From Sphingosinicella microcystinivorans (GTDB lineage Bacteria > Pseudomonadota > Alphaproteobacteria > Sphingomonadales > Sphingomonadaceae), in contig NZ_RBWX01000007.1 in assembly GCF_003634215.1 (NCBI RefSeq), positions 112,001 through 176,000 of the forward strand: a stretch of DNA of 64,000 bases, written 5' to 3'. Positions 1 through 64,000 of the stretch are shown here, piece by piece (position 1 is the first letter of the stretch; the number at the start of each line of letters is the position of its first letter). The position numbers were made by a program, and so were the translations under genes. Below the pieces are notes generated by a model. It did not search any database, had not been told where the DNA came from, and saw only the letters and a list, made by a program, of their open reading frames with translations.

Positions 1-212
1 GCCGCGCTGACGACCGTGGTCGGCGTCGGCGCGTCGAAGCCGACCGTGCTGATGCGCGAGCCGGTGATGATGATGACCTCCGAATTTTCGGCTGCGGTTG
101 TGTCTGCGGCTTCCTGCGCAGATGCCGGACCGGAAACCGCGAGTGCGATTCCAATCGCCAGCGCGCTGGCCGACGCGATGCGGGTGGATGAACGGATAAC
201 AGGCATAGTCAT
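1..212 (-). CDS. TonB-dependent receptor, N-terminal fragment (cut by window edge)
   Basis: Only the first 70 or so codons lie in the window, read leftward from an ATG at 212. That start has a good ribosome site (AGAGGGG, 6 nt upstream); a second in-frame ATG is at 206. Residues 1-32 form a signal peptide ending in GPASA. An acidic/Thr stretch follows, and then EVIIITGSRIS, the usual entry into the plug domain of outer-membrane TonB-dependent receptors in sphingomonads. The substrate cannot be told from this piece. The gene is followed upstream, on the same strand and 146 bp away, by a secreted serine hydrolase, so the receptor may import what that enzyme and its neighbours release. The family call is firm; the substrate idea is inference. 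Confidence 0.8.
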   Translation of the reverse strand, partial: MTMPVIRSSTRIASASALAIGIALAVSGPASAQEAADTTAAENSEVIIITGSRISTVGFDAPTPTTVVSA

Positions 213-358
213 GACAGTCCCCTCTTGACGTGCGTGTGAAGGAAATCGCGCTCGGCGCGGTTGCGCGAGCGTCTGTTTCAAAATCGGAAAATCACCCAAA
301 AATTTTCAGTTGTCTACATCGATATCCTGAATAGGACGATGTTTCTCTCTATGGGTTG

Positions 359-1840
359 CTATTTAACAACACGGTAAAGAACGTGCGGCTGCGAGGAGAA
401 CGACATTTTCCGGTCGTTCTCCGGCCCATAGAACTCAAGCTTCTCGAACGGGCCGCCGTCGCGTGCTGCCGTAACCTGCTCGTAGAGCTGCGGTCCGATC
501 TGCTCCCAATAGGTCTTGTTGCCGCGATTCTCGACCACGAGACCATGCGGCCCGGAGGCGCTGACCTTGATGTCGAACTCGGGCTGCGGCGGATCGCTGT
601 AGGTCCGGCGGTTCGTGCGATAGGCGCCGACCGTCGGCGTGGATGTGCCGGTCCAGCGCGGCGCGGGGTTTTCAGGGAAAACGCGGCCGATAATGGCGTT
701 CTGAAGCTCCGTGCGTGCGCCGTAGCTTCCCCAGCCACCTGTCGTGGACACGAAGAAGCCGAAGTCGGCCTCAGGTGCGAGGATCAGGAACGAGTGGAAA
801 TCGGCGGTGTTGCCGCCATGGCCGACAAGGCGCGGCCCCGCCTCGCGCACGACCATGTAGCCATACGCCATGCCCGGCAGAGACGGTGCATTCTTGTGAA
901 GCGTCTCGCGCATCAGCTTCATGGTTTCCGGTTTCAGGATGCGCGCGTCGCCAAGCGCGCCGTCGCCGAGATGGGCGAGCATGAAGCGCGCCATGTCGGG
1001 GCCCGTCGCGGAAGCTGAGCCTGCGGGCATGATGTTCCCATAAAGCTCGAACGGCTTGGCGACGAAGCGGCCATCCTTGAGTTCGTAGCCGAGCGCCATG
1101 TTTTCGGCGCGCGTGCCCGTCAGCGGCTCGCGAAAGGTCGCGCTTGTCATTCCGAGCGGGCTGAAGATGTGGCGGTCGATGTAGTCAGGGAACGCCTCGC
1201 CCGAGACGCGCTCCACGATATAGCCGGCGATCGCCGAGCCATAGTTGGAATACGAGGTTTCGACTCCCGAGTCGCGAACGCGGGTGGGGATGTTGTTCTT
1301 CAGGAATGTGCCGAGTGGAACGAAGCCTGCCGGGCTTTCCACCGTAATGCCGCCCCTGTCTTCAAGGCCGGGTGCGTGGGTAAGAAGGTCGCGGACGAGG
1401 ATCGGCTTCGCGTATGTGGCTGGAATCTTGAAGTCGAGGTATTTGTTGACGTCGTCGTCCAGCTTCACGCGCCCTTTTTCGACCTGCTGCATAAGCGCGG
1501 TCCAGGTGAACAGCTTTGATACCGATCCCGGTCGAAAGAGCGTCTTTTCGCCATCCACCGGTATTTTTCGATCGATATCGGCGTAGCCGTAACCCTTGCT
1601 GAAAACGACCTTTCCGCCGGAAACCACGGTGACGACGGCGCCTGCCACCTCCCGCGTGGCAATTTGCTGCGCCATCACGCCGTCGACGAACTCCGGGAGC
1701 CCGGCAAGGCGCGCTGGATCGACGTTTGTGACGGACGCGGTCGGCGCTGCGGCCGAGGGCGCAGTTGCCAGAAGTGCGAGAGCAAGCGCAGCCCCGCCGA
1801 AAACACGCCGCATTGCCACGGACCGATTGCGTTCGCGCAT
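359..1840 (-). CDS. Secreted serine hydrolase, S12 / class C beta-lactamase-like family
   Basis: A 493-residue exported protein of the beta-lactamase-related (S12) superfamily, which includes AmpC, D-aminopeptidases, D-Ala-D-Ala carboxypeptidases and esterases. The N-terminus (AMRRVFGG followed by an Ala/Leu stretch) is a signal peptide. The nucleophile motif SVSK is near residue 106 (Ser106, Lys109), the YSN triad Tyr is near 197, and an HGGN box near 341 replaces KTG. A C-terminal domain of about 110 residues follows. The ATG at 1840 is preceded by AAGGGAGA; a GTG lies just before it. It is close in sequence to the gene at 4641-6596: both share LFRPGSVSKLFTWTA and YIVERVSG, so they are paralogs flanking the class A-like enzyme and the D-acylase. 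The substrate is unknown; D-peptides or acyl-D-amino acids are plausible from context. Confidence 0.85.
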   Translation of the reverse strand: MRERNRSVAMRRVFGGAALALALLATAPSAAAPTASVTNVDPARLAGLPEFVDGVMAQQIATREVAGAVVTVVSGGKVVFSKGYGYADIDRKIPVDGEKTLFRPGSVSKLFTWTALMQQVEKGRVKLDDDVNKYLDFKIPATYAKPILVRDLLTHAPGLEDRGGITVESPAGFVPLGTFLKNNIPTRVRDSGVETSYSNYGSAIAGYIVERVSGEAFPDYIDRHIFSPLGMTSATFREPLTGTRAENMALGYELKDGRFVAKPFELYGNIMPAGSASATGPDMARFMLAHLGDGALGDARILKPETMKLMRETLHKNAPSLPGMAYGYMVVREAGPRLVGHGGNTADFHSFLILAPEADFGFFVSTTGGWGSYGARTELQNAIIGRVFPENPAPRWTGTSTPTVGAYRTNRRTYSDPPQPEFDIKVSASGPHGLVVENRGNKTYWEQIGPQLYEQVTAARDGGPFEKLEFYGPENDRKMSFSSQPHVLYRVVK

Positions 1841-1877
1841 CACCCCGACTCTCCCTTCCCAATGTTATGTTCCAGAA

Positions 1878-1921
1878 TTTTGACATATCAGGATGATATT
1901 TTCAAATTGGGATTGTCAAAA
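1878..1921. promoter_or_regulatory. Inverted repeat TTTTGACA-N28-TGTCAAAA in divergent promoter region
   Basis: In the AT-rich gap between two divergent hydrolase genes, TTTTGACA (1878-1885) and its exact reverse complement TGTCAAAA (1914-1921) are separated by 28 bp. Each arm contains TTGACA, so each could be a -35 box facing outward, or the pair could be a split operator. A related arrangement with 38 bp spacing lies upstream of the paralogous hydrolase (6652-6701). The function is inferred from position only. Confidence 0.4.
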
Positions 1922-2083
1922 AGCATACCTGCGTTTTCAGAAATAAATTTAATTCCATTTTATCAAACACATAACGAGATGCGTATCTCGTGTTGCAATT
2001 GAAGAAATTTACTCTCATTGTCCTGTACGGAGAATTTGCCGCGCCAAGGCTGCGGCCTTCAAATTCCAACGAGGGAGGGAATG

Positions 2084-3079
2084 ATGAAACGGAACGCCAT
2101 GCGCTGGCTCTGTTTGCCGCTGGTTTTTGCTGCGCTCAGCGTGGGGGAGGCCTCTGCAGCCGCACCGGTGGCGACAAAGGCCGTGGATACGGAGGTCGAA
2201 CGGCTTGCTGCAGGCGCGGGGGGTGTTGTCGGCATCGCGGCGTGGCGGCTGGATGGGAAGGGCTCCCGCGTGCTGTTCAATGCGGACGCATCGTTCCCCA
2301 TGGCAAGCACCTACAAGGTCCCGCTCGCGGGCAAGATTTTCGACATGGTCGACAAGGGGCAGATCCGCCTCGATACCATGCTGGACGTGCCGCAGGAGAT
2401 GATGTCGCCTTCGGAGGTGATTGCCGATCGCTTCATCCATTCCGGTGTCAGCCTTTCGGTGCACAATCTGCTCGAAGTGATGCTGACCCAGAGCGACAAC
2501 ACGGCGACTGACGTGCTGATGAAGGCAGCGGGCGGCCCGCAGGCGGTGACGGCGTGGGCGCGCGCGCAGGGCGTTACCGCGATGCGCGTCGATCGGGATA
2601 CGAATCGGTTGCTGCGAGATTTTTACGGTCTCGGTGAAGGCCCGCTGACGGAGGCGTTCGACAAGGCGGCGAAGGCCGAGCCATCGCTTCTGACCAAGGG
2701 CTCGAAGCCGGACGCAACTTTCGATGCCGACCCCAGGGACACGGCGAGCCCCGCAGCGATGGCGACGCTCCTGACGCGTATGTTCGCCGGAAAGGCGCTC
2801 TCGCCTGAAAGCACGAAGGCCTTTACCGCGATCATGGAGCGCTGCCGCACCGGCGCAGCACGTCTCCCGGGGCAGATGCCGCCGGGTACGATCGTCGCCC
2901 ACAAGACCGGCACGATCGGCGGAACGGTGAACGACGTCGGCATGGTGAGCCTGCCCGATGGCACCGGGGTCGTGATCGCCGCCTATGTGAAGACGAGCGC
3001 GGCGCCGACTGCCGATCGCGAGCGCGCCATTGCCGAAATCGCACGGACGATCCGCGATTATTTCCTGTTTGCGAATTGA
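2084..3079 (+). CDS. Class A beta-lactamase-like serine hydrolase, atypical omega loop
   Basis: A 331-residue exported protein with a signal peptide ending near GEASA (residue 25). Class A landmarks are clear: STYK at 75-78, SDN at 137-139 and KTG at 274-276, followed by the beta3 strand. The omega loop is unusual. Where class A enzymes carry the general base in ExxxN (Ambler 166-170), this protein reads VDRDTNRLL (169-177), and about 33 extra residues follow before the conserved DTASPAAMA segment (219 onward). True penicillinase activity is therefore doubtful. A GAGGGAGGG ribosome site sits 5 nt before ATG 2084; ATG 2081 is adjacent and also possible. The next gene begins 10 bp downstream and is a D-acylase, so the two are probably co-transcribed. 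It could be a beta-lactamase, a D,D-peptidase or an esterase. Confidence 0.8.
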   Translation: MKRNAMRWLCLPLVFAALSVGEASAAAPVATKAVDTEVERLAAGAGGVVGIAAWRLDGKGSRVLFNADASFPMASTYKVPLAGKIFDMVDKGQIRLDTMLDVPQEMMSPSEVIADRFIHSGVSLSVHNLLEVMLTQSDNTATDVLMKAAGGPQAVTAWARAQGVTAMRVDRDTNRLLRDFYGLGEGPLTEAFDKAAKAEPSLLTKGSKPDATFDADPRDTASPAAMATLLTRMFAGKALSPESTKAFTAIMERCRTGAARLPGQMPPGTIVAHKTGTIGGTVNDVGMVSLPDGTGVVIAAYVKTSAAPTADRERAIAEIARTIRDYFLFAN

Positions 3080-3089
3080 GGAGGGCTGA

Positions 3090-4568
3090 ATGAAAACTGC
3101 ACTGTTTCTGGCGACCGCGCTGGCTGCGTTCGCGACACCGGCGCTTGCCGAAACCTATGATGTCGTGATTTCCGGCGGCCGGGTGATGGACCCCGAAAGC
3201 GGACGCGACGAGATCGCCAATGTCGGGATCATCGGCAACCGTATTGCTGAAATCTCGGCGACGCCGCTCAAAGGCAAGCGCAAGATAGACGCGCGCGGGC
3301 TTGTCGTCGCACCAGGCTTCGTCGATCTCCATGCGCATGGACAGCACGACAAGGGGCAGCAGTTCCAGGTGCTGGACGGCGTGACGACCGCGATCGATGC
3401 CGAAGGTGGCGCGATGCCGGTGCAGGCGTTCGTGGGGGCGATGAAGGGACATGCGCTCATCAACTTCGGCGCGAGCGCATCGCACCAGTGCGCGCGCATG
3501 GAAGTGATCGCGGCTGCGCCCTGCAAGGGACACGGCGCGACGAACGGTGAGACGGTCGCGGACCGAAAGGCCTATACCGCGTCGGCGACGCCGGAGCAGC
3601 AGAAGGCGATCGTCGCCGCGCTCGACCGCGAGGTTGCGGCGGGCGCGCTCGGCTATGGCCTAGGCATCGAATACACGCCTGGCGCCGGGCGCAGCGAGAT
3701 CTACGACATCTTCAAAGCCGCCGCGGAAACGCGCGCGCCGGTGTTCGTCCATGTCCGCAGCCGTCCGCTCGATCCGGCGCCCGGCGTGCCGATCGCAGTG
3801 GCGCAGGAAGTGATCGCGAATGCCGCCATCACCGGGGCGCCGCTGCAGATCGTTCACCTGCACTCCACCGGGCTCAAGGACACGCCGATCCTGATCGACA
3901 TGGTGAAGCACGCGCAGGCGCGCGGCCTGGACATTACCTCGGAAGCCTATCCTTACACGGCGGGCAGCACGTCGATCGGATCGGAGTTTTTCCGCGATGG
4001 TTGGCAGGAGCGTTCGGGGATCAGCTACGGCGACCTCCAGTGGCCGGCGACGGGCGAGCGGCTGACGAAGGAGACGTTCGAACGCTACCGCCGCGAGCAG
4101 CCGAATGCTGCGGTGGTCGTGCACATGATCCCCGAAGATGTCGTCGACCAGATCATCGCCGAACCCGCGATCTCGATCGCGTCGGATGGCATGCCGTGGC
4201 GCACGTCGGGCGAGCATCCGCGCGGTGCTGGCACTTATGCGCGTGTACTCGGCCGCTATGTCCGTGAACGCGGTACGCTCGATCTGATGGCGGCACTCCG
4301 CAAGATGACGATCATGCCCGCGCAGCGGCTGGAGGGCATTTCGCCGCAGATGGCGAAGAAGGGCCGTGTGTCGGTCGGCGCTGATGCCGATCTCACGCTG
4401 TTCGATCCGGCAACCGTGACCGACGTGGCCACATTCGAAAAGCCGATGCAGGCATCGCGCGGCATCCGCTACGTTCTGGTCAACGGCACACCTGTCGTCG
4501 ATGGCGGCAAACTATCGAACAAGGTCTTCCCCGGGGAAGCGATCCTCGGAACCGGCAAGGGCCGCTGA
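3090..4568 (+). CDS. N-acyl-D-amino-acid deacylase (D-aminoacylase family amidohydrolase), exported
   Basis: A 492-residue amidohydrolase-superfamily protein that would hydrolyse N-acyl-D-amino acids to a free D-amino acid and an acyl group. The first 20 residues (MKTALFLATALAAFATPALA) are a signal peptide, so it acts in the periplasm, whereas classical D-aminoacylases are usually cytoplasmic. The metal-site strand VAPGFVDLHAHGQHD gives the HxH motif. VHVRSRP, QIVHLHSTGL and the late Asp motif SIASDGMPW match the D-acylase type. Cys ligand candidates are near residues 135 and 145. It lies 10 bp after the class A-like gene and is followed by a strong bidirectional terminator, so the two genes form a small operon. 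The exact acyl-D-amino-acid preference (Glu, Asp or neutral) cannot be read from sequence. Confidence 0.85.
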   Translation: MKTALFLATALAAFATPALAETYDVVISGGRVMDPESGRDEIANVGIIGNRIAEISATPLKGKRKIDARGLVVAPGFVDLHAHGQHDKGQQFQVLDGVTTAIDAEGGAMPVQAFVGAMKGHALINFGASASHQCARMEVIAAAPCKGHGATNGETVADRKAYTASATPEQQKAIVAALDREVAAGALGYGLGIEYTPGAGRSEIYDIFKAAAETRAPVFVHVRSRPLDPAPGVPIAVAQEVIANAAITGAPLQIVHLHSTGLKDTPILIDMVKHAQARGLDITSEAYPYTAGSTSIGSEFFRDGWQERSGISYGDLQWPATGERLTKETFERYRREQPNAAVVVHMIPEDVVDQIIAEPAISIASDGMPWRTSGEHPRGAGTYARVLGRYVRERGTLDLMAALRKMTIMPAQRLEGISPQMAKKGRVSVGADADLTLFDPATVTDVATFEKPMQASRGIRYVLVNGTPVVDGGKLSNKVFPGEAILGTGKGR

Positions 4569-4576
4569 ACACAAAA

Positions 4577-4605
4577 AAGGGGACGCCGCGGGGCGTCCCC
4601 TCTCT
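4577..4605. terminator. Bidirectional rho-independent terminator
   Basis: A GGGGACGCC / GGCGTCCCC stem with a 4-nt loop lies between converging genes. It is followed by TCTCTCTT on the plus strand and TTTTTT on the minus strand. It should end both the D-acylase operon (plus) and the serine hydrolase gene (minus); the minus-strand version is the stronger. Confidence 0.85.
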
Positions 4606-4640
4606 CTTCCGCACGTCAAATGCGGAGTCTTTCCTTCATA

Positions 4641-6596
4641 TCAGTAGTTGAGGCCGAAGCTGAGCAGTCCGAGCGTGGCTGCTGCCCAAAGCGCGACGAT
4701 CGCCGCTCCGACCAGTATCACGCTCCACAGACGTGAACTCCAGCGTCCTCCCGTCCAGGCACTCCAGGCGTTCCAGAGCGCAAGCGCGAGAAGCCCGATG
4801 AACCCGATCAGACCGGCGGCCTGCAGAACAATAACCAGCCCATCATACTTGCCGTTGATGGCGGTAAAGCCCTCCTGCGACATCGCGCTGAAGATGAAGA
4901 GCCAGCCGACGCAGACCAGCAAAACGGCGACGGCAAAGCCGCGCAGCAGGTGATAGCGCATTCGCGCCCGGCCCGAGAGCGCCAGCGGGGCCGAATAAAG
5001 ACGCCGGGCGATTGCACCGGCGGGCCACGACAGCGCCGTCAGCAACAGCACGATGGCGGCGAACACCATGGCGGGGTTCAGCCATCCTGCATTCGCGTGC
5101 CACGGCGCGGGTTCGAACACCACCGCCGCCGATCCGGCGTCGACACTGAAACGCTGAACCTTGCCGTTCACAACCTTCGCCGCGAGCCGCTGTTTGCCGC
5201 CGACCTCACGCCACACGAAGGGCGCGATCTCTTTCCACGCGCGCGGCTCGCCGCCCGGTGTCTTGAAGTTCGGCACCAGAAGCCCACCGTCCGCGCCCAC
5301 CGTCACGGCGATCTGCGACGCGTAAGCGCCGGTGCGCATGAAGCTGGAGTCGGAACGGCGGCTGGCAATGTAATGCCCCGCCATCATCCGGGCATGAGCC
5401 GCGGCGGTTTTCGCATCCACGGCGCCGTCCTTGGGCGTGCCGGGGAAATAGCGATCCATGAAGCCGGTGATCAGCGCGTTGTGAATCGCGCTCGGGGCGC
5501 CGTCCTTCCCGACACTGTTGATCGAGATGTAAACGCCGACGTTTTGGTCGATCAGCAGCCACAGATAGGTGAAGAAGCGCTGTGTTCCGCCGTTATGGCC
5601 GATGATGCGATAGCCGTTCTGATTCTGCTCGTAGAACCCGAGCGCCATGCGGTTGAGCGGCGGGATCATGTCGAGGAAGGTGGTGTGCATCGTCTTCGCG
5701 GTTTCGGGCGAGAGCAGCGGCCCACCGTTCGCGAGATGTGCGATCATGAACTTGCCCATGTCCGCGCCGCTTGCCGAAAGGCTGCCCGCGGGCGCGGGTT
5801 CGACCACCTCGAAGGGCATCGCCTTGCCTGAAGCGGTCTGATAGCTGTTGGACATCAGCGGCTTGAGAGCTGCGGGAAGCGGCTGACGGAAGGTTGAATG
5901 CGTCATGCCGATCGGCTTCAGAATGTGCTGCTCGATATAGTCTTCGAACGGCACGCCTGAGACGCGCTCAACGATGTAACCGGCGATTCCCGTCGCGTAG
6001 TTCGAATAGGCGGGCGTCGTACCGGGCGCAAAAATCCGGTGCGGCACCCAGCGTTTCATTACGGCGTCGAGCGGCGCGGGTGCTTCCTTCTCGTCCGAGA
6101 TCAGCTCACGTACCGATTCTTCGAAGCCGGAGGTGTGCGTCATGATGTTGCGCAGCGTGATCGGCTTGCCTTCATATGCCGGGATATTGAAATCGAGGTA
6201 GGTGTTTACGTCGGCGTCGAGGTCGAGTTTGCCTTCCTGGACGAGCTGCATCACAGCCGTCCACGTAAACAGTTTCGACACGGAACCGGGCCGGAACAGT
6301 GTCTTTTCAGGGTCGACCGGCGTGCGCTTTTCGACGTCGGCGTATCCATAGCCGCGCTCCGTAAGCACCTGGCCGTCCTTCACGACGACGACGACCGCAC
6401 CCGCGATCGCGCCGCGAGAAAGCGCATAGGGCATGAGCCCGTCGAGCCACGCATCGACGTCGGCCTTGTTGAGCAGGTGACTTGGCGTGACCGAAGCGGC
6501 CGGCGAAGAGAGTGTATCTTCGGGGGGCGGTGCTGCCGCCGTCTGTGCGGATAGGACGATGAGTCCCAAAATGAGCTTCAGATATTTACCGACCAT
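4641..6596 (-). CDS. Secreted serine hydrolase with C-terminal membrane domain, S12 family
   Basis: A 651-residue protein started at ATG 6596, which has GAGGGGGG 8 nt upstream; a longer in-frame reading to 6701 runs through the inverted-repeat promoter region and is rejected. Residues 1-22 (KYLKLILGLIVLSAQTAAA region) are a signal peptide. The catalytic S12 domain shows LFRPGSVSKLFTW (SxxK), YSNYATGIAGYIVERVSG (YxN) and GHNGGTQRFF (the KTG-position loop). After about residue 530 come roughly four transmembrane helices, the last ending at LLSFGLNY. That fits an enzyme anchored in the inner membrane with its active site in the periplasm. It is a paralog of the hydrolase at 359-1840 but carries the extra membrane module. 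The substrate is unknown; D-peptide or D-Ala esters are plausible. Confidence 0.85.
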   Translation of the reverse strand: MVGKYLKLILGLIVLSAQTAAAPPPEDTLSSPAASVTPSHLLNKADVDAWLDGLMPYALSRGAIAGAVVVVVKDGQVLTERGYGYADVEKRTPVDPEKTLFRPGSVSKLFTWTAVMQLVQEGKLDLDADVNTYLDFNIPAYEGKPITLRNIMTHTSGFEESVRELISDEKEAPAPLDAVMKRWVPHRIFAPGTTPAYSNYATGIAGYIVERVSGVPFEDYIEQHILKPIGMTHSTFRQPLPAALKPLMSNSYQTASGKAMPFEVVEPAPAGSLSASGADMGKFMIAHLANGGPLLSPETAKTMHTTFLDMIPPLNRMALGFYEQNQNGYRIIGHNGGTQRFFTYLWLLIDQNVGVYISINSVGKDGAPSAIHNALITGFMDRYFPGTPKDGAVDAKTAAAHARMMAGHYIASRRSDSSFMRTGAYASQIAVTVGADGGLLVPNFKTPGGEPRAWKEIAPFVWREVGGKQRLAAKVVNGKVQRFSVDAGSAAVVFEPAPWHANAGWLNPAMVFAAIVLLLTALSWPAGAIARRLYSAPLALSGRARMRYHLLRGFAVAVLLVCVGWLFIFSAMSQEGFTAINGKYDGLVIVLQAAGLIGFIGLLALALWNAWSAWTGGRWSSRLWSVILVGAAIVALWAAATLGLLSFGLNY

Positions 6597-6651
6597 ACGA
6601 ACAGCCCCCCTCAAGACAAATACTCTGCCACCGGCGACTCCAATCACTCGG

Positions 6652-6701
6652 TTGACATTTTCCTGTATGGGATAAAATCGTCCCATATAGAAAATTGTCA
6701 A
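6652..6701. promoter_or_regulatory. Large imperfect palindrome, TTGACA-N38-TGTCAA, upstream of serine hydrolase
   Basis: Two 21-bp arms match at 18 positions and are separated by 8 bp. The outer words are TTGACA (6652-6657) and TGTCAA (6696-6701), and the inner words are TATGGGA and TCCCATA. On the minus strand TTGACA, about 18 bp, then TTTTAT reads as a sigma-70 promoter for the hydrolase starting at 6596, so the palindrome would overlap the promoter like a repressor site. The regulator is not identified. Confidence 0.5.
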
Positions 6702-6782
6702 TCCCGATTGAGCGCCAGGGTTGCAGAGTGGGGAAGGGGTCTTGTCGTGCGTGCGGAAAGCCTTCTACGCGCACATACGAAA

Positions 6783-6812
6783 AGACCCGGCTCAGTTTCC
6801 TGAACCGGGTCT
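6783..6812 (-). terminator. Rho-independent terminator of the PEP-CTERM gene
   Basis: The minus-strand transcript forms an AGACCCGG...CCGGGTCT stem and then TTTTCG, 28 bp after the stop codon of the PEP-CTERM gene. Confidence 0.8.
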
Positions 6813-6840
6813 CTTTCGTTAGTCAAACGCTGTGAGGCGT

Positions 6841-7659
6841 TCAGGCAGCCTTGCGGCGGCGGCGCGTGGCGCCGAGACCGACGAGGCCGAGACCGAAGAG
6901 CGCAAGCGCAGCCGGTTCCGGAACTTCGCGGCCTTCGATCGACAGCGCGAACTGTGCGAAGGTCGTCGCGGCTTCGGCCGTCAGGAAGCCGAAGCAGCCC
7001 GCAGCCACACCGGCCGAAGCGCAAGCTTCGGCGGAGAGGAAGCCGAGCGTCGGAGCCGAGTCCGGATCTTCGAAGATGAACAGCGAGTAGTTGACGCCGT
7101 CATAAGAGAAGTCGAACTGACCGAAGTCGAAGTCGAGCACGAAGATGTCGGCGCAGCCTGCGCTGTTGATGCCGACGCCCACAGCGCCACCGTCGGCGCA
7201 GACGCCGCCCGAACCCGCGTTCGGCGTCTCGATGAACGAAATGTTGAACGTGCGCTCGAGCGGCGAGGCGAGCGGGTCACCGGCCGGATCGAACGGGGTC
7301 AGCGCGATCGTGATCGAGAGGTCGGTGCTGAGCAGCGACTTGGTGCCCGACGGAAGCGTCCGGTTCTCGTGATAGTACTGATCAGCGAGGTTCCAGGTGC
7401 CGTTGGTGTCGAGCAGACCCGAGGTCGGGGTGTCGGTGACGCCGATGGCGCTCTTGACGCTCGAGGGGCCCCACTGAATGCGCGTGGAGCTGACCTGCTG
7501 CGTGCCCGTGCCCGAAGCTTCGAAAACCGGGTTGGAGAACGCCGAGGTCACTTCGTATGACCAGGTGTTGACGAAAGCCGCCTGGGCAGCGGTGGACGTT
7601 CCAACCGCGGCGACAAGCGCCATCGCGGGCAGAACCTTGTTGAGAACCTTGTTGCGCAT
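6841..7659 (-). CDS. PEP-CTERM sorting-domain protein (THxN-like)
   Basis: A 272-residue exported protein. Residues 1-27 are a signal peptide (ending STAAQA). The last 26 residues hold the full PEP-CTERM tail: VPEPAALALFGLGLVGLG followed by the basic run ATRRRRKAA. Such proteins are cut and placed at the cell surface or in exopolysaccharide by an exosortase. The middle is Gly/Ser/Asp-rich, with four cysteines (two pairs) and the segments YYHENRTL and FNISFIETPN, which resemble the THxN subfamily of PEP-CTERM proteins; that subfamily call is tentative. No exosortase gene lies in this window. The gene is monocistronic with its own terminator. The function is probably structural and is not known. 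Confidence 0.85.
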   Translation of the reverse strand: MRNKVLNKVLPAMALVAAVGTSTAAQAAFVNTWSYEVTSAFSNPVFEASGTGTQQVSSTRIQWGPSSVKSAIGVTDTPTSGLLDTNGTWNLADQYYHENRTLPSGTKSLLSTDLSITIALTPFDPAGDPLASPLERTFNISFIETPNAGSGGVCADGGAVGVGINSAGCADIFVLDFDFGQFDFSYDGVNYSLFIFEDPDSAPTLGFLSAEACASAGVAAGCFGFLTAEAATTFAQFALSIEGREVPEPAALALFGLGLVGLGATRRRRKAA

Positions 7660-7828
7660 TGAACGCCTCCTGAGAACTGATAGCCGAAATCAGGGAAGCA
7701 AGTCGCGTGCCATTTGCGGCAGAGGTGAAGAAAGGGTTAATTTTCCGAGGTTAACGGGCTGTCCGTTTCGGCGCTGAAAAATGCGCAGCGAAAATTGTAA
7801 AGAATTCCGACGACGCTTCAGGCGATGC

Positions 7829-8158
7829 TCAGTGCACCGCCGCGCGGGAGAAAAGTCGGAGGACAACCACTCCGGCAAGGATCAAAGCTATGCCGACGAA
7901 GGCCGGCGCATCGAGTGTTTGCTTCAGGAAGGCCCAGCCGATGAACGTGATGAGCACGATGCCGATGCCTGCCCAGATCGCGTAGGCGATACCCACGGGA
8001 ATGCTCTGAAGGGCCAGCGACATCAGGTAAAACGACGTCGCAAAGCTGACGAGGACAATGAGCGTGGGCGTCAACCGCGTGAAGCCCGCGGTCTGGCTGA
8101 GCGCGGACGTGCCGATCGTTTCGGCAAGGATCGCGCCTGCAAGATAGAGATAGTGCAT
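7829..8158 (-). CDS. Small multidrug resistance (SMR) efflux protein, EmrE/QacE type
   Basis: A 109-residue protein with four transmembrane helices, the size and shape of the SMR family, which act as dimeric proton antiporters for cationic drugs. The family's essential membrane Glu is present in the first helix (LAETIGTSAL, Glu13-14 region), and the IPVGIAYAIWAGIGIV segment is the hallmark of the third helix. The start is ATG 8158, which opens MHYLYLAGAILAE. It lies 65 bp downstream of the GNAT gene on the same strand, possibly co-transcribed. A role in compatible-solute or guanidinium export cannot be excluded. The family call is secure. Confidence 0.92.
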   Translation of the reverse strand: MHYLYLAGAILAETIGTSALSQTAGFTRLTPTLIVLVSFATSFYLMSLALQSIPVGIAYAIWAGIGIVLITFIGWAFLKQTLDAPAFVGIALILAGVVVLRLFSRAAVH

Positions 8159-8223
8159 CGAAGTCGTCCTCCCCGTTTATCCTCGAACCGGACAGGGAGT
8201 GGGGCGCAGGCCGAGGCGGCCCG

Positions 8224-9297
8224 TCAAGCCTTTTCGGACACCGCCGTCGGTGCGCGAACGACATCCTCGCTGATCGGCTTCCCGTATACGATGAACTTTT
8301 CGGCTTTGCCGTCGTCGCCCGTATAGAAGTTCGGGATCGTCAGCAGCGGGCGCAAACCGTAAAGCTCGTAAATGCGCCGCGCATGGCGGTATTTTTCGCA
8401 ATCGGACGTTTCGAGGCAGAACCACCGCGCGCCGTTTCGCTTCGCGCGGTCTTCCGTCAGGCGCAGCGTCTGGAACACGGCATCCCGACGCGCGCGCGCT
8501 GGATCGATGGCGCCCCAGGCGCCCCAGGTGACGTCGTGCCAGAACTCTGTTTCGTAAATGCCGGTAAGGCCGATGATCGCGCCGCTGCATTCCACGACGC
8601 TGAACTCGCAGTCCGACGAAACGCTGCGGCGTCCGCTGAAGCGCAGCCGCACGGGCGGTTGATGCGGGTTGATGAGCCTTTTCCGCTCGGCATAGAGGTA
8701 GATATGCTGGCCTTGCCCATCGGGAAGATGGCCCGCGACCCGAAAGCCGGCAGCCAGGAACTGCGGCGCATATCCGCGCTCGACGCGCACGACGAGCAAT
8801 CGATGGAAACGCGGCCAACGGCGCATCGCCGCAACGGCGAGATCGATCGTGGCTTCAGACTGTGCGGCAAGATCGATCCACGCGACGTCGCGCCCATGAA
8901 CGAAGGACGAGAGGAGATCGAGTTTCACGGCTTCGCCGTCTTCCTCGATGTGGACTTCCCACTTGGCCCACATGGATGTGATCTGGGGGAGACCTACCTT
9001 GCTGGCAAAGTGCCACAGATAGCTGCGCGCAACGAGGCCGACTTCGCCGCTGAAATTGTCTGCGGCGATTTTCATCGCGCGCGCAATATCGCCGACCTTG
9101 AGAGGCCTGATCGAATATTGGCTTAAATTCCGAGCCTTTTTGGGCTTCGGCGCTTTAACGGAAGGCTGTTTTTCGATGGGTTCTGGAAAATTGCAATTTG
9201 CGTTAATTCCAGAGTAACTTTCATTGTTTACATGATTTTTATGAACGCCAAAGGTCTCATTCGGATTGATGCTTTCCGTTAGACCCAAATTGTTCAT
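8224..9297 (-). CDS. GNAT-family acetyltransferase-like protein
   Basis: A 357-residue protein. The first 60 or so residues are Asn/Pro/Lys-rich, probably disordered, and encoded by AT-rich DNA. The middle (70-210) resembles a degenerate GNAT half (IRPLKVGDIARAMKIAADNF). The C-terminal half, about 225-345, looks like a GNAT fold (SVVECSGAIIGLTGIYETEF, then RARRDAVFQTLRLTEDRAKR, then RRIYELYGLRPL), so this may be a double-GNAT arrangement. The ATG at 9297 is preferred over a GTG at 9309 that has no ribosome site. The substrate is unknown. The gene lies directly downstream of tRNA-Arg(CCT), a common integration site, and its 5' part has base composition unlike its neighbours, which hints at acquisition. 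Confidence 0.6.
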   Translation of the reverse strand: MNNLGLTESINPNETFGVHKNHVNNESYSGINANCNFPEPIEKQPSVKAPKPKKARNLSQYSIRPLKVGDIARAMKIAADNFSGEVGLVARSYLWHFASKVGLPQITSMWAKWEVHIEEDGEAVKLDLLSSFVHGRDVAWIDLAAQSEATIDLAVAAMRRWPRFHRLLVVRVERGYAPQFLAAGFRVAGHLPDGQGQHIYLYAERKRLINPHQPPVRLRFSGRRSVSSDCEFSVVECSGAIIGLTGIYETEFWHDVTWGAWGAIDPARARRDAVFQTLRLTEDRAKRNGARWFCLETSDCEKYRHARRIYELYGLRPLLTIPNFYTGDDGKAEKFIVYGKPISEDVVRAPTAVSEKA

Positions 9298-9736
9298 TCT
9301 TTGACCCACCGCGAATTATTATTTTTTGAGTTCGGTCCCGTGCGTGGGCCGAACCCTGCCTGCTGCCACTCTGCTAGTTTGACCCAGAGTATTGACCGGC
9401 GTTTGTTAACAATCTCTAACTTTGTTTGGGTGGAATGCCCATACGTGGTTCCGGCTTCGAGTCACGGTCGGTCCCTAGGAAAAAACGACTGGTCGTATTC
9501 CTCGCCTTCCCGCGCGATTCCGCAGAATCCTGCGTATGGATGGGACGCGTCGACACACTTGTCGAACCCCGTCTGAAGACGGCAGCCGCCGCATGCCCCA
9601 ACACGGCGTACGAGACAGCAAAAACGACTCGAAGCCCAAGCCGGAAAGATTTCTGACGGGACCGGTTGCCTGCGCCTGTGCGAGAGAAAGCCTGGGTTTC
9701 GGACCAGGTCGCGCGGCGGCAGAGGGGCAGGAAGAA
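9298..9736. other. Gene-less stretch between GNAT gene and tRNA-Arg
   Basis: About 440 bp without a convincing gene. Short open frames exist on both strands, but none has a ribosome site or recognisable product. The right-hand half is GC-rich, and the left-hand 130 bp is clearly AT-richer than the surroundings. I looked for a second copy of the tRNA 3' end, which would mark an attachment site, and did not find one. Confidence 0.6.
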
Positions 9737-9813
9737 TGGTGCCCCCGAGAGGATTCGAACCTCTGGCCTGCGGTTTAGGAAACCGTCGCTCTATCCTGCT
9801 GAGCTACGGGGGC
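9737..9813 (-). tRNA. tRNA-Arg (anticodon CCT)
   Basis: A full cloverleaf on the minus strand. The acceptor stem is GCCCCCG/CGGGGGC with discriminator A and an encoded CCA (9737-9739). The D stem is GCTC/GAGC. The anticodon loop TTCCTAA gives CCT, which reads AGG. The variable loop has 5 nt. The T arm is AGAGG-TTCGAAT-CCTCT. The anticodon stem has one A-C mismatch at its first pair. Confidence 0.96.
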
Positions 9814-9850
9814 ACGCACGCCGCATCAGTGGCGGCAGCGGGCGAAAATA

Positions 9851-10303
9851 TCAAGCGTCGGTGCCGCCCGGGCGGGTTGGGAACAGCAGCGGCATCGCTT
9901 CGATGCCTTCATCGCGAAGCTGCGCCGCCTCGTCTGCGCTGGTTTCGCCGTAAATGCCGCGCGCGTCGGTTTCGCCGTAGTGGATCGCGCGCGCTTCCTC
10001 GGCAAAGCGGTTGCCGACGTATTCACTGCTTTCGATCATGCTCTTCTGCATTTCGGCGAGCGCGCCAAGCATCTGCTTGATCCGCGCGTCTTCGCCGCCT
10101 GCCACGGGAACAGGGCGCGTTTCGTCTCGCATGTTGCCCTTGGCGGGAACGGCAGGTGCCATCACAGCCTTCGTGATCTCGGTATTGCTGCAAAGCGGGC
10201 ACGCGAGAAGGCCACGCTCCTTCTGCGTCTCGTAGTCACTCGTGGAGCCAAACCACGCTTCGAAGACGTGGGCCTCACCGCATTTCAGGTCGAAGACGAT
10301 CAC
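9851..10303 (-). CDS. DUF1178 family protein
   Basis: A 150-residue protein matching the conserved alpha/betaproteobacterial DUF1178 family, starting IVFDLKCGEAHVFEAWFGS. Cys pairs at CPLC and an upstream Cys near residue 8 suggest a zinc-binding N-terminal ribbon; the C-terminal half is acidic. The start codon is GTG (10303) and overlaps the stop of the upstream nitrilase gene by 4 nt (GTGA), so the two are translationally coupled. The biochemical role of the family is unknown to me. It often sits beside the same nitrilase/grxC pair, as it does here. Confidence 0.9.
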   Translation of the reverse strand: MIVFDLKCGEAHVFEAWFGSTSDYETQKERGLLACPLCSNTEITKAVMAPAVPAKGNMRDETRPVPVAGGEDARIKQMLGALAEMQKSMIESSEYVGNRFAEEARAIHYGETDARGIYGETSADEAAQLRDEGIEAMPLLFPTRPGGTDA

Positions 10304-11124
10304 GGCGCAGCGATGTCCCTACGGTGCTGCAGCACCGGGATGCGGCGGCGCACGTCGGCAATACGTTCAAGATCGATTTCGGCGAAGTGAAGCCCCGGCT
10401 CTTCGCCCGCATCGAGCAGGATGTCGCCCCAGGGATCGATCACCAGCGAGTGGCCGTAGGTGGAGCGTCCGTCCTCGTGCTCACCGGTTTGCCCGGCGGC
10501 GACCACGAACGAGGCCGTTTCAATGGCGCGGGCGCGCAGCAGCGTGTGCCAATGCGCGCGTCCCGTGGGGCGCGTGAACGCGGCCGGGAGCGCGATCACC
10601 TCGGCGCCTGCGCCGCTCAGCGCATCGAACAGGCGCGGGAAGCGTACGTCGTAGCAGATCGCCAGACCGAGCGTGCCGACGGGCGTTTCGGCGAGCGCGA
10701 CGCCTGCGCCCGCCACAAAGCTAGCGGATTCGCGGTAATATTCGCCCGGAGCGGCCTCGACATCGAACAGGTGCATCTTGTCGTATCGCGCATGGATCTC
10801 GCCCTTGTCGTCGATCACGAGGCTGCGGTTGACCAAACGGTCCGCATGGCGCGCATCGCGTAGCGCGAGCGAGCCGAGCGCCACCCAAATGCCCGTTTTC
10901 TGGGCGGCCTCGCGCACGGCGGCGAGCGCCACATCCTCGTCCTCGCCGCGGGCATTGGCGAAGAGGCGCGCGGTGTTCCGGTCCAGCATGCCGGACATCT
11001 CGGGCGTGAACAGCATTGTCGCGCCGCCTGCTGCTGCGGCCTCAACATAGCCGGAGAGCACGGCGGCGTTGACGGCGGAGTCCGTGCCGGACGTCATCTG
11101 GGCGATGGCGATGCGTGTCGTCAT
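10300..11124 (-). CDS. Carbon-nitrogen hydrolase (nitrilase superfamily amidase)
   Basis: A 274-residue cytoplasmic enzyme of the nitrilase/omega-amidase superfamily. The Glu-Lys-Cys catalytic triad is visible as FTPEMSG, YDKMHLFD and LAICYDVRFP. Members of this branch (Nit1/Nit2-like) remove amide groups from damaged metabolites such as deaminated glutathione or omega-amides. The ATG at 11124 is chosen because homologs start TRIAIAQM. It lies 19 bp after the glutaredoxin gene and overlaps the DUF1178 gene, so grxC, this gene and the DUF1178 gene probably form one operon. A metabolite-repair role for a glutathione derivative fits the glutaredoxin neighbour but is inference. Confidence 0.9.
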   Translation of the reverse strand: MTTRIAIAQMTSGTDSAVNAAVLSGYVEAAAAGGATMLFTPEMSGMLDRNTARLFANARGEDEDVALAAVREAAQKTGIWVALGSLALRDARHADRLVNRSLVIDDKGEIHARYDKMHLFDVEAAPGEYYRESASFVAGAGVALAETPVGTLGLAICYDVRFPRLFDALSGAGAEVIALPAAFTRPTGRAHWHTLLRARAIETASFVVAAGQTGEHEDGRSTYGHSLVIDPWGDILLDAGEEPGLHFAEIDLERIADVRRRIPVLQHRRDIAAP

Positions 11125-11143
11125 GGGGCTCGATATGGCGCGT

Positions 11144-11407
11144 TCAGGCGGTTTGTGCCAGTAGCGGATCGAGCTTGCCATCGGCGTCGAGCTGCGCGAG
11201 GTCGTCCGATCCGCCGATATGCTGACCGCCGATGAAAATCTGAGGCACCGTGGTGCGGCCGTGCGCGCGCTGGATCATCTCGGCGCGGCGATCTCCGCAC
11301 AAGGTAATGTCGATTTCCTCGAAGGCGGCGCCCTTCGCCTTCAAAAGCGACTTCGCGCGTGTGCAGTAGGGGCACAGGAATTTCGTATAAATTTCAATCT
11401 TGGACAA
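11144..11407 (-). CDS. grxC: Glutaredoxin 3
   Basis: A small thioredoxin-fold protein with the dithiol active site CPYC (IEIYTKFLCPYCTRAKSLL), the cis-Pro loop TTVPQIFIGG and the glutathione-site motif IGGSDDL. It reduces disulfides using glutathione. The proposed start is TTG 11407, placing the protein at 87 residues, the normal length, with AAGGGATCG just upstream. A longer reading from ATG 11452 would overlap the comF gene and add an untypical N-terminus. It sits between comF and the nitrilase gene on the same strand. Confidence 0.9.
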   Translation of the reverse strand: MSKIEIYTKFLCPYCTRAKSLLKAKGAAFEEIDITLCGDRRAEMIQRAHGRTTVPQIFIGGQHIGGSDDLAQLDADGKLDPLLAQTA

Positions 11408-11429
11408 ACTGCGATCCCTTTGGCTCTTT

Positions 11430-12209
11430 TCAGCCCTGTTCGACAGTATCATGGGTGACGCGGGCAAAAGTTACAATATCTATGCGCGCCGCCCCTGCGC
11501 GGCGGAGCGCGCGGGCGCAAGCCTCGGCTGTCGCGCCTGTCGTCATCACGTCGTCAACCAAAAGGACGTGGGCGCCCTTGATGTGCGTCGCCGCACGGAC
11601 GCGGATCGCGCCCCTCACGTTTTCCGCGCGCTGGCGCCGCGACATGCCGCGGCTGATCGGTGTATCGCGCACGCGGGCAAGTGCGGTGGTCAGCACGCTG
11701 AGCCCGGTGCGGCGGGCCAGTGCGTGCGCTAGCAGCGCGGCTTGGTTGAAGCGGCGCAGACGCAGGCGGCGCGTGTGCAGCGGCACTGGCATCAGAAGGG
11801 GGCGATCGGCGAGCATCGGCGCGGCGGCGCGGGCCATCATGCCCGCCATGATGCGCGCCAGTCCGGTGCGGTCGCCGTGCTTCAACGCCAACACGAGTCC
11901 GGCGCTCGGTCCGTTATAAGCGAGCGCGGCGCGGGCGTGGTCGAACGGCGGCGGCGTTTCCATGCAGGCGCCGCAACGCGTATCGTCTCCCGTGCTATAG
12001 GGGAACGGCAGGCCGCAGCAGGCGCACATCGGTGCGGTGAGGAAGTTCAGCCGCGACCAGCACGGAACGCAGAAATTGCCGTCCTCGCTCACGATCGTTC
12101 GGCACGACGGGCAGCGCGGCGGCAGCAGCAGGTCCACGAAACCCGCGCCCGTTCGTTTCAGAAGCTGGAAAACGGCCCTCTCCATCGGCATGTCGTAGCA
12201 GCCCGCCAT
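11430..12209 (-). CDS. comF: ComF family phosphoribosyltransferase-like protein
   Basis: A 259-residue ComF-type protein. The N-terminal zinc ribbons use CPSC...CVPC and CACCGLPF...CGAC, and a type I phosphoribosyltransferase domain contains the PRPP loop VLLVDDVMTTGAT. ComF proteins support uptake or recombination of transforming DNA in competent bacteria; in other bacteria the role is unclear. ATG 12209 has GGGAGG about 11 nt upstream. ATG 12191 and 12185 are alternatives, and a much longer open frame upstream is not coding. It is transcribed divergently from the methyltransferase gene, with only 37 bp between them. Confidence 0.9.
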   Translation of the reverse strand: MAGCYDMPMERAVFQLLKRTGAGFVDLLLPPRCPSCRTIVSEDGNFCVPCWSRLNFLTAPMCACCGLPFPYSTGDDTRCGACMETPPPFDHARAALAYNGPSAGLVLALKHGDRTGLARIMAGMMARAAAPMLADRPLLMPVPLHTRRLRLRRFNQAALLAHALARRTGLSVLTTALARVRDTPISRGMSRRQRAENVRGAIRVRAATHIKGAHVLLVDDVMTTGATAEACARALRRAGAARIDIVTFARVTHDTVEQG

Positions 12210-12246
12210 TGCGCTTGCAGCCTCCCTCCGACAAGAGGGGCTCTGC

Positions 12247-13038
12247 ATGTCAAACCCCATCGAACCGTTCGACCGCACCGCCCGCCGCCGCGCCCGTGAT
12301 CGTGCCGCAGCCGATTTCGCCCGCTTCGCGTTCCTGAAAGAGGCGCTCGCCGCCGATCTCGCCGAGCGGCTTTCGGAGCTCGGGCCGTCGTTCCCTCGCA
12401 TTCTAGATCTCGGGTCGCACGACGGGCGCATTGCTGCCCTCCTGCCCGACAGCGAAATCGTTGCGGCCGACGCCGGGTTTCGGTTTGCAGAAATGGCGCA
12501 TGGCGTGATGTGCGACGAGGACCGCCTGCCGTTCGCGGCCGGCAGTTTCGATGCGGTGCTGTCGGCGGCCAGTCTGCACGGCGTCAATGATCTACCCGGC
12601 GCGCTCGTGCAAATCCGGCACGCGCTGAAACCGGGCGGCGTGTTCCTTGCGTCGTTCGTCGGCGGCGCATCGCTTGCGGCGCTGCGCGCGCGCCTGCTCG
12701 CGGCCGAAATGACGCGCCACGACGGTGCCTCCCCGCGCTTTCTGCCGATGGTCGATCCGCGCGAAGCGCCCGGGCTGCTGCAGCGCGCGGGCTTTATCGA
12801 GCCGGTTGTCGATGTGCACCAGCAGACCGTGCGGTATCGCGGCGCCGCGTCCATGCTGGCCGATCTGCGGGGCATGGGGGAGAGCAACGTGCTTCACGCG
12901 CGGAGCCGCAAGCCCATTTCGCGCGCCGACGCTGCGGCGCTCTGCGCAGCGGCGGAAACAGAAGGGGAGGTCGATGGCCGGCACCCTGTCCCGCTTGAAA
13001 TCGTCACAATGACCGGTCGGGCGCCGCCGCTTAGATAA
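12247..13038 (+). CDS. Class I SAM-dependent methyltransferase (BioC / NDUFAF5-like)
   Basis: A 263-residue methyltransferase. The SAM-binding motif I is ILDLGSHDGRIAALL, an acidic strand follows (IVAADAGFRF), and FDAVLSAASLHGVNDLPGAL with LKPGGVFLASFVGG form the post-motifs. This arrangement matches the BioC-like family that includes the mitochondrial complex I assembly factor NDUFAF5, a hydroxylase/methyltransferase-like protein. A BioC role in biotin synthesis is less likely because no other bio gene is present. AAGAGGGG precedes ATG 12247. Its last 8 bp overlap the end of the convergent mutT gene. Confidence 0.85.
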   Translation: MSNPIEPFDRTARRRARDRAAADFARFAFLKEALAADLAERLSELGPSFPRILDLGSHDGRIAALLPDSEIVAADAGFRFAEMAHGVMCDEDRLPFAAGSFDAVLSAASLHGVNDLPGALVQIRHALKPGGVFLASFVGGASLAALRARLLAAEMTRHDGASPRFLPMVDPREAPGLLQRAGFIEPVVDVHQQTVRYRGAASMLADLRGMGESNVLHARSRKPISRADAAALCAAAETEGEVDGRHPVPLEIVTMTGRAPPLR

Positions 13039-13438
13039 GCGCTGCGAGCGTGCCGATCAGCGGCCGGTCGGCGGGCGGCATATCGATCGAGAACAGGTCG
13101 TTCACGCGCTCCCAGCGCAGGCGCTGGCCGTCGTGCCCGTGCGGAGTGCCCTGCCACTTGCGGCAGACATAGAGCATCAGCACGAGGTGGAAATGTTCGT
13201 AGGCGTGGCTGGCGAAGGTCGCCGGGGCAAGACACGAGGCTTCCGTCTCGATACCCAGCTCCTCACGCAGTTCACGAATGAGCGCCGCTTCGGGCGTTTC
13301 GCCCGTCTCCACCTTGCCGCCGGGGAACTCCCAGGTTCCGGCAAGATGCTTTCCGGCCGGGCGCTCGGCGAGCAGAACGCGACCGTCGCGGTCGATGAGC
13401 GCGGCGGCGACGACCATACGGATCGGCAATGGATTCAT
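13031..13438 (-). CDS. mutT: NUDIX hydrolase, 8-oxo-dGTP diphosphatase (MutT)
   Basis: A 135-residue NUDIX protein. The full box is present as GGKVETGETPEAALIRELRE followed by ELG (residues near 40-62). The N-terminal MVVAAALIDRDGRVLLAERP is typical of MutT, which removes 8-oxo-dGTP from the nucleotide pool, and the length is that of MutT. The start is ATG 13438. The gene converges on the methyltransferase gene and stands alone. Specificity for another nucleotide cannot be ruled out. Confidence 0.88.
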   Translation of the reverse strand: MNPLPIRMVVAAALIDRDGRVLLAERPAGKHLAGTWEFPGGKVETGETPEAALIRELREELGIETEASCLAPATFASHAYEHFHLVLMLYVCRKWQGTPHGHDGQRLRWERVNDLFSIDMPPADRPLIGTLAALI

Positions 13439-13554
13439 TTGGTTAACCCCGCGCTTAGTCCGGCTTGTGTGATTTTGTTAACGCCTGACGGCTAGAACGG
13501 AGCGGCATCGACAATGCAAGTCCTGAATCCGTGTTTGAACTGAAGGTAGCGGCT

Positions 13555-13728
13555 ATGCCCGAATTCATCCGCAAACTGGTTCGCCAGTCCGAGGGCGCGA
13601 CAGCGATCGAGTACGGCCTGATCGCGGCGCTGATTGCCGTCGGCGCCATCTCGGGTTTCAATTCTTTCGGTAACGGTCTCACCAACATGTGGGGCAAGAT
13701 CGAGAACAATGTGAAGTCGAGTTCGTAG
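13555..13728 (+). CDS. Flp/Fap-type prepilin (copy 1)
   Basis: A 57-residue pilin precursor of the Flp family. A short basic leader (MPEFIRKLVRQSEG) is followed by ATAIEYGLIAALIAVGAI, the class IVb pilin segment with the conserved Glu-Tyr; TadV-type peptidase would cut after the Gly. The ATG at 13555 has a GAAGG site; an upstream GTG (13531) would lengthen the leader and is less likely. It is followed by a strong terminator and then by a second Flp gene. No tad assembly genes (ATPase, platform, secretin) lie in the window, so assembly genes must be elsewhere. Confidence 0.9.
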   Translation: MPEFIRKLVRQSEGATAIEYGLIAALIAVGAISGFNSFGNGLTNMWGKIENNVKSSS

Positions 13729-13752
13729 CCATGGCGGCGGACGGTTGGAAAA

Positions 13753-13782
13753 AACAAACAGGCCTTCGGGCCTGTTTTTTTT
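13753..13782 (+). terminator. Rho-independent terminator between the two pilin genes
   Basis: A CAGGCC-TTCG-GGCCTG stem with a stable tetraloop, extended by AAA/TTT and followed by eight T. It is a strong terminator, so the two pilin genes are transcribed separately. Confidence 0.95.
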
Positions 13783-13933
13783 GACCCGAAACAATTGCTT
13801 CGAAAGTTAACGCATTTTCACCAGCCGCTTTAAGCAATTGGCAAGAGCAATGCGATAGTGATGCATTGCTGACCTCTTGGACGGGGACAGAGGAACTACC
13901 CGGTACGTACCGAACTGGTATAGGAGACAAGAA

Positions 13934-14101
13934 ATGTCGTTTTTCCGTAAGCTTCGTAAGGAAGAGAAGGGCGCGACGGCCATTGAATACGGCCTGATTG
14001 CGGCTCTCATCGCGGTTGCGGCCATCGGCGCCATGGGTGCGCTGGGCAACGCCATCAGCCAGACGATGAACAACGCTGCGAGTGCGATGACCGACGCCTA
14101 A
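13934..14101 (+). CDS. Flp/Fap-type prepilin (copy 2)
   Basis: A 55-residue Flp prepilin. The leader MSFFRKLRKEEKG precedes ATAIEYGLIAALIAVAAIGA, and a short tail AMTDA follows. AGGAGA lies 6 nt before the ATG, better than for copy 1, so this may be the major pilin. It shares the GATAIEYGLIAALIAV core with copy 1 but differs in the C-terminal half. It is flanked on both sides by terminators. Expected role: subunit of adhesive tight-adherence fibres. Confidence 0.93.
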   Translation: MSFFRKLRKEEKGATAIEYGLIAALIAVAAIGAMGALGNAISQTMNNAASAMTDA

Positions 14102-14130
14102 GCGTCGATCCCGCGCAAGCGAAACGATCA

Positions 14131-14164
14131 GGGCGTCGGGGAAACCCGGCGCCCTTTTCGTTTG
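14131..14164 (+). terminator. Rho-independent terminator after second pilin gene
   Basis: A GGGCGTCGGG-GAAA-CCCGGCGCCC stem with a GNRA loop, followed by TTTTCGTTT. It lies just before the convergent end of the M48 protease gene. Confidence 0.9.
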
Positions 14165-15643
14165 TCAGCCGTAAACGACGATCTTCACCTTCTCGCCCGC
14201 ACGCAGCGTCGGGTTCGCCTCGCGGTTGTTCATCACGAGGAAGCGTTCAAGCTTGTAGCTGTCGAACGCCATGCGCTGGGAAATCGACTGGGCGGTGTCG
14301 CCGGGCTTGACGGTCACCACCTGGATCACCCGTTTGCGCAGCGCTGCTGCCTGCGCGTCGGTCAGCTTGCGGAATGAGCGCGACGTGGTGTTAACCACGT
14401 TCGAGACGTTCACGTTCGACGGCGAGACAAAAATGAAGTGATAGCCGTTGCCGCCGTCGAAGCGGTAGGCGACGACGGTCACATCGCGATTGCCGTTTTG
14501 CGTGGCGACGCGCGCGGTTGCGGTCGCGGCGTCCATGCCGTTGATCGTCGTGCGCTGCACGCCGGTGTACCGCGCCTTGTTGTTGCCGAGCACGCCCTGG
14601 AACACGTTGGAAATATAGGAGTCGAGGCTGTCGCCGTCGCTGAGCTTGGCGCCGCTGAACTGAATCTGCGCCTGCCCGCCGGTCGCCGTCACTGCCGCGG
14701 CACCATTGCTCAGGTAGTAGCCCTGCGGCACCTCGAAGGCGATTTTGAGTACGGGGTGCGCAAACTTGTGCCCCTCAACGAAGCCCTGTGCCGGATCGTC
14801 GCCGTAAAGCATGCCGTTGACCGCCGCGTAATAATCGGGCGCATCCCGTTTCAGCTGGCCGGGCTTCACGCCCGTCGCCGCGGCCTTCTGAGAGGCACGC
14901 TTGACGCGCGCGGCGGTGAGCGGGTGGCTTCGCGCCCATGAAGGGATCTGCGCAGCCTCGTTCTGGCCGCGAATCCGCGTCTCCAGAGCCTCCTGATCGC
15001 CAAGCGACTGCAGAATGTCCGCCGCCGCATAGGGGTCGTAGCCCGCCGCCGTCATGTAGCGGATGCCGAGATCGTCGGATTGGTATTCCTGATCGCGCGA
15101 GTATTTCATCGTCCACACCTGCCCGAGCTGGCCGGCGAGCTGGCCGATCTGGCTGCTGCCGGTCAGCACGGTGGCGAGGATCGATACGAGCCCGCTGCCA
15201 AGCGCCGCATTCTGCCGCTTCTTGGAATGCTGGGCGTCGACATGGCCGACTTCGTGGCCGAGTACCGAGGCAAGCTCTGCCTCGCTGTTCATGATCGAAA
15301 GCAGACCGCGCGTCATGTAGACGTAGCAGCCGGGAATGGCGAAGGCGTTGACGACCGTGGTGTTGAGCAGCGTCACCGTGCATTCGTTTTCGGCCGACGC
15401 GATGTTGGAGCGAACGGCGACCTCCTTGCCGATGCGCTTCACCATCGCCGTGCCGGGGCCCTCATAGGCGCCGCCGAATTCGGCCAGGATTTCCGGGTGT
15501 GCCTGGGCCGCCTGCGCGCGTTCACTGGCGCTGATCTGGCGCGGCTTCTGAGCGCTCGCGCTCGTCCCCGGTCCGGTCACGCACGCACCGAGCACCATTG
15601 TGCTCAGCGCGATCCCCAAGGCCTGCTGCGCTTCTTTCCTCAT
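14165..15643 (-). CDS. M48-family metalloprotease lipoprotein with LysM domain
   Basis: A 492-residue periplasmic protease. The signal ends in the lipobox VLGAC (Cys21), so it is a lipoprotein. The zinc motif HEVGH is at 130-134, and the third ligand is probably in RDQEYQSDDLGIRYM. The BepA/LoiP-like M48 core is followed by a second domain, and a LysM peptidoglycan-binding module occupies about 440-492 (VKPGDTAQSIS). Such enzymes check outer-membrane protein assembly or trim periplasmic proteins. ATG 15643 has AGGA 5 nt upstream. It is monocistronic. Confidence 0.9.
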   Translation of the reverse strand: MRKEAQQALGIALSTMVLGACVTGPGTSASAQKPRQISASERAQAAQAHPEILAEFGGAYEGPGTAMVKRIGKEVAVRSNIASAENECTVTLLNTTVVNAFAIPGCYVYMTRGLLSIMNSEAELASVLGHEVGHVDAQHSKKRQNAALGSGLVSILATVLTGSSQIGQLAGQLGQVWTMKYSRDQEYQSDDLGIRYMTAAGYDPYAAADILQSLGDQEALETRIRGQNEAAQIPSWARSHPLTAARVKRASQKAAATGVKPGQLKRDAPDYYAAVNGMLYGDDPAQGFVEGHKFAHPVLKIAFEVPQGYYLSNGAAAVTATGGQAQIQFSGAKLSDGDSLDSYISNVFQGVLGNNKARYTGVQRTTINGMDAATATARVATQNGNRDVTVVAYRFDGGNGYHFIFVSPSNVNVSNVVNTTSRSFRKLTDAQAAALRKRVIQVVTVKPGDTAQSISQRMAFDSYKLERFLVMNNREANPTLRAGEKVKIVVYG

Positions 15644-15714
15644 AAGGTTCCTGTTCCTTAAAATGCCTGCCACCCGTTAAACCGGCGACATGCCTCGCCG
15701 GTTCCCGAGGATCG

Positions 15715-16302
15715 TTACGGCTGCGATGCCGCCCAGTCTCCAACGCTCGCGGCGACCTCGTTGGCCGCGTCGTTAAGCGCACGGGCGACGGCGGGCCCAG
15801 TCTCGGCATTAACCGGCCGCGTCGCCTCGAAGCTGCGGCTCGCAACATAGCCGGTTCCGGGTGCCGACAACATGGCATCGTAGCGAACACGCACCTGCGG
15901 CGCGCTGCGTACATCGAGCCCGAACTCGATCAGCCGGCCGGAAAGCCGGTGCGCGCCCGCGATATCGGCGTTGCGCTCGTCGATGACCGGTCGGCCCGTG
16001 CGTGCCTGAACGACCTCTCCCAGCAGGCGCTGGAACAGCACCACCGGCTGTTCCACCCAGCTGGCTTCGGGAAGATAGGCAATCTCGGTCGCCTGCGTGG
16101 TGACTGGAATGCGCAGCGTACGCAGTGCGCCCGGCGCGCTCGGGGTGGTCACGAGCAGCGGTTTGCCGGTCACAGGCTTAGGTTCACCCGTATCGGCGCG
16201 GATGGTGAGCAGCGAGTCCGGCGCTTCTCCGGCGCCGCCGATCTGCACCAGAGGCCCGCAGCCGGTGATCATCAGCGCCGCGAACAGGGCGATCGGTTTC
16301 AT
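15715..16302 (-). CDS. ABC-type transport auxiliary lipoprotein (PqiC-like)
   Basis: A 195-residue outer-membrane-type lipoprotein with lipobox MITGC (Cys15). It matches the ABC-type transport auxiliary component family (PqiC), with the typical EIAYLPEASWVEQPVVLFQRLL patch, here split by the length rule as EIAYLPEASW and VLFQRLL. Its start overlaps the mlaD stop (ATGA), and it ends the four-gene operon 19194-15715. It probably docks the MCE-domain tunnel of this transporter to the outer membrane. Confidence 0.87.
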   Translation of the reverse strand: MKPIALFAALMITGCGPLVQIGGAGEAPDSLLTIRADTGEPKPVTGKPLLVTTPSAPGALRTLRIPVTTQATEIAYLPEASWVEQPVVLFQRLLGEVVQARTGRPVIDERNADIAGAHRLSGRLIEFGLDVRSAPQVRVRYDAMLSAPGTGYVASRSFEATRPVNAETGPAVARALNDAANEVAASVGDWAASQP

Positions 16303-17252
16303 CGATTTTCTCCGTCGGGCTTGTATTCAGGCAGCTTGCGGCCGCCGACGAGGGCGCCCGCCGGGTCTTCATCGAGCTTGGCGGCGATGGCGCCGAGCGA
16401 ACGCGACATCTCGCGCAGGTCGCCGACGAGGAGGTTCACCTCGGGCAGGGTGTGCGCATTAAACGCTTCGGCGCCGGTGCGCGCCGCGCGTGAGGTCGCC
16501 TCCAGCTCACCGAGTGCCGTTTCCGCGTGCTGCAGCGTCTTGCGGAGATCGGCGATGAGCGGCCTACCCTCCGAATCGACGAGCTTGCTCGTGCTTTCGG
16601 CAAGCAGGGCGAGCGCTGCGGCGGTCTTGCGGGTCTCCGCGATCGTGGCGCGAATTTCCGTCACCGCCTCTGCGATGTCGCCGTCGCGACTGGCGATGGC
16701 GGCGGTGATCGTGTTCGCGTTCTTGAGGATGCCGGCGATCGAATCCTGGTTCTGCGGGCTCAGCACCTCATTGAGGCGTGCGGTAAGCGTGCTTATGCGC
16801 TCCAGAAGCTGCGGCGCCGAATCCAGCAATTGGCCGAGCGCGCCCGGCTTGGTGGGGATCACCGGCGCTCCGTACGGTCCCGGTTCGTCGATAGGCGGCG
16901 CGCCCTTGATCGCGCCTTCCAGCTCGACGATCGAAACCCCCGTGAAACCCACGCTCGAAACCGTCGCAACCGTCCCCTGCAGGATCGGCACCCCCTCATC
17001 GATCTCGATGCGGACACGCACGAAATTCGGCGATTCCGGCATCAGCCGGATTTCCTGAACCGTGCCCACGGGCACGCCCGAATAGTTCACGGCGCTGCCG
17101 CGCGCGAGGCCGGAAACGGACCGGAAGAAGATGTCGTATTTCTGCCGGTCCGACGTATCGACGCGCGCGATCCAAAGGATGAACAGGAACGCGGTAATGA
17201 ACAGCGCGATTGCGACGGCGCCGACGAGAACGTGGTTGCTTCTCGTTTCCAA
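16299..17252 (-). CDS. mlaD: MlaD-family (MCE domain) substrate-binding protein
   Basis: A 317-residue protein with one N-terminal transmembrane helix (about residues 7-27) and an MCE domain at about 35-115 (FRSVSGLARGSAVNYSGVPV). A long helical/coiled segment follows to the end. MCE proteins form hexamers that carry phospholipids between membranes. The start is TTG 17252, two bases after the stop of the ATPase gene, with a G-rich site upstream; no better ATG exists in frame, and an extended frame to 17405 overlaps the ATPase gene. It is longer than E. coli MlaD because of the helical tail, so it is closer to PqiB/YebT-like tunnel builders. Confidence 0.88.
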   Translation of the reverse strand: METRSNHVLVGAVAIALFITAFLFILWIARVDTSDRQKYDIFFRSVSGLARGSAVNYSGVPVGTVQEIRLMPESPNFVRVRIEIDEGVPILQGTVATVSSVGFTGVSIVELEGAIKGAPPIDEPGPYGAPVIPTKPGALGQLLDSAPQLLERISTLTARLNEVLSPQNQDSIAGILKNANTITAAIASRDGDIAEAVTEIRATIAETRKTAAALALLAESTSKLVDSEGRPLIADLRKTLQHAETALGELEATSRAARTGAEAFNAHTLPEVNLLVGDLREMSRSLGAIAAKLDEDPAGALVGGRKLPEYKPDGENR

Positions 17253-17254
17253 AA

Positions 17255-18049
17255 TCAACCCCCTGCTGCGGTGCTCGCAAGCGCGGCGCGCCCACGCGGT
17301 CCGCGGAAATACTCCTGAACCCACGGATGATCGAAAGCCAGAAGTTCGTCGATAGTTCCCACCGTCAGCACGCGCTTGTCTGCCAGCACGGCGACACGGT
17401 CGCAAATCGTGTGCAGCGTGTCGAGATCGTGCGTGATGAGAAACACGGTGAGGTCCAGCGCCTGGCGCAGCTGAAGAATCAGCTGGTCGAACGCCGCCGC
17501 ACCGATCGGATCGAGGCCCGCTGTCGGCTCGTCGAGGAAAAGCAGGCGCGGGTCGAGCGCGAGCGCGCGGGCAAGGCCGGCGCGCTTCTTCATGCCGCCC
17601 GAAAGCTCGCTCGGGTGCTTGGGACCGGCATCGGGGGGCAGGCCGACCATCGCGATCTTGTAGGCCGCGATCTCGTCCATCAGCGCGTCTTCGATGTGAT
17701 AGAACTCGCGCATCGGCACTTCGATGTTCTCGGCGACGGTGAGCGTGGAGAACAGCGCGCCGTTCTGAAACAGCACTCCGAACTGGCGGCGCAGCTCCAG
17801 CTCTTCAAGTTCGCCGAGGCCACTCACACGGCGCCCGAAAATCTCCACTTCGCCGGCGGTGTAGCGCTGCAGGCCGATGATCGATCGCATCAGCACGGTC
17901 TTCCCCGTGCCCGATCCGCCGACGATGCCGATGATCTCGCCGCGCCGGACCTCGAGGTCCAGGTTTTCGTGGATAACCTGGTCACCGAAGCTGTTGCGAA
18001 GCCCGGTCACGCGGATCACGGGGCCGCGGCGGTCGTCCTCCAGCGCCAT
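17255..18049 (-). CDS. mlaF: Mla-type ABC transporter ATPase
   Basis: A 264-residue ABC ATPase. Walker A is GGSGTGKT, the Q-loop is GVLFQNGALFS, the signature is ELSGGMKKRAGLARAL, Walker B is LLFLDEPTAGLD, and the switch His is in ITHDLDTL. MlaF-type features include the GALFS segment. The ATG overlaps the permease stop by one base (TGATG). It energises lipid transfer by the MlaE permease and the MCE protein downstream. Confidence 0.93.
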   Translation of the reverse strand: MALEDDRRGPVIRVTGLRNSFGDQVIHENLDLEVRRGEIIGIVGGSGTGKTVLMRSIIGLQRYTAGEVEIFGRRVSGLGELEELELRRQFGVLFQNGALFSTLTVAENIEVPMREFYHIEDALMDEIAAYKIAMVGLPPDAGPKHPSELSGGMKKRAGLARALALDPRLLFLDEPTAGLDPIGAAAFDQLILQLRQALDLTVFLITHDLDTLHTICDRVAVLADKRVLTVGTIDELLAFDHPWVQEYFRGPRGRAALASTAAGG

Positions 18050-19194
18050 CAGTTCCACCCGATCGCTGAAAAGAACACGGCGAAAAACGCGTCGAGTACG
18101 ATGACGAGGAAGATCGCCTGCACGACCGCGGCGGTGGTCCGCAGCCCGACCTCTTCGGCGTTGCCGCGCACCTGCATCCCCTGGAAACATCCCGTCACGG
18201 CGATCACGAGCCCGAACACCGGCGCCTTGATCAGCCCGACCCAAACGTCGGTGAGCGGCACCACCTCCTGAATGCGCTGCACGAAGGTCGCCGGGGGAAT
18301 ACCCAGCGATGCCCATGTCAGCAGCATGCCGCCCAGAATGCCGAGCATTGATCCGTAGAATGCAAGCAAGGGCATGGCGAATACGGCGGCAAGCAGGCGC
18401 GGGATGACCAGTACCTCGATGGGCGGCATCCCGATCGTGCGCATCGCATCGACCTCTTCGGCCAGCTTCATCGAACCGATCTGTGCGGCGAAGGCGCTTC
18501 CCGAGCGGCCCGCGACCATGATCGCGGTCATCAGCACGCCGAGTTCGCGGAAGGTGATGCGACCGACGAGGTTGATGACGAACACATCAGCGCCAAACTG
18601 GCGGAGCTGCACCGCGCCCTGCTGCGCGACGACGATGCCGACAAGGAAACTCATCAGTCCGATGATGCCGAGCGAGGCGACGCCCACCGCCTCGAACTGG
18701 TTGATAAAGGCGCGCCAGCGGAAGGCCCGCCGCGCCGCGATCACCTTGCCGAGCGAAACGAGCGTGAGGCCAAGGAAGGCAAGGAAGCCGCCGAACGTGG
18801 TCGCCACGAAGGTGATCCACGCACCGAGCTTTTCCAGTGTGCGGATGAAGCCCGGCATCGGGTCCGGCCGGATCTTGGTGGGCTGGGTGTGCGAGCAGAT
18901 CTGCTCGATCAGCTCTTCGGCCTTGTCGCTCGCGCCTGTCAGCTGGAAGGGGAGACCCGCCGCTTCGCGTGCCGTGCGCGTGCGGTAGAGCACCCAGGCG
19001 CCTGCCGTATCGATGCGTTCGATATCGGCGAGATCGATGGTGAGCGGCTCGGGATCGGCTTCGAGCGCCCGCAGGCGCCGCGAGATCGGGTCGATGAAGC
19101 GGATCGTCATGCGGCCCGAGAGGTGAACCGTCCGCCCTTCGTCCGTTTCACTCTCGCTGATCCGACCCTCTGCGGGGGCCTCCGCCTCAGCCAT
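18049..19194 (-). CDS. mlaE: Mla-type ABC permease with N-terminal STAS domain
   Basis: A 381-residue protein. Residues 20-115 form a STAS domain (LTIDLADIERIDTAGAWVLY), which in E. coli is the separate protein MlaB. Residues 130-380 are the MlaE permease with five or six helices and the signature AGRSGSAFAAQIGSMKLAEE. The fusion of MlaB and MlaE in one chain is common in alphaproteobacteria. ATG 19194 is used; a TTG at 19203 is alternative. The first 8 bp overlap the end of the SMP-30 gene. It heads the lipid-transport operon. Confidence 0.92.
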   Translation of the reverse strand: MAEAEAPAEGRISESETDEGRTVHLSGRMTIRFIDPISRRLRALEADPEPLTIDLADIERIDTAGAWVLYRTRTAREAAGLPFQLTGASDKAEELIEQICSHTQPTKIRPDPMPGFIRTLEKLGAWITFVATTFGGFLAFLGLTLVSLGKVIAARRAFRWRAFINQFEAVGVASLGIIGLMSFLVGIVVAQQGAVQLRQFGADVFVINLVGRITFRELGVLMTAIMVAGRSGSAFAAQIGSMKLAEEVDAMRTIGMPPIEVLVIPRLLAAVFAMPLLAFYGSMLGILGGMLLTWASLGIPPATFVQRIQEVVPLTDVWVGLIKAPVFGLVIAVTGCFQGMQVRGNAEEVGLRTTAAVVQAIFLVIVLDAFFAVFFSAIGWN

Positions 19195-20104
19195 AATGCG
19201 CAAGTCTCAGGCCGGGCCGGTCCCAGCGTGTTTTTGCGATCCGGCCGGTGGTCGACAGCGTCACCCACGCATCCTGCATGTCCGCACCGCCGAAGCAGAT
19301 GTTGGTGGGAAGCAGATCGGGAAATTCGCGCCAGGTCTGCGCGCCGGTCACGGGATCGACCGAGGTGATGCCGGGCTGGGCGACAAGTGTCGCCACACAG
19401 ATGTTGCCATCCGCGTCGATCGCCAGCGAATCGAGCAGTGTATGCCCGCCGAAGGCGGTGACGACGCGTCCAGGCAGCGCTTCAAGCGCCGAGGGCGCGA
19501 CTTCGCCGGGGCCGGTGATGTCGAAAGCAAGGACGGTCCGTTCCATGGTGAGTGCCGTATACACAGTCCGTCCGTCGGGCGAGAGGCCGACGCCGTTCAT
19601 ATTCGGGCCGTAAACCGCGCAGCGGATGCCGGAGCCGTCTGCCCTGGCATAATAGAGCCCGCCATGGTCGGTGGCGTGGTCGCGAATCTTGCCGAGGTCG
19701 GTGAACCAGAAACCGCCTGCCGTATCGAAGACGATGTCGTTCGGGCCGGACAGCGCTCGACCGTCGCAGGCGTCATAAAGTCGCTCGATCTTACCCGTTG
19801 AAAGGTCGATCCGCTCGATACGTCCGGTCGTGTAGTCGGCGGCGATGTGGCCGGGGATCATCAGCCCGTCCTGCAGCATCCACTCGAAGCCGCCGTTGTT
19901 GCACACGTAAAGCGCGCCGTCCGGCCCGATCGCGGCGCCGTTGGGCCCGCCGCCCGGCGCGGCGATCGTCTCGGTGCGGCCGTCCGGCAGCACGCGCGTG
20001 ATGCGACCCGCCGCGATCTCCACGACGATCACGCTGCCGTCCTGCATCCACACCGGACCTTCGGGAAACTGCAGGCCTTCCGCGACGATTTCGAATGCGC
20101 TCAT
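19187..20104 (-). CDS. SMP-30/gluconolactonase-family lactonase
   Basis: A 305-residue six-bladed propeller protein of the SMP-30/gluconolaconase/LRE family (EGLQFPEGPVWMQDGSVIVV, later FTDLGKIRDH and GLYYARADGSGIRCAVYGPN). Family members are calcium-dependent lactonases that open aldonolactones, but many are orphan hydrolases. The ATG at 20104 has GGAGG about 10 nt upstream. The 3' end overlaps the start of the Mla permease gene, so the two may be co-transcribed, although no functional link is obvious. Confidence 0.85.
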   Translation of the reverse strand: MSAFEIVAEGLQFPEGPVWMQDGSVIVVEIAAGRITRVLPDGRTETIAAPGGGPNGAAIGPDGALYVCNNGGFEWMLQDGLMIPGHIAADYTTGRIERIDLSTGKIERLYDACDGRALSGPNDIVFDTAGGFWFTDLGKIRDHATDHGGLYYARADGSGIRCAVYGPNMNGVGLSPDGRTVYTALTMERTVLAFDITGPGEVAPSALEALPGRVVTAFGGHTLLDSLAIDADGNICVATLVAQPGITSVDPVTGAQTWREFPDLLPTNICFGGADMQDAWVTLSTTGRIAKTRWDRPGLRLAHYG

Positions 20105-20227
20105 TCCGATCCGTCCTCCCGCTGCATCCTGTCCGCCAAAGCGCTTTCGATGCAAGGTCTTTGCGTCTGGCAGGCAATTGCGCTAGCTATGAAGTTCCTG
20201 ATCTGTTCACGTTCGAAGGCGTGTCGC

Positions 20228-21613
20228 ATGACCCCTGTTGCTCTTATTGTCGGCCTTGCGATGTTCGCCCTCGGCTGCGGCCTTGGCTGGCTGCTCTGGT
20301 CGCGAGACCGCGCCGCGCTGCGCAGCGAACGTGATTCGCTGCGCGCCGAGCGGGACGGGTTGATGGATGCAGCGGCGGGGCTTCGCACCGACAAGGCGCT
20401 AGCCGAACAGCGTGCGGCCGGGATCGAAGGGTTAAAGGCGGAGATCGCTGAACTCCGGAAAGACAGTGTTGCGCTTGCAGAACTGAAAAGCCGCGCCGAT
20501 GAACGTGAGCGCGCGTTCGCCGAGCGCGAGGCGGACCTCAATCAGCGCTTCGATGCGCTGGCGAGCGCATCGCTCTCGAAGAGCCACGAGACGTTCGTGA
20601 AGCTTGCCGAGGAGACGCTAAAGCGCCACCGCGAGGCGGCCGGCGAAGGCCTCCAGAAGAACCGCGCCGAGATGGACAAGCTCATTCAGCCGATGCGCGA
20701 CACGCTTGCGAAGTACGAGTTGAAACTTGGCCAGATCGAAGAGGCGCGGGCGACGGCTTACGGGGCCATCCACAACGCGATCGCCGAGGTGAAGCAGGGG
20801 CAGGAGCGGGTTTCGGGCGAGGCTGCGAAGCTCGTCAATGCGCTCCGCAGCGCCCCCAAGGCGCGCGGCCGCTGGGGCGAGCATCAGCTTCGCCGCGTGC
20901 TCGAAATGGCCGGACTGTCGCCGCACGTCGATTTCGCCGAGGAGGTTTCGGTGGAAACGGAAGAGGGGCGCCAGCGTCCCGATGCCGTTGTGCGCCTTCC
21001 GGGTGAACGCGTGCTGGTGATCGACGCCAAGTGCTCGCTGAACTCTTATCAGGACGCGCTCGACGCGCCGGACGAGGATGCACGGCGCGCGCATCTCCTC
21101 GCGCACGCAAGGAACCTGCGCGTCCATGTCGATGCCCTGGGCAAGAAGAGCTACGCGGAGCAGTTCGGCGACACGCTCGATTTCGTGATCATGTTCGTGC
21201 CCGGCGAGAACTTCCTCGCCGCCGCGCTGGAAGCGGATCAGGAACTGTTCGAAGCGGCGTTCCAGCGCCGCGTCCTCCTCGCCTCGCCGACCAATCTCAT
21301 CGCCATCGCGCGGACGGTGGCGATGGTGTGGCAGCAGGAGCGGGCGAGCGCCGACGCGCGCGCAATCGCCGAACTCGGCAAGCAGCTCTACGACCGGCTG
21401 GCGACGATGGGGGAACATGTCGCCAAGGTCGGGCGGAATCTTGAAGCCGCGAATACGGCCTACAACAAAATGGTCGGCAGTCTCGAAAGCCAGGTCATGA
21501 CCTCGGCGCATCGCCTCCGCGAACACGCCATCGCCGCACCGTCGAAAACCGTGGAGGATTTGCCGCGCGTGACCGGCGAGCCGCGACCGCTCACCAAGCT
21601 CGCGGCGGAGTGA
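20228..21613 (+). CDS. rmuC: DNA recombination protein RmuC family
   Basis: A 461-residue protein. One N-terminal membrane helix (about 4-22) is followed by a long coiled coil to about residue 150 rich in Glu/Arg/Ala. The RmuC nuclease-like domain then spans about 190-420, with KARGRWGEHQLRRVLEMAGL and the PD-(D/E)XK-like strand VLVIDAKCSLNSY. RmuC limits inversions at short inverted repeats; its enzymology is unsettled. The start at ATG 20228 has GAAGG upstream; the frame stays open well before that but is not coding. It abuts the convergent RNA methyltransferase gene end to end. Confidence 0.9.
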   Translation: MTPVALIVGLAMFALGCGLGWLLWSRDRAALRSERDSLRAERDGLMDAAAGLRTDKALAEQRAAGIEGLKAEIAELRKDSVALAELKSRADERERAFAEREADLNQRFDALASASLSKSHETFVKLAEETLKRHREAAGEGLQKNRAEMDKLIQPMRDTLAKYELKLGQIEEARATAYGAIHNAIAEVKQGQERVSGEAAKLVNALRSAPKARGRWGEHQLRRVLEMAGLSPHVDFAEEVSVETEEGRQRPDAVVRLPGERVLVIDAKCSLNSYQDALDAPDEDARRAHLLAHARNLRVHVDALGKKSYAEQFGDTLDFVIMFVPGENFLAAALEADQELFEAAFQRRVLLASPTNLIAIARTVAMVWQQERASADARAIAELGKQLYDRLATMGEHVAKVGRNLEAANTAYNKMVGSLESQVMTSAHRLREHAIAAPSKTVEDLPRVTGEPRPLTKLAAE

Positions 21614-22414
21614 TCAGCGCCGCCGCTGGTTCAGCACTTCGTAGAGCATCACCGCGCAGCTGACCGCGACGTTCAGCGAATCGGCCTTGCCGCGCATGGG
21701 AATCTTCACCAGCACGTCGCAGGCATCTTCGTACTCCTGCGGCAGGCCGTGCTGCTCGTTGCCCATCAGAATAAAGGTCGGCGCGTCGTAGCGAACGTCC
21801 TGATAGTCGTGGTCCGTGCGCAGGCTGGTGCCGACGAGCATTCCCGGGCCCGCGCGCAACCATTCGAAGAACGCCGGGCCCGTCGTCTGCACGATCGGCT
21901 GCGTAAACAGCGCCCCCATCGAGGCGCGCACGGCTTCCACCGACCACGGATCGCAGCTCTGGTCGAGCAGGATCAACCCGCCCGCGCCCACCGCATCGTT
22001 CGTGCGCAGGATGGTGCCGAGATTGCCGGGGTCCTTCAATGACTGGCATACCGTCCAAAGGTCGGAGGACTTCCGGTCGAGGTCTTCCAGCCGCGTCTCG
22101 GGGATCGGAAACACCCCAACGAGCGCCTGCGGATTGTCTTTGCCGGTGATCTTGTGAAGGATCTCGCGCGGCACCTCGATCGCCTCGCCGCCCGCCGCCT
22201 CGCATTGCGCGATGAGCCGCCGAAGCAGCGCGTGCTCCGCGAGGTCCTCCGCAAACACCAGCGTTTCGGCGATCCGTCCCGCCTCCGCGGCCTCGGCGAC
22301 AATACGCATGCCTTCCGCCATGAAGCGGTTCTCGATGCGGCGGAATTTCTTCTGTTCGAGCGACCGGATGCGTTTGATCGTCTCGTTGGAAAAGCTGGTG
22401 ATGCGGCGGGGCAT
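21614..22414 (-). CDS. SpoU/TrmH-family RNA 2'-O-methyltransferase
   Basis: A 266-residue SPOUT methyltransferase. An N-terminal substrate-binding domain is followed by motif 1 (DPGNLGTILRTNDAVGAGG), motif 2 (FILMGNEQHGLP) and motif 3 (DSLNVAVSCAVMLYE), which build the knotted SAM site. It methylates a ribose in rRNA or tRNA; TsnR/RlmB-like 23S rRNA activity is most likely, but the site is not deducible. The start ATG 22414 overlaps the stop region of the HPr gene by one base, so it is the last gene of the PTS block. Confidence 0.9.
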   Translation of the reverse strand: MPRRITSFSNETIKRIRSLEQKKFRRIENRFMAEGMRIVAEAAEAGRIAETLVFAEDLAEHALLRRLIAQCEAAGGEAIEVPREILHKITGKDNPQALVGVFPIPETRLEDLDRKSSDLWTVCQSLKDPGNLGTILRTNDAVGAGGLILLDQSCDPWSVEAVRASMGALFTQPIVQTTGPAFFEWLRAGPGMLVGTSLRTDHDYQDVRYDAPTFILMGNEQHGLPQEYEDACDVLVKIPMRGKADSLNVAVSCAVMLYEVLNQRRR

Positions 22415-22722
22415 TATTCCTCGCCGAAGCGGTCCTCGACGAGGCGGACGAGCGCGGCGAGGGCAGCATCCGCATCGGCGCCGCTCGCGATGATCTCGAT
22501 CTCGTCGCCGGGGCTCGCGGCCAGCATCATCAGGCCCATGATGGACGTGCCGGTGACGCTCTGGCCATCCTTTTCCACCACGACAGCTGCGGCAAACTCG
22601 GAGGTTAGCGTCACGAATTTGGCGCTGGCGCGCGCATGGAGACCGCGCTTGTTGCGAATGAGCACGCGCTGGCGGACGGCGAGCGCGTCGCCGACGGGAA
22701 CGCCGTCAGTATCGTCGCTCAG
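22414..22722 (-). CDS. ptsH: HPr phosphocarrier of the regulatory PTS (apparent CTG start)
   Basis: HPr carries phosphate from EI to EIIA and is modified by HprK. The active-site stretch KRGLHARASAKFVTL (His phosphorylated) and the regulatory serine region GTSIMGLMMLAA are clear. The first in-frame GTG (22665) would begin only nine residues before the active-site His, cutting strand 1, and has no ribosome site. The only earlier near-cognate codon in frame is CTG at 22722. It overlaps the EIIA stop as CTGA and has GGGAG 8-11 nt upstream. From CTG the protein is 102 residues with an 11-15 residue extra N-terminus; from GTG it is 83. I favour CTG; product identity is secure either way. Confidence 0.85.
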   Translation of the reverse strand: MSDDTDGVPVGDALAVRQRVLIRNKRGLHARASAKFVTLTSEFAAAVVVEKDGQSVTGTSIMGLMMLAASPGDEIEIIASGADADAALAALVRLVEDRFGEE

Positions 22723-23123
22723 GCGACTTCTCCCAGAATTTTCGATGCAACGGAGATGTATTTACGTCCCGCCTCCTGCGCTGCCACGACCGCTTCGGCG
22801 AGTTTCATCTCGCCGCGTACGCTGGCGAGGCGGATCAGCATCGGCAGGTTGACCCCCGCGATCACCTCCACATGGCCGCCCGAAAGCAGCGAAATCGCAA
22901 GGTTGGATGGCGTCCCCCCGAACATGTCGGTGAGGATAACGACGCCGCGCCCGGTGTCCACCGTCTTCACCGCGTTCGCGATGTCGGCGCGGCGCACCTC
23001 CATGTCGTCATCGGCGTCGATGCAGATTGAGGCGACGTTCTTCTGGGGGCCGACCACGTGCTCCATGGCCGCGACGAACTCAGCCGCAAGCCGCCCGTGC
23101 GTCACCAGCACAATACCGATCAT
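22719..23123 (-). CDS. PTS EIIA component, mannose type (regulatory PTS)
   Basis: A 134-residue EIIA-Man domain. The phosphorylated histidine is in IGIVLVTHGRLAAEF (His9), and the conserved ILTDMFGGTPSNLAI loop is present. No EIIB/C sugar permease is adjacent, so it belongs to the alphaproteobacterial nitrogen/regulatory PTS rather than to sugar uptake. The start ATG 23123 overlaps the rapZ stop (ATGA), and its end overlaps the HPr start. It acts in the cytoplasm as a phosphate-state sensor affecting ChvGI, as described for related alphas. Confidence 0.92.
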   Translation of the reverse strand: MIGIVLVTHGRLAAEFVAAMEHVVGPQKNVASICIDADDDMEVRRADIANAVKTVDTGRGVVILTDMFGGTPSNLAISLLSGGHVEVIAGVNLPMLIRLASVRGEMKLAEAVVAAQEAGRKYISVASKILGEVA

Positions 23124-24076
23124 GCGGGCAGTCTCTCTCCATGATCCGGGAGCGCGAAGCTTTCGGCCTCCACGCCCTCGCTGTGCCCGCTCATATCGCG
23201 GTGCACGATGTTCAACGTATAGCCGGCGGCCCTTATCGTTTCGGCAAGGCGTTCGGCAACAAAAACCGACCGGTGGCGTCCGCCGGTGCAGCCGATGGCG
23301 ATGGTGAGATAGGCCTTCCCCTCGCGCCGATAGCTTGGGATCAGCGACAGGACGAGGCCGGAAATCCGTTCGAAAGCATCGACATACGCCGGATCGGCGG
23401 CAACATAGCGCCCCACGGCCTCGTCTTTTCCCGTGAGCGGTCGGAGGTTCGGCTGCCAGTGCGGATTTGCGAGGAATCGCATGTCGAACACCATGTCGGC
23501 ATCGCGCGGCAGCCCGCGCGCGAATCCGAATGACATCACCGTGAGCGTCAGTTCGCCGCGCAGGTGGCGGGCAAACTTCTCGCGAATCGTGCGCCTGAGG
23601 TCGTGGACGCTGAAGTCGGTCGTATCGATCACGATATCCGCCCAGCGCCGGAGCGGAGCCATCACCTCGCGTTCCCGCGCGATGCCGTCTGCGGCGGGCC
23701 GGTCGAGCGCCAGCGGGTGCCGCCGGCGCGTTTCCGAAAAGCGCCGCACGAGCTCTCCGCCCGCACAATCGATGAATAGAACACGCGCATCAAAGCCACG
23801 CTCGCGCATCGACTTTATGTGGGAAACGACCGATTCGGCATCGAACGCGTGCGTGCGCGCGTCGATGCCCACCGCGAGCGGCCGGTCCGAATCGCTGCCG
23901 GTCTGCGTCTTGTCGTGCACCGCCAGCAGGCGCTTCAGCAGCGAGAGCGGCAGGTTGTCGACAACCTCGAAACCGTTGTCTTCCAGCGCTTTCAGCGCCG
24001 TCGAGCGCCCGGCGCCGGACATGCCGGTAACAAGCAACAAGGGTGCACGTGCGACGGGGTGATCGGCATTTGCCAT
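23120..24076 (-). CDS. rapZ: RapZ-like P-loop nucleotide-binding protein
   Basis: A 318-residue RapZ (YvcJ) family protein. Walker A is VTGMSGAGRSTALKALED. The C-terminal domain begins near residue 165 and includes YLTIAIGCTGGRHRSVFVAE, the UDP-GlcNAc-sensing module in the enteric RapZ. In enterics RapZ directs RNase E to a small RNA controlling glucosamine synthesis; in alphas the partner is not certain. ATG 24076 has GGGGA upstream and lies 8 nt after the hprK stop. It is part of the hprK-rapZ-EIIA-HPr operon. Confidence 0.92.
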   Translation of the reverse strand: MANADHPVARAPLLLVTGMSGAGRSTALKALEDNGFEVVDNLPLSLLKRLLAVHDKTQTGSDSDRPLAVGIDARTHAFDAESVVSHIKSMRERGFDARVLFIDCAGGELVRRFSETRRRHPLALDRPAADGIAREREVMAPLRRWADIVIDTTDFSVHDLRRTIREKFARHLRGELTLTVMSFGFARGLPRDADMVFDMRFLANPHWQPNLRPLTGKDEAVGRYVAADPAYVDAFERISGLVLSLIPSYRREGKAYLTIAIGCTGGRHRSVFVAERLAETIRAAGYTLNIVHRDMSGHSEGVEAESFALPDHGERLPA

Positions 24077-24084
24077 TATGTCCC

Positions 24085-24504
24085 CTAATCTAGTGCCGTT
24101 GGACAACTGCTCAAGAGCAGTTCGACTTTCAGGGGTGCGCTGATTTCGCGCGGGTCGAGGAGTGCGAGCGATACGGCAGTCCCGCCGATCATGCGCGTGC
24201 GCCGTTCCGGCAGGCGTTCAGGCGGCAGATCGAGGTCGATCGCGAGTGCCACGGGCACGTCGCAAGTGAACGGCATCGCCACGATGCCAACTCCGCGCAC
24301 CTCGATTCTGCCTTCGATCGTGGGCGGGGGCGATGCGCGCAAAACGCCGTCCTGCAGGCGGAGCTCGACCTGGTCGTCGGCGATGAGCACCGCGCCCCGG
24401 TCGATCAGCCGCAATGCGAGATCGGACTTGCCCGCGCCCGATGCGCCGGTCAGCAGCACTGCCTTGCCGCCGATGGAAACAGCGGTGGCGTGAATGCGCG
24501 TCAT
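24085..24504 (-). CDS. hprK: HPr kinase/phosphorylase, short alphaproteobacterial form
   Basis: A 139-residue protein equal to the catalytic half of HPr kinase. The P-loop GASGAGKSDLALRLIDRG is near residue 20, and the Asp-Asp metal site is in IADDQVEL. The N-terminal domain of Firmicute HprK (about 130 residues) is absent, as is usual in alphaproteobacteria. It phosphorylates HPr on serine. Its start overlaps the chvG stop (ATGA), so it is co-translated with the sensor kinase. Confidence 0.93.
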   Translation of the reverse strand: MTRIHATAVSIGGKAVLLTGASGAGKSDLALRLIDRGAVLIADDQVELRLQDGVLRASPPPTIEGRIEVRGVGIVAMPFTCDVPVALAIDLDLPPERLPERRTRMIGGTAVSLALLDPREISAPLKVELLLSSCPTALD

Positions 24505-26093
24505 TGCGTGGCGGGCAGGCTGACGGTGAAGCGGGCGCCTTTCACCTCGCCGCGTTCGATGCGGTTTTCCGCCGCGATGGTGCCGTCGTGCGCCTCCACG
24601 ATGGCCTTGGCGATTGCGAGCCCGAGGCCGGAATGCTTGCCGAACGCTTCGCCTTCGGGCCGCTCCGAATAGAAGCGCTCGAAGATGCGGTTGATGCCTT
24701 CGGCCGGCAGGCCGGGACCGTCGTCGTCGACGCGCATCAGCACGCGTTCGCCGGCGCGCGCCACCGTCACCTGCACAAGGCCGCCCGATGGCGAGAAGCT
24801 GATCGCATTGTCGATGAGGTTGCGGGCGACCTGCGCGAGGCGGCTGCCGTCCCCGTTCACCACTGCCGATCCGAACTGCGGCCGCGCGAACGCCAGAGTC
24901 ACACCGGCGGTCGCAGGCTGCGTCTCGTAAATGCTCATCAAGGTCGCGAGCATGACGCCGAGGTCGATGCGCTCAAAGCGCACGCGGCTCAGTTCCGCGT
25001 CGAGGCGCGAGGCATCGGAAATGTCGGAAATCAGCCGGTCGATGCGCTGCACGTCGTCGCGCACGACAGTGAGCAGCCGCGCGGAAAGCTCGGGATCCTT
25101 CACGTTCCCCATCGCGTCCACGGCGGAGCGCAGCGAGGCGAGCGGATTCTTGATCTCGTGCGCGACATCGGCGGCGAAGGCTTCGGTCGCGTCGATGCGC
25201 GCCCGGAGCGCTGCGGTCATGTCCGAAAGCGTGCGGGAAAGCGCGCCGATCTCGTCGCGGCGCTTCTGGAAGCGCGGGATCGTCACCTCGCGTGCGCGGC
25301 CCAGTCGGACGCGCTGGGCGGCGATCGCAAGGCGGCGCAGCGGGCGCACGATCGTGCGCGCAAGGAAACTTGAAAGCAGCAGCGAGAGCAGCAGCACGCC
25401 CAGGAAGATCACGAACAGCGTCAGCCGCTCGTCGCGCACCCCGCGCGTCACGTCGCGCGCGTCGATCGTCATGTGGAGCACGCTGCCATCGGCAAGCGGG
25501 GCAGCGGCGGTGATGATGATGGTGCGGTCCGGCGCGAAGCGGATCGTGGTGTCCACCGTTTTCCGGGCCAGAGCCGCTTCCGCCTCGGGCCAGGCACGGC
25601 GCACGTCGGGGGTGGGCTCGGCGAAGCGGTCAAACTGCCGCGCCCCGACCGCGCCCTCGATCATGCGGTCCAGGAATCGCGCGACGTCCTTGCGCAGCGG
25701 CTCCGCGTCGGGGTCTCGAAGCGTGAACGTGGGGCCGGTAAGCGACCAGCTGTCGATCACGCGGGCGCCCTGCCGATCATAGATTCGCAGCCGCGCGGCG
25801 GTCGTCTTCCCAAAGTGCGCCAGTATGGGGTCCAGCCGATTGGGTGCCTGCAGCATCCGGTCGGAAATCGCTGCCGCCATCAGATTGGCGGCGACACCGG
25901 CCTCTTCGGCGCGGCGTTCGAGCATCCGCTCGCGAAAGCTGTCGAGGTAGATGATACCGCCCGCGAGCATCAGCACGGCGAACATGTTCACGGCGAGGAT
26001 GCGCGCCGTCAGCGACCAGCCGCGCGACCACCGGAGCTGCGTGTCGTCGCGCGTGCCCTCGCTACTCTTCGTCAAAGCGGTAGCCGACGCCAT
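24501..26093 (-). CDS. chvG: Sensor histidine kinase ChvG
   Basis: A 530-residue membrane kinase. The first membrane helix is at about 30-50, a periplasmic sensor domain of about 170 residues follows, and the second helix is at about 225-245 ([18 protein letters not shown]). Then come HAMP, the phospho-acceptor helix [17 protein letters not shown]-box [10 protein letters not shown]-box DDDGPGLP and [16 protein letters not shown]. ChvG/ExoS kinases sense acidity or envelope state and control surface polysaccharide and central metabolism genes. ATG 26093 overlaps the chvI 3' end by 32 bp. Confidence 0.93.
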
Positions 26094-26781
26094 ACAGGGT
26101 CTCGATCGCCTCGAAGGTCGAATCGACCGCGCGAAACTTCTTTCTCAGCCGCTTGATGTGGCTGTCGATGGTGCGGTCATCGACGTAAACGTCGTCCTGA
26201 TAGGCGGCGTCCATCAGCTGATCGCGCGATTTCACGAAGCCGGGTCGCATCGCCAGCGTTTCCAGGATCAGGAACTCGGTGACGGTGAGCTGCACCTCCT
26301 TGCCGTCCCACGTCACGCGGTGGCGGCCGGTATCCATCGAGAGACGCCCGCGCGTCAGGGTGCGTGCTTCCTCTTCCTCGGCGTTTTCCCCTGCCGCCTG
26401 GGCACGGTTCTGGGCACGGCGCAGCACGGCGCGAATGCGTTCGATCAGCAGGCGCTGGCTGAACGGCTTGCCGATATAATCGTCGGCGCCCATCGCTAGG
26501 CCCAGCGCCTCGTCGATCTCGGTGTCCTTGGAGGTAAGGAAAATCACCGGCAGGTTCGATTTCTCACGCAGCTTGAGCAGCAGCTCCATCCCGTCCATGC
26601 GCGGCATCTTGATGTCGAGCACGGCAAGGTCGGGTGGATTGTCTGTGAGTGCCTTCAGAGCGCTCGCCCCGTCCGAATAAACGCGGACGGTGTAGCCCTC
26701 GGCCTGCAGCGCGATCGAGACCGAGGTCAGGATGTTGCGGTCGTCGTCGACAAGGGCGATCGTTGCGGGCGCGGATGACAT
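26062..26781 (-). CDS. chvI: Response regulator ChvI (OmpR/PhoB type)
   Basis: A 239-residue regulator. The receiver domain holds [11 protein letters not shown], the phospho-Asp in [17 protein letters not shown], the Thr/Ser in [12 protein letters not shown], and KPF. A winged-helix DNA-binding domain follows (about 145-235, ending [11 protein letters not shown]). ATG 26781 is favoured; a second ATG at 26790 is in frame. It is transcribed away from pckA with a 140-bp shared promoter region. In related species ChvI controls pckA, which matches the divergent layout. Confidence 0.94.
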
Positions 26782-26921
26782 GGGACGCACCAGTAAACGA
26801 ACGGGATTCGCGGCGCAAACCGGATCGCGTTTAACGCCAACTTTGCATTTTTTGACGTATCGCGCGCGAATCGTGTAGGGGCTCCCGCAAAAGCGCCCGC
26901 CCGAATCCTTGAGGAGTGATC

Positions 26922-28523
26922 ATGACCGCGTCCCCGATTCCCGCCTTCACTCTTGATAAACAGGGGATTATCACCGGGGCGGAGCTTCACTGGAACCTGG
27001 GCACCGCCCCGCTCATCGAAAAGGCCGTTGAGCGACAGGAAGGCCTCCTCTCCGAACACGGCGCCTTCGTCGTGAAGACCGGCAAGCACACCGGCCGTTC
27101 CGCAAAGGACAAGTTCACGGTCGAGGACGCCACGACCCGGGACACGATCTGGTTCAACGGCGGCAACCAGAAGATGAGCCCGGAGCATTTCGCCGCGCTC
27201 AAGGCCGATTTCCTCGCCGCGCTCGGTGAGAAGAAGACGCTGTTCGTGCAGGACCTCTACGGTGGTTCGCAGCCGGAATATCGCGTCCGCGTGCGCGTCA
27301 TCAACGAGCTCGCGTGGCACAATCTCTTCATCCGCACGCTGCTCGTGCGCCCGAACCCGGCGGACCTCCCCGGCTTCACGCCCGAGTTCACGATCATCGA
27401 TCTGCCGACCTTCCGGGCCGATCCGGCGCGGCACGGCTGCCGCACCGAAACGGTGATCGCCGTCAATTTTACCGAAAAGCTGATCCTCATCGGCGGCACT
27501 GCTTATGCTGGCGAGATGAAGAAGTCGGTGTTCGGGCTTCTGAACTACATGCTCCCCGAGCAGGGCGTGATGCCCATGCACTGCAGCGCCAACATCGGCA
27601 GCGACGGATCGAGCGCGGTCTTCTTCGGGCTTTCGGGCACGGGAAAGACGACGCTTTCGGCCGACGCCTCCCGCACACTCATCGGCGACGACGAGCACGG
27701 CTGGTCGGACACGGCGGTCTTCAACTTCGAAGGCGGCTGCTACGCGAAGGTGATCAACCTCTCGGCCGAGGCCGAGCCGGAAATCTACGCGACGACGCGC
27801 CGTTTCGGCACGGTGCTTGAAAACGTCGTGATCGATCCGGTCACACGCAAGATCAACCTCGACGACAACAGCCTCGCCGAGAACAGCCGCGGCTCGTACC
27901 CGATCGATTTCATTCCGAACGCTTCTGAAAAGAACCTTGGGCCGGTGCCGAAGAATATCATCTTCCTCACCGCCGATGCCTACGGCGTGCTGCCGCCGAT
28001 CGCGAAGCTCACGCCCGAGCAGGCGATGTACCACTTCCTGTCGGGCTACACCGCGCGCGTGGCGGGCACCGAGATCGGCGTCACCGAGCCGAGCGCGACT
28101 TTCTCCACCTGCTTCGGCGCGCCGTTCATGCCGCGCCACCCGAGCATCTACGGCAACCTTCTCAAGGAGCGGATCGCCAAGGGCGGTGTCGATTGCTGGC
28201 TGGTCAACACGGGCTGGACGGGCGGCGCCTACGGCACCGGTCACCGCATGCCGATCAAGGCGACGCGCGCGCTTTTGAACGCCGCGCTCGACGGCAGCCT
28301 CAAGGGTGCGAGCTTCGTGACCGATCCGTTCTTCGGCTTCCAGGTGCCGACCGCGGTGCCGGGTGTCGACAGCGCGATCCTCAACCCGCGCGAAACATGG
28401 GCGGACAAGGCTGCATATGATGCGCAAGCCCGCAAGCTGGTGGGGTTGTTCATCGACAATTTCGCCCAATTCGCGGATCACGTGGACGAAGGCGTTCGGC
28501 AGGCGGCCCCCAAGGCAGCCTGA
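26922..28523 (+). CDS. pckA: Phosphoenolpyruvate carboxykinase (ATP)
   Basis: A 533-residue ATP-dependent PEPCK, full family length. The kinase-1a loop is [13 protein letters not shown], the kinase-2 region is LIGDDEHGW, and the metal/oxaloacetate site is near [12 protein letters not shown]. It converts oxaloacetate to PEP as the first step of gluconeogenesis. GAGGAG precedes ATG 26922. It is divergent from chvI. A hairpin with T-rich tail follows the gene. A long open frame on the opposite strand is a codon-bias shadow. Confidence 0.96.
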
Positions 28524-28546
28524 CACCGAACCCAGGACAAGCTCAA

Positions 28547-28588
28547 AAAAGCGCGTCGGTCCCCGTGGCCGGCGCGCTTTCCATTTTT
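28547..28588 (+). terminator. Probable terminator after pckA
   Basis: AAAGCGCG pairs with CGCGCTTT around an inner CGG/CCG stem, and CCATTTTT follows. The T run is split, so termination may be partial; the next gene starts 11 bp later. Confidence 0.65.
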
Positions 28589-28598
28589 GGAGGCGGAT

Positions 28599-29051
28599 AT
28601 GACCCTCAATGAGCCGCGACTGTTTGCGGACGACGCCGCCGTGCGCCGAATCGGCGAAGGCCTGCTCGCGCACACGCTGCCGCGCGACGCGTGGACGCAC
28701 GAGGCGCATCTGGCGGCCTGCCTGTGGCTGGTCCGCGAGCGGCCGGACATCGAGCTGACGCGCGAACTGCCGGGCATCATCGCCGGCTACAACGTCGCCG
28801 TGGGCGGCGTGAACGACGACACGCAGGGCTATCATGAGACGATCACGCAGCTCTATGTCGCGGGCGTGCGCGTCTTCGCGGCCCGGCACGCGGCGCTTGG
28901 CCTTGCAGAGGCGGTGAATGCGCTGCTTGCCGCACCCGAGGGTCGGCGCGACTGGCCGCTCGGCTTCTACAGTCGGGACCGGCTGTTTTCAGCGGAGGCT
29001 CGGCGGAATTTCGTCACTCCCGATCTGGCGCCGCTGCCGACGGTCGCCTAA
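28599..29051 (+). CDS. Conserved protein of unknown function
   Basis: A 150-residue soluble protein without signal or membrane segment, started at ATG 28599 with GGAGG 5 nt upstream. It is mostly helical; the segment DAWTHEAHLAACLWLV and a central EAVNALLAA are noticeable, and several His (residues about 29, 37 and 40) might bind a metal. It resembles small conserved proteins annotated only as hypothetical in sphingomonads. I cannot assign a function. It is followed 9 bp later by the J-domain gene, so the two are likely co-transcribed. Confidence 0.6.
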   Translation: MTLNEPRLFADDAAVRRIGEGLLAHTLPRDAWTHEAHLAACLWLVRERPDIELTRELPGIIAGYNVAVGGVNDDTQGYHETITQLYVAGVRVFAARHAALGLAEAVNALLAAPEGRRDWPLGFYSRDRLFSAEARRNFVTPDLAPLPTVA

Positions 29052-29060
29052 CTAGACGTC

Positions 29061-29597
29061 ATGGCCAGACAGACTCGCAAGGACGACTGGGGTTTTCCCC
29101 GCTGGCGCAGCTACGGCGGCGCGCGCGAGGCGGTGAATGTGCGTCTGTGCGACCGCCACGGGTGCACCTCGCCCGGCGACCGCCCCGCGCCCAAGTCTCC
29201 CAACAGCCCCGAACGCTGGTTCTTCTGCGAAGTCCACGCCGCCGAGTACAACAAGAACTGGAACTACTTCGAGGGGCTCACGAAGGAGGAGGCCGCGTCG
29301 CGCGAACAGGCCGAGCGCGGCGATACCGCGTTCGAACAGGCGCGCCACTGGCAGTGGACCGGCCCCGGCGACGGCAGCCGCACGCGCGGCGAGCTCGATG
29401 CCCTGCGCGCGCTCGAACTGGAGGACGATGCGGATTTCGAGGCGGTGAAGCGCGCCTACCGCAAGCTCGCCAAGCTGTATCACCCGGATCGCAACCAGAG
29501 CGACAAGGAGGCTGCGCGGCAGTTCCACGCTGTGCAGGCAGCCTATGAAGTGCTGCGCCGCGCCGAAGAGGGCAAGAGCTGGAAAGGCGAAGACTGA
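29061..29597 (+). CDS. J-domain protein with N-terminal cysteine-rich region
   Basis: A 178-residue DnaJ-like co-chaperone. The J domain is at the C-terminus (about 113-172): FEAVKRAYRKLAKLYHPDRN contains the essential HPD (141-143), which stimulates DnaK ATPase. The N-terminal part has Cys30, Cys35, Cys56 and His59, spaced like a small zinc site. It is not DnaJ itself: the glycine-rich and substrate domains are absent. It sits between the unknown gene at 28599 and an NTF2-like gene. Confidence 0.9.
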   Translation: MARQTRKDDWGFPRWRSYGGAREAVNVRLCDRHGCTSPGDRPAPKSPNSPERWFFCEVHAAEYNKNWNYFEGLTKEEAASREQAERGDTAFEQARHWQWTGPGDGSRTRGELDALRALELEDDADFEAVKRAYRKLAKLYHPDRNQSDKEAARQFHAVQAAYEVLRRAEEGKSWKGED

Positions 29598-29601
29598 GCG
29601 C

Positions 29602-29961
29602 ATGATCGGACCGAACTGGGCGGATTTCGCAGCCGAGTGGTGCGCGGCCTGGAATGCGCGCGATGTCGAGCGCGTGCTTGCGCATTTCCATGACGACGCT
29701 GTGTTCACATCGCCGCTCGCCGCGCAGCGGGTTCCGGAATCGGGCGGCACGGTGAGAGGCAAGGCCGCGCTTCGCGCCTATTGGACCGGCGGCGTGCGTG
29801 CCGTGCCTGATCTGCATTTCACGATCGAAGGCGTGTTCGGCGGCGTGGATATGGTGACGATCCTCTACCGCAACCAGGCCGGCATCCGCGTAGCCGAGAC
29901 GCTTCGGTTCGACGGGGACAAGGTGCGCGAGGGCCATGCCGCTTACGAGACGGCGGTCTAG
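29602..29961 (+). CDS. NTF2-like (SnoaL-type) small protein
   Basis: A 119-residue alpha+beta cone-fold protein. The opening helix FAAEWCAAWNARDVERVLAHF is followed by the Asp-containing strand HDDAVFTSP and a C-terminal beta sheet (FTIEGVFGGVDMVTILYR). Family members are isomerases, dehydratases or ligand-binding proteins; the activity here is unknown. ATG 29602 lies 5 bp after the J-domain gene and is probably translationally linked. It converges on the thioesterase gene 5 bp away. Confidence 0.8.
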   Translation: MIGPNWADFAAEWCAAWNARDVERVLAHFHDDAVFTSPLAAQRVPESGGTVRGKAALRAYWTGGVRAVPDLHFTIEGVFGGVDMVTILYRNQAGIRVAETLRFDGDKVREGHAAYETAV

Positions 29962-29966
29962 ACCTG

Positions 29967-30404
29967 CTATTCCCGAACCAGCATCACGTTCATGTGCGCG
30001 GCGGCGACGGGCGCGGCCCGGTCTCCCTGCCACGCCTCGGCGCGCACGTTGGCGATGCGGCGGCCCATGCGGGTGACGATCGCGGCGGCGTATGTGGTCT
30101 CGCAGGCAGCGGCGCGGAGATAATCGACGGTGACGTTGATAGGTTTGACGCCCGGCGCGGTCTCCTCGCGGCCGAGGACATGGACGAGCTGCGCGATCGA
30201 GGCGATTTCGAGCAGCCCGGCGACGGTGCCGCCGTGCAGCCGGTTCGGCGCGCCGATCAGATCCTTGGAGAAGGGCATGATGATCACGATGCCGTCCGCA
30301 TCGCGGCGGTAGCTGAGCCCGAGCGTGCGCGCATAGGGCAGCGAGGACAATGGGCCTTCGTCAGGCGCCCCCAGAAGCTCGCGGACCAGCGTGTCGAAGT
30401 TCAT
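29967..30404 (-). CDS. PaaI-family hotdog thioesterase (1)
   Basis: A 145-residue hotdog-fold thioesterase. The catalytic signature region LHGGTVAGLLEIASIAQL is clear, with PFSKDLIGAPNR before it. It would hydrolyse acyl-CoAs, probably aromatic or short-chain. The ATG overlaps the stop of the next thioesterase gene upstream (ATGA). The two adjacent genes are paralogs and may form a heteromer or have split specificities. Confidence 0.87.
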   Translation of the reverse strand: MNFDTLVRELLGAPDEGPLSSLPYARTLGLSYRRDADGIVIIMPFSKDLIGAPNRLHGGTVAGLLEIASIAQLVHVLGREETAPGVKPINVTVDYLRAAACETTYAAAIVTRMGRRIANVRAEAWQGDRAAPVAAAHMNVMLVRE

Positions 30405-30844
30405 GACTTCGCGCCCGCCGTGAACATGTAGCTCGCCGTCATCAGCGCGACGGGATCGTCCGGGTCGCCATCGTGCGCAATGCCTTTCACGAAGGCGACG
30501 GCGCGTGTCAGCTTGGTCACTTCGGCACGGCCGATCACGGTCTTGCCGGGTTCTGCCGGGCGCAGATAGTCGATCCGAAGGTCGAGCGTCGCCTGCCGGA
30601 CCATGCGCTTCGACTTCGCGACCACCGCCATGCCACCAACCGAATCCATGAGCGAGAAGATCGCGCCTGAGGCGATGATCCCGGGCACGCCGTCGTCGCC
30701 CGGATAGGCGACGAGATGTTCGGCGTAGGGCAGGGCGAGTTCCGCCCAATTGTCGCCGATCCCGTGGAAACCGATGCCGAGCGCTTTCACATGGGGCAGG
30801 AAGCGCAGGAAACTGTCGACGACGGGCTTCAGGATCGGGGTCAT
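30401..30844 (-). CDS. PaaI-family hotdog thioesterase (2)
   Basis: A 147-residue paralog of the preceding thioesterase. GIIASGAIFSLMDSVGGMAVV is the hotdog helix, with Asp in the catalytic position, and RQATLDLRIDYLRPA is the following strand. ATG 30844 overlaps the sufE stop. The order sufE, thioesterase, thioesterase, with overlapping ends, implies one transcript. A link between iron-sulfur assembly and thioesterases is not established. Confidence 0.87.
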   Translation of the reverse strand: MTPILKPVVDSFLRFLPHVKALGIGFHGIGDNWAELALPYAEHLVAYPGDDGVPGIIASGAIFSLMDSVGGMAVVAKSKRMVRQATLDLRIDYLRPAEPGKTVIGRAEVTKLTRAVAFVKGIAHDGDPDDPVALMTASYMFTAGAKS

Positions 30845-31257
30845 GCAGCGAGCCGCGCGGCGGTTTCGCGGATGAGCGCGATCATGTTGGGGATGCCCTG
30901 CGTGCGATTCGAGGAAAGATGCTTCGAAAGCGCGAACGGCGCGAGTTCGGCGGCGATGTCCATCGCCAGCACCTCGTCCGCCGTGCGGTCCTGCACCAGC
31001 GTCAGGATCAGCGCGACAATGCCCTTGGTGATCGCGGCGTCGCTGTCGGCAAGGAAGTGTAGGCGGCCCTTTTCGGCGATGGTCGGATACACCCAGACGC
31101 TCGCCGAGCAGCCGCGCACCTTGGTGGCGTCGGTCTTCAGCGCGTCCGGCATCGGCTCCAACGCCTTTCCGAGATCGATGAGCAGCCGGTAGCGGTCGTC
31201 GGGCTCGTCGAGGATCTCGAAATCGTCGCGGATGGTATCGAAGTCGGGCAGTGTCAT
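30841..31257 (-). CDS. sufE: SufE sulfur acceptor protein
   Basis: A 138-residue SufE. The sulfur-accepting cysteine lies in VRGCSASVWVYP. It takes persulfide from the SufS desulfurase for Fe-S assembly. ATG 31257 is used because homologs begin near LPDFDTIRDDFE. It is an isolated sufE copy: no other suf gene is in the window. It is the first gene of a three-gene operon. Confidence 0.92.
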   Translation of the reverse strand: MTLPDFDTIRDDFEILDEPDDRYRLLIDLGKALEPMPDALKTDATKVRGCSASVWVYPTIAEKGRLHFLADSDAAITKGIVALILTLVQDRTADEVLAMDIAAELAPFALSKHLSSNRTQGIPNMIALIRETAARLAA

Positions 31258-31469
31258 TGCGGGCGAAGACTTGGGCGAGCCGCGATGCCGCGTCAAGCCG
31301 AAGGCGCGCGCGGGTCTTGAAAGCCGGCGTGCGGGCGCTCAACTAAAGCCAGCGGGCCGGGCCCCTCTGGCGGTCGTCATTTTTGACGATCTGCGATGTC
31401 GGACCGCATCGAGCCATCTCGATGCCGGTCGCCTTCGATTGGCATTCAGACAAGAGGAGAGACCAGGAA

Positions 31470-31760
31470 ATGACGAACCCCGCTGCCGGAATGCCATGCC
31501 CCGTGTGCAAGGTGGCGCTCGTGATGAGCGAGCGTCAGGGTGTAGAGATCGATTATTGCCCGCAGTGCCGCGGTGTCTGGCTGGATCGCGGCGAGCTGGA
31601 CAAGATTCTGGAGAGAAGCGCCCGGGACGCTGCACCATCTGAGGCGCCGCGCGTTTCCGTGCCCCGGCGGGACGATGATCGCTATGCGCGCGATCACAAA
31701 CCCTATGGCTACGGCTATGGGAAAAAGCGGAAATCGTTCCTGGAAGAGCTGTTCGACTGA
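31470..31760 (+). CDS. Zinc-ribbon protein (TFIIB-type zinc finger family)
   Basis: A 96-residue protein. Two CxxC pairs (CPVC and CPQC) with the phrase RGVWLDRGELDKIL define the small zf-TFIIB family (PF13453). The C-terminus is basic and Tyr/Gly-rich (YGYGYGKKRKSF). It stands alone and converges on the psp-associated gene cluster. No function is known to me. Confidence 0.82.
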   Translation: MTNPAAGMPCPVCKVALVMSERQGVEIDYCPQCRGVWLDRGELDKILERSARDAAPSEAPRVSVPRRDDDRYARDHKPYGYGYGKKRKSFLEELFD

Positions 31761-31774
31761 AGATCCGCGAGCGT

Positions 31775-31801
31775 CGCCGGCGTCAGTAGTCGACGCCGGC
31801 G
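31775..31801. terminator. Hairpin at the end of the psp-associated operon
   Basis: CGCCGGCGTC (31775-31784) and GACGCCGGCG (31792-31801) are exact complements with a 7-nt loop. The hairpin contains the stop codon of the last small gene. There is no T run, so it may act as a 3' mRNA stabiliser rather than a terminator. Confidence 0.4.
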
Positions 31802-32013
31802 GCGATCGCTTCGAGCTTGCGCACGCGTTCCTTGAGGTCGGCGACGTCGATCCGGCCCGATACGGGCGGACCTGCCGCGACGCGGCCGTTTCCGAGCTCC
31901 GCGCGCTTCAGTTCGAGCCAACCCTTCCAGCACCACGCGGCGATGCCGGCAATCATGCCGAGCCCCAATATGGCCCCGGCGGTAATGACGATCAGACTTT
32001 CAAATCCGGGCAT
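31783..32013 (-). CDS. Small membrane/coiled-coil protein, psp-associated (5th of array)
   Basis: A 76-residue protein with one N-terminal helix (FESLIVITAGAILGLGMIAG) and a short polar tail with a coiled segment VADLKERVRKLEAIAAGVDY. The C-terminal motif shared by its upstream neighbours is here eroded to LEAIAAG. GGGAG lies 8 nt before ATG 32013. It is the last member of the array of small PspB-like proteins downstream of pspC. Expected location is the inner membrane; function unknown. Confidence 0.75.
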   Translation of the reverse strand: MPGFESLIVITAGAILGLGMIAGIAAWCWKGWLELKRAELGNGRVAAGPPVSGRIDVADLKERVRKLEAIAAGVDY

Positions 32014-32029
32014 GTCCGTCACTCCCTTC

Positions 32030-32263
32030 TTACCGATCGCGCCCAAGCGCGTCGATTTCGTCAGCCAGAAGGCGGCTGCGGTCGGTCGCCAGCCGTTCCA
32101 GCGTTGCAATGCGGTCTTTCAGGTCGCCGATCTCGCCGCGCAGGCGGTCGTTTTCAAGTTCGGCGTCAGGCCGTCCGCGGCCTTTCTGCTTCATGTACTG
32201 AAGCGCGATCTTGCCGAACACCACGATGGCGACGATCAGGACTACCATTTCGAACGGATGCAT
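32030..32263 (-). CDS. Small membrane/coiled-coil protein, psp-associated (4th of array)
   Basis: A 77-residue protein, the size of PspB. The helix EMVVLIVAIVVFGKIAL at 5-22 is followed by a basic linker and a coiled coil (ENDRLRGEIGDLKDRI), ending in LERLATDRSRLLADEIDALG. This end motif is nearly identical to those of its three upstream neighbours and of PspC. ATG 32263 has AAGGGA upstream. It is probably an inner-membrane partner of PspA or PspC; that is inference. Confidence 0.8.
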   Translation of the reverse strand: MHPFEMVVLIVAIVVFGKIALQYMKQKGRGRPDAELENDRLRGEIGDLKDRIATLERLATDRSRLLADEIDALGRDR

Positions 32264-32294
32264 CGCTTGTCCCTTTCCCGTGTCTTGCCGCGTC

Positions 32295-32621
32295 TCAGTT
32301 CTTCGGGCCGCGAAGCTGTTCGATCTCGTTTTCCAGCCTGAACGAGCTGTCGGTCACAATGCGTTCCACGTTGGCGAGCCTGTCCTTCACGCTGCCGAGT
32401 TCGGCGCGAAGCTGAACATTTTCGTTGGTCAGAAGTGTAATGCGCTCCTGCGCCTCGGTCGAAACCTTGGGATGCACCGCCATGCCCCAGGCGTTTTCCA
32501 GCGGATAGCCGTGCTTGATGCGCATGAAGGTCGTGAACACCCAGCCCGCGATGCCGAGCGCACCGAGCGCGAAGCCGCCGCCGACAATCCAGGGGAGATA
32601 GGGGTAGATGAAGATGTCCAT
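32295..32621 (-). CDS. Small membrane/coiled-coil protein, psp-associated (3rd of array)
   Basis: A 108-residue protein. A helix at about 11-31 (VGGGFALGALGIAGWVFTTF) is followed by the phrase KHGYPLENAWG, a coiled coil (ENVQLRAELGSVKDRLAN) and the end motif VERIVTDSSFRLENEIEQLR. The KHGYPLEN phrase recurs as RHGYPIEN in the 1st array member, so these two are the closest pair. Function unknown. Confidence 0.8.
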   Translation of the reverse strand: MDIFIYPYLPWIVGGGFALGALGIAGWVFTTFMRIKHGYPLENAWGMAVHPKVSTEAQERITLLTNENVQLRAELGSVKDRLANVERIVTDSSFRLENEIEQLRGPKN

Positions 32622-32638
32622 GATCCAGTCCCTTTTGT

Positions 32639-32926
32639 TCAGGCCCGCAGGGCCTCTATTTCATCGGCGAGCCGCGTAGAGCGGTCGATCGCGAGGCGTT
32701 CCAGTGTGGCCAGCCGTTCGCGCACATCCTCCATCTGGGTGATCAGCGCGGCGTTCTCGGCGGCAAGGCGACGGCTTTCGAGTTCACGTTCGAAGCTGTA
32801 GACCGGTGTTTCGGCGGAAGCTTCGGCGGGCTCGCTTGCCGCGCCGCGTCTGCTGCACACCTGCACCAGCCACATGCCGGCGGCTCCGGCGAGGAGACCG
32901 ATCAGAAATCCGACTTCGGCAGGCAT
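32639..32926 (-). CDS. Small membrane/coiled-coil protein, psp-associated (2nd of array)
   Basis: A 95-residue protein with an N-terminal membrane helix (VGFLIGLLAGAAGMWLVQV), a Ser/Ala/Glu-rich linker, and a coiled coil ending LERLAIDRSTRLADEIEALR. The last 20 residues match the PspC C-terminus closely in RLADEI. Spacing to its neighbours is 17 and 27 bp. The ribosome site GGGGGAAT is about 11 nt from the ATG. Function unknown; probably acts in the same envelope complex. Confidence 0.78.
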   Translation of the reverse strand: MPAEVGFLIGLLAGAAGMWLVQVCSRRGAASEPAEASAETPVYSFERELESRRLAAENAALITQMEDVRERLATLERLAIDRSTRLADEIEALRA

Positions 32927-32953
32927 GGCTCACATTCCCCCTGTTTGGCCGTG

Positions 32954-33253
32954 CTAACGAAGGCCGTCGATCTCGTCGGAGAGCCTGCGCGACCTGTCCG
33001 TCGCGATGCGCTCCAGAACCGTGATCCGCTCTTCGAGCCTGGCGATCTGGCCCTTCATTTCCGCATTCTCGTTCGCCAGCAGTTCGGTCTTACGGCTCGC
33101 GGCGAGGCTCTCACCCGCGGTCTTGTTGGTCGTGCCCCAGAACTCGTTTTCGATCGGATAGCCGTGGCGGGCGCGGATCCAGGTACTGATCAGCCAGCCG
33201 CCCGTGCTGATGGCGATGATGGCGAGCACGAAGAACGGTGAACCCCAATCCAT
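32954..33253 (-). CDS. Small membrane/coiled-coil protein, psp-associated (1st of array)
   Basis: A 99-residue protein. A helix at 6-25 (PFFVLAIIAISTGGWLIST) is followed by RARHGYPIENEFWG, a coiled coil (ENAEMKGQIARLEERI) and the end motif LERIATDRSRRLSDEIDGLR. AAGGGAAG lies 7 nt before ATG 33253. It follows pspC by 23 bp. It resembles PspB in plan (helix then coiled tail) but is longer and has its own conserved end. Confidence 0.82.
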   Translation of the reverse strand: MDWGSPFFVLAIIAISTGGWLISTWIRARHGYPIENEFWGTTNKTAGESLAASRKTELLANENAEMKGQIARLEERITVLERIATDRSRRLSDEIDGLR

Positions 33254-33276
33254 GGCGATGCTTCCCTTCGCTTGGG

Positions 33277-33654
33277 CTAGCGCAGGCTGTCGATCTCGTC
33301 GGCAAGCCGTGTGTTCTGCGACGTGTAGTGCCGCTCGACGTGGGCAAGGCGGCGGTCGATGTCGCGGAAGCTCGCATGAACGTCGCGGATCGAGCGGCTC
33401 GGCGCCACGCGGACCTTCTGCCAGAACTTCTGGTCGACGACGCTTTCGCCGTAAAATTCCGTGGGCTTGTCAGAGGCCATCAGGCCGATCACCAGATAGG
33501 CCACCGGCAGGATGCCTGCACCGAGGATGGTGCCGACCACTGCACCTACGCGCCACCACAGCACATCGATACCCGTGAAGTCCGCAAGGCCGGCACACAC
33601 GCCCAGCCACTTCTTTTCGCGCTTATTGAGGTAGAATTTCGTGCGGCTGGACAT
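33277..33654 (-). CDS. pspC: PspC-domain protein with coiled C-terminal tail
   Basis: A 125-residue protein. The N-terminal PspC domain (FYLNKREKKWLGVCAGLADF, then WWRVGAVVGTILGAGILPVA) holds the membrane helix. A cytoplasmic tail of about 60 residues ends HVERHYTSQNTRLADEIDSL. In enteric bacteria PspC is the inner-membrane sensor that sequesters PspA. The tail here matches the ends of the downstream small proteins. GGAGG lies 5 nt before ATG 33654. Confidence 0.9.
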   Translation of the reverse strand: MSSRTKFYLNKREKKWLGVCAGLADFTGIDVLWWRVGAVVGTILGAGILPVAYLVIGLMASDKPTEFYGESVVDQKFWQKVRVAPSRSIRDVHASFRDIDRRLAHVERHYTSQNTRLADEIDSLR

Positions 33655-33679
33655 TTGTGCCTCCCGTTTTCGGATCGTG

Positions 33680-33871
33680 TCAGGCGTCGTGAGTGCGCGG
33701 CTGGGCGAGCCAGGCGATGAGCAGGTAGATGATCGGCAGGATGCCGAAGCCGACGATGGTGCCGACGACGGCGCCAAGCCGCCACCAGAGCGCATCGGTC
33801 TTGGTCATCCTTGCAAATCCGGCACAGACGCCGAGGAAAATGGCGTTTCTCTTGTCGAGTGCGAAGCTCAT
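33680..33871 (-). CDS. Mini PspC-domain protein
   Basis: A 63-residue protein that is essentially only a PspC domain (ALDKRNAIFLGVCAGFARMT, WWRLGAVVGTIVGFGILPII). It is a second PspC-type protein, without the tail. It overlaps the pspB stop by 4 nt and precedes the full pspC by 25 bp. It may pair with pspC as a heterodimer; that is a guess. Confidence 0.88.
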   Translation of the reverse strand: MSFALDKRNAIFLGVCAGFARMTKTDALWWRLGAVVGTIVGFGILPIIYLLIAWLAQPRTHDA

Positions 33872-34158
33872 TTCATCCTCCTGATTTCCGCGGTGCGCGT
33901 GTCTTCAAGGCGTTCGCCGACCGGGCTGCCGGCGGCGATGTGGCGCCAGTTGGGATTGTCGACCGACATGATGCGTTCGATCGTCTGCAGTCGATCCTCC
34001 AGGCGCATCGCGGCCTGGTGGAGATCGTCGAGCATACGCTCGTCCTCGATCGAAAGGCTGCGGTTCTGCTTGGATTTCATGCGGTAATGCAGGAACAGCC
34101 ACGGCATACCGATGAAGATGGCAAGGATGGCGATAAGCGGAACGATAGCTTCGGCCAT
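33868..34158 (-). CDS. pspB: PspB-like envelope stress membrane protein
   Basis: A 96-residue protein with an N-terminal helix (IVPLIAILAIFIGMPWLFLH) and a cytoplasmic coiled coil (LHQAAMRLEDRLQTIERIM), the PspB plan; standard PspB is about 75 residues. It follows pspA by 3 bp and overlaps the mini-PspC gene. PspB and PspC together release PspA from PspF under membrane stress. Confidence 0.88.
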   Translation of the reverse strand: MAEAIVPLIAILAIFIGMPWLFLHYRMKSKQNRSLSIEDERMLDDLHQAAMRLEDRLQTIERIMSVDNPNWRHIAAGSPVGERLEDTRTAEIRRMK

Positions 34159-34161
34159 GGA

Positions 34162-34833
34162 TCAGCCCTCCTGCTTCTGGGCCATGCGCGATTTCAGCGC
34201 GGCAAGCTCGGCCTCGACGGCGTCGTCGGTGCGCAGATCGGCGATCTGCATCTCCAGGCTGCGCGTCTCGCCGAGTGCGAGCGCGTCCACCTGGCCTTCG
34301 GCGTAGTCGACGCGGCGTTCCAGCACCTCGAAGCGCGAGAAGGCCTCGTCCACCTTCGGGCCGCGCAGCAGGCTGCGCATCCGCACCCGGTTGTTCGCCG
34401 TCTCAAGCCGCGACAGCAGCGCCGATTGGCGTGTGCGTGCCTCGCGAAGCTTGCTTTCCAGCTTCTGGATGTCGCCTTCGTAGTGCGAGAGTTGTTCGTC
34501 GAGCAGATCGACTTCGGCCTGCAGCTGGGCGCCGCTGCCGCTCATCTTCTGCTTTTCGAGCAGCGCCGCCTTGGCGAGATCCTCGCGGCCCTTGGACAGT
34601 GCCAGTTCAGCCTTCTCGGCCCACGTCGCCTGCGCCTGATCCAGTTTCAGGATCGTGCGGCGCATTTCCTTCTGGTCGGCGATGGTGCGGGCGGCGGAGG
34701 CGCGGACTTCCACGAGCGTCTCTTCCATCTCCATGATGATCATGCGGATCATCTTCGCCGGGTCTTCGGCGCGGTCGAGAAGGTCGGTGACGTTTGCGGC
34801 GATGATGTCGCGCGTCCTCGAGAAAATGCCCAT
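34162..34833 (-). CDS. pspA: Phage shock protein A
   Basis: A 223-residue PspA/IM30 family protein. It starts MGIFSRTRDIIAANVTDLLD, the amphipathic membrane-binding helix, and is coiled coil to the end. It binds stressed inner membrane and in the relaxed state inhibits PspF. AGGAG is about 10 nt from ATG 34833. A longer open frame to 35433 is not coding. Confidence 0.95.
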   Translation of the reverse strand: MGIFSRTRDIIAANVTDLLDRAEDPAKMIRMIIMEMEETLVEVRASAARTIADQKEMRRTILKLDQAQATWAEKAELALSKGREDLAKAALLEKQKMSGSGAQLQAEVDLLDEQLSHYEGDIQKLESKLREARTRQSALLSRLETANNRVRMRSLLRGPKVDEAFSRFEVLERRVDYAEGQVDALALGETRSLEMQIADLRTDDAVEAELAALKSRMAQKQEG

Positions 34834-34861
34834 CTGGTCTGAACTCCTGAAGTTGAAGGTG

Positions 34862-34904
34862 GCGGCCGGAGCGGGAGGGGACTGGGGGGATCCGCTCCGG
34901 CCGC
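34862..34904 (-). other. 13-bp perfect inverted repeat between first psp gene and pspA
   Basis: GCGGCCGGAGCGG (34862-34874) and CCGCTCCGGCCGC (34892-34904) pair over 13 bp with a 17-nt loop. It lies in the transcript between the small secreted peptide gene and pspA. There is no T run, so processing or 3' protection of the first cistron is more likely than termination. Confidence 0.55.
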
Positions 34905-34921
34905 TAGACGCTGCGGGCCGA

Positions 34922-35098
34922 TCAGTAAACGATCGGAGCGCTCGTCGAAACCGGGATGATCTGGACCTGGGCAAGCTTGGCCGGGGTTTCGGCGCGGGCG
35001 GGACCCGCCGCGGCGAAGAGGAAGACCGAGCTGACCGCGACCGCACCGACGGTGCAGAAGAGGGTCCGGAACATGTTGCTGTTGGCCTGCGTAAGCAT
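34922..35098 (-). CDS. Small secreted peptide, first gene of psp operon
   Basis: A 58-residue open frame with an excellent ribosome site (AGGAGG 5 nt before ATG 35098). A signal peptide runs MFRTLFCTVGAVAVSSVFLF to about AGPARA (residue 36). The mature part is about 22 residues (ETPAKLAQVQIIPVSTSAPI to VY). It lies about 40 nt below the predicted sigma-54 start, so it is the first cistron of the psp operon, before pspA. It may report on export or act as a small periplasmic factor; function is unknown. It is under 60 residues and easily missed. Confidence 0.7.
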   Translation of the reverse strand: MLTQANSNMFRTLFCTVGAVAVSSVFLFAAAGPARAETPAKLAQVQIIPVSTSAPIVY

Positions 35099-35148
35099 TG
35101 ATGCCTCCTGTGTTTAACTGTTGCTTTCAAATCCGTTGCCCAATGTTC

Positions 35149-35164
35149 AGCAAGGGTCGTGCCA
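35149..35164 (-). promoter_or_regulatory. Sigma-54 (-24/-12) promoter of psp operon
   Basis: The minus strand reads TGGCACG-ACCC-TTGCT, matching the consensus TGGCACG-N4-TTGCW completely. It faces the 58-residue peptide gene and pspA, with divergent pspF, a sigma-54 activator, on the other side. This is the expected control of a psp operon. Confidence 0.9.
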
Positions 35165-35178
35165 GTTTTTCTGGCACG
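35158..35178. promoter_or_regulatory. Perfect palindrome overlapping the sigma-54 -24 element
   Basis: CGTGCCAG (35158-35165), loop TTTTT, CTGGCACG (35171-35178): 8-bp exact arms. The left arm, read on the minus strand, contains the -24 box. The right arm gives a second, plus-strand TGGCACG, but no -12 box follows it at the right distance. A binding site for a modulator, or chance, remain possible. Confidence 0.4.
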
Positions 35179-35286
35179 CTGTGATTTGTGTATTTTCAAT
35201 ATGTTATACGTATTCTGCTTGGAAGTTGGCGAAATTTCCGTGTGTGCATATTGCAAAAAATTGGGATTTTTTGCTAAATATTGGCA

Positions 35287-36336
35287 ATGAAGGACTCGGC
35301 GACTCTCGTTGGCCAATCGACCGAACTGCTCGATGCGATTGAGCGGGCGAGCCTTGCCGCCGCGCTGAACCGTTCTGTGCTCGTCATCGGCGAGCGCGGC
35401 ACCGGCAAGGAGATGGTCGCGGAGCGCCTGCACCGCCTCAGTCCGCGCTGGGAGGAGCCGTTCATCGCAATGAACTGCGCGGCGATGTCAGAGAACCTCA
35501 TCGATGCCGAGCTCTTCGGCTATGAGGCAGGGGCCTTTACCGGCGCGACCTCGGCGCGGCGCGGACGGTTTGAAGAGGCAGACGGCGGCACCTTGTTCCT
35601 CGACGAGGTGGGGACGCTCTCCTCCGCCGCGCAGGAGCGCCTGTTGCGCGTCGTCGAATATGGGGAGCTGACCCGGCTCGGTGCGAACCGGCCGCTCACC
35701 GTCGACGTCCGTATCGTCGGCGCCACCAACGAAGATTTGCCTGCGCTTGTCGAAAAGGGGCGCTTTCGGGCCGACCTGCTCGATCGCCTCTCCTTCGAAG
35801 TCATCACCCTGCCGCCGCTGCGTGCGCGCTCCGACGATATCATGGAACTGGCGAACCATTTTGCGCGGCGCATGTCCGTCGAGCTGGGCTGGCCGGACTT
35901 CCCCGGCTTCAGCCGCGAGGTGCGCCAGCAGCTGCGCGCCTACGCATGGCCGGGCAACGTCCGCGAGCTGAAGAACGTCGTGGAGCGCGCGCTCTACAGG
36001 TGGGGTGATCCCGCGACGCCCGTTGATGCCCTCCAGTTCGATCCGTTCGACTCCCCGTGGCGGCCGAAGCGGTCGATCGTGATGGCGGGGGTGGAGGCGG
36101 CAAAGGCGCCGCCGGCTGCACCGGCAGTTGCGGCTATCGCGGCGGCTGAGGAGCGCGCTGCGGTCAGCGACCTGCGCGCTGCCGTCGCGGAATACGAGCG
36201 GGACATTCTCGTCCGCACGCTCGAAAGCTGCCGCTATAACCAGCGTGCCGCCGCGGAGGCGCTCGCGGTCACTTACGATCAGCTCAGGCACTGCCTGCGC
36301 CGTCACGGCCTGCACCGCGCCGCTGCGGCATCCTGA
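35287..36336 (+). CDS. pspF: Sigma-54 activator PspF
   Basis: A 349-residue enhancer-binding protein without a receiver domain, the PspF plan. AAA+ region: Walker A-like GERGTGKE, the sigma-54 contact loop EAGAFTGATSARRGRFEEAD, Walker B LFLDEVGTL, and the sensor R region. A C-terminal Fis-type helix-turn-helix (QRAAAEALAVTYDQLRHCLR) follows an Ala/Pro linker. It activates the divergent psp promoter. Start: ATG 35287, or TTG 35281. A possible own promoter is TTGGCG (35226) - 17 bp - TATTGC (35249). Confidence 0.93.
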   Translation: MKDSATLVGQSTELLDAIERASLAAALNRSVLVIGERGTGKEMVAERLHRLSPRWEEPFIAMNCAAMSENLIDAELFGYEAGAFTGATSARRGRFEEADGGTLFLDEVGTLSSAAQERLLRVVEYGELTRLGANRPLTVDVRIVGATNEDLPALVEKGRFRADLLDRLSFEVITLPPLRARSDDIMELANHFARRMSVELGWPDFPGFSREVRQQLRAYAWPGNVRELKNVVERALYRWGDPATPVDALQFDPFDSPWRPKRSIVMAGVEAAKAPPAAPAVAAIAAAEERAAVSDLRAAVAEYERDILVRTLESCRYNQRAAAEALAVTYDQLRHCLRRHGLHRAAAAS

Positions 36337-36423
36337 CCCACATCGATAGGGTTTTTGAACGCAACATCCGTCACGGCGCTGCGTTATCCCTCTGAACACC
36401 CACCCAAAACAAAGGAGCTATTC

Positions 36424-37017
36424 ATGGCTATCGAACTCCCGCCGCTGCCGTTCGCGAAGGATGCGCTGGAGCCGCACATGTCCGCGCGCACGCTCGAATT
36501 TCACCACGGCAAGCATCACAAGGGTTATGTCGACAAGACGAACGCGGCGATTGCCGGAACGCCTTTGGAAAACGCCTCGCTGGAAGAGATCGTGAAGACG
36601 GCCAAGAGCAAAGGCGACGACGGTCTTTTCAACAACGCCGCTCAGGCCTGGAATCATACCTTCTTCTGGAACTCACTGTCGCCGAAGGCTGCCGGGCCCG
36701 AAGGTAAGCTCAAGGACATGATCGACTCGGCGTTCGGCGGCCTGTCGGAATTCAAAAAGGCCTTCAAGACCGAAGCGACCGGTCATTTCGGCAGCGGCTG
36801 GGCATGGCTCTGCCAGGAAGGCACCGACGGTCTGAAGATCATTTCGACTCACGATGCCGATTCCGCGCTCGTCCATAAGGGGCTTAACCCCCTCATCACG
36901 CTCGATGTTTGGGAACACGCTTATTATCTGGATTACCAGAATGCCCGGCCGGACTTCGTAGACGATTTCTTAACCAATACGATGAACTGGTCCTTTGCGG
37001 CGACCAATCTTCGTTGA
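36424..37017 (+). CDS. sodB: Superoxide dismutase (Fe type)
   Basis: A 197-residue cytoplasmic Fe/Mn-family SOD. Metal ligands are visible: His in LEFHHGKHHKGYV, His in AAQAWNHTFFWNSL, and Asp and His in LDVWEHAYYLDYQN. The AAQAWNHTFFW segment favours iron. It dismutates superoxide. ATG 36424 has AAAGGAG upstream. It stands alone, after pspF; a 10-bp inverted repeat with a 30-nt loop (37016-37025 / 37056-37065) begins at the stop codon. Confidence 0.95.
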   Translation: MAIELPPLPFAKDALEPHMSARTLEFHHGKHHKGYVDKTNAAIAGTPLENASLEEIVKTAKSKGDDGLFNNAAQAWNHTFFWNSLSPKAAGPEGKLKDMIDSAFGGLSEFKKAFKTEATGHFGSGWAWLCQEGTDGLKIISTHDADSALVHKGLNPLITLDVWEHAYYLDYQNARPDFVDDFLTNTMNWSFAATNLR

Positions 37018-37159
37018 CGAAATGTTACGGCTAAAAGAAAATGAGAAATTAACCGACATTTCGTCGCCGTAATTACAATCACTTCGCCTGTCTTAACCAT
37101 CAAAGTGTCGCACGGCACTTGATGTATTAGGTATTTGTTTAGAGTTGGCGCCCAAGAAT

Positions 37160-37208
37160 CCCCTCAAATCCGCGATTTTGCGGTCACAACGAGGGGTCGT
37201 TGGGGTCA
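37160..37208 (+). promoter_or_regulatory. Possible leader hairpin before the lipoprotein gene
   Basis: CCCCTC (37160-37165) can pair with GAGGGG (37191-37196), enclosing a second stem CCGC...GCGG. The GAGGGG arm is the only strong ribosome-site-like word before ATG 37209, so the fold could hide it. Suggestive only. Confidence 0.3.
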
Positions 37209-39209
37209 ATGAACATTTATTCTGCTGGGCGTCTGCGCGGCCGAGGCCAGCCTGTGGCTTTCATCTCCGCGTTAATTCTTCTGTCGGCCTGTGGAGGCGG
37301 CAGCTCTGGCGGCACGCAAACCGATGCGGGGAGCCCTACGCCCCCGGCATCGGTGACGCCGTCCGATCCGTCTCCCACGCCGACGCCGACTCCCACGCCG
37401 ACGCCGACTCCTACGCCGACTCCCACACCGACGCCGACTCCTACGCCGACGCCGACTCCCACACCGACTCCTACGCCCACACCAACGCCGACGCCTCCGC
37501 CGGCTGATCCGACAATGCCGTCGGGTCCGGTGAGCGTGTCCGTGGCCGGCACGCGTCTCTCCGCGGCGGCGATGGACACCATCACCACGCCGACCGGCAC
37601 GTGGCCCGTCAGCGATCTCGGTCCTGTCAGCGGCGGCCGCGCTTATATGTTCGGCCTTGCAAGCCGCCCGACGTGGTGGAGCGTCTGCATTGTGCGCTAT
37701 GCCGTGCCGGGCGACACCACGGTCGGCGAGCGCAGCTACGCGATCTCCGTCAGCGGCGTGGAAACGACGCTTTCCGTCCTTGGCGGCAGCATGAAGTGCA
37801 TCGACAACGGCGAACCAATCGCGCCGTCGATGGACCGCATCCGCGCAGCGGTCACCGCGAAGCGCGTGATGCCTTATTCAAGCGCCGCCTTCGCCGGCTG
37901 GCCGAAGTCGCCGACGCTTGAAACCGAGCGCACGACCGAAAACAGGGCAGGATACGTCCCAGGCCGCATCTATGGCCGCTCCGGCATGAACAATGCGATC
38001 GCCTATGCGATCACCGGTGCGGGCGGCGAATACGGATCGTCCCGCGGCTTCATTTCGGGTGACGATGCCGTGATGATTGCGGCAGCGCTTGCGGGCAACA
38101 CCACCGTCTTCAACGATGCGGCCGAACAGGCCCGTATCCAGACACTTTATGGCCTCAGCCTTCCCAACCTCGCGATCTGGTCGGAAAATCACAATCAGCT
38201 TCGGGATCCGCAGGTCCCGCTCGCTGGAGACCGGCCGTATGTGAACGAGGGTACGAGCACAAAGGCCGATCAGCTGGGCAATGAGGGCGAATGGTGTGCC
38301 CCCGATGATTACCCCTGGCTCAGCCAGATCGGCGCGACCGCAGGCTCATGCTACTCGCATACGCGCGACGAGGCGCATCTCTTCAACCATGGTTATGCCT
38401 ACTGGCTGGCCACGGGCGACCCACGAGCAGCCGTTCTGCAGCAGGCCATCGCGGCCTTTGCGCTCGCCAGCGTCTATCAGGGGGCCTATTCGGACGGTCG
38501 CTATCGCACGCGTTTCAGCTACCAGCGGACGACGATGAACGTCTGGTCGGCGTTGTGGAAACTGCAGGACGTCGCGGAAAACGCCAGCAGCTCGAACGGC
38601 AATATCCTTTGGTCCAGGGCGCGCGCGCTTAAGATGGTCGGTGACGTCTTTGCCGACTGGAAGGCGCAGCTTGCCAAGATGGATGCGGGCACGAGTGTTT
38701 ATGAGCGCTCGTCGTCCATTTTCCGCGGCATCGATCTCAACTCCGACAATGCCTATTCCAACTTCATGATCCAGCTTTACGGACCGGAGGCGGCCTACCT
38801 GTTCGCGTCGAAGGGTGAACCGGCCATGCTGAAGCGGATTGCCGAGAACATGGTCCTGCGCTTTGGAAAAATCGGCGGAACGCGCGGCGTTTATGGCAAG
38901 GGCTCGGGTTCGGGTTTCCTCGTTCTTGACGGCGGCACCATGCCCTACACCGATACCGAGAGCTTCGTTGCCTGGACGAACGACGGGAATGCGCTTCCTG
39001 CCGACAGCTTCGACGGCGCCGCGCTGCACACGGTGCAACGCGCCTACTGGTCGCTGAAGCTCGCGCAGGACGCTGTGAAACGTGGCTGGATGGATGCAGT
39101 CCCGGGCATTGACGACGCCATTGCCAGGATGGAAGCCGCGCGTTCGAAAACCGCACCCAACAAGGACACGAGCGCCTTGGCGTGGAAGCACGCGGCCGTC
39201 AGTTTCTAG
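37209..39209 (+). CDS. Large exported lipoprotein with Pro-Thr linker, paralog A (unknown function)
   Basis: A 666-residue protein. The lipobox ILLSAC (Cys near residue 28) marks an outer-membrane lipoprotein. A (Pro-Thr)20 linker follows from residue 56 to 95, then a domain of about 560 residues. That domain shares many stretches with the next gene, such as SRGFISGDDAVMIAAAL, DEAHLFNHGYAYWLATGDPR and SIFRGIDLNSDNAYSNFMIQ. It is helix-rich with repeated aromatic/His motifs, recalling alpha/alpha-toroid carbohydrate-active enzymes, but I find no assigned catalytic motif. The function is unknown. With the downstream acyltransferase it may act on an envelope polysaccharide. Confidence 0.75.
   Translation: MNIYSAGRLRGRGQPVAFISALILLSACGGGSSGGTQTDAGSPTPPASVTPSDPSPTPTPTPTPTPTPTPTPTPTPTPTPTPTPTPTPTPTPTPTPPPADPTMPSGPVSVSVAGTRLSAAAMDTITTPTGTWPVSDLGPVSGGRAYMFGLASRPTWWSVCIVRYAVPGDTTVGERSYAISVSGVETTLSVLGGSMKCIDNGEPIAPSMDRIRAAVTAKRVMPYSSAAFAGWPKSPTLETERTTENRAGYVPGRIYGRSGMNNAIAYAITGAGGEYGSSRGFISGDDAVMIAAALAGNTTVFNDAAEQARIQTLYGLSLPNLAIWSENHNQLRDPQVPLAGDRPYVNEGTSTKADQLGNEGEWCAPDDYPWLSQIGATAGSCYSHTRDEAHLFNHGYAYWLATGDPRAAVLQQAIAAFALASVYQGAYSDGRYRTRFSYQRTTMNVWSALWKLQDVAENASSSNGNILWSRARALKMVGDVFADWKAQLAKMDAGTSVYERSSSIFRGIDLNSDNAYSNFMIQLYGPEAAYLFASKGEPAMLKRIAENMVLRFGKIGGTRGVYGKGSGSGFLVLDGGTMPYTDTESFVAWTNDGNALPADSFDGAALHTVQRAYWSLKLAQDAVKRGWMDAVPGIDDAIARMEAARSKTAPNKDTSALAWKHAAVSF
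37374..37493 (+). repeat. (Pro-Thr)20 hexanucleotide coding repeat
   Basis: 120 bp of CCN-ACN units encode 20 Pro-Thr pairs. Third bases vary between G, C, A and T, and higher-order blocks recur. The 6-bp unit keeps frame if copies are gained or lost, so only linker length would change. The linker sits between the lipid anchor and the folded domain. Confidence 0.9.
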
Positions 39210-39266
39210 ACCGGATCGTTTCAGGCTGAACCAGCCTGCGGGTCTCGCAAACCCTTCTTCCCCCCG

Positions 39267-39296
39267 GGCACCTTGTCCTTTTCGGGACAAGGTGCC
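39267..39296 (+). other. 12-bp stem hairpin between the paralogous genes
   Basis: GGCACCTTGTCC (39267-39278), loop TTTTCG, GGACAAGGTGCC (39285-39296): a perfect 12-bp stem about 10 nt before the ATG of the second paralog. There is no T run after it. It could be an attenuator, an mRNA processing site, or block ribosome entry. Confidence 0.6.
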
Positions 39297-39306
39297 ACCT
39301 TGCGGA

Positions 39307-41073
39307 ATGTTTCGCTGTTGCCGTTTCCGTCTGCTCCCGCTCGCTCTTGCAGCTTTCTGCAGCCTGCAAGTTTCTGAAACAGCGAGGGCCGCGCCAGCCA
39401 CTTTTGCCATTGATGGCCGGGCGGTACGACCCGTTCCGCTAGACGTCATCCAGACACCCAGCGGTGAATGGCCGGTCTTCGATCTCGGTCGGGTCGCTGA
39501 AGGCCGCGCCTACCTCTTCACGTACCGCGCGAAGCCGGACTGGTTTTCGCTGTGCATTGTCCGCGCGCCCGACGGCGACGGCAGTATCGACGATCGCCGC
39601 TATGACATGACGGCAGATGGACGGGCGATGCCGATTACGGTCCTGCCCGGATCAATGAAATGCGCAGACAACGGCGAACCGGTAAAGCCGACAATGGCGC
39701 GACTTGCGCAGGCGGTGCAGGAAAAGAGGGTTCTTCCCTTCTCGGCCACCGCCTTCTCTGGATTCCTTAAACCGCGCACGCGGAAAACACCGGAGGATAT
39801 CTACCGCCCGGACCGGATCTATGGGCGCTCGTCTTCAAACAACGCCATTGGCACCGTCTCGGGGCAGGCGGGCGAGGCGGGTTCGTCGCGTGGATTCGTG
39901 TCTGGAACGGACGCACGCATGATTGCGGCGGCCCTGGATCGCGATGGTGGTACCTTTGAAGCCGCCGCAAAGCGCGCCCGCGTCGAAACGCTTTATGGTC
40001 TCAGCCTGCCCAATTTCGTGATCTGGTCCGAGCGGCATCATCAAATGCGCGATCCGCAGATACCGCTGCCGGGTGATCGTCCCTACGCCAATGAAGGCAG
40101 AATCTCCGGCGGCGATGGCTATGGCGACGAAGGAAAGTGGACTGCACCCGCGGATTACCCATGGCTCGCCGAGATCAAGGCAGAGGCGGGGAAGACCTAT
40201 AGCCATCGCCGGGACGAGGCGCATCTCTTCAACCACGGCTATGCCTATTGGCTGGCCACGGGCGATCCGCGCGCTGCGATCCTGCAGCAGGCGATCATGG
40301 CGTATGCACTGGCCAGCAACTACCAGCGCAGCGCTGGCCGTTATCGACCGCGTTTTGCTTATCAGCGCACTACGCTCAATCAGTTTTCCGCCATGTGGAA
40401 GCTGCGCGACATTGCAGCGAACGTCCGCACCGAGCGGGGCAATATTTTCTGGCCGCAGGTGCGCGCGCGCAAGATGAACGCAGACATGTGGGCCGGGTGG
40501 AAGGCTGATCTTGCGCGTCTTGATGTATCGCCCAATCCGCAGAACCGTTCAGTCTCGATATTCCGCGGTATCGATGGCAATGACGACAATGCCTATTCGA
40601 ACTTCATGATACAGATTTATGGCCCCGAGGCGGCCTATCTCTGGGCTTCGGCCGGAGAGCCGGCACTGCTGTCGCGCATTACGGAAAATTTTCTGCTTCG
40701 GTTCGGGGCGATCGGCGGTGCCCGAGGGGTTTACGGTGCCGGGTCTGGAAGCGGCTTTCCTATCCTCGTCAAGGGCCAGATGCCGTACCGTGATCGAGCT
40801 TCGTTTATAGAATGGGTGAATTCGACCAGCCAGCACCCAACAGACAGTTTCGACGGCGCAAGTCCTCATACTGTTCTTCGCGGATACTGGGTGCTTCGCT
40901 TTGCACGCGATGCAAGTGATCGCGGCTGGCTTCGGCCCTTCGACGGGCTGGACGACGCCATCGTCAAGACGGAACGAGCAAGCCGTGCAACGAAAGTATG
41001 GCGCTATCCAGGTATTCTAAGCTGGAAACATGCCGCAGTTGCCTTTGAAAGGGACAAGCGGGCGCAGCCGTGA
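39307..41073 (+). CDS. Large exported protein, paralog B (unknown function)
   Basis: A 588-residue paralog of the preceding protein, lacking both lipobox and Pro-Thr linker. It has an ordinary signal peptide ending near SETARA (residue 28). Shared landmarks: TLYGLSLPN, DEAHLFNHGYAYWLATGDPR, SIFRGIDGNDDNAYSNFMIQ and GVYGAGSGSGF. It is thus probably soluble in the periplasm or secreted, while paralog A is membrane-held. It overlaps the acyltransferase start by 4 nt (GTGA). Function unknown; no close enzyme family recognised. Confidence 0.75.
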   Translation: MFRCCRFRLLPLALAAFCSLQVSETARAAPATFAIDGRAVRPVPLDVIQTPSGEWPVFDLGRVAEGRAYLFTYRAKPDWFSLCIVRAPDGDGSIDDRRYDMTADGRAMPITVLPGSMKCADNGEPVKPTMARLAQAVQEKRVLPFSATAFSGFLKPRTRKTPEDIYRPDRIYGRSSSNNAIGTVSGQAGEAGSSRGFVSGTDARMIAAALDRDGGTFEAAAKRARVETLYGLSLPNFVIWSERHHQMRDPQIPLPGDRPYANEGRISGGDGYGDEGKWTAPADYPWLAEIKAEAGKTYSHRRDEAHLFNHGYAYWLATGDPRAAILQQAIMAYALASNYQRSAGRYRPRFAYQRTTLNQFSAMWKLRDIAANVRTERGNIFWPQVRARKMNADMWAGWKADLARLDVSPNPQNRSVSIFRGIDGNDDNAYSNFMIQIYGPEAAYLWASAGEPALLSRITENFLLRFGAIGGARGVYGAGSGSGFPILVKGQMPYRDRASFIEWVNSTSQHPTDSFDGASPHTVLRGYWVLRFARDASDRGWLRPFDGLDDAIVKTERASRATKVWRYPGILSWKHAAVAFERDKRAQP

Positions 41074-42146
41074 ATACGTCATTGCAATCCAACCAGCACC
41101 TCAACGCCCTCACGAGCCTTAGAGGCCTCGCAGCGTGGTGGGTGGTTTTATATCACACCAGGTCCGTTCTGGAGCCCCATGTCCTGACACCGGTGATGTC
41201 TTTTTTCCGGAATGGCGATCTCGCGGTCGACATGTTTTTTGTTTTGTCCGGCTTTGTCATGTATCTTAATTATTCCGAGAAGATTGGGAAATCGTTCTCT
41301 TCGATATCGGATTTTCTATACAAGAGATTTGCGCGAATATATCCGCTTCATATTTTTTTACTTATATTGTTTTTAATTTATTTTTCCGCATTTTCCATAT
41401 TTTCTGGAGATTTTCCGGAAAAAGAAACGTATTCGTATTTCATTCAATCCGTGTTTCTTGTGCAAAACTGGGGGTTTTCGAACGGCCTGCAATGGAATGT
41501 CCCGGCCTGGTCGATATCGACGGAATTTTTCGCCTACCTCTGTTTTCCGGCTTTGGGATTTTTCGTGAAGGTCCGCGAGTGGCCAACATGGCTCCTCGGG
41601 GGTGTTTTGGTCCTCATCGCGTTCGGGCTACACCTGTATTTTCAGGTGCTCGGCTTGAATTTCGCGGGGGGTATCGAGCAGACCGGCCTTCTGCGCTGTG
41701 TGTCCCAATTCCTTATGGGAATGATCCTGTGCGTCATCTACCTTCGCGATGAGCGCGCGAGTGCGCTCAAGATCGCGGCTCTGCTTGCCATCGCGGCCCT
41801 CTTCATAACAATAAGGGCTTTGGATACGCAGGCACCCGTCATCCCCCTGATCTGGGTGACCTTGATCCTGGGATTCGCCCTGTGGCGCCGCGCCAACCCG
41901 CTGGCATATCGACCGCTCGTGTGGCTCGGGGATATTTCCTACGCAACCTACCTCTGCCACTACCTCGGTTTCATCGCCTTCAAGCATGTGTTCGTGAAGG
42001 CAGACGAGGTGACGCCGCTATGGCTCGTGATGGGATTCTATCTGGGCCTGCTCATCGCATCGCACCTTTTATTTCGCTACATCGAGAAGCCCGCGCAGCG
42101 CTGGCTGCTGAGGCGGCGAACACGGCTTCAGCCTGTGCGCGTATGA
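41070..42146 (+). CDS. Membrane acyltransferase, OafA/Acyl_transf_3 family
   Basis: A 358-residue integral membrane protein with about ten helices. The opening NALTSLRGLAAWWVVLYHTR contains the family His, and GDLAVDMFFVLSGFVMYLNY is the second signature. Such enzymes O-acetylate or succinylate envelope sugars. Its first half (41200-41480) is clearly more AT-rich than neighbours, hinting at transfer. The GTG start (41070) overlaps the paralog B stop, so the three genes form a unit. Confidence 0.9.
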   Translation: MNTSLQSNQHLNALTSLRGLAAWWVVLYHTRSVLEPHVLTPVMSFFRNGDLAVDMFFVLSGFVMYLNYSEKIGKSFSSISDFLYKRFARIYPLHIFLLILFLIYFSAFSIFSGDFPEKETYSYFIQSVFLVQNWGFSNGLQWNVPAWSISTEFFAYLCFPALGFFVKVREWPTWLLGGVLVLIAFGLHLYFQVLGLNFAGGIEQTGLLRCVSQFLMGMILCVIYLRDERASALKIAALLAIAALFITIRALDTQAPVIPLIWVTLILGFALWRRANPLAYRPLVWLGDISYATYLCHYLGFIAFKHVFVKADEVTPLWLVMGFYLGLLIASHLLFRYIEKPAQRWLLRRRTRLQPVRV

Positions 42147-42168
42147 CCGGTAACGTGACAGGCGCTGG

Positions 42169-42759
42169 TCAGGCGTCTGTTTCCTGATCCTTACCGTGCT
42201 TCATCAGGATCGGCGCCTGTGAAGCGGCGAAGATCATCGAGATCACGAGCACGCCCCAAACCTTGAAGGCGACCCACTGGTCGAAGGTCAGGTAGGCGCG
42301 CAAGCCTTCGTTCAGGATCGCCATGGCGAGAAAGAAGAACGCCCAGTTGCGCGTCAGTTTCTTCCAGCCGTGGTCGTCCATTTCGGGAAAGCCGCTTTCC
42401 ATCACGAGCTTCAGCAGCGGCCGGCCGGTGACGAGCCCGAAGAACAGGATCGCGGCGAACATCGCGTAGATGATTGTCGTCTTGATCTGGAAGAAGCGTT
42501 CGTCGTGCAGGTAGATTGTCAGGCCGCCGAACACGGCGACGATGATGCCGGTGAACCACTGCATAGGTCCGACGCGGCCCGTCTTCAGCTTGGAAACGAT
42601 CATCGCGATGGCGGTTGCGATCATGAACGCGCCGGTCGCCCACATCGCCTGGTTGACGTCGTCGCCCGGCGCAAGGCTGTTCACCGCGAAGAACACGAGC
42701 AGCGGCCCGAAATCGAGCGCCATGCGCAGGCCCGAACCTTTGGTCTTGTCTTCCGCCAT
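42169..42759 (-). CDS. ispZ: Septation protein IspZ/YciB
   Basis: A 196-residue inner-membrane protein with five helices, matching intracellular septation protein A. It opens LRMALDFGPLLVFFAVNSL and has the typical TRNWAFFFLAMAILNEGLR. It is linked to cell division and envelope synthesis. Its ATG overlaps the ftsY stop by one base (TAATG), so it is coupled to ftsY. Confidence 0.93.
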   Translation of the reverse strand: MAEDKTKGSGLRMALDFGPLLVFFAVNSLAPGDDVNQAMWATGAFMIATAIAMIVSKLKTGRVGPMQWFTGIIVAVFGGLTIYLHDERFFQIKTTIIYAMFAAILFFGLVTGRPLLKLVMESGFPEMDDHGWKKLTRNWAFFFLAMAILNEGLRAYLTFDQWVAFKVWGVLVISMIFAASQAPILMKHGKDQETDA

Positions 42760-43712
42760 TACGCGTCCTTCTTCGCGCCCATACCCGCAAGCGCGCGGGC
42801 GAACTCCGCCGGATCGAACGGGCGCAGGTCGTCGATCTGTTCCCCTACGCCGATCGCGTGAACGGGGAGTTTAGAACGGTCCGCCGCCGCGACGAGAACG
42901 CCGCCGCGCGCGGTGCCGTCGAGCTTCGTCATCACAAGGCCCGTGACCCCCGCGACCTCTCGGAACACGTCGATCTGATTGAGCGCGTTCTGGCCCGTGG
43001 TCGCGTCGAGTACGAGCACGACGTCGTGCGGTGCGGATTCCATCTGGCGCTTCAGCACGCGTTTGATCTTGGCGAGCTCGTCCATCAGCCCGGCCTTGTT
43101 CTGCAGGCGCCCGGCTGTGTCGATGATCAGCACGTCCGCACCCGCCGCGCGCGCCTTCGTCAGCGCTTCGAACGAAAGTGCGGCAGCGTCGCCGCCGACC
43201 TTGCCGGAAACGACGGGGATGTTGAGCCGCCCGCCCCAGATCGAAAGCTGTTCGATGGCCGCGGCGCGGAACGTATCGCCCGCCGCCAGCATCACCGAAT
43301 AGTCCTGCTCCTGAAACAGATGCGCGAGCTTGGCGATGGTCGTGGTTTTGCCCGATCCGTTGACGCCGACGACAAGGATCACGTGCGGGCGCGGAAACGC
43401 CGTCACTTCGATGGGGTGAGCAACCTTCGTCAGCACCGCTTCCACTTCGGCGGCGACGACCGTTTTCACTTCGTCGTCGCTCACCTGCCGGTCGAATTTG
43501 TCGGCAGCGAGTTTCGCGGTGATGCGCGCGGCGGTGGCGGGGCCGAGATCGGACGCGATCAGCGCCTCCTCGATCTCCTCCAGCATCGCATCGTCAAGCG
43601 GGCGCTTCGAAACAAGCCCCGCGAGATTCTCGCCGAGCTTGCCGGAGGTACGCTGAAGCCCGGCGCGGAGCCGCGCGAGCCAGCCTTTGGGTTCTGCCTG
43701 TTCTTCGCTCAC
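42759..43712 (-). CDS. ftsY: Signal recognition particle receptor FtsY
   Basis: A 317-residue SRP GTPase. N domain at about 15-95. G domain: G1 VVGVNGSGKTTTIAKLAHLF, G2 region GDTFRAAAIEQL, G3 DTAGRLQNK, G4 TKLDGTARGG. It docks SRP-ribosome complexes at the inner membrane. The acidic A domain is nearly absent, as in many alphas. The start is GTG 43712, overlapping the mtaB stop (GTGA). Order dapF-mtaB-ftsY-ispZ is a tight operon. Confidence 0.95.
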   Translation of the reverse strand: MSEEQAEPKGWLARLRAGLQRTSGKLGENLAGLVSKRPLDDAMLEEIEEALIASDLGPATAARITAKLAADKFDRQVSDDEVKTVVAAEVEAVLTKVAHPIEVTAFPRPHVILVVGVNGSGKTTTIAKLAHLFQEQDYSVMLAAGDTFRAAAIEQLSIWGGRLNIPVVSGKVGGDAAALSFEALTKARAAGADVLIIDTAGRLQNKAGLMDELAKIKRVLKRQMESAPHDVVLVLDATTGQNALNQIDVFREVAGVTGLVMTKLDGTARGGVLVAAADRSKLPVHAIGVGEQIDDLRPFDPAEFARALAGMGAKKDA

Positions 43713-44950
43713 GCCGGGGTCGCTAGCAGCCTCGACGCTTCCGCGCCAGTGACGCATGCGCGCACGATGCTGCCGGGCGCGACGGACCGATCGAGCGCGG
43801 CGGGGGTGAAATCGGCGGCGTGGCCGGTGCGCCCGTCTTTTTCCACGAGCATGTCGATGGCGTGGCCCTGTTGCGCGGCGAGGTGGGCGGCGAGCCTCCG
43901 GGCGGCGGCTTCGCGCATCCGGGCCGCGCGTGCCTTGCGGATGGGAACGGCAAGCTGGGGCATCCGCGCGGCGGGCGTGCCGGCGCGCGCTGAGTAGGGG
44001 AAGATGTGGCCGAACACGATGTCGCAGTCGTCGATCAGGCGCAGCGAGTTTTCGAACATGTCGTCGGTTTCGGTCGGGAAACCGGCGATGATGTCCGCGC
44101 CGATGGCGATCTCCGGCCGCCTCGTCTTTACCGCCTCCACGAAGCGCACGGCATCGGCCCGTGTGTGGCGGCGCTTCATGCGTTTCAGGATCATGTCGTC
44201 GCCCGATTGCAGCGACAGGTGCAGGTGCGGCATCACGCGCGTCTCGCCCGTGATCGCTTCGACGAGCGCGGGGTCGGCCTCGATCGAGTCGATCGAGGAG
44301 AGGCGCAGGCGGCGCAATGTCGGAACGTGGGTCAGAATGCGCTGCACGAGGCTGCCGAGCGTTGGGCTGCCCGGAAGATCGGGGCCGTAGGAGGTAAGGT
44401 CGACTCCGGTCAGCACCACCTCCTGCGCGCCAGCGTCCATCAGCCTTTTGATGCGGTCGATGACAAGGCCCGCAGGCACGCTGCGCGAATTGCCGCGCGC
44501 GTAGGGGATGATGCAGAAGGTGCAGCGGTGGTCGCAGCCGTTCTGGACCTCCACGAAGGCGCGGGTGTTGGCGGCGAAGCCGTCGATCAAGTGCGGCGCC
44601 GTCTCGCGCACCGCCATGATGTCGCCGACGCGGACGCGCTCGCCCCCGAGCAGCGTGGCGGCGTCCAGCTTCTCAGCATTGCCGACGACGCGGGAGACTT
44701 CGGGCATTGCCGCAAAGCCCGCCGCGTCCACCTGCGCCGCGCAGCCGGTGACGATGACGCGTGCTTCCGGGCGCTCGCGCTTCAGCCGCCGGATCGTCTG
44801 CCGCGCCTGTCGCACCGCTTCGCCGGTGACGGCGCAGCTGTTGATGACGATGGTGTCAGCGTCTCCGGCGGTGGCGAGGTGCTGCCGGATGATCTCGCCC
44901 TCGTAGATGTTGAGGCGGCAACCGAGATTGATGACCTGATGGTCGCTCAA
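43709..44950 (-). CDS. mtaB: tRNA t6A37 methylthiotransferase MtaB
   Basis: A 413-residue radical SAM methylthiotransferase. N-terminal UPF0004 domain with Cys in NLGCRLN, NSCAVTGEA and VTGCAAQ for one cluster. Radical SAM CxxxCxxC at GCDHRCTFCIIP. It converts t6A37 to ms2t6A in tRNA. The start is TTG 44950, overlapping the dapF stop (TTGA). A C-terminal TRAM domain is short. Confidence 0.92.
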   Translation of the reverse strand: MSDHQVINLGCRLNIYEGEIIRQHLATAGDADTIVINSCAVTGEAVRQARQTIRRLKRERPEARVIVTGCAAQVDAAGFAAMPEVSRVVGNAEKLDAATLLGGERVRVGDIMAVRETAPHLIDGFAANTRAFVEVQNGCDHRCTFCIIPYARGNSRSVPAGLVIDRIKRLMDAGAQEVVLTGVDLTSYGPDLPGSPTLGSLVQRILTHVPTLRRLRLSSIDSIEADPALVEAITGETRVMPHLHLSLQSGDDMILKRMKRRHTRADAVRFVEAVKTRRPEIAIGADIIAGFPTETDDMFENSLRLIDDCDIVFGHIFPYSARAGTPAARMPQLAVPIRKARAARMREAAARRLAAHLAAQQGHAIDMLVEKDGRTGHAADFTPAALDRSVAPGSIVRACVTGAEASRLLATPA

Positions 44951-45753
44951 GCGTAGGCCTCGAGGTCGATCTCGCCGGTGAAAGCGGTCGTCGCCGGGCC
45001 GGTCATGACGATATGGTTGTCGTCCCGCCATGCGATCGAAAGGTCGCCGCCGGGCAGCGTCACCGTCACGTCGCGATCAACAAGGCCGCGCCGCATCGCC
45101 GCGATCGCGGTGGCGCACGCCCCGGTGCCGCAGGCGCGCGTCAGCCCGACGCCGCGTTCCCACACCCGCAGGCGGATGTGTTCGCGCGAGACGATGCTTG
45201 CAACGTTCACATTGATGCGCGCGGGGAACAGCGGGTCATGTTCGATGATCGGCCCCAGCCGCTCCAGGTCCACCGAATCAGTGTCGGGCACGAAGAACAC
45301 GACGTGCGGGTTGCCCACGTTCACCGCGACCGGGCTTTCCAGCGTTTCCCAGCCGACCGGCATGTGCAGCGTGTCCATCGCGTAGGCGAGCGGGATCTCA
45401 TCCCACCCAAAGCGTGGCGTGCCCATGTCGATGCTGGCGCCTTCTGCCGTCGCCGTGCCCTCGATGAGGCCGCCAGCCGTCTCGATCAGGGCATTCGCGC
45501 CGATCACCTGCGCCACGCAGCGGGATGCGTTGCCGCACGCCTCGACCTCGCTCCCATCGGCGTTCCAGATCCGCATCCACGCGTCGGCGCGGTCGGATCG
45601 CTCGATAACGATCAGCTGATCGCAGCCGATCCCCGTATGCCGGTCGGCGATGGCGCGCACCTGCTGCGCCGTCAGCGACAGCGGCTCCACGCGCGCATCG
45701 AACACGACGAAGTCGTTGCCGAGGCCGTGCATCTTGAGAAACGGACGGGTCAT
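44947..45753 (-). CDS. dapF: Diaminopimelate epimerase
   Basis: A 268-residue DapF. The two catalytic cysteines are in EACGNASRC and TRACGTGACA. It interconverts LL- and meso-diaminopimelate for lysine and peptidoglycan synthesis. The first codons match homologs (PFLKMHGLGNDFVVFDAR). It heads the dapF-mtaB-ftsY-ispZ operon and is divergent from the methyltransferase-like lipoprotein, 90 bp away. Confidence 0.96.
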   Translation of the reverse strand: MTRPFLKMHGLGNDFVVFDARVEPLSLTAQQVRAIADRHTGIGCDQLIVIERSDRADAWMRIWNADGSEVEACGNASRCVAQVIGANALIETAGGLIEGTATAEGASIDMGTPRFGWDEIPLAYAMDTLHMPVGWETLESPVAVNVGNPHVVFFVPDTDSVDLERLGPIIEHDPLFPARINVNVASIVSREHIRLRVWERGVGLTRACGTGACATAIAAMRRGLVDRDVTVTLPGGDLSIAWRDDNHIVMTGPATTAFTGEIDLEAYA

Positions 45754-45843
45754 CGCGCCGCATTTAGGGATTGCACGCGCCCAAGTCCATGCACGCGCCC
45801 ATCGGATTGCCTGCGCGGCAGCGTTCGCGGTAGACAGGGTTCA

Positions 45844-46554
45844 ATGAATAGTCGCACCCTCCTGCTGTCTTCACTCGTGCTGCTGGCTGCCTGCAAGGCG
45901 CCGCCGGCGCCGCCGTCTCCGCCCGGAGAAGACAGTTTCCCCTCCGTCGAGCGGCCTGTCGCCGAGATCGTCAGCGCGCAGTTTTCAGACGAGGAAAGCC
46001 GTGAGCAGGCGGGGGAGGCGCGCCGTGTAATGGATCTGATGGGCATCGCCCCGGGCTCGATCGTCGCTGACATCGGCGCCGGGCGCGGCTATTATACGGT
46101 TAACCTTTCGCGCCGGGTGGGCGATAAAGGCCGGGTCTACGCGGAGGATATTTTCGACAACACCGTGAACGACCTGCGTGGCCGCGTTCATGCCGCCGGG
46201 TTCGCAAACGTGTCTGTGGTGCTGGGCACGCCCGGCGATCCTAAGCTGCCGGCGACAAGTCTCGATCGTGTGCTCCTCGTGCACATGTACCACGAGATCG
46301 AGAACCCGTATGAGCTGCTCTGGAATCTGCGGACAAGCCTGAAGCCGGATGCGCTTGTCGGTATTGTCGATGCCGACCGACCGACGCGCAACCATGGTAC
46401 GCCGCCTTGGCTGGTCGACTGTGAAGTGCAGGCGATCGGCTTTGAACGGCAGGCGCTGCACGAGCTGGATGGCAAGTCGTATCTGGCGGTCTACGCGGCG
46501 ACGAAGCCGCGTCCCCGGCCCATCGACATTCAACCTTGCCGATCGGCGCCGTAG
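45844..46554 (+). CDS. Methyltransferase-fold lipoprotein (exported)
   Basis: A 236-residue protein whose signal ends in the lipobox VLLAAC (Cys17), followed by a Pro-rich linker. The rest is a class I methyltransferase fold: VADIGAGRGYYTVNLSRRVG (motif I), VLLVHMYHEIENPYELLWNL, and LKPDALVGIVDADRP. A SAM-type fold outside the cytoplasm is odd because SAM is not expected there. It may bind another ligand, or be catalytic by an unknown route. Similar exported proteins occur in proteobacteria. Confidence 0.75.
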   Translation: MNSRTLLLSSLVLLAACKAPPAPPSPPGEDSFPSVERPVAEIVSAQFSDEESREQAGEARRVMDLMGIAPGSIVADIGAGRGYYTVNLSRRVGDKGRVYAEDIFDNTVNDLRGRVHAAGFANVSVVLGTPGDPKLPATSLDRVLLVHMYHEIENPYELLWNLRTSLKPDALVGIVDADRPTRNHGTPPWLVDCEVQAIGFERQALHELDGKSYLAVYAATKPRPRPIDIQPCRSAP

Positions 46555-46588
46555 AGACCCGTAGGCCTCCACGGCGCCGCTGGCTGCA

Positions 46589-47134
46589 TTAGAAGTGGAA
46601 CACGACCGCCGCTGTCGGGCGGATGCTCTGGAACTCATCGAACGTGTCGACCGCCAGGCGCAGGCGCACGCCGCTCTCGCCGGTGACGCCGCCGAGGCCG
46701 ATGTCCTTCGGGCCGACCTCGATGCCGAACCCGTAAAGCTCGTTGCGGTCATCGCCGATGTCGGTGTTGACCCACTGATAACCCGCACGGCCGAAGATCA
46801 TGCCGCTTTCGCCGATGCGCAGGCCAAGATGGCCGGTGACACCGTATTCCCAATCGATGTCGCCGAAACCCTTGGCGATGTTGCCCTCGGCGCCGACGAC
46901 AAACATGCCGAGCGGCACGTTTACGCCCGCAAAGCCGGTCAGGAGGCCGCCCTTGGCGCTGCCCTGCGTCTGCAGCAGGCCCTTGTTGCCGGTGTCGAAA
47001 TCGTGCCAGCCGCCACCGATGCCTACATAGGGTTCGATGCCGAAAGCTTTGCTGCCATCGGGAGCTTCCTGCGCGTTCGCGGCGGCAAACGGGAGGGTGG
47101 CAGCGGCGAGCGCTGCAATCATAATGGCTTTCAT
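46589..47134 (-). CDS. Outer-membrane beta-barrel protein
   Basis: A 181-residue protein with a signal peptide (MKAIMIAALAAATLPFAAANA). The mature part alternates strands of a small eight-stranded barrel (YVGIGGGWHDFD, GMIFGRAGYQWVNTDIGD) and ends with Phe (AAVVFHF), the outer-membrane signature. Such opacity-like porins have no set function. ATG 47134 has AGAGGA 8 nt upstream. Upstream region has a CCCATGGG hairpin. Confidence 0.8.
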   Translation of the reverse strand: MKAIMIAALAAATLPFAAANAQEAPDGSKAFGIEPYVGIGGGWHDFDTGNKGLLQTQGSAKGGLLTGFAGVNVPLGMFVVGAEGNIAKGFGDIDWEYGVTGHLGLRIGESGMIFGRAGYQWVNTDIGDDRNELYGFGIEVGPKDIGLGGVTGESGVRLRLAVDTFDEFQSIRPTAAVVFHF

Positions 47135-47466
47135 GGAGATTTTCCTCTTACGCTGAGGCCCATGGGAGAAACCCATGGCCTGGGCTGAACATCTCGCCGG
47201 TCAAATTGCCCACTCGAACCGGCGACCCCCGCATAACCAGCGGCTGTGGGTTCGGGTTGCATGGGAGAGGACGAAACGTGTCCGCGGTGTTGCAGGTCAG
47301 CCACATCAGCGCCTGCGGCATTGACATTGAGGGTGCCTCCGCCTAGGGGAGCCACGCTTTTTCTTGAAAAGCGCGAGTACGAGACGCGTCTACGGATGCA
47401 CGCCGGTCAGCGAAGGTTCGCCCACCGGCGTATTTTGCGTTGGAGCGTTTCGCATAAGGGATTGTG
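47135..47466. other. Gene-less stretch between beta-barrel gene and ffh
   Basis: About 330 bp, divergent promoters expected. It has an inverted repeat at 47159-47181 (CCCATGG arms, loop AGAAA) in the leader of the barrel gene. I checked both strands for a 4.5S RNA and found no GGAA-tetraloop domain. No convincing small gene. Confidence 0.5.
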
Positions 47467-48897
47467 ATGTTCGAAAGTCTTTCAGAGCGTCTTGGCGGTG
47501 TCTTCGATCGTCTTCGCGGTCGCGGTGCGCTGACCGAGGCGGACGTGCGCGCAGCGATGCGCGAGGTCCGCGTCGCGCTTCTGGAAGCCGACGTTGCGCT
47601 GCCCGTTGCCAAGAGCTTCATCGACAAGGTCACTGAGCGCGCCATTGGCGCCGAGGTCACCCGTTCGGTCACGCCCGGCCAGCAGGTCGTCAAGATCGTC
47701 CACGACGAGCTCGCGATGATGCTCGGCGGCGACGCCGAAGGGCTCGAACTGGATGTCACGCCGCCCGCCATCATCATGATGGTCGGCCTCCAGGGTTCGG
47801 GCAAGACGACGACGACCGCGAAGATCGCGAAGCGTCTGAAGGAAAAGGACCGCAAGAAGGTCCTGATGGCCTCGCTCGACGTCAATCGCCCGGCCGCGCA
47901 GGAACAGCTCCGCGTGCTTGGCGAGCAGACCGAGGTGGCGACGCTGCCGGTGATCGCAGGGCAGCAGCCGGTCGATATCGCCCGCCGCGCACTTCAGGCC
48001 GCGAAGCTGCAGGGCTTCGACGTGCTGATGCTCGACACGGCGGGTCGCCTGCACGTCGATGCGGCGCTGATGGCGGAAATGCAGAGCGTTGCCGCCGTGG
48101 CGGTTCCGCAGGAAATCCTGCTGGTGGTCGACTCGCTGACGGGTCAGGACGCCGTGAACGTCGCCGAGAATTTCTCGAAACAGGTTGATCTCACCGGCGT
48201 CGTGCTGACCCGCATGGATGGCGACGCGCGCGGCGGTGCGGCGCTTTCGATGCGGCACGTCACCGGCAAGCCGATCAAGTTCGTCGGCGTCGGCGAAAAG
48301 CTCGATGCGCTCGATGCGTTCGATCCGCAGCGTGTCGCGGGCCGTATCCTGGGCATGGGCGACGTCGTCAGCCTTGTCGAGAAGGCGGCGGCGACGATCG
48401 AGCAGGAAGACGCCGAGCGCATGGCGGCGAAGCTCGCCAAGGGTCAGTTCGACATGAACGACCTGCGCTCGCAGCTTCAGCAGATGCAGAAGATGGGCGG
48501 CATGGCGGGCCTGATCGGGATGCTGCCCGGCATGGGCAAGCTCGCCGCGCAGGCCGAGAAGGCGGGCGCCGACGACAAGCTGCTCGGCCGGATGGAGGCG
48601 GTGATCCTCTCCATGACGCCGAAGGAGCGCGGCAAGCCCGAGATTTTGAACGCGAAGCGCAAGATCCGCATCGCGAACGGCGCGGGGACGACGGTGCAGG
48701 AGGTGAACAAGCTCCTGAAGATGCACCAGGAAATGTCCACCGCGATGAAGAAGATCCGGAAGATGGGCGGCATGAAGGGGCTCGCCGGTCTCATGGGGAA
48801 AATGGGCGGGGGCATTCCCGGCCTTGGTGGTCTCGGAGGATTGGGCGGAGGCGGGATGCCGCAGCTGCCGCCCGGCTTCGACAAGTTCAAGCGTTAG
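47467..48897 (+). CDS. ffh: Signal recognition particle protein Ffh
   Basis: A 476-residue SRP54 protein. N domain, then G domain with G1 [37 protein letters not shown]. The Met-rich M domain (after about 300) ends in the Gly-rich tail [20 protein letters not shown]. It brings membrane-protein ribosomes to FtsY. AAGGG 6 nt before ATG 47467. It is followed by rpsP 29 bp later. Confidence 0.96.
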
Positions 48898-48926
48898 AGT
48901 TCAGTTCAAGCAAGGAAACGAAGAAA

Positions 48927-49385
48927 ATGGCTATTTCCATCCGTCTCGCCCGCGGCGGCGCCAAGAAGCGCCCCGTTTACCGCATCGTCGTCGCCGACTC
49001 GCGCAATCCGCGCGACGGCAAGTATCTGGAGCGCCTCGGCACCTACAACCCGCTGCTGCCGAAGGATTCGGGCGAGCGCGTGAAGCTCGACACCGAGCGC
49101 GCTGCGCACTGGCTGAAGGTCGGCGCGCAGCCGTCTGACCGCGTTGCCCGCTTCCTCGATGCCGCCGGCCTCATGAAGCGCACGGCGAAGAACAACCCGA
49201 AGAAGGCTGAACCGGGCGAGAAGGCCAAGGAGCGCGCCGAAGAGCGTGCCGCGAAGGCAGCCGAAGCCGAAGCCGCCGCGAACGCACCTGCCGAGGAAGA
49301 AGCCGCTGCCGAAGCTCCGGCTGAAGAAGCTGCCGCTGAAGCGGTTGCCGAAGAAACGCCGGCGGCCGACGAGACGGCTGCGTAA
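48927..49385 (+). CDS. rpsP: 30S ribosomal protein bS16 with Ala/Glu-rich tail
   Basis: A 152-residue protein. Residues 1-84 are normal S16 ([20 protein letters not shown]). The rest is a Lys then Ala/Glu/Pro-rich tail without secondary structure motif, an extension common in alphaproteobacteria though long here. It is the first gene of rpsP-rimM-(hydrolase)-trmD-rplS. Confidence 0.96.
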
Positions 49386-49388
49386 CTT

Positions 49389-49862
49389 ATGTCTGAACGC
49401 CGCGTCACGCTTGCCGCCGTCACCGGTGCGCATGGCGTGACCGGCGAGGTGCGGCTGAAAATCTTCGCTGATGATCTTGGCCGCTACCAGCGCTTCAACG
49501 ATGGCGCACTGACGCTGAAATCGCTGCGCATCATTCCAAAAGGCGCGATCGCGCGTTTTGTCGAGGTTGGGGACCGGAATGCCGCCGAGGCGTTGCGCGG
49601 TACGGCGCTGACGGTTCCCCGCTCGGAATTGCCGCCGCTTGAGGCGGGCGAATATTATCATTTCGATCTGATCGGCCTTCCCGCCGAAGCCGATGACGGA
49701 ACCGCTCTCGGCCATGTCGTTGCCGTGGAAAACTTCGGCGCGGGCGACGTGCTGGAGATCGAACGGTCGGGCGGTAAACGCTTCATGGTGCCAATGAATG
49801 CCGATGCCGTTCCCGCGTGGGATGATCTGCGGCTGGTGGTCAACGCGGCTTTCGTCGAATAA
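49389..49862 (+). CDS. rimM: 16S rRNA processing protein RimM
   Basis: A 157-residue RimM. The N-terminal domain begins LAAVTGAHGVTGEVRLKIF; the C-terminal PRC-barrel domain covers about 88-155 (EYYHFDLIGLPAEADDG, RFMVPMNADAVPAWD). It assists 30S head maturation with S19. It starts 3 bp after rpsP. Confidence 0.94.
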   Translation: MSERRVTLAAVTGAHGVTGEVRLKIFADDLGRYQRFNDGALTLKSLRIIPKGAIARFVEVGDRNAAEALRGTALTVPRSELPPLEAGEYYHFDLIGLPAEADDGTALGHVVAVENFGAGDVLEIERSGGKRFMVPMNADAVPAWDDLRLVVNAAFVE

Positions 49863-49894
49863 TCCGAAGCTTCGATCTTTTCGAAGGGGGAATC

Positions 49895-51412
49895 ATGCGC
49901 CGTATTTCTGCTGTCGCGCTCGCCGTACTCTTGGCTTCTCCATTTTCAGGCGCCGCGCGTGCCGACGTTGCGGCCGCCGCAGCCCTTCCTGCACCGCTTG
50001 CCGCCGAGATCGACGCGGCCTTTGTCGCCTATCGCGAACGCACGCCGGTTCCGGGGCTCGCTTATGCTGTCGTGAAGGACGGCAAGATCGTTCACCAGGG
50101 CATGTGGGGCGTGCAGACGGTCGGCGGCAAGAAGCCGGTAACCGCGGACACGCATTTCCGCATCGCCTCGATGAGCAAGGCGTTCACGGCGCTCGCAATC
50201 CTGTCGCTGCGCGATGCGGGCAAGCTTTCGCTCGATGATCTCGCTGAAAAACACGTGCCCGAGATGCGGGGCTGGACCTATCCGACCTCGGACGCACCGC
50301 GCATCCGCGTGCGCGATCTTCTCCAGCATGTCGCGGGGTTCGTCACGGACGATCCGTGGGGCGATCGTCAGCAGGTGCTGAGCGAGGACGATTTCACGCG
50401 TATGATCGCGGCGGGCGTGCCGTGGAGCCGTGCGGGGCAGATGCAGCACGAGTATTCGAACTTCGGCTATGCCCTGCTGGGGCGCATCATCAAGAACGTT
50501 TCGGGTATGCCCTATCAGGCCTACATCCGGCAGACGATCCTCACGCCGCTCGGCATGATGAACACGGGCTACGAGATCGCCGATGTGCCGAAGGATCGCC
50601 TTGCTGTCGGCTACCGCTGGGAAAACGAGCGGTGGGTGGAAGAGCCGTCGATGCGCGACGGCACGTTCGGTGCCATGGGCGGTATCAACACCACTGTGAA
50701 CGACTATGCGAAGTGGGTGTCGTTCCTGCTGTCCGCGTGGCCGCCGCGAGACGGGGCCGAAACGGGTCCGGTGCGCCGCGCCACCGTGCGTGAGATGGCG
50801 CAGGGTCTCAACTTTGTGCGGATCATGCCGCGCCCCGGTGCGCCTGCCGACGACAAGTGCGTTCACGCCGTCGCCTATGGCATGGGCCTGCGCGCCTCGC
50901 CGGACTGCGATCTCGGTCTCACCCTGGCGCATGGCGGGGGTTATCCGGGCTATGGCAGCTTCATCGTGCTCGCACCGGAAATGGGGGCGGCGGCGTTCGG
51001 CTTTGCGAACCGCACCTATCAGGCGCCTGCGGTTCCCGTGTGGCAGTCGCTTTGGGCGATGGCGCGCGCGGGTGCGATCCGCTCCGCCGAAACGCCGTTG
51101 AGCGACGAGGTGGCAACGATGCACGAGGCGGCGCACGCCGCCTATGCCGCCGGTACGCTGGCGCCGCTCGAAGGGCGGCTCGCAATGAACTTCCCGCTTG
51201 ATCGCTCCGCCGAAAACTGGGCGCGCGAGTTCATGCGGCTGAAGACGCTGACGGGCACATGCACAGAAGTCGAATCGCTGCACGCCACTGGCGCCCTGTC
51301 GGCGACGTTCCGCTGGACATGCGAGAAGGGTGTGCTCAGTGGGCAGCTTCTGCTCGCGCCGACGCTGACGCCGATGCTTCAGGCTCTGCGATTCGTGCCG
51401 CCGCAGCCGTGA
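49895..51412 (+). CDS. Secreted serine hydrolase, S12 family, within the rimM-trmD operon
   Basis: A 505-residue exported S12 (beta-lactamase-related) hydrolase with a signal peptide to about residue 24 (GAARA). SxxK is ASMSKAFT; YxN is [12 protein letters not shown]; the KTG-position loop is [12 protein letters not shown]. It lies between rimM and trmD, which are normally adjacent. A ribosome site AAGGGGG lies before ATG 49895, 32 bp after rimM. Its stop overlaps the trmD GTG start (GTGA). Its substrate is unknown; D-Ala-type or ester substrates are plausible. Confidence 0.85.
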
Positions 51413-52149
51413 CCTTCGCCGCCACCGTCCTCACGCTCTACCCGGAAATGTTTCCGGGGCCGCTTGGGCACAGCCTTGCGGGCCGCGCGCTCGGTGAGGG
51501 ACTGTGGTCGCTGGAAACGGTGCAGATTCGGGACTTCGCGACGGACAAGCACCGCTCCGTCGATGATACGCCTGCGGGCGGCGGGGCGGGTATGGTGATG
51601 CGTGCGGATGTACTTTCCCGCGCGGTCGACGACGTTCTGGCGCGACGCCCCGAGGTCCCGCTGCTCGCCATGACACCGCGCGGCGTACCGCTTTCGCAGG
51701 CGCGTGTCAGGTCGCTGGCGGCGGGGCCTGGCGTTTCCATCCTCTGCGGACGCTTCGAAGGTGTCGACGAGCGGTTGTTCGAAGCGCGGCCCATCGAGCA
51801 GGTCTCGATTGGCGACTACGTGCTCTCGGGCGGAGAAATGGCGGCTTTGACGCTGCTTGATGCTTGCATTCGGCTCGTTCCCGGCGTAATGGGCGCCGCT
51901 TCGAGCGGAACCGAGGAAAGCTTCGAAAGCGGCCTCCTCGAATATCCGCAATATACCCGGCCCAATGATTGGGAAGGGCGCACGATCCCCGAAGTGCTGC
52001 GATCGGGGGATCATGCGCGGATCGGGGCCTGGCGTCAAAGCCGGGCGGAGACCGATACACGGCTAAGGCGGCCGGACCTATGGGAGCGCCATGGTGGCGC
52101 TCGGGTCGGTGAGCCCTCTGGCGCGCGGCGTGAGAACAAGGACGAATGA
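51409..52149 (+). CDS. trmD: tRNA (guanine-N1)-methyltransferase TrmD
   Basis: A 246-residue SPOUT enzyme forming m1G37 in tRNA. Knot motifs are [14 protein letters not shown] and [15 protein letters not shown] in form [24 protein letters not shown] is the substrate loop. GTG start at 51409 overlaps the hydrolase stop. A longer reading from 51259 lies inside the hydrolase and is rejected. Confidence 0.94.
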
Positions 52150-52150
52150 G

Positions 52151-52528
52151 ATGAACCTCATCCAGCAGCTCGAAGCCGAGCAGATTGAAAAGCTTGCCGC
52201 CGGCAAGACCATTCCGGAATTCCGCCCGGGCGACACGCTCCGCATCGGTGTGCGCGTCGTTGAAGGCGAGCGCACCCGCATTCAGAACTTCGAAGGCGTT
52301 TGCATCGCGCGCTCGAACAAGGGCGTCAGCTCCAACTTCACCGTTCGCAAGGTGAGCTTCGGCGAGGGCGTCGAGCGCGTCTTCCCGCTCTATTCGCCGA
52401 ACGTCGATTCGATCGAAGTCGTGCGCCGCGGCGCTGTCCGCCGCGCGAAGCTCTATTACCTGCGTGGTCGCAGCGGCAAGTCGGCCCGCATTGCCGAGCG
52501 CCGCGATACGCGCGACAGCGCCGCGTAA
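52151..52528 (+). CDS. rplS: 50S ribosomal protein bL19
   Basis: A 125-residue L19 ([51 protein letters not shown]). It sits at the 30S-50S interface. AAGGACG upstream of ATG 52151. It ends the operon and is followed by a terminator. Confidence 0.97.
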
Positions 52529-52550
52529 GCGCAGCTTCGCTGAGCTCTGA

Positions 52551-52585
52551 AAAGGCCGTGCCGCATTTGTCGGCGCGGCCTTTTT
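52551..52585 (+). terminator. Rho-independent terminator after rplS
   Basis: AAAGGCCGTGCCG pairs with CGGCGCGGCCTTT around a 7-nt loop, followed by TTTTT. It ends the rpsP-rplS operon. Confidence 0.93.
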
Positions 52586-52657
52586 CGTTGTGCGGACAAA
52601 ACTGTTTTGCGCTGCGGTGCGTTGGTTGTTTGTGGGATAGCGCCTTGAGGGCCGCTG

Positions 52658-53944
52658 ATGGACGCCAGGCAACTACGGGACGTGCGCATGACCGAGAACA
52701 AATCCGAAAAGCTCTCGTTTTCGGCCGCATGGGCGATGGCCGTGGGCGGAATGATCGGCGGGGGCATATTTTCGGTTCTGGGCGTCGTCATCGCCGAAGC
52801 GGGCAGGCTTGCCTGGCTCAGTTTCGTTTTCGGCGGCACAATCGCCCTTGCGACCGGCTGGTCCTACAGCCGCCTTACGGTCAGTGGCGGCCGAGCAGGC
52901 GGCATCTATCAATTCCTGCGGCAGCGCGGTCGAAACGGGGCTGCCGCGGCAATCGCCTGGGTGCTCATCCTTGGCTACGTGCTGACCGTTTCCGTGTACG
53001 CGCACACGTTCGGTGCCTATATTTCGCACGCCTTCGGCTGGTCCGCGATCATTGGCCATGGCCTCGGGATTGCAGCAATTCTCACCATCACCGGCGTTAA
53101 CCTGCTGGGGGTGGGCGAGAGCTCCTTGACCGAAATCATTCTTGTTGGAGGAAAGCTTCTCGTTCTCGGCGCATTGGCGATCGCCGGTTTGATGCACTGG
53201 TCGCCACCGGCACTTTCGCCAAGCGGTGAACACGTCGGGCTTACGGGCGCCGTTATCGGTGCTGCGCTTGTTTTTATGGCGTACGAGGGATTTCAGCTGC
53301 TCGTTTATGATTACGAGGTGATGGAAAACCCGCAGCGCACGCTGCCTACCGCGATGATGAGCGCGATCGTCGCGGTCATCCTGATTTATATTTCCGTTGC
53401 GCTCGGCGCTGCGATGCTTGTGGGCGCGGACAGGATCGTTGCTGACAAGGAGGTGGCGCTGGCAGCAGCCGGGAGCGCGGCCTTCGGTGAAATCGGCCTG
53501 GTTGTCGTTACGATTGCCGCAGCCTTTTCAACGGGCTCGGCGATTCTGGCGACGATTTTCGGCACGGCGCGCCTTGCGCATCGGGTCGCCGCGGAGCGTG
53601 ACTTGCCGGGCTTTTTTGGGCGCACCAACAGCGAAGGCGTTCCGGTGGGGGCCACGCTTCTTATTGCGACTGCCGCCTGCCTGCTGGTGTGGGTCGGCAG
53701 CCTTGGCGAGTTGGTTGAAGGCGCAAGCCTGGTGTTTCTCCTGACCTTTGCGGGGGTGAACCTGCTCGCTTGGCGAGGCGCGGTCGTGCATCCGGTGGTT
53801 GGCCTTGTCGGAAGCCTGGGGGCGCTCAGCGCGGCCATTCTCCTCGGATGGCGGATGCTGTCCACGGCGCCTTTGGAGCTCGCTATGATCGGCGCGGTCC
53901 TCTCCGTTGCGGCAGCCTTCGGTTTTTGGCGCCGCCGCACTTAA
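52658..53944 (+). CDS. APC-family amino-acid permease
   Basis: A 428-residue (or 418 from ATG 52688) membrane protein with twelve helices. The APC signature [20 protein letters not shown] is in helix 1. Resembles the YbaT/cationic or neutral amino-acid transporters; substrate not deducible. GAGGG before ATG 52658 favours the longer form. It stands between the ribosomal operon and leuC. Confidence 0.85.
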
Positions 53945-53999
53945 AGGGGCGGCTGGCTTGGACTTGCGCGGGACCAGCCTATCTCGTACTTCCGCGCGC

Positions 54000-55421
54000 A
54001 TGGCACAGAATCCGCGCTCGCTTTACGAAAAGATCTGGAACGCTCACGTCGTTGCGGAACGTTCTGACGGCACTTCGCTGATCTTCATCGATCGCCATCT
54101 CATTCACGAGGTGACCACGCCCCAGGCGTTCGAAGGTCTTCGCAATGCGGGCCGGCGTCTCCGGCGCCCTGACCTCACGCTGGCGGTGCCGGATCACAAT
54201 GTGCCGACAAACCATCGGTTCGAGCCGATTACCGATCCGGAAAGTGCGGCGCAGCTTGCCGCGCTCACACAGAACTGCGCGGACTTCGGCGTCGAACTCA
54301 TTGAGATGAACGATGCGCGGCAGGGCATCGTTCACGTCATTGGGCCAGAGCAGGGCTTCACGCTGCCGGGCACCACTGTTGTTTGCGGCGACAGCCACAC
54401 GGCGACGCACGGCGCGTTCGGCGCGCTGGCCTTCGGTATCGGCACGTCGGAGATCGAGCACGTATTCGCCACGCAGACGCTGCTGCTGCGCCGGGCGAAG
54501 ACCATGGAGGTTCGCGTCGAGGGCAGTCTCGGCCATGGCGTGACGCCGAAAGACGTGACGCTCGCCGTGATCGGCGAGACCGGCACGGGCGGCGGCACCG
54601 GCCATGTCATCGAGTATCGCGGCCCGGTGATCGAGGCGATGTCGATCGAAGGCCGCATGACCGTGTGCAACATGGCCATCGAAGGCGGCGCGCGGGCGGG
54701 CCTGATCGCGCCGGACGAGAAAACGTTCGCTTACTTCAAGGACCGGCCGCGCAGCCCGAAGGGTGCCGACTGGGAAAGGGCGGTCGCATATTGGCGTACG
54801 CTTGTCACCGATCCTGGCGCGCGCTTCGATAAGACCGTCGTGATCGACGGCACGAAGATCGCGCCGCTCGTCACGTGGGGCACCAGTCCGGAAGACGTTG
54901 TGCAGATCACCGGCGTCGTTCCGGAGCCGGCGAGCTTCGCCGACCCAACCAAGCGAGATGCTGCGTTGAAGAGCCTCGACTACATGGGCTTGACGCCGGG
55001 TATGCGGCTTGAAGACGTTGAGGTGCAGAACATCTTCATCGGCAGCTGCACCAACAGCCGCATTGAAGATCTCCGCGCCGCTGCGGCGGTTGCGAAGGGG
55101 CGGCATGTCGCGGCGCATGTGAAGCAGGCGCTTGTGGTGCCGGGCTCGGGCCTCGTGAAGCGGCAGGCGGAGGCCGAGGGTCTCGATCGTATCTTTATCG
55201 AGGCGGGCTTTGACTGGCGCGAGCCGGGCTGCTCCATGTGCCTCGGCATGAACCCGGACAAGGTGCCTGCGGGCGAGCGCTGCGCCTCCACCTCCAACCG
55301 CAACTTTGTCGGGCGGCAGGGGCCGGGCGCGCGGACGCACCTGATGTCGCCGGCGATGGCCGCCGCGGCCGCGGTCACGGGCCGCCTCACAGATGTGCGC
55401 CAGCTGATGGGAGCCGCCTGA
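54000..55421 (+). CDS. leuC: 3-isopropylmalate dehydratase large subunit
   Basis: A 473-residue aconitase-family enzyme. The [4Fe-4S] ligands are in [13 protein letters not shown] and [10 protein letters not shown]. With LeuD it isomerises 2- to 3-isopropylmalate in leucine synthesis. ATG 54000; no strong ribosome site, so the start may lie a few codons earlier. Its stop overlaps leuD (TGATG). Confidence 0.96.
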
Positions 55422-56020
55422 TGGATGCGTTCAAAACCCTGACGGGCATCGCCGTGCCGTTTGGCGCGAAGAACGTCGATACGGACGTCATCATCCCGGC
55501 GCGCTTCCTGAAGACGATTCAGCGCTCAGGGCTTGGCAAGGGTGCCTTCGCGGTGATCCGTGAGAACCCGGACAACATTTTCGACCAGCCGCGCCACAAG
55601 GGCGCGCCGCTGCTGATCGCGGGCGACAACTTCGGCTGCGGGTCCAGCCGTGAACATGCGCCTTGGGCGCTCACCGATATGGGCTTCCGCGCCGTGATCG
55701 CGCCGTCGTTCGCGGACATCTTCTCGGGCAACGCCTTCAAGAACGGCATGTTGCTCGTGGCGCTGCCGCAGGACCAGATCGACCGGCTGATGGAAGTCGC
55801 CAAGACCGACGAGATCACCGTCGACCTCGAAAACCAGGTGGTGACGACGCCCTATCAGGACCGCTTCACCTTCGAGATCGATCCGTTCCGCAAGCACTGC
55901 CTGCTGAACGGCCTCGACGAGATCGGCCTGACGCAGGCGATGGACAAGGACATCGCGGCGTTCGAGGCGAAGCTCGACGCCGAGCAGCCGTGGATCGCAG
56001 GTGCTGCGAAGGCTGCCTAA
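55421..56020 (+). CDS. leuD: 3-isopropylmalate dehydratase small subunit
   Basis: A 199-residue swivel-domain subunit ([34 protein letters not shown]). It completes the LeuCD dehydratase. Starts on the last base of leuC; leuB follows 34 bp later. Confidence 0.96.
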
Positions 56021-56054
56021 TACCGTCTAACACCCCGAAAAAGGATCAAGCCCA

Positions 56055-57110
56055 ATGACGAAATCCCTGCTGCTGCTTCCTGGCGACGGTATCGGCCCGG
56101 AGGTGATCGGGGAGGTCAAGCGGCTGATCGCGGCGCTCGCGCTCGATATCGCGGTTGAGGAAGCGCTCTTCGGCGGCGCGTCCATCGACGCGACGGGGCT
56201 TCCGATCACGGACGAGACAGTGGCACGCGCGCTTGCCGTCGATGCGGTGCTGATGGGCGCCGTGGGTGGTCCGAAATGGGCGGACCAGGCCTTTGGCAAG
56301 CGCCCGGAGGCGGGGCTCCTTCGCCTGCGCGCTGACATGGGCGTTTACGCCAACCTGCGCCCGGCGCGCTGCTTTTCGGCGCTCGCCGATGCGTCTAACC
56401 TGAAGCGCGAGTTCGTGGAGGGGCTCGACATCCTGTTCGTTCGTGAGCTGGTCGGCGGCGTTTATTTCGGCACGCCGCGCGGCATCGAGGACATTGGCGG
56501 CGGTGAACGGCGCGGCATCAACACACAGGTCTACACCTCCTCTGAAATCCGCCGCGTGGCGCGCACGGCGTTCGAGCTTGCGCGGCAGCGCTCGAACCGG
56601 GTCTGCTCCGCCGAAAAATCGAACGTGATGGAAGCGGGACTCCTCTGGAAGGAGGAAGTGACCGCGCTGCACAAAGCCGAGTATGCAGACGTGGAGCTGT
56701 CGCACATGCTTGCCGACAATATGGCGATGCAGCTCGTGAAGAACCCGAAGCAGTTCGACGTGATCCTCACCGATAATCTTTTCGGCGACATTCTGTCCGA
56801 CGAGGCCGCGATGCTCACCGGTTCGCTCGGTATGCTCCCGTCCGCTGCGATCAGCGAGGCTGGAAAGCCGGCCCTCTATGAGCCGATTCACGGCTCGGCG
56901 CCGGATATCGCGGGCCTGGGCGTTGCGAACCCCTGCGCGGCGGTCCTCAGCTTCGCGATGGCGCTGCGCTTCAGCCTTGGCGACGCCGCTGCGGCGGACC
57001 GCGTCGAGGCGGCGGTCGACAAGGCGCTGACCGCCGGCGCGCGCACGCCCGACATCGGCGGCACGCTTTCGACAGAGGGTATGGGCGCGGCGATCATCGC
57101 AGCGCTATAA
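56055..57110 (+). CDS. leuB: 3-isopropylmalate dehydrogenase
   Basis: A 351-residue NAD-dependent decarboxylating dehydrogenase. [19 protein letters not shown] is the N-terminus; [20 protein letters not shown] is the metal-binding region; [19 protein letters not shown] is the cofactor loop. It is the third leucine-synthesis step. The gene is preceded by AAGGA. Confidence 0.96.
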
Positions 57111-57117
57111 GGGGCGC

Positions 57118-57825
57118 ATGACACCGCCCGACGATCTTCCCGAACCGCCGCGTCCGCCCTGGCGCATTGCACTCGACCGGATCGTCGCGCAGTTTCTCAC
57201 CGGGCTGCTGTTCCTGCTGCCGTTCATCCTGACACTGATGATCCTCGACTGGCTGGTGCGGCAGGTCGCGGGGTTGTTCGGCGAGGAGACGCTGCTCGGA
57301 TCGGCGCTGACGAGCGGCGGCGCATTCATTTTCGGTGACGGCACGGTCGGCTTCTGGCTGCTGCTGATCTTCGTGGTCGCCGGCATCTGGGGTGTCGGCT
57401 TCGCGTTCGGCGACCGTGCGAGGCGGAGCATCGACCGGCGGCTGGACGCCATCATCGGCCGGATTCCAGTGCTGCGCGATGTCTACCGCCCGGTTTCCAA
57501 GCTCGTTCGGATGCTCGGCACCAAAAACGAGAGCGACCTTGCCGCAATGCGTGTCATTGCCTGCCGCTTCGGGGATCGGGGTGCGGACGTGTTGGCGCTG
57601 CTGGCGTCGCCCGACGTCTTGAGGGTGGGCGGCGAAGAGCGGATGCTTGTGTATCTGCCATCGGCGCCGCTGCCGATGACGGGCGGGCTCGTTCTGGTGC
57701 CGCCGTCCTCGATCATCGAGGTGACGGGCGTTACCGTCGATGAGCTTCTGAAATGCTATATTTCGCTCGGCATGCTCTCGCCCGACGCGCTGAAGGGTGA
57801 TGCTCCGGCATTGCTCCCAAACTAG
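57118..57825 (+). CDS. DUF502 family membrane protein
   Basis: A 235-residue inner-membrane protein of the DUF502 family with two N-terminal helices (FLTGLLFLLPFILTLMIL and a second at about 80-100). PGLP-like IPVLRDVYRPVSKLVRM is the family segment. Function unknown. It starts 7 bp after leuB and may be co-transcribed. Confidence 0.88.
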   Translation: MTPPDDLPEPPRPPWRIALDRIVAQFLTGLLFLLPFILTLMILDWLVRQVAGLFGEETLLGSALTSGGAFIFGDGTVGFWLLLIFVVAGIWGVGFAFGDRARRSIDRRLDAIIGRIPVLRDVYRPVSKLVRMLGTKNESDLAAMRVIACRFGDRGADVLALLASPDVLRVGGEERMLVYLPSAPLPMTGGLVLVPPSSIIEVTGVTVDELLKCYISLGMLSPDALKGDAPALLPN

Positions 57826-57897
57826 CAGAACGGCCTTGCAAGCCGCGTCCGGGGGGCGCAGAAGGCCGCGCGGCACACGGACAGGCGGGACAGGCAT

Positions 57898-58923
57898 ATG
57901 GGTTATAAAGTTGCTGTTGTGGGCGCGACGGGGAACGTCGGCCGCGAGATGCTGAATATCCTTGCCGAGCGTGAGTTTCCGATCGACGAGATCGCCGCCC
58001 TCGCCAGTTCGCGCTCCACGGGCGACATGATCCCCTTCGGCGAGACGGACCGCGAACTGAAGGTCCGCAACGTCGAGCATTTCGATTTCACCGGATGGGA
58101 CATGGCGCTGTTCGCGGCGGGCTCTGGGCCCACGAAGATCTACGCTCCGAAGGCCGCGGACGCCGGCTGCGTCGTGATCGACAACTCGTCGCTCTACCGC
58201 ATGGAGCCGGATGTCCCGCTCATCGTGCCGGAGGTGAATCCCGACGCGATCGACGGCTACAAGAAGCGCAATATCATCGCGAATCCGAACTGCTCGACCG
58301 CGCAGATGGTTGTGGCGCTGAAGCCTCTCCATGACCTCGCGACGATCAAGCGCGTCGTCGTTTCGACCTACCAGTCTGTGTCGGGCGCAGGCAAGGAAGG
58401 CATGGACGAGCTTTTCGAGCAGACCCGTGCGATCTTTGTGGGTGACCCCAAGGAAACCCGGAAGTTCACCAAGCAGATCGCGTTCAACGTTATTCCGCAC
58501 ATCGACGTTTTCCTGGAGGACGGCTCCACCAAGGAAGAATGGAAGATGGTTGCCGAGACGCACAAGATCCTCGATCCCGCCATCGGCGTGACCGCCACCT
58601 GCGTGCGCGTGCCGGTGTTCGTCGGGCATTCGGAAGCGATCAACATCGAGTTCGAAAACCCGATTTCGGCTGAAGAAGCGCAGGACGTGCTGCGCACGGC
58701 ACCGGGCATCATGCTCGTCGACAAGCGCGAGGACGGCGGTTACGTGACGCCGATCGAATGCGTCGGCGAATATGCGACCTTTGTAAGCCGCGTCCGCAAG
58801 GACCCGACGGTCGCGCACGGCATCAGCCTCTGGTGCGTCAGCGACAATCTCCGCAAGGGCGCAGCGCTGAACGCCGTGCAGATCGCCGAACTGCTCGGCC
58901 GCCGGCATCTGCGTAAGGCGTAA
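57898..58923 (+). CDS. asd: Aspartate-semialdehyde dehydrogenase
   Basis: A 341-residue enzyme making aspartate semialdehyde for lysine, threonine and DAP synthesis. NADP loop VAVVGATGNVGREML; the catalytic Cys is in IANPNCSTAQM; the substrate Arg/His region is RVPVFVGHSEA. It converges with the emrB gene, 4 bp apart. Confidence 0.96.
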   Translation: MGYKVAVVGATGNVGREMLNILAEREFPIDEIAALASSRSTGDMIPFGETDRELKVRNVEHFDFTGWDMALFAAGSGPTKIYAPKAADAGCVVIDNSSLYRMEPDVPLIVPEVNPDAIDGYKKRNIIANPNCSTAQMVVALKPLHDLATIKRVVVSTYQSVSGAGKEGMDELFEQTRAIFVGDPKETRKFTKQIAFNVIPHIDVFLEDGSTKEEWKMVAETHKILDPAIGVTATCVRVPVFVGHSEAINIEFENPISAEEAQDVLRTAPGIMLVDKREDGGYVTPIECVGEYATFVSRVRKDPTVAHGISLWCVSDNLRKGAALNAVQIAELLGRRHLRKA

Positions 58924-58927
58924 GCTT

Positions 58928-60466
58928 TCAGCGACCGGTGCCGGGCGCAGTTTGCTGCCGTTTCAGGAGCAGCACCAGCGGGATCGAGAGAAGCGTCACG
59001 ATCATCAGCAGGTAAAAATCGTTGATGTAGCCGATCATCGTCGCCTGCCGCGTGATCTCTGCGTCGATCATCGAATACAGGCTGGCGCCCGTGCCGCCCG
59101 CGCCTTCGATCATCCGTAAATCGAGCGGCGCCAGCGAGGTATCGGTGATGTTGCCCACCATGAGTTCATGGCCCGTCTGCACGCTGCGCGCCAATTGCGC
59201 CGTGACAATCGAAATGCCCACTGAAGCGCCGATATTGCGCATCAGATACAGCAGGCTCGCGGCATCGGTGCGGTAACGCGGCGACAGCGTTGCGAACGCG
59301 GCGAGGTTGATCGACGAGAAGATGAAGCCGAGGCCGAGGCCCTGCAGCACGCCGCTCCAGACCACGGGATGCCAGTCCATATCGAGCGACCAGCGCGTCA
59401 TCCACCAGAGCGAGGCTGCCGCGAGCGCCATGCCGCCGCCGATCAGAAAGCGCGGATCGATGCGCCCTGCAAGCTGGCTCGCGATCGCCAGGCTGATGAC
59501 GACACCAATACCCCTGGGGGCGAGCATCAGCCCCGTATCGAGAACGGGATAGCCGTAGACGGCCTGCAGCATCGGCGGCAGCAGCGCCATCGTTGCCATC
59601 AGGATCACGCCGACGTTGATCATGAAGACAAGGCCGATGAGGAGGTTGCGGTCCTTCAGCATCTCGCGCTCGAACATCGGTCGCCGTCCCATGACCATAT
59701 GGACGAGGAAAAGCCAGATGCCGACAATCGCGACGCCGAGTTCCAATCGGATTTCCCAGGATTGCAGCCAGTCTTCCTGCTGGCCGCGATCGAGCATCAA
59801 TTGCAGAGCGGCAAGGCCGATGGCCAGCATCGAGAAACCGAACAGGTCGAAAGCGCGACGGCGCACCGGGCGCGACGGTAGCAACGCGATCAGGATTGCG
59901 AGCGTCGCCACGCCGATGGGCACGTTGATGTAAAAGATCCAGCGCCAGTTGTAGTTGTCGGTGAGCCAGCCGCCGACAATCGGCCCCAGGATGGGGCCGA
60001 CCATGATCCCCATGCCCCACAGCGCCATGGCCTTGGGATGCTGCTCGCGCGGGGTGATATCAAGCATCACGGTTTGCGACAGCGGCCCCACGAACGCGGC
60101 GGATACGCCCTGCAGGACGCGGAACACCACCATTTCCGGAAGATTGACCGCAATGCCGCAGAGCATCGAGGTGATGATGAACCCCGCGACGGAGACGATA
60201 AACAGCCTGCGCGATCCGACACGATCGGAGAGCCAGCCGGTGAGCGGCATCGCGATGGCAGTGGCCAGGATATAGCTTGTCAGCACCCACGACACGCTGT
60301 CGAAGGTCGCACCGAGCGAGGCCTGCATGTGGGGAAGCGCGACGTTGGCGATCGTCGAATCGAGCACCTGCATGACCATCGCCATCATGATGCCGACGAT
60401 GAGCAGAGGCTTGTTGCTGACCTCGACGACCGGCTGGCCGTGCGCTGCTGCCGCACTCGCGGACAT
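58928..60466 (-). CDS. emrB: EmrB/QacA-type MFS drug efflux pump (DHA2)
   Basis: A 512-residue transporter with fourteen helices. Motif A-like GWLSDRVGSRRLF; motif C WGMGIMVGPILGPIVGGWL. It pairs with the adaptor EmrA to expel lipophilic drugs across both membranes. Its ATG overlaps the emrA stop (TGATG). Confidence 0.93.
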   Translation of the reverse strand: MSASAAAAHGQPVVEVSNKPLLIVGIMMAMVMQVLDSTIANVALPHMQASLGATFDSVSWVLTSYILATAIAMPLTGWLSDRVGSRRLFIVSVAGFIITSMLCGIAVNLPEMVVFRVLQGVSAAFVGPLSQTVMLDITPREQHPKAMALWGMGIMVGPILGPIVGGWLTDNYNWRWIFYINVPIGVATLAILIALLPSRPVRRRAFDLFGFSMLAIGLAALQLMLDRGQQEDWLQSWEIRLELGVAIVGIWLFLVHMVMGRRPMFEREMLKDRNLLIGLVFMINVGVILMATMALLPPMLQAVYGYPVLDTGLMLAPRGIGVVISLAIASQLAGRIDPRFLIGGGMALAAASLWWMTRWSLDMDWHPVVWSGVLQGLGLGFIFSSINLAAFATLSPRYRTDAASLLYLMRNIGASVGISIVTAQLARSVQTGHELMVGNITDTSLAPLDLRMIEGAGGTGASLYSMIDAEITRQATMIGYINDFYLLMIVTLLSIPLVLLLKRQQTAPGTGR

Positions 60467-61527
60467 CAGTTTACGGCGGTTTTGGAACGCACGTCGACGC
60501 TCACCTCGGCGCTGAGGCCTGCGATGAGCGGGCGGTCGCTTTTTGCATCGATCGCGATGCGCACGGGCACGCGCTGGGTCACCTTAACCCAGTTGCCGTT
60601 GGCGTTCTGCGCGGGGAGCAGAGCAAATTCGCTGCCCGTGCCGGCGCCGATGCTTTCGACGTGGCCGGAGAGCGCCCGACCGTAAGCGTCGATGGTGATC
60701 GTCGCCTTCTGGCCGGTGTGCATTTTGCGAAGCTGGGTTTCCTTGAAATTCGCTTCCACCCACGAATGCCCATCTGCCACGAGGCTGAGCGTCGGAAGTC
60801 CTGCGGGCAGCATCGCGCCGACCTGCAGACGGTCGGTCTGGCTGACGATACCACTTGCCGGCGCGCGAATTTCCGTACGCGACAGGTTGAGCATGGCTTC
60901 CTCACGGGCGGCGAGCGCGGCTTCGACTGCGGCGGGGCGGTTGGAGGCGGCGGCGCCGCTGCCGAGTGCGACGCGGGCCTTGCGGGCCTCTGAGGTTGCT
61001 GTGTTCATCTGTTCGCGCGCCTTGGCGAGCGCGAGCTGTGCGGCCTGGTAGCGGGCGCGGGTCGTGAAGCCGCGGTTGAGAAGTTCCGCCTGCCGATCGA
61101 ATTCTGCCTTGGCGAAGGCGATCTCGCTGCGCGCGGTGGCGATGTCGACGTCGGCGACCGTCACCTCGGCGCCAAGCTCATCGACCTCCACGCGCGCCTT
61201 GGCGAGCGCGGCTTCCGCCTGGCGGAGCGCGATGCGATAAGGCTGGGGGTCGATGCGGAACAGGAGCTGGCCTTCCTGCACACGCATGTTTTCGTGCACG
61301 TCGACCTCGACGATGCGACCGCTCACCTCTGGGGCGATCGAGACCTTGTCCTGCTGGACATAGGCGTTGTCTGTCGATTCATGCGCCCGGCCGGCGAGGT
61401 AAAGCCATGCGCCGCCCACGATCAGCAGCAGCGGCACAGAAAGCATGAGCAAGGGACGTAGCCATGCCGGAAAACGGCGGCGAGACAGCGCGGTGTCCTC
61501 TTTCACTTCGAATCCAAGGTCAGCCAT
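60466..61527 (-). CDS. emrA: EmrA-type membrane fusion (HlyD) adaptor
   Basis: A 353-residue adaptor with one N-terminal helix (LLMLSVPLLLIVGGAWLYLA), biotinyl-lipoyl motifs (APEVSGRIVEVDVHENMRVQ; IRAPASGIVSQTDRLQVGA) and a coiled-coil hairpin between. It links EmrB to an outer-membrane channel, not present here. The start overlaps the marR 3' end by 8 bp. Confidence 0.93.
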   Translation of the reverse strand: MADLGFEVKEDTALSRRRFPAWLRPLLMLSVPLLLIVGGAWLYLAGRAHESTDNAYVQQDKVSIAPEVSGRIVEVDVHENMRVQEGQLLFRIDPQPYRIALRQAEAALAKARVEVDELGAEVTVADVDIATARSEIAFAKAEFDRQAELLNRGFTTRARYQAAQLALAKAREQMNTATSEARKARVALGSGAAASNRPAAVEAALAAREEAMLNLSRTEIRAPASGIVSQTDRLQVGAMLPAGLPTLSLVADGHSWVEANFKETQLRKMHTGQKATITIDAYGRALSGHVESIGAGTGSEFALLPAQNANGNWVKVTQRVPVRIAIDAKSDRPLIAGLSAEVSVDVRSKTAVN

Positions 61528-61963
61528 TGACGGCCTCCTGACCGGTTTGGCGCTGCAGGTTCGCGCGCACGCGTTCAAGGTAGTTCACGAAAGTCGCTCG
61601 TTCGGTTGGGGTGAAGCCTTCGAGCGTGTCTTCAATCATGCGCTCGGAAACCGGCCGCAGCTCCTCCATCAGGGCACGCGAGTGCGGGGTCAGGTACAGC
61701 CGCCATGCGCGCCGGTCGTTCGGATCGGCGCGACGCTCGACAATGCCGGCCTCCTGCAGTCGATCGACCATGCGACCCACCGTGATCGCCTCGACCTCCA
61801 GCCGGTCGGCAAGCTCGCCCTGATTGATGCCTTCTTCGTGCTTAAGCACGATAAGGACGCGCCATTGCGGGCGCGTGACGCCGATCGTGCGGGCACGCGC
61901 ATCAAATTCGCGCTTCAGCAGACGCGCGCTGTCCGAAAGCAGAAAGCCAAGTGATTCGCTCAT
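61520..61963 (-). CDS. MarR-family transcriptional regulator
   Basis: A 147-residue winged-helix regulator (VTRPQWRVLIVLKHEEGINQ; LEVEAITVGRMVDRLQEAGI, then the wing DPNDRRAWRLYLT). As first gene of marR-emrA-emrB it probably represses that operon and is released by drugs. ATG 61963. An AT-rich palindrome lies 10 bp upstream. Confidence 0.93.
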   Translation of the reverse strand: MSESLGFLLSDSARLLKREFDARARTIGVTRPQWRVLIVLKHEEGINQGELADRLEVEAITVGRMVDRLQEAGIVERRADPNDRRAWRLYLTPHSRALMEELRPVSERMIEDTLEGFTPTERATFVNYLERVRANLQRQTGQEAVNG

Positions 61964-61972
61964 AAGCGCAGA

Positions 61973-61994
61973 TATAATAACTATGCTTACTATA
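61973..61994. promoter_or_regulatory. Likely MarR operator overlapping the marR promoter
   Basis: A 22-bp imperfect palindrome of the form TATAnTAAnnATnnTTAnTATA (16 of 22 symmetric). On the minus strand it sits between TTGAAT and TATATC, so a repressor bound here would block the emr operon. It also lies upstream of the divergent isomerase gene. Confidence 0.6.
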
Positions 61995-62042
61995 TTCAAT
62001 GACAGGATGGCGCACGGGGCGAAGCGGTGTAATTTGTCGCAC

Positions 62043-62693
62043 ATGACGACACTTTCCGCCGACGTCTTCTGGTCGTTCCGCTCGCCGTATTCGTACCTCG
62101 CGGCGCGCCGCTATCGCGCGCTGACGGAAGAATACGACCTCCGGATCAATCTCCGGCCCGTCTATCCGCTCGCGATCCGCCAGCCCGATTTCTTCGAGAC
62201 GAACCATCCGAACTGGCTCGGCTACACGATGCGCGATTTCGTGCGCGTGGCGCAGTATCTGGAGATACCTGTGGCGCCGCCGCGGCCCGATCCGATTGTC
62301 CAGAACATGTTCACGCGCGAGATCGCCGCCGATCAGCCCTACATCTTCCGTCTGACCCGGCTCGGGCAGGCGGCGGCACGGCGCGGCGCAGGCCTTGCGT
62401 TCGCCGACGAAGCGTCGCGGCTGATCTGGGGCGGCACGGAAAACTGGCACGAGGGCGATCATCTGGCAGGCGCGGCGACGCGCGCCGGGCTCGATTTCGC
62501 GGAACTCGAAGCCGAGGCCGCAGCCGACGCCGAAGCGCTCGACGCGGAGATCGCGGCGAACCAGCAGGCGCTCGAAAAGGCGGGGCACTGGGGCGTGCCG
62601 ACGCTGGTGTTCGATGGGGAACCCTTCTTCGGTCAGGATCGTATCGACATTGCCGTCTGGCGCATGAAACAGGCGGGACTGGAGGCGCGATGA
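62043..62693 (+). CDS. DsbA-family protein, 2-hydroxychromene-2-carboxylate isomerase type
   Basis: A 216-residue thioredoxin-fold protein. FWSFRSPYSYLAARRY replaces the DsbA CxxC by SPYS, the kappa-class GST/HCCA isomerase hallmark; GVPTLVFDGEPFFGQDRID is the conserved cis-Pro loop. Glutathione-dependent aromatic isomerase; true substrate unknown. Divergent from marR. Confidence 0.88.
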   Translation: MTTLSADVFWSFRSPYSYLAARRYRALTEEYDLRINLRPVYPLAIRQPDFFETNHPNWLGYTMRDFVRVAQYLEIPVAPPRPDPIVQNMFTREIAADQPYIFRLTRLGQAAARRGAGLAFADEASRLIWGGTENWHEGDHLAGAATRAGLDFAELEAEAAADAEALDAEIAANQQALEKAGHWGVPTLVFDGEPFFGQDRIDIAVWRMKQAGLEAR

Positions 62694-63133
62694 CGAAGGT
62701 GACCGGCGGCTGCCAGTGCGGCCGTATCCGCTACGAAGCGGAGATCGGCAATTACGAGGCCTACCTCTGCCACTGCCGCTATTGCCAGCGCGCGACGGGC
62801 GGGGTTTCGATCGCGTTCAAGAACCTGCCCAAGGCGGCGGTACACTGGAGCCGGGAGCCGGACTGGTACGCCTCCTCGCCGATCGCGAAGCGGCCGTTCT
62901 GTTCGGCCTGCGGCACCCCGCTCGGCTTCGCATTCCCTGACAGCGACCACATGGACCTGACCGTGGGGTCCTTCGATGACCCCTCGCCGTTTTTCCCGAC
63001 CTCCAATTTCGGCATCGAAAGCCGCCATGATGCATGGAGCGACACGTCCGCTCTTCCCGGCCAGCGCTGCGATGAGTACGAGGCGCTGAACAAACGGTGG
63101 AAGGAAGCGGGTGTCTCTCCAGACGCGGGATAG
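62690..63133 (+). CDS. GFA (glutathione-dependent formaldehyde-activating) family protein
   Basis: A 147-residue zinc protein of the Gfa-like fold. GGCQCGRIRYEA, CHCRYCQRATGG and FCSACGTPLGF provide zinc cysteines. The family name overstates the function: most members are of unknown role. ATG overlaps the isomerase stop (ATGA). Confidence 0.9.
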   Translation: MTKVTGGCQCGRIRYEAEIGNYEAYLCHCRYCQRATGGVSIAFKNLPKAAVHWSREPDWYASSPIAKRPFCSACGTPLGFAFPDSDHMDLTVGSFDDPSPFFPTSNFGIESRHDAWSDTSALPGQRCDEYEALNKRWKEAGVSPDAG

Positions 63134-63875
63134 AGATTTCGAATCGTTCGACGGCGTTCGCATTGCGTGGACGGAGGCAGGCCCGGAGGACGGGCGCCCG
63201 CTCGTGTTGCTGCACGGCCTGTTTTCGAACGCCAACGTCAACTGGCTGAAGTTCGGCACGGCGGCACGCATCGCCGAAGCCGGCGTGCGCGTCATCATGC
63301 CTGATTTCCGCGCGCACGGGAAAAGCGCGGCGCCGACCGACGCAGCCGCATACCCAGCGGACGTTCTGGCTGACGATGTGCTCGCGTTGATCGATCACCT
63401 CGGCCTTACCGACTACGATCTCGGGGGCTATTCGCTTGGCGGTCGGCAGACGCTGCGGGCAGTGGTCCGCGGGGCGGCCCCGCGCCGTATCGCGGTGGTG
63501 GGCATGGGCCTCGGCGCGGTCGTGAACGTCGCGCCCAGCACCAACTGGTTCATCGACACGGTGCGGAATGCCGATGACCATGCGCGCGGCAGCGAGGCTT
63601 ATTTCGCGATCCAGTTCATGCGGACCAACAAGGTGGACCCGGAGGCCGCGATTCATTTGCTGAACGCGCAGGTCGACTCGGCGCTTGCCGACGTGGAGGC
63701 GATCACGCTGCCTGCGCTCGTGCTGTGCGGCGCGGAGGACCATTATAACGCCGAGGCGCACCGATTGTCGGAAGCGCTGCCGAACGCGACGTGGCGCGAA
63801 ATTCCGGGCACGCACATGTCGAGCGTCACGCGGCCAGAACTCGGCTCGTCGCTGGCAGACTTCTTCGCCGCTTGA
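63111..63875 (+). CDS. Alpha/beta hydrolase
   Basis: A 254-residue alpha/beta-hydrolase. Nucleophile elbow GGYSLGG; oxyanion HGLFSN; acid in LVLCGAEDHYN; His in IPGTHMSSV. GTG start 63111 lies inside the GFA gene (23 bp overlap) with a GAAGGAAG site. Substrate unknown. Confidence 0.88.
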   Translation: MSLQTRDRDFESFDGVRIAWTEAGPEDGRPLVLLHGLFSNANVNWLKFGTAARIAEAGVRVIMPDFRAHGKSAAPTDAAAYPADVLADDVLALIDHLGLTDYDLGGYSLGGRQTLRAVVRGAAPRRIAVVGMGLGAVVNVAPSTNWFIDTVRNADDHARGSEAYFAIQFMRTNKVDPEAAIHLLNAQVDSALADVEAITLPALVLCGAEDHYNAEAHRLSEALPNATWREIPGTHMSSVTRPELGSSLADFFAA

Positions 63876-63931
63876 CCAACAAGCTCGTGGTTTTACCCTG
63901 ACGTCATACGATTCAGGGGAGAAATCCGACC

Positions 63932-64000
63932 ATGAAACATCTGACGTCTGCAATCGCGCTCGCCGCGATGCTGCTTGCCACAGGCGCTGCACCTGCGCCG
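63932..64000 (+). CDS. Exported protein, N-terminal fragment (cut by window edge)
   Basis: Twenty-three codons visible. MKHLTSAIALAAMLLATGAA is a signal peptide. AGGGGA lies about 11 nt upstream. The mature protein is outside the window. Confidence 0.6.
   Translation, partial: MKHLTSAIALAAMLLATGAAPAP

Follow-up and report, generated by a model that had tools for sequence, protein, structure and literature searches.

The window analysed here is a stretch of 64,000 nucleotides from Sphingosinicella microcystinivorans that holds a psp operon of the pspFABC type, with pspA, pspB, pspC, a divergent pspF and a sigma-54 promoter match (Table 1). The five adjacent small genes that a preliminary description had reported downstream of pspC (array genes 1 to 5) are real; they lie directly behind it and are members of the psp operon. 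That description correctly placed pspC upstream of the array but missed a second PspC-domain gene, which is short and tail-less; this form is present in 6 of the 81 psp loci compared below. A zinc-ribbon gene at 31383-31760 is convergent to array gene 5.

Table 1. Features of the psp operon in the window (positions are those of the whole stretch).
Feature	Position	Strand	Remarks
Array gene 5 (class K5), 76 aa	31783..32013	-	own conserved ending ADLKERVRKLEAIAAGVDY; without the EI-x-x-L tail
Array gene 4 (class K4), 77 aa	32030..32263	-	PspC-type tail
Array gene 3 (class K2), 108 aa	32295..32621	-	PspC-type tail
Array gene 2 (class K7), 95 aa	32639..32926	-	PspC-type tail
Array gene 1 (class K1), 99 aa	32954..33253	-	one membrane helix, GYP-IEN juxtamembrane motif, coiled helix, PspC-type tail
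pspC, 125 aa	33277..33654	-	carries the tail common to array genes 1-4
Second short PspC-domain gene, 63 aa, without tail	33680..33871	-	
pspB, 96 aa	33868..34158	-	Pfam PspB E 6e-25; sole PspB match in the genome
pspA, 223 aa	34162..34833	-	PspA_IM30 E 4.8e-38
58-aa gene, first in operon	34922..35098	-	signal-like N-terminus
Sigma-54 promoter match TGGCACGACCCTTGCT	35149..35164	-	11/11 positions; upstream of operon
pspF, divergent activator	35281..36336	+	TIGR02974 E 2e-144

The common ending of array genes 1-4 is the ending of PspC, as had been proposed from the sequence alone. The columns R, E-R, L, E-I and L are invariant across the four proteins and PspC, profile alignment gives the same result (see below), and array gene 3 matches the PspC model TIGR02978 over positions 86-121, the last 36, at E 9.3e-5. 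A profile of array genes 1-4, run against its own genome at E <=10, matched nothing but the four genes themselves and the tail of PspC, so the likeness of the tails is not background. All array genes compared in the window's genus show purifying selection, with dN/dS of 0.05-0.34 overall (K1 0.18-0.34, K2 0.06-0.10, K4 0.15-0.16, K7 0.07-0.14, and K5 0.05-0.14 in three genus-level pairs).

The array is a family-wide feature. It lies behind pspC in 80 of 81 psp loci from 77 genera of the Sphingomonadaceae, the window's locus included, a sample that was not random since the 80 fetched loci were drawn from PspB or array-profile matches and stand for at most 80 of the 189 PspB-bearing family genomes. 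pspF, pspA, pspB and pspC were found in all 81 loci by phmmer with the window's proteins, and PspC carries a long C-terminal tail in 81/81. An iterated profile search combined with class models returned 356 genes, of which 12 were PspC fragments; the remaining 344 are array genes, distributed over 80 loci with a median of four per locus. Array genes number zero in one locus (L134), one in 4 loci, two in 5, three in 8, four in 29, five in 19, six in 10 and seven in 5. Across the 81 loci the commonest classes are K4 (76), K5 (73), K2 (59), K3 (49) and K1 (43), followed by K6 (25), K7 (4, in the window's genus only) and K8 (3).

Gene order is nearly fixed. The window has K1, K7, K2, K4, K5; among the sampled loci K5 is last wherever it occurs (73/73), K4 precedes K5 in 69/69, K1 precedes K4 in 38/38 and K2 in 32/34, K2 precedes K4 in 55/56, and K3 precedes K1 in 16/22. 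The genes are tightly packed, with a median gap of 16.5 nt, 254 of 264 gaps at or below 60 nt and 87 start/stop overlaps of -1 or -4, which usually point to translational coupling. In a tree built with FastTree from sampled members, K1 (0.80), K2 (0.998), K5 (1.0), K7 (1.0) and K8 (0.846) form exact clades, the K4 clade holds 14 of 15 members, K3 groups with one K6 and K6 does not form one clade; the deep branching of this tree is not trusted because it rests on 81 columns. The preliminary description saw in the array a duplication of PspB/PspC tails into a set that might act as a graded or multi-part sensor on PspA. A conserved set of several paralogues was indeed found, but since its classes recur across the family, the genes were not duplicated recently. 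A recent local duplication is ruled out by this and by the clades that the classes form. Co-adaptation of the tails within genomes, scored on ungapped 20-residue tails, was clear in only 2 of 12 class pairs (K1-K3 and PspC-K2, with 0/2000 permutations each), and is for that reason not taken as general evidence. In Sphingomonas parapaucimobilis the matched array gene and the three genes after it are annotated as 'hypothetical protein'.

The fifth gene had been described as ending in a worn version of the motif, a view the family comparison overturns. K5 is a conserved class in its own right, and its distinct ending aligns nearly unchanged across the family (the strict end pattern is present in 64 of 73); this ending, the low dN/dS and the fixed last position rule out a worn copy. 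An order-wide search found K5 in 132 genomes, 131 of them in the family and the remaining one with a weak match (E 6.6e-5). Its nearest named relatives are from Sphingosinicella (97, 95 and 89% identity), and the best 80 of 578 confirmed loci of the K5 search carry titles of Sphingomonadales or of unclassified alphaproteobacterial or proteobacterial MAGs. In five genomes K5 lies off the main psp locus, each time behind a second pspA-pspC pair (L217-L221), so K5 still accompanies pspA and pspC there, and independence from psp is ruled out in these five cases examined; in the two of these genomes that were checked (G358, G334) the main array is without K5. K5 resembles the array profile from which it was left out (hhalign 86%, E 5.6e-6) and shows no similarity to PspB (hhalign 2%). 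Our best guess for K5, which is without the last helix of the tail, is an assembly or capping subunit.

The presence of tail proteins follows that of psp genes in the family, phylum and order samples, the co-occurrence that the preliminary description had suggested looking for. In the family sample (199 genomes) 189 genomes have PspB (PF06667) and 188 match the array profile A3, with both in 186, PspB only in 3 (G298, G330, G356), the array only in 2 (G322, G346) and neither in 8 (Fisher P 1.4e-10, uncorrected for relatedness), where single weak A3 matches are no proof of an array because A3 can match the PspC tail. An improved search recovered one array gene in two of the three PspB-only genomes (K4 in L104, K5 in L156), and G322 (L216) has pspA, a tail-less PspC and two array genes without PspB. 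The phylum sample comprises 397 genomes, 21 in the family and 376 outside. Its 21 family genomes have 91 array-profile matches, 90 of which, as read from tables, are at the psp locus; the sole off-locus match (L317, genome G360) is a soluble, zinc-ribbon-like protein of 137 aa with the tail and without psp neighbours.

Outside the family, array-profile matches at E <=1e-4 were found in 38 of 376 genomes, 36 of these with PspB. Five were excluded: G743 and G746, where the match overlaps PspB; G794, where it is just behind PspB and was taken as PspC from its position; and G158 and G503, both without PspB, with matches in ORFs of 623 and 1185 aa. This leaves 33 genomes with a separate small protein, including G621, which was kept despite a weak match (E 1.4e-5). 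All 33 have PspB; across the whole outside set, 67 of 376 genomes have a PspB match above cut-off (Fisher P 5e-29, uncorrected for relatedness). The other 34 of these 67 are without such a protein, so an array-type protein is not obligatory with PspB. Thirteen of the 33 proteins were read as sequence (L203-L215), the distance from PspB being taken from coordinates for the rest, and no pspA, pspC or pspF was found within about 3 kb of these 13. No convincing sigma-54 promoter was seen upstream of 14 outside genes tested. Control of these orphans by PspF through such promoters is unsupported, the best matches having 9/11 positions (L204, L214, L215) and being equalled by 12, 3 and 5 of 300 shuffles, respectively, uncorrected for 14 tests. 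Orphan-like proteins also appear in plasmid records from Vibrio, Pseudoalteromonas and Photobacterium hosts.

The preliminary description had named a wide spread of the motif with no link to psp loci as grounds for giving up its reading. In form such a spread exists, as the outside proteins are mostly off psp loci; in substance it does not, since the small separate proteins counted here occur solely in PspB-bearing genomes. Among 58 genomes of the same order but outside the family, 41 have a match, PspB is present in 41/41, and none of the 5 PspB-less genomes has a match. Of 22 genomes from the sister family f144, 9 have a match; six of the nine carry it as a single gene that directly follows pspB, pspC and another pspC (L309-L314). 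Outside proteins match K4 best in 17 of 25 cases, and those in f144 operons in 6/6. Judged from these sequences, this suggests a series from orphan to one operon gene to array, with K4 as the oldest class.

What the tail resembles decides much of the interpretation. The array profile, built from 51 array proteins with K5 excluded, gives a 35-column alignment with that of the PspC tail (hhalign 94%, E 1.5e-7) and a 23-column one with PspB (90%, E 1.8e-6), and the PspC tail aligns with PspB at 38%, with the caveat that these are coiled sequences, whose composition can inflate hhalign scores. Of 18950 NCBIfam models, the two matched by the largest numbers of the 51 array proteins at E <=0.01 are PspC (22) and PspB (13, best E 2.1e-8), and the next non-psp model is matched by 5. 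A Pfam scan of the same 51 proteins was unspecific (PspB 4, ZapB 4, others). The curated PspB cut-offs were not reached by any of the window's five (best 14.0 vs 25.6 bits in Pfam at E 0.052, 15.8 vs 51.7 in NCBIfam at E 0.013), nor was that of PspC (best 22.3 vs 104 bits, with C-terminal positions alone matched). The PspD and PspG models of Pfam and NCBIfam gave no match among the window's five or the 51 array proteins at the limits used, and the array profile, run against solved structures, returned coiled-coil chance matches only (best E 0.011). The tail pattern occurs in 263 of 271 non-K5 proteins, a count that is circular because the search profiles themselves hold the tail.

It could be argued that unrelated small stress membrane proteins have gathered behind psp and that their tails are alike by convergence. 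The segment is short, charged and repetitive, the Pfam matches are unspecific, and the off-locus zinc-ribbon protein carries a similar tail. We nevertheless regard such a coincidence as very unlikely, given that no other NCBIfam model is matched by as many array proteins as PspC and PspB, that matches in the genome of the window do not go beyond the psp locus, and that the proteins co-occur with PspB.

The proteins had been called PspB-like. Their size, N-terminal membrane helix and coil bear this out, but the likeness is weak, that to PspC is longer, and no cut-off is passed. Seven proteins from outside the family or off the locus were scanned; for six of them PspC or PspB is the best NCBIfam match, always below cut-off, and in some the PspC match also covers the last PspC membrane helix, which is why 'PspC without its first half' fits these proteins at least as well as 'PspB-like'. 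If they were instead diverged PspB copies, they might bind the cytoplasmic tail of PspC and tune its switching rather than bind PspA. The cytoplasmic domains of PspB and PspC reportedly silence the response, according to the title of a 2016 paper, and this would suit diverged PspB copies, as would the PspB-like size and predicted topology, the significant profile match, the 13 proteins that match the NCBIfam PspB model, and the 'PspB duplicates' mentioned for some psp operons (PMC11237479, in a single sentence). We think it improbable all the same. The common ending extends into the EI-x-x-L segment, which is in PspC but not in PspB; the window's five all score below the PspB cut-offs, as do the second matches to the PspB model that were checked in the family survey (G125, G466); and K5 is without PspB similarity.

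In 349 of 356 proteins, a set in which 12 were afterwards identified as PspC, the C-side of the membrane helix holds more lysine and arginine than the other side. The array proteins are predicted to have one N-terminal membrane helix followed by a coiled helix, with the C-terminus in the cytoplasm, a PspB-type topology judged from hydropathy, charge and AlphaFold2. The AlphaFold2 model of array gene 1 has a helix at 6-30, a loop and a helix at 45-98 (mean pLDDT 78.5, pTM 0.38), and that of PspC has helices at 85-113 and 115-124 in the best of five models (pLDDT 59-64 in the others). The long, confident helix in the model of array gene 1 and the presence of several co-expressed coiled proteins, with near-fixed order and start/stop overlaps, would also be expected if the coils co-assembled into a membrane scaffold that supports PspA rods or the envelope and has no regulatory role. 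We consider a scaffold of this kind distinctly unlikely, as the tail resembles the regulatory tail of PspC and the counted proteins are confined to PspB-bearing genomes.

Nearly all knowledge of Psp signalling comes from E. coli and Yersinia, in which a single PspB and a single PspC pass the signal of membrane damage on to PspA. We think it somewhat probable, on the sequence evidence, that the array encodes accessory Psp membrane proteins whose PspC-type tails multiply the docking surface for PspA or for PspB/PspC. The short helical tails, in which all classes but K5 end as PspC does, would dock onto PspA or onto the cytoplasmic domains of PspB/PspC, and the array would multiply membrane docking points that in E. 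coli and Yersinia are present once, on PspC. Array proteins would rise on induction, because their genes are behind a sigma-54/PspF-type promoter, and might then pull PspA to the membrane and off PspF; they may also help to keep PspA at the membrane as an effector, and the N-terminal halves, which are class-specific, may respond to different states of the membrane. Because the similarity to the PspB profile is also significant, PspC could be the partner instead of PspA. Published work on PspC bears on this docking role in both directions: its C-terminal cytoplasmic domain is described, in the part of the source consulted, as binding PspA in the on state and freeing PspF (PMC5596341), and its leucine zipper as needed for the interaction with PspA, while the same text argues for two PspC topologies and for a partly periplasmic C-terminus in E. 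coli, which counts against docking (PMC3068692). The psp locus without an array (L134), the array genes without PspB in G322, the position of outside proteins mostly off psp operons and the match in only 9 of 22 f144 genomes were counted against it as well, as were the lack of a convincing sigma-54 promoter upstream of the 14 outside genes and the 34 outside genomes with PspB but without such a protein. The array could conceivably go further and act as a combinatorial sensor, in which each class reads its own membrane condition through its membrane helix and juxtamembrane segment, the common PspC-type tail leads to one PspA/PspF output, K5 is the closing subunit and the orphans in other proteobacteria preserve, as single genes, the ancestral state of a still unnamed Psp protein family. 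This we consider unlikely.

A large and much-used bacterial family keeps several extra proteins with the PspC output tail across the 77 genera sampled, and sphingomonads may use many docking points where the bacteria studied use one. If array proteins dock PspA, its recruitment and the discrimination of stresses become testable gene by gene in one small operon. The orphans provide candidates for Psp proteins encoded away from psp operons in other proteobacteria.

The array is a variation on the known Psp system that overlaps with the published 'PspB duplicates'. No paper on it was found in the literature searched, most subscription journals being outside its scope, and the part of PMC9239133 consulted makes no mention of such an array. 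The cases in PMC11237479 are similar in having extra PspB-like genes in a psp operon and a PspB-like segment that ends PspC ('PspC fused to a divergent C-terminal PspB'); they are given one sentence each, and the text covered does not mention an array, its classes, a terminal class, a family range or any orphans. The example AOL22920.1 in that paper may be one of these arrays. PspB itself (PF06667/TIGR02976) is like the array proteins in size, N-terminal membrane helix, cytoplasmic coil and an L-E-R-I segment. It differs in conserved residues that are absent from the array consensus, such as H-Y and K after the helix, and the array proteins carry the extra EI-x-x-L end, with the window's five below the PspB cut-offs. 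From PspC (TIGR02978) the array proteins differ in that the N-terminal PspC domain is missing, a single membrane helix is predicted and the scores are far below the 104-bit cut-off. They are like it in the last ~35 residues, with R, E-R, T-D or T-S, L, E-I and L, and in two outside proteins the likeness covers the last PspC membrane helix too.

The opening gene of the psp operon, whose product carries a signal-like N-terminus, has relatives detectable by phmmer in 7 of the 81 psp loci (the window and 80 fetched from Sphingomonadaceae), and in S. parapaucimobilis a 147-nt gene annotated as hypothetical lies at the matching position. A short PspC form of the tail-less type was found in six of these loci, four of them from the window's genus. 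Five family genomes (L217-L221) carry an additional pspA-pspC-K5 cluster, K5 being the closing class of array genes, apart from the main psp operon. In L313, a sister-family locus, pspA looks split, which would mean either a broken gene or an assembly error.

Coordinates of the features discussed
Feature	Location	Strand	Remarks
First gene of psp operon	window 34922-35098	-	58-aa product
Second PspC-domain protein	window 33680-33871	-	without tail
PEP-CTERM protein gene	window 6841-7712	-	272 aa; PF07589, E 1.9e-6
Sigma-54 promoter match TGGCACGCGACTTGCT	window 7712-7697	-	perfect; PEP-CTERM gene begins just behind
pspA	L313:1471-2199	+	seemingly split across three reading frames
Zinc-ribbon protein	L317:2704-3114	+	soluble-looking; array-type tail at end; weak DUF6487 match
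Two adjacent full PspB genes	G651:C1:1117368-1117807		both well above cut-off

Apart from that of the psp operon, the sigma-54 match at the PEP-CTERM gene is the only perfect one in the window.

In L144, L133, L105, L108 and other loci, several array proteins of the same genome share an added C-terminal stretch resembling GVPL-KE-A. It occurs in some lineages, and the coding of its KE and end overlaps the ribosome site and start of the following gene. The array-type tail also closes a zinc-ribbon protein (L317) with no psp genes nearby, which matches DUF6487 at E 1.7e-4, slightly below the family cut-off.

The PspB pair of G651, a genome outside the window's class, is a true PspB duplicate, and the array differs from such duplication.
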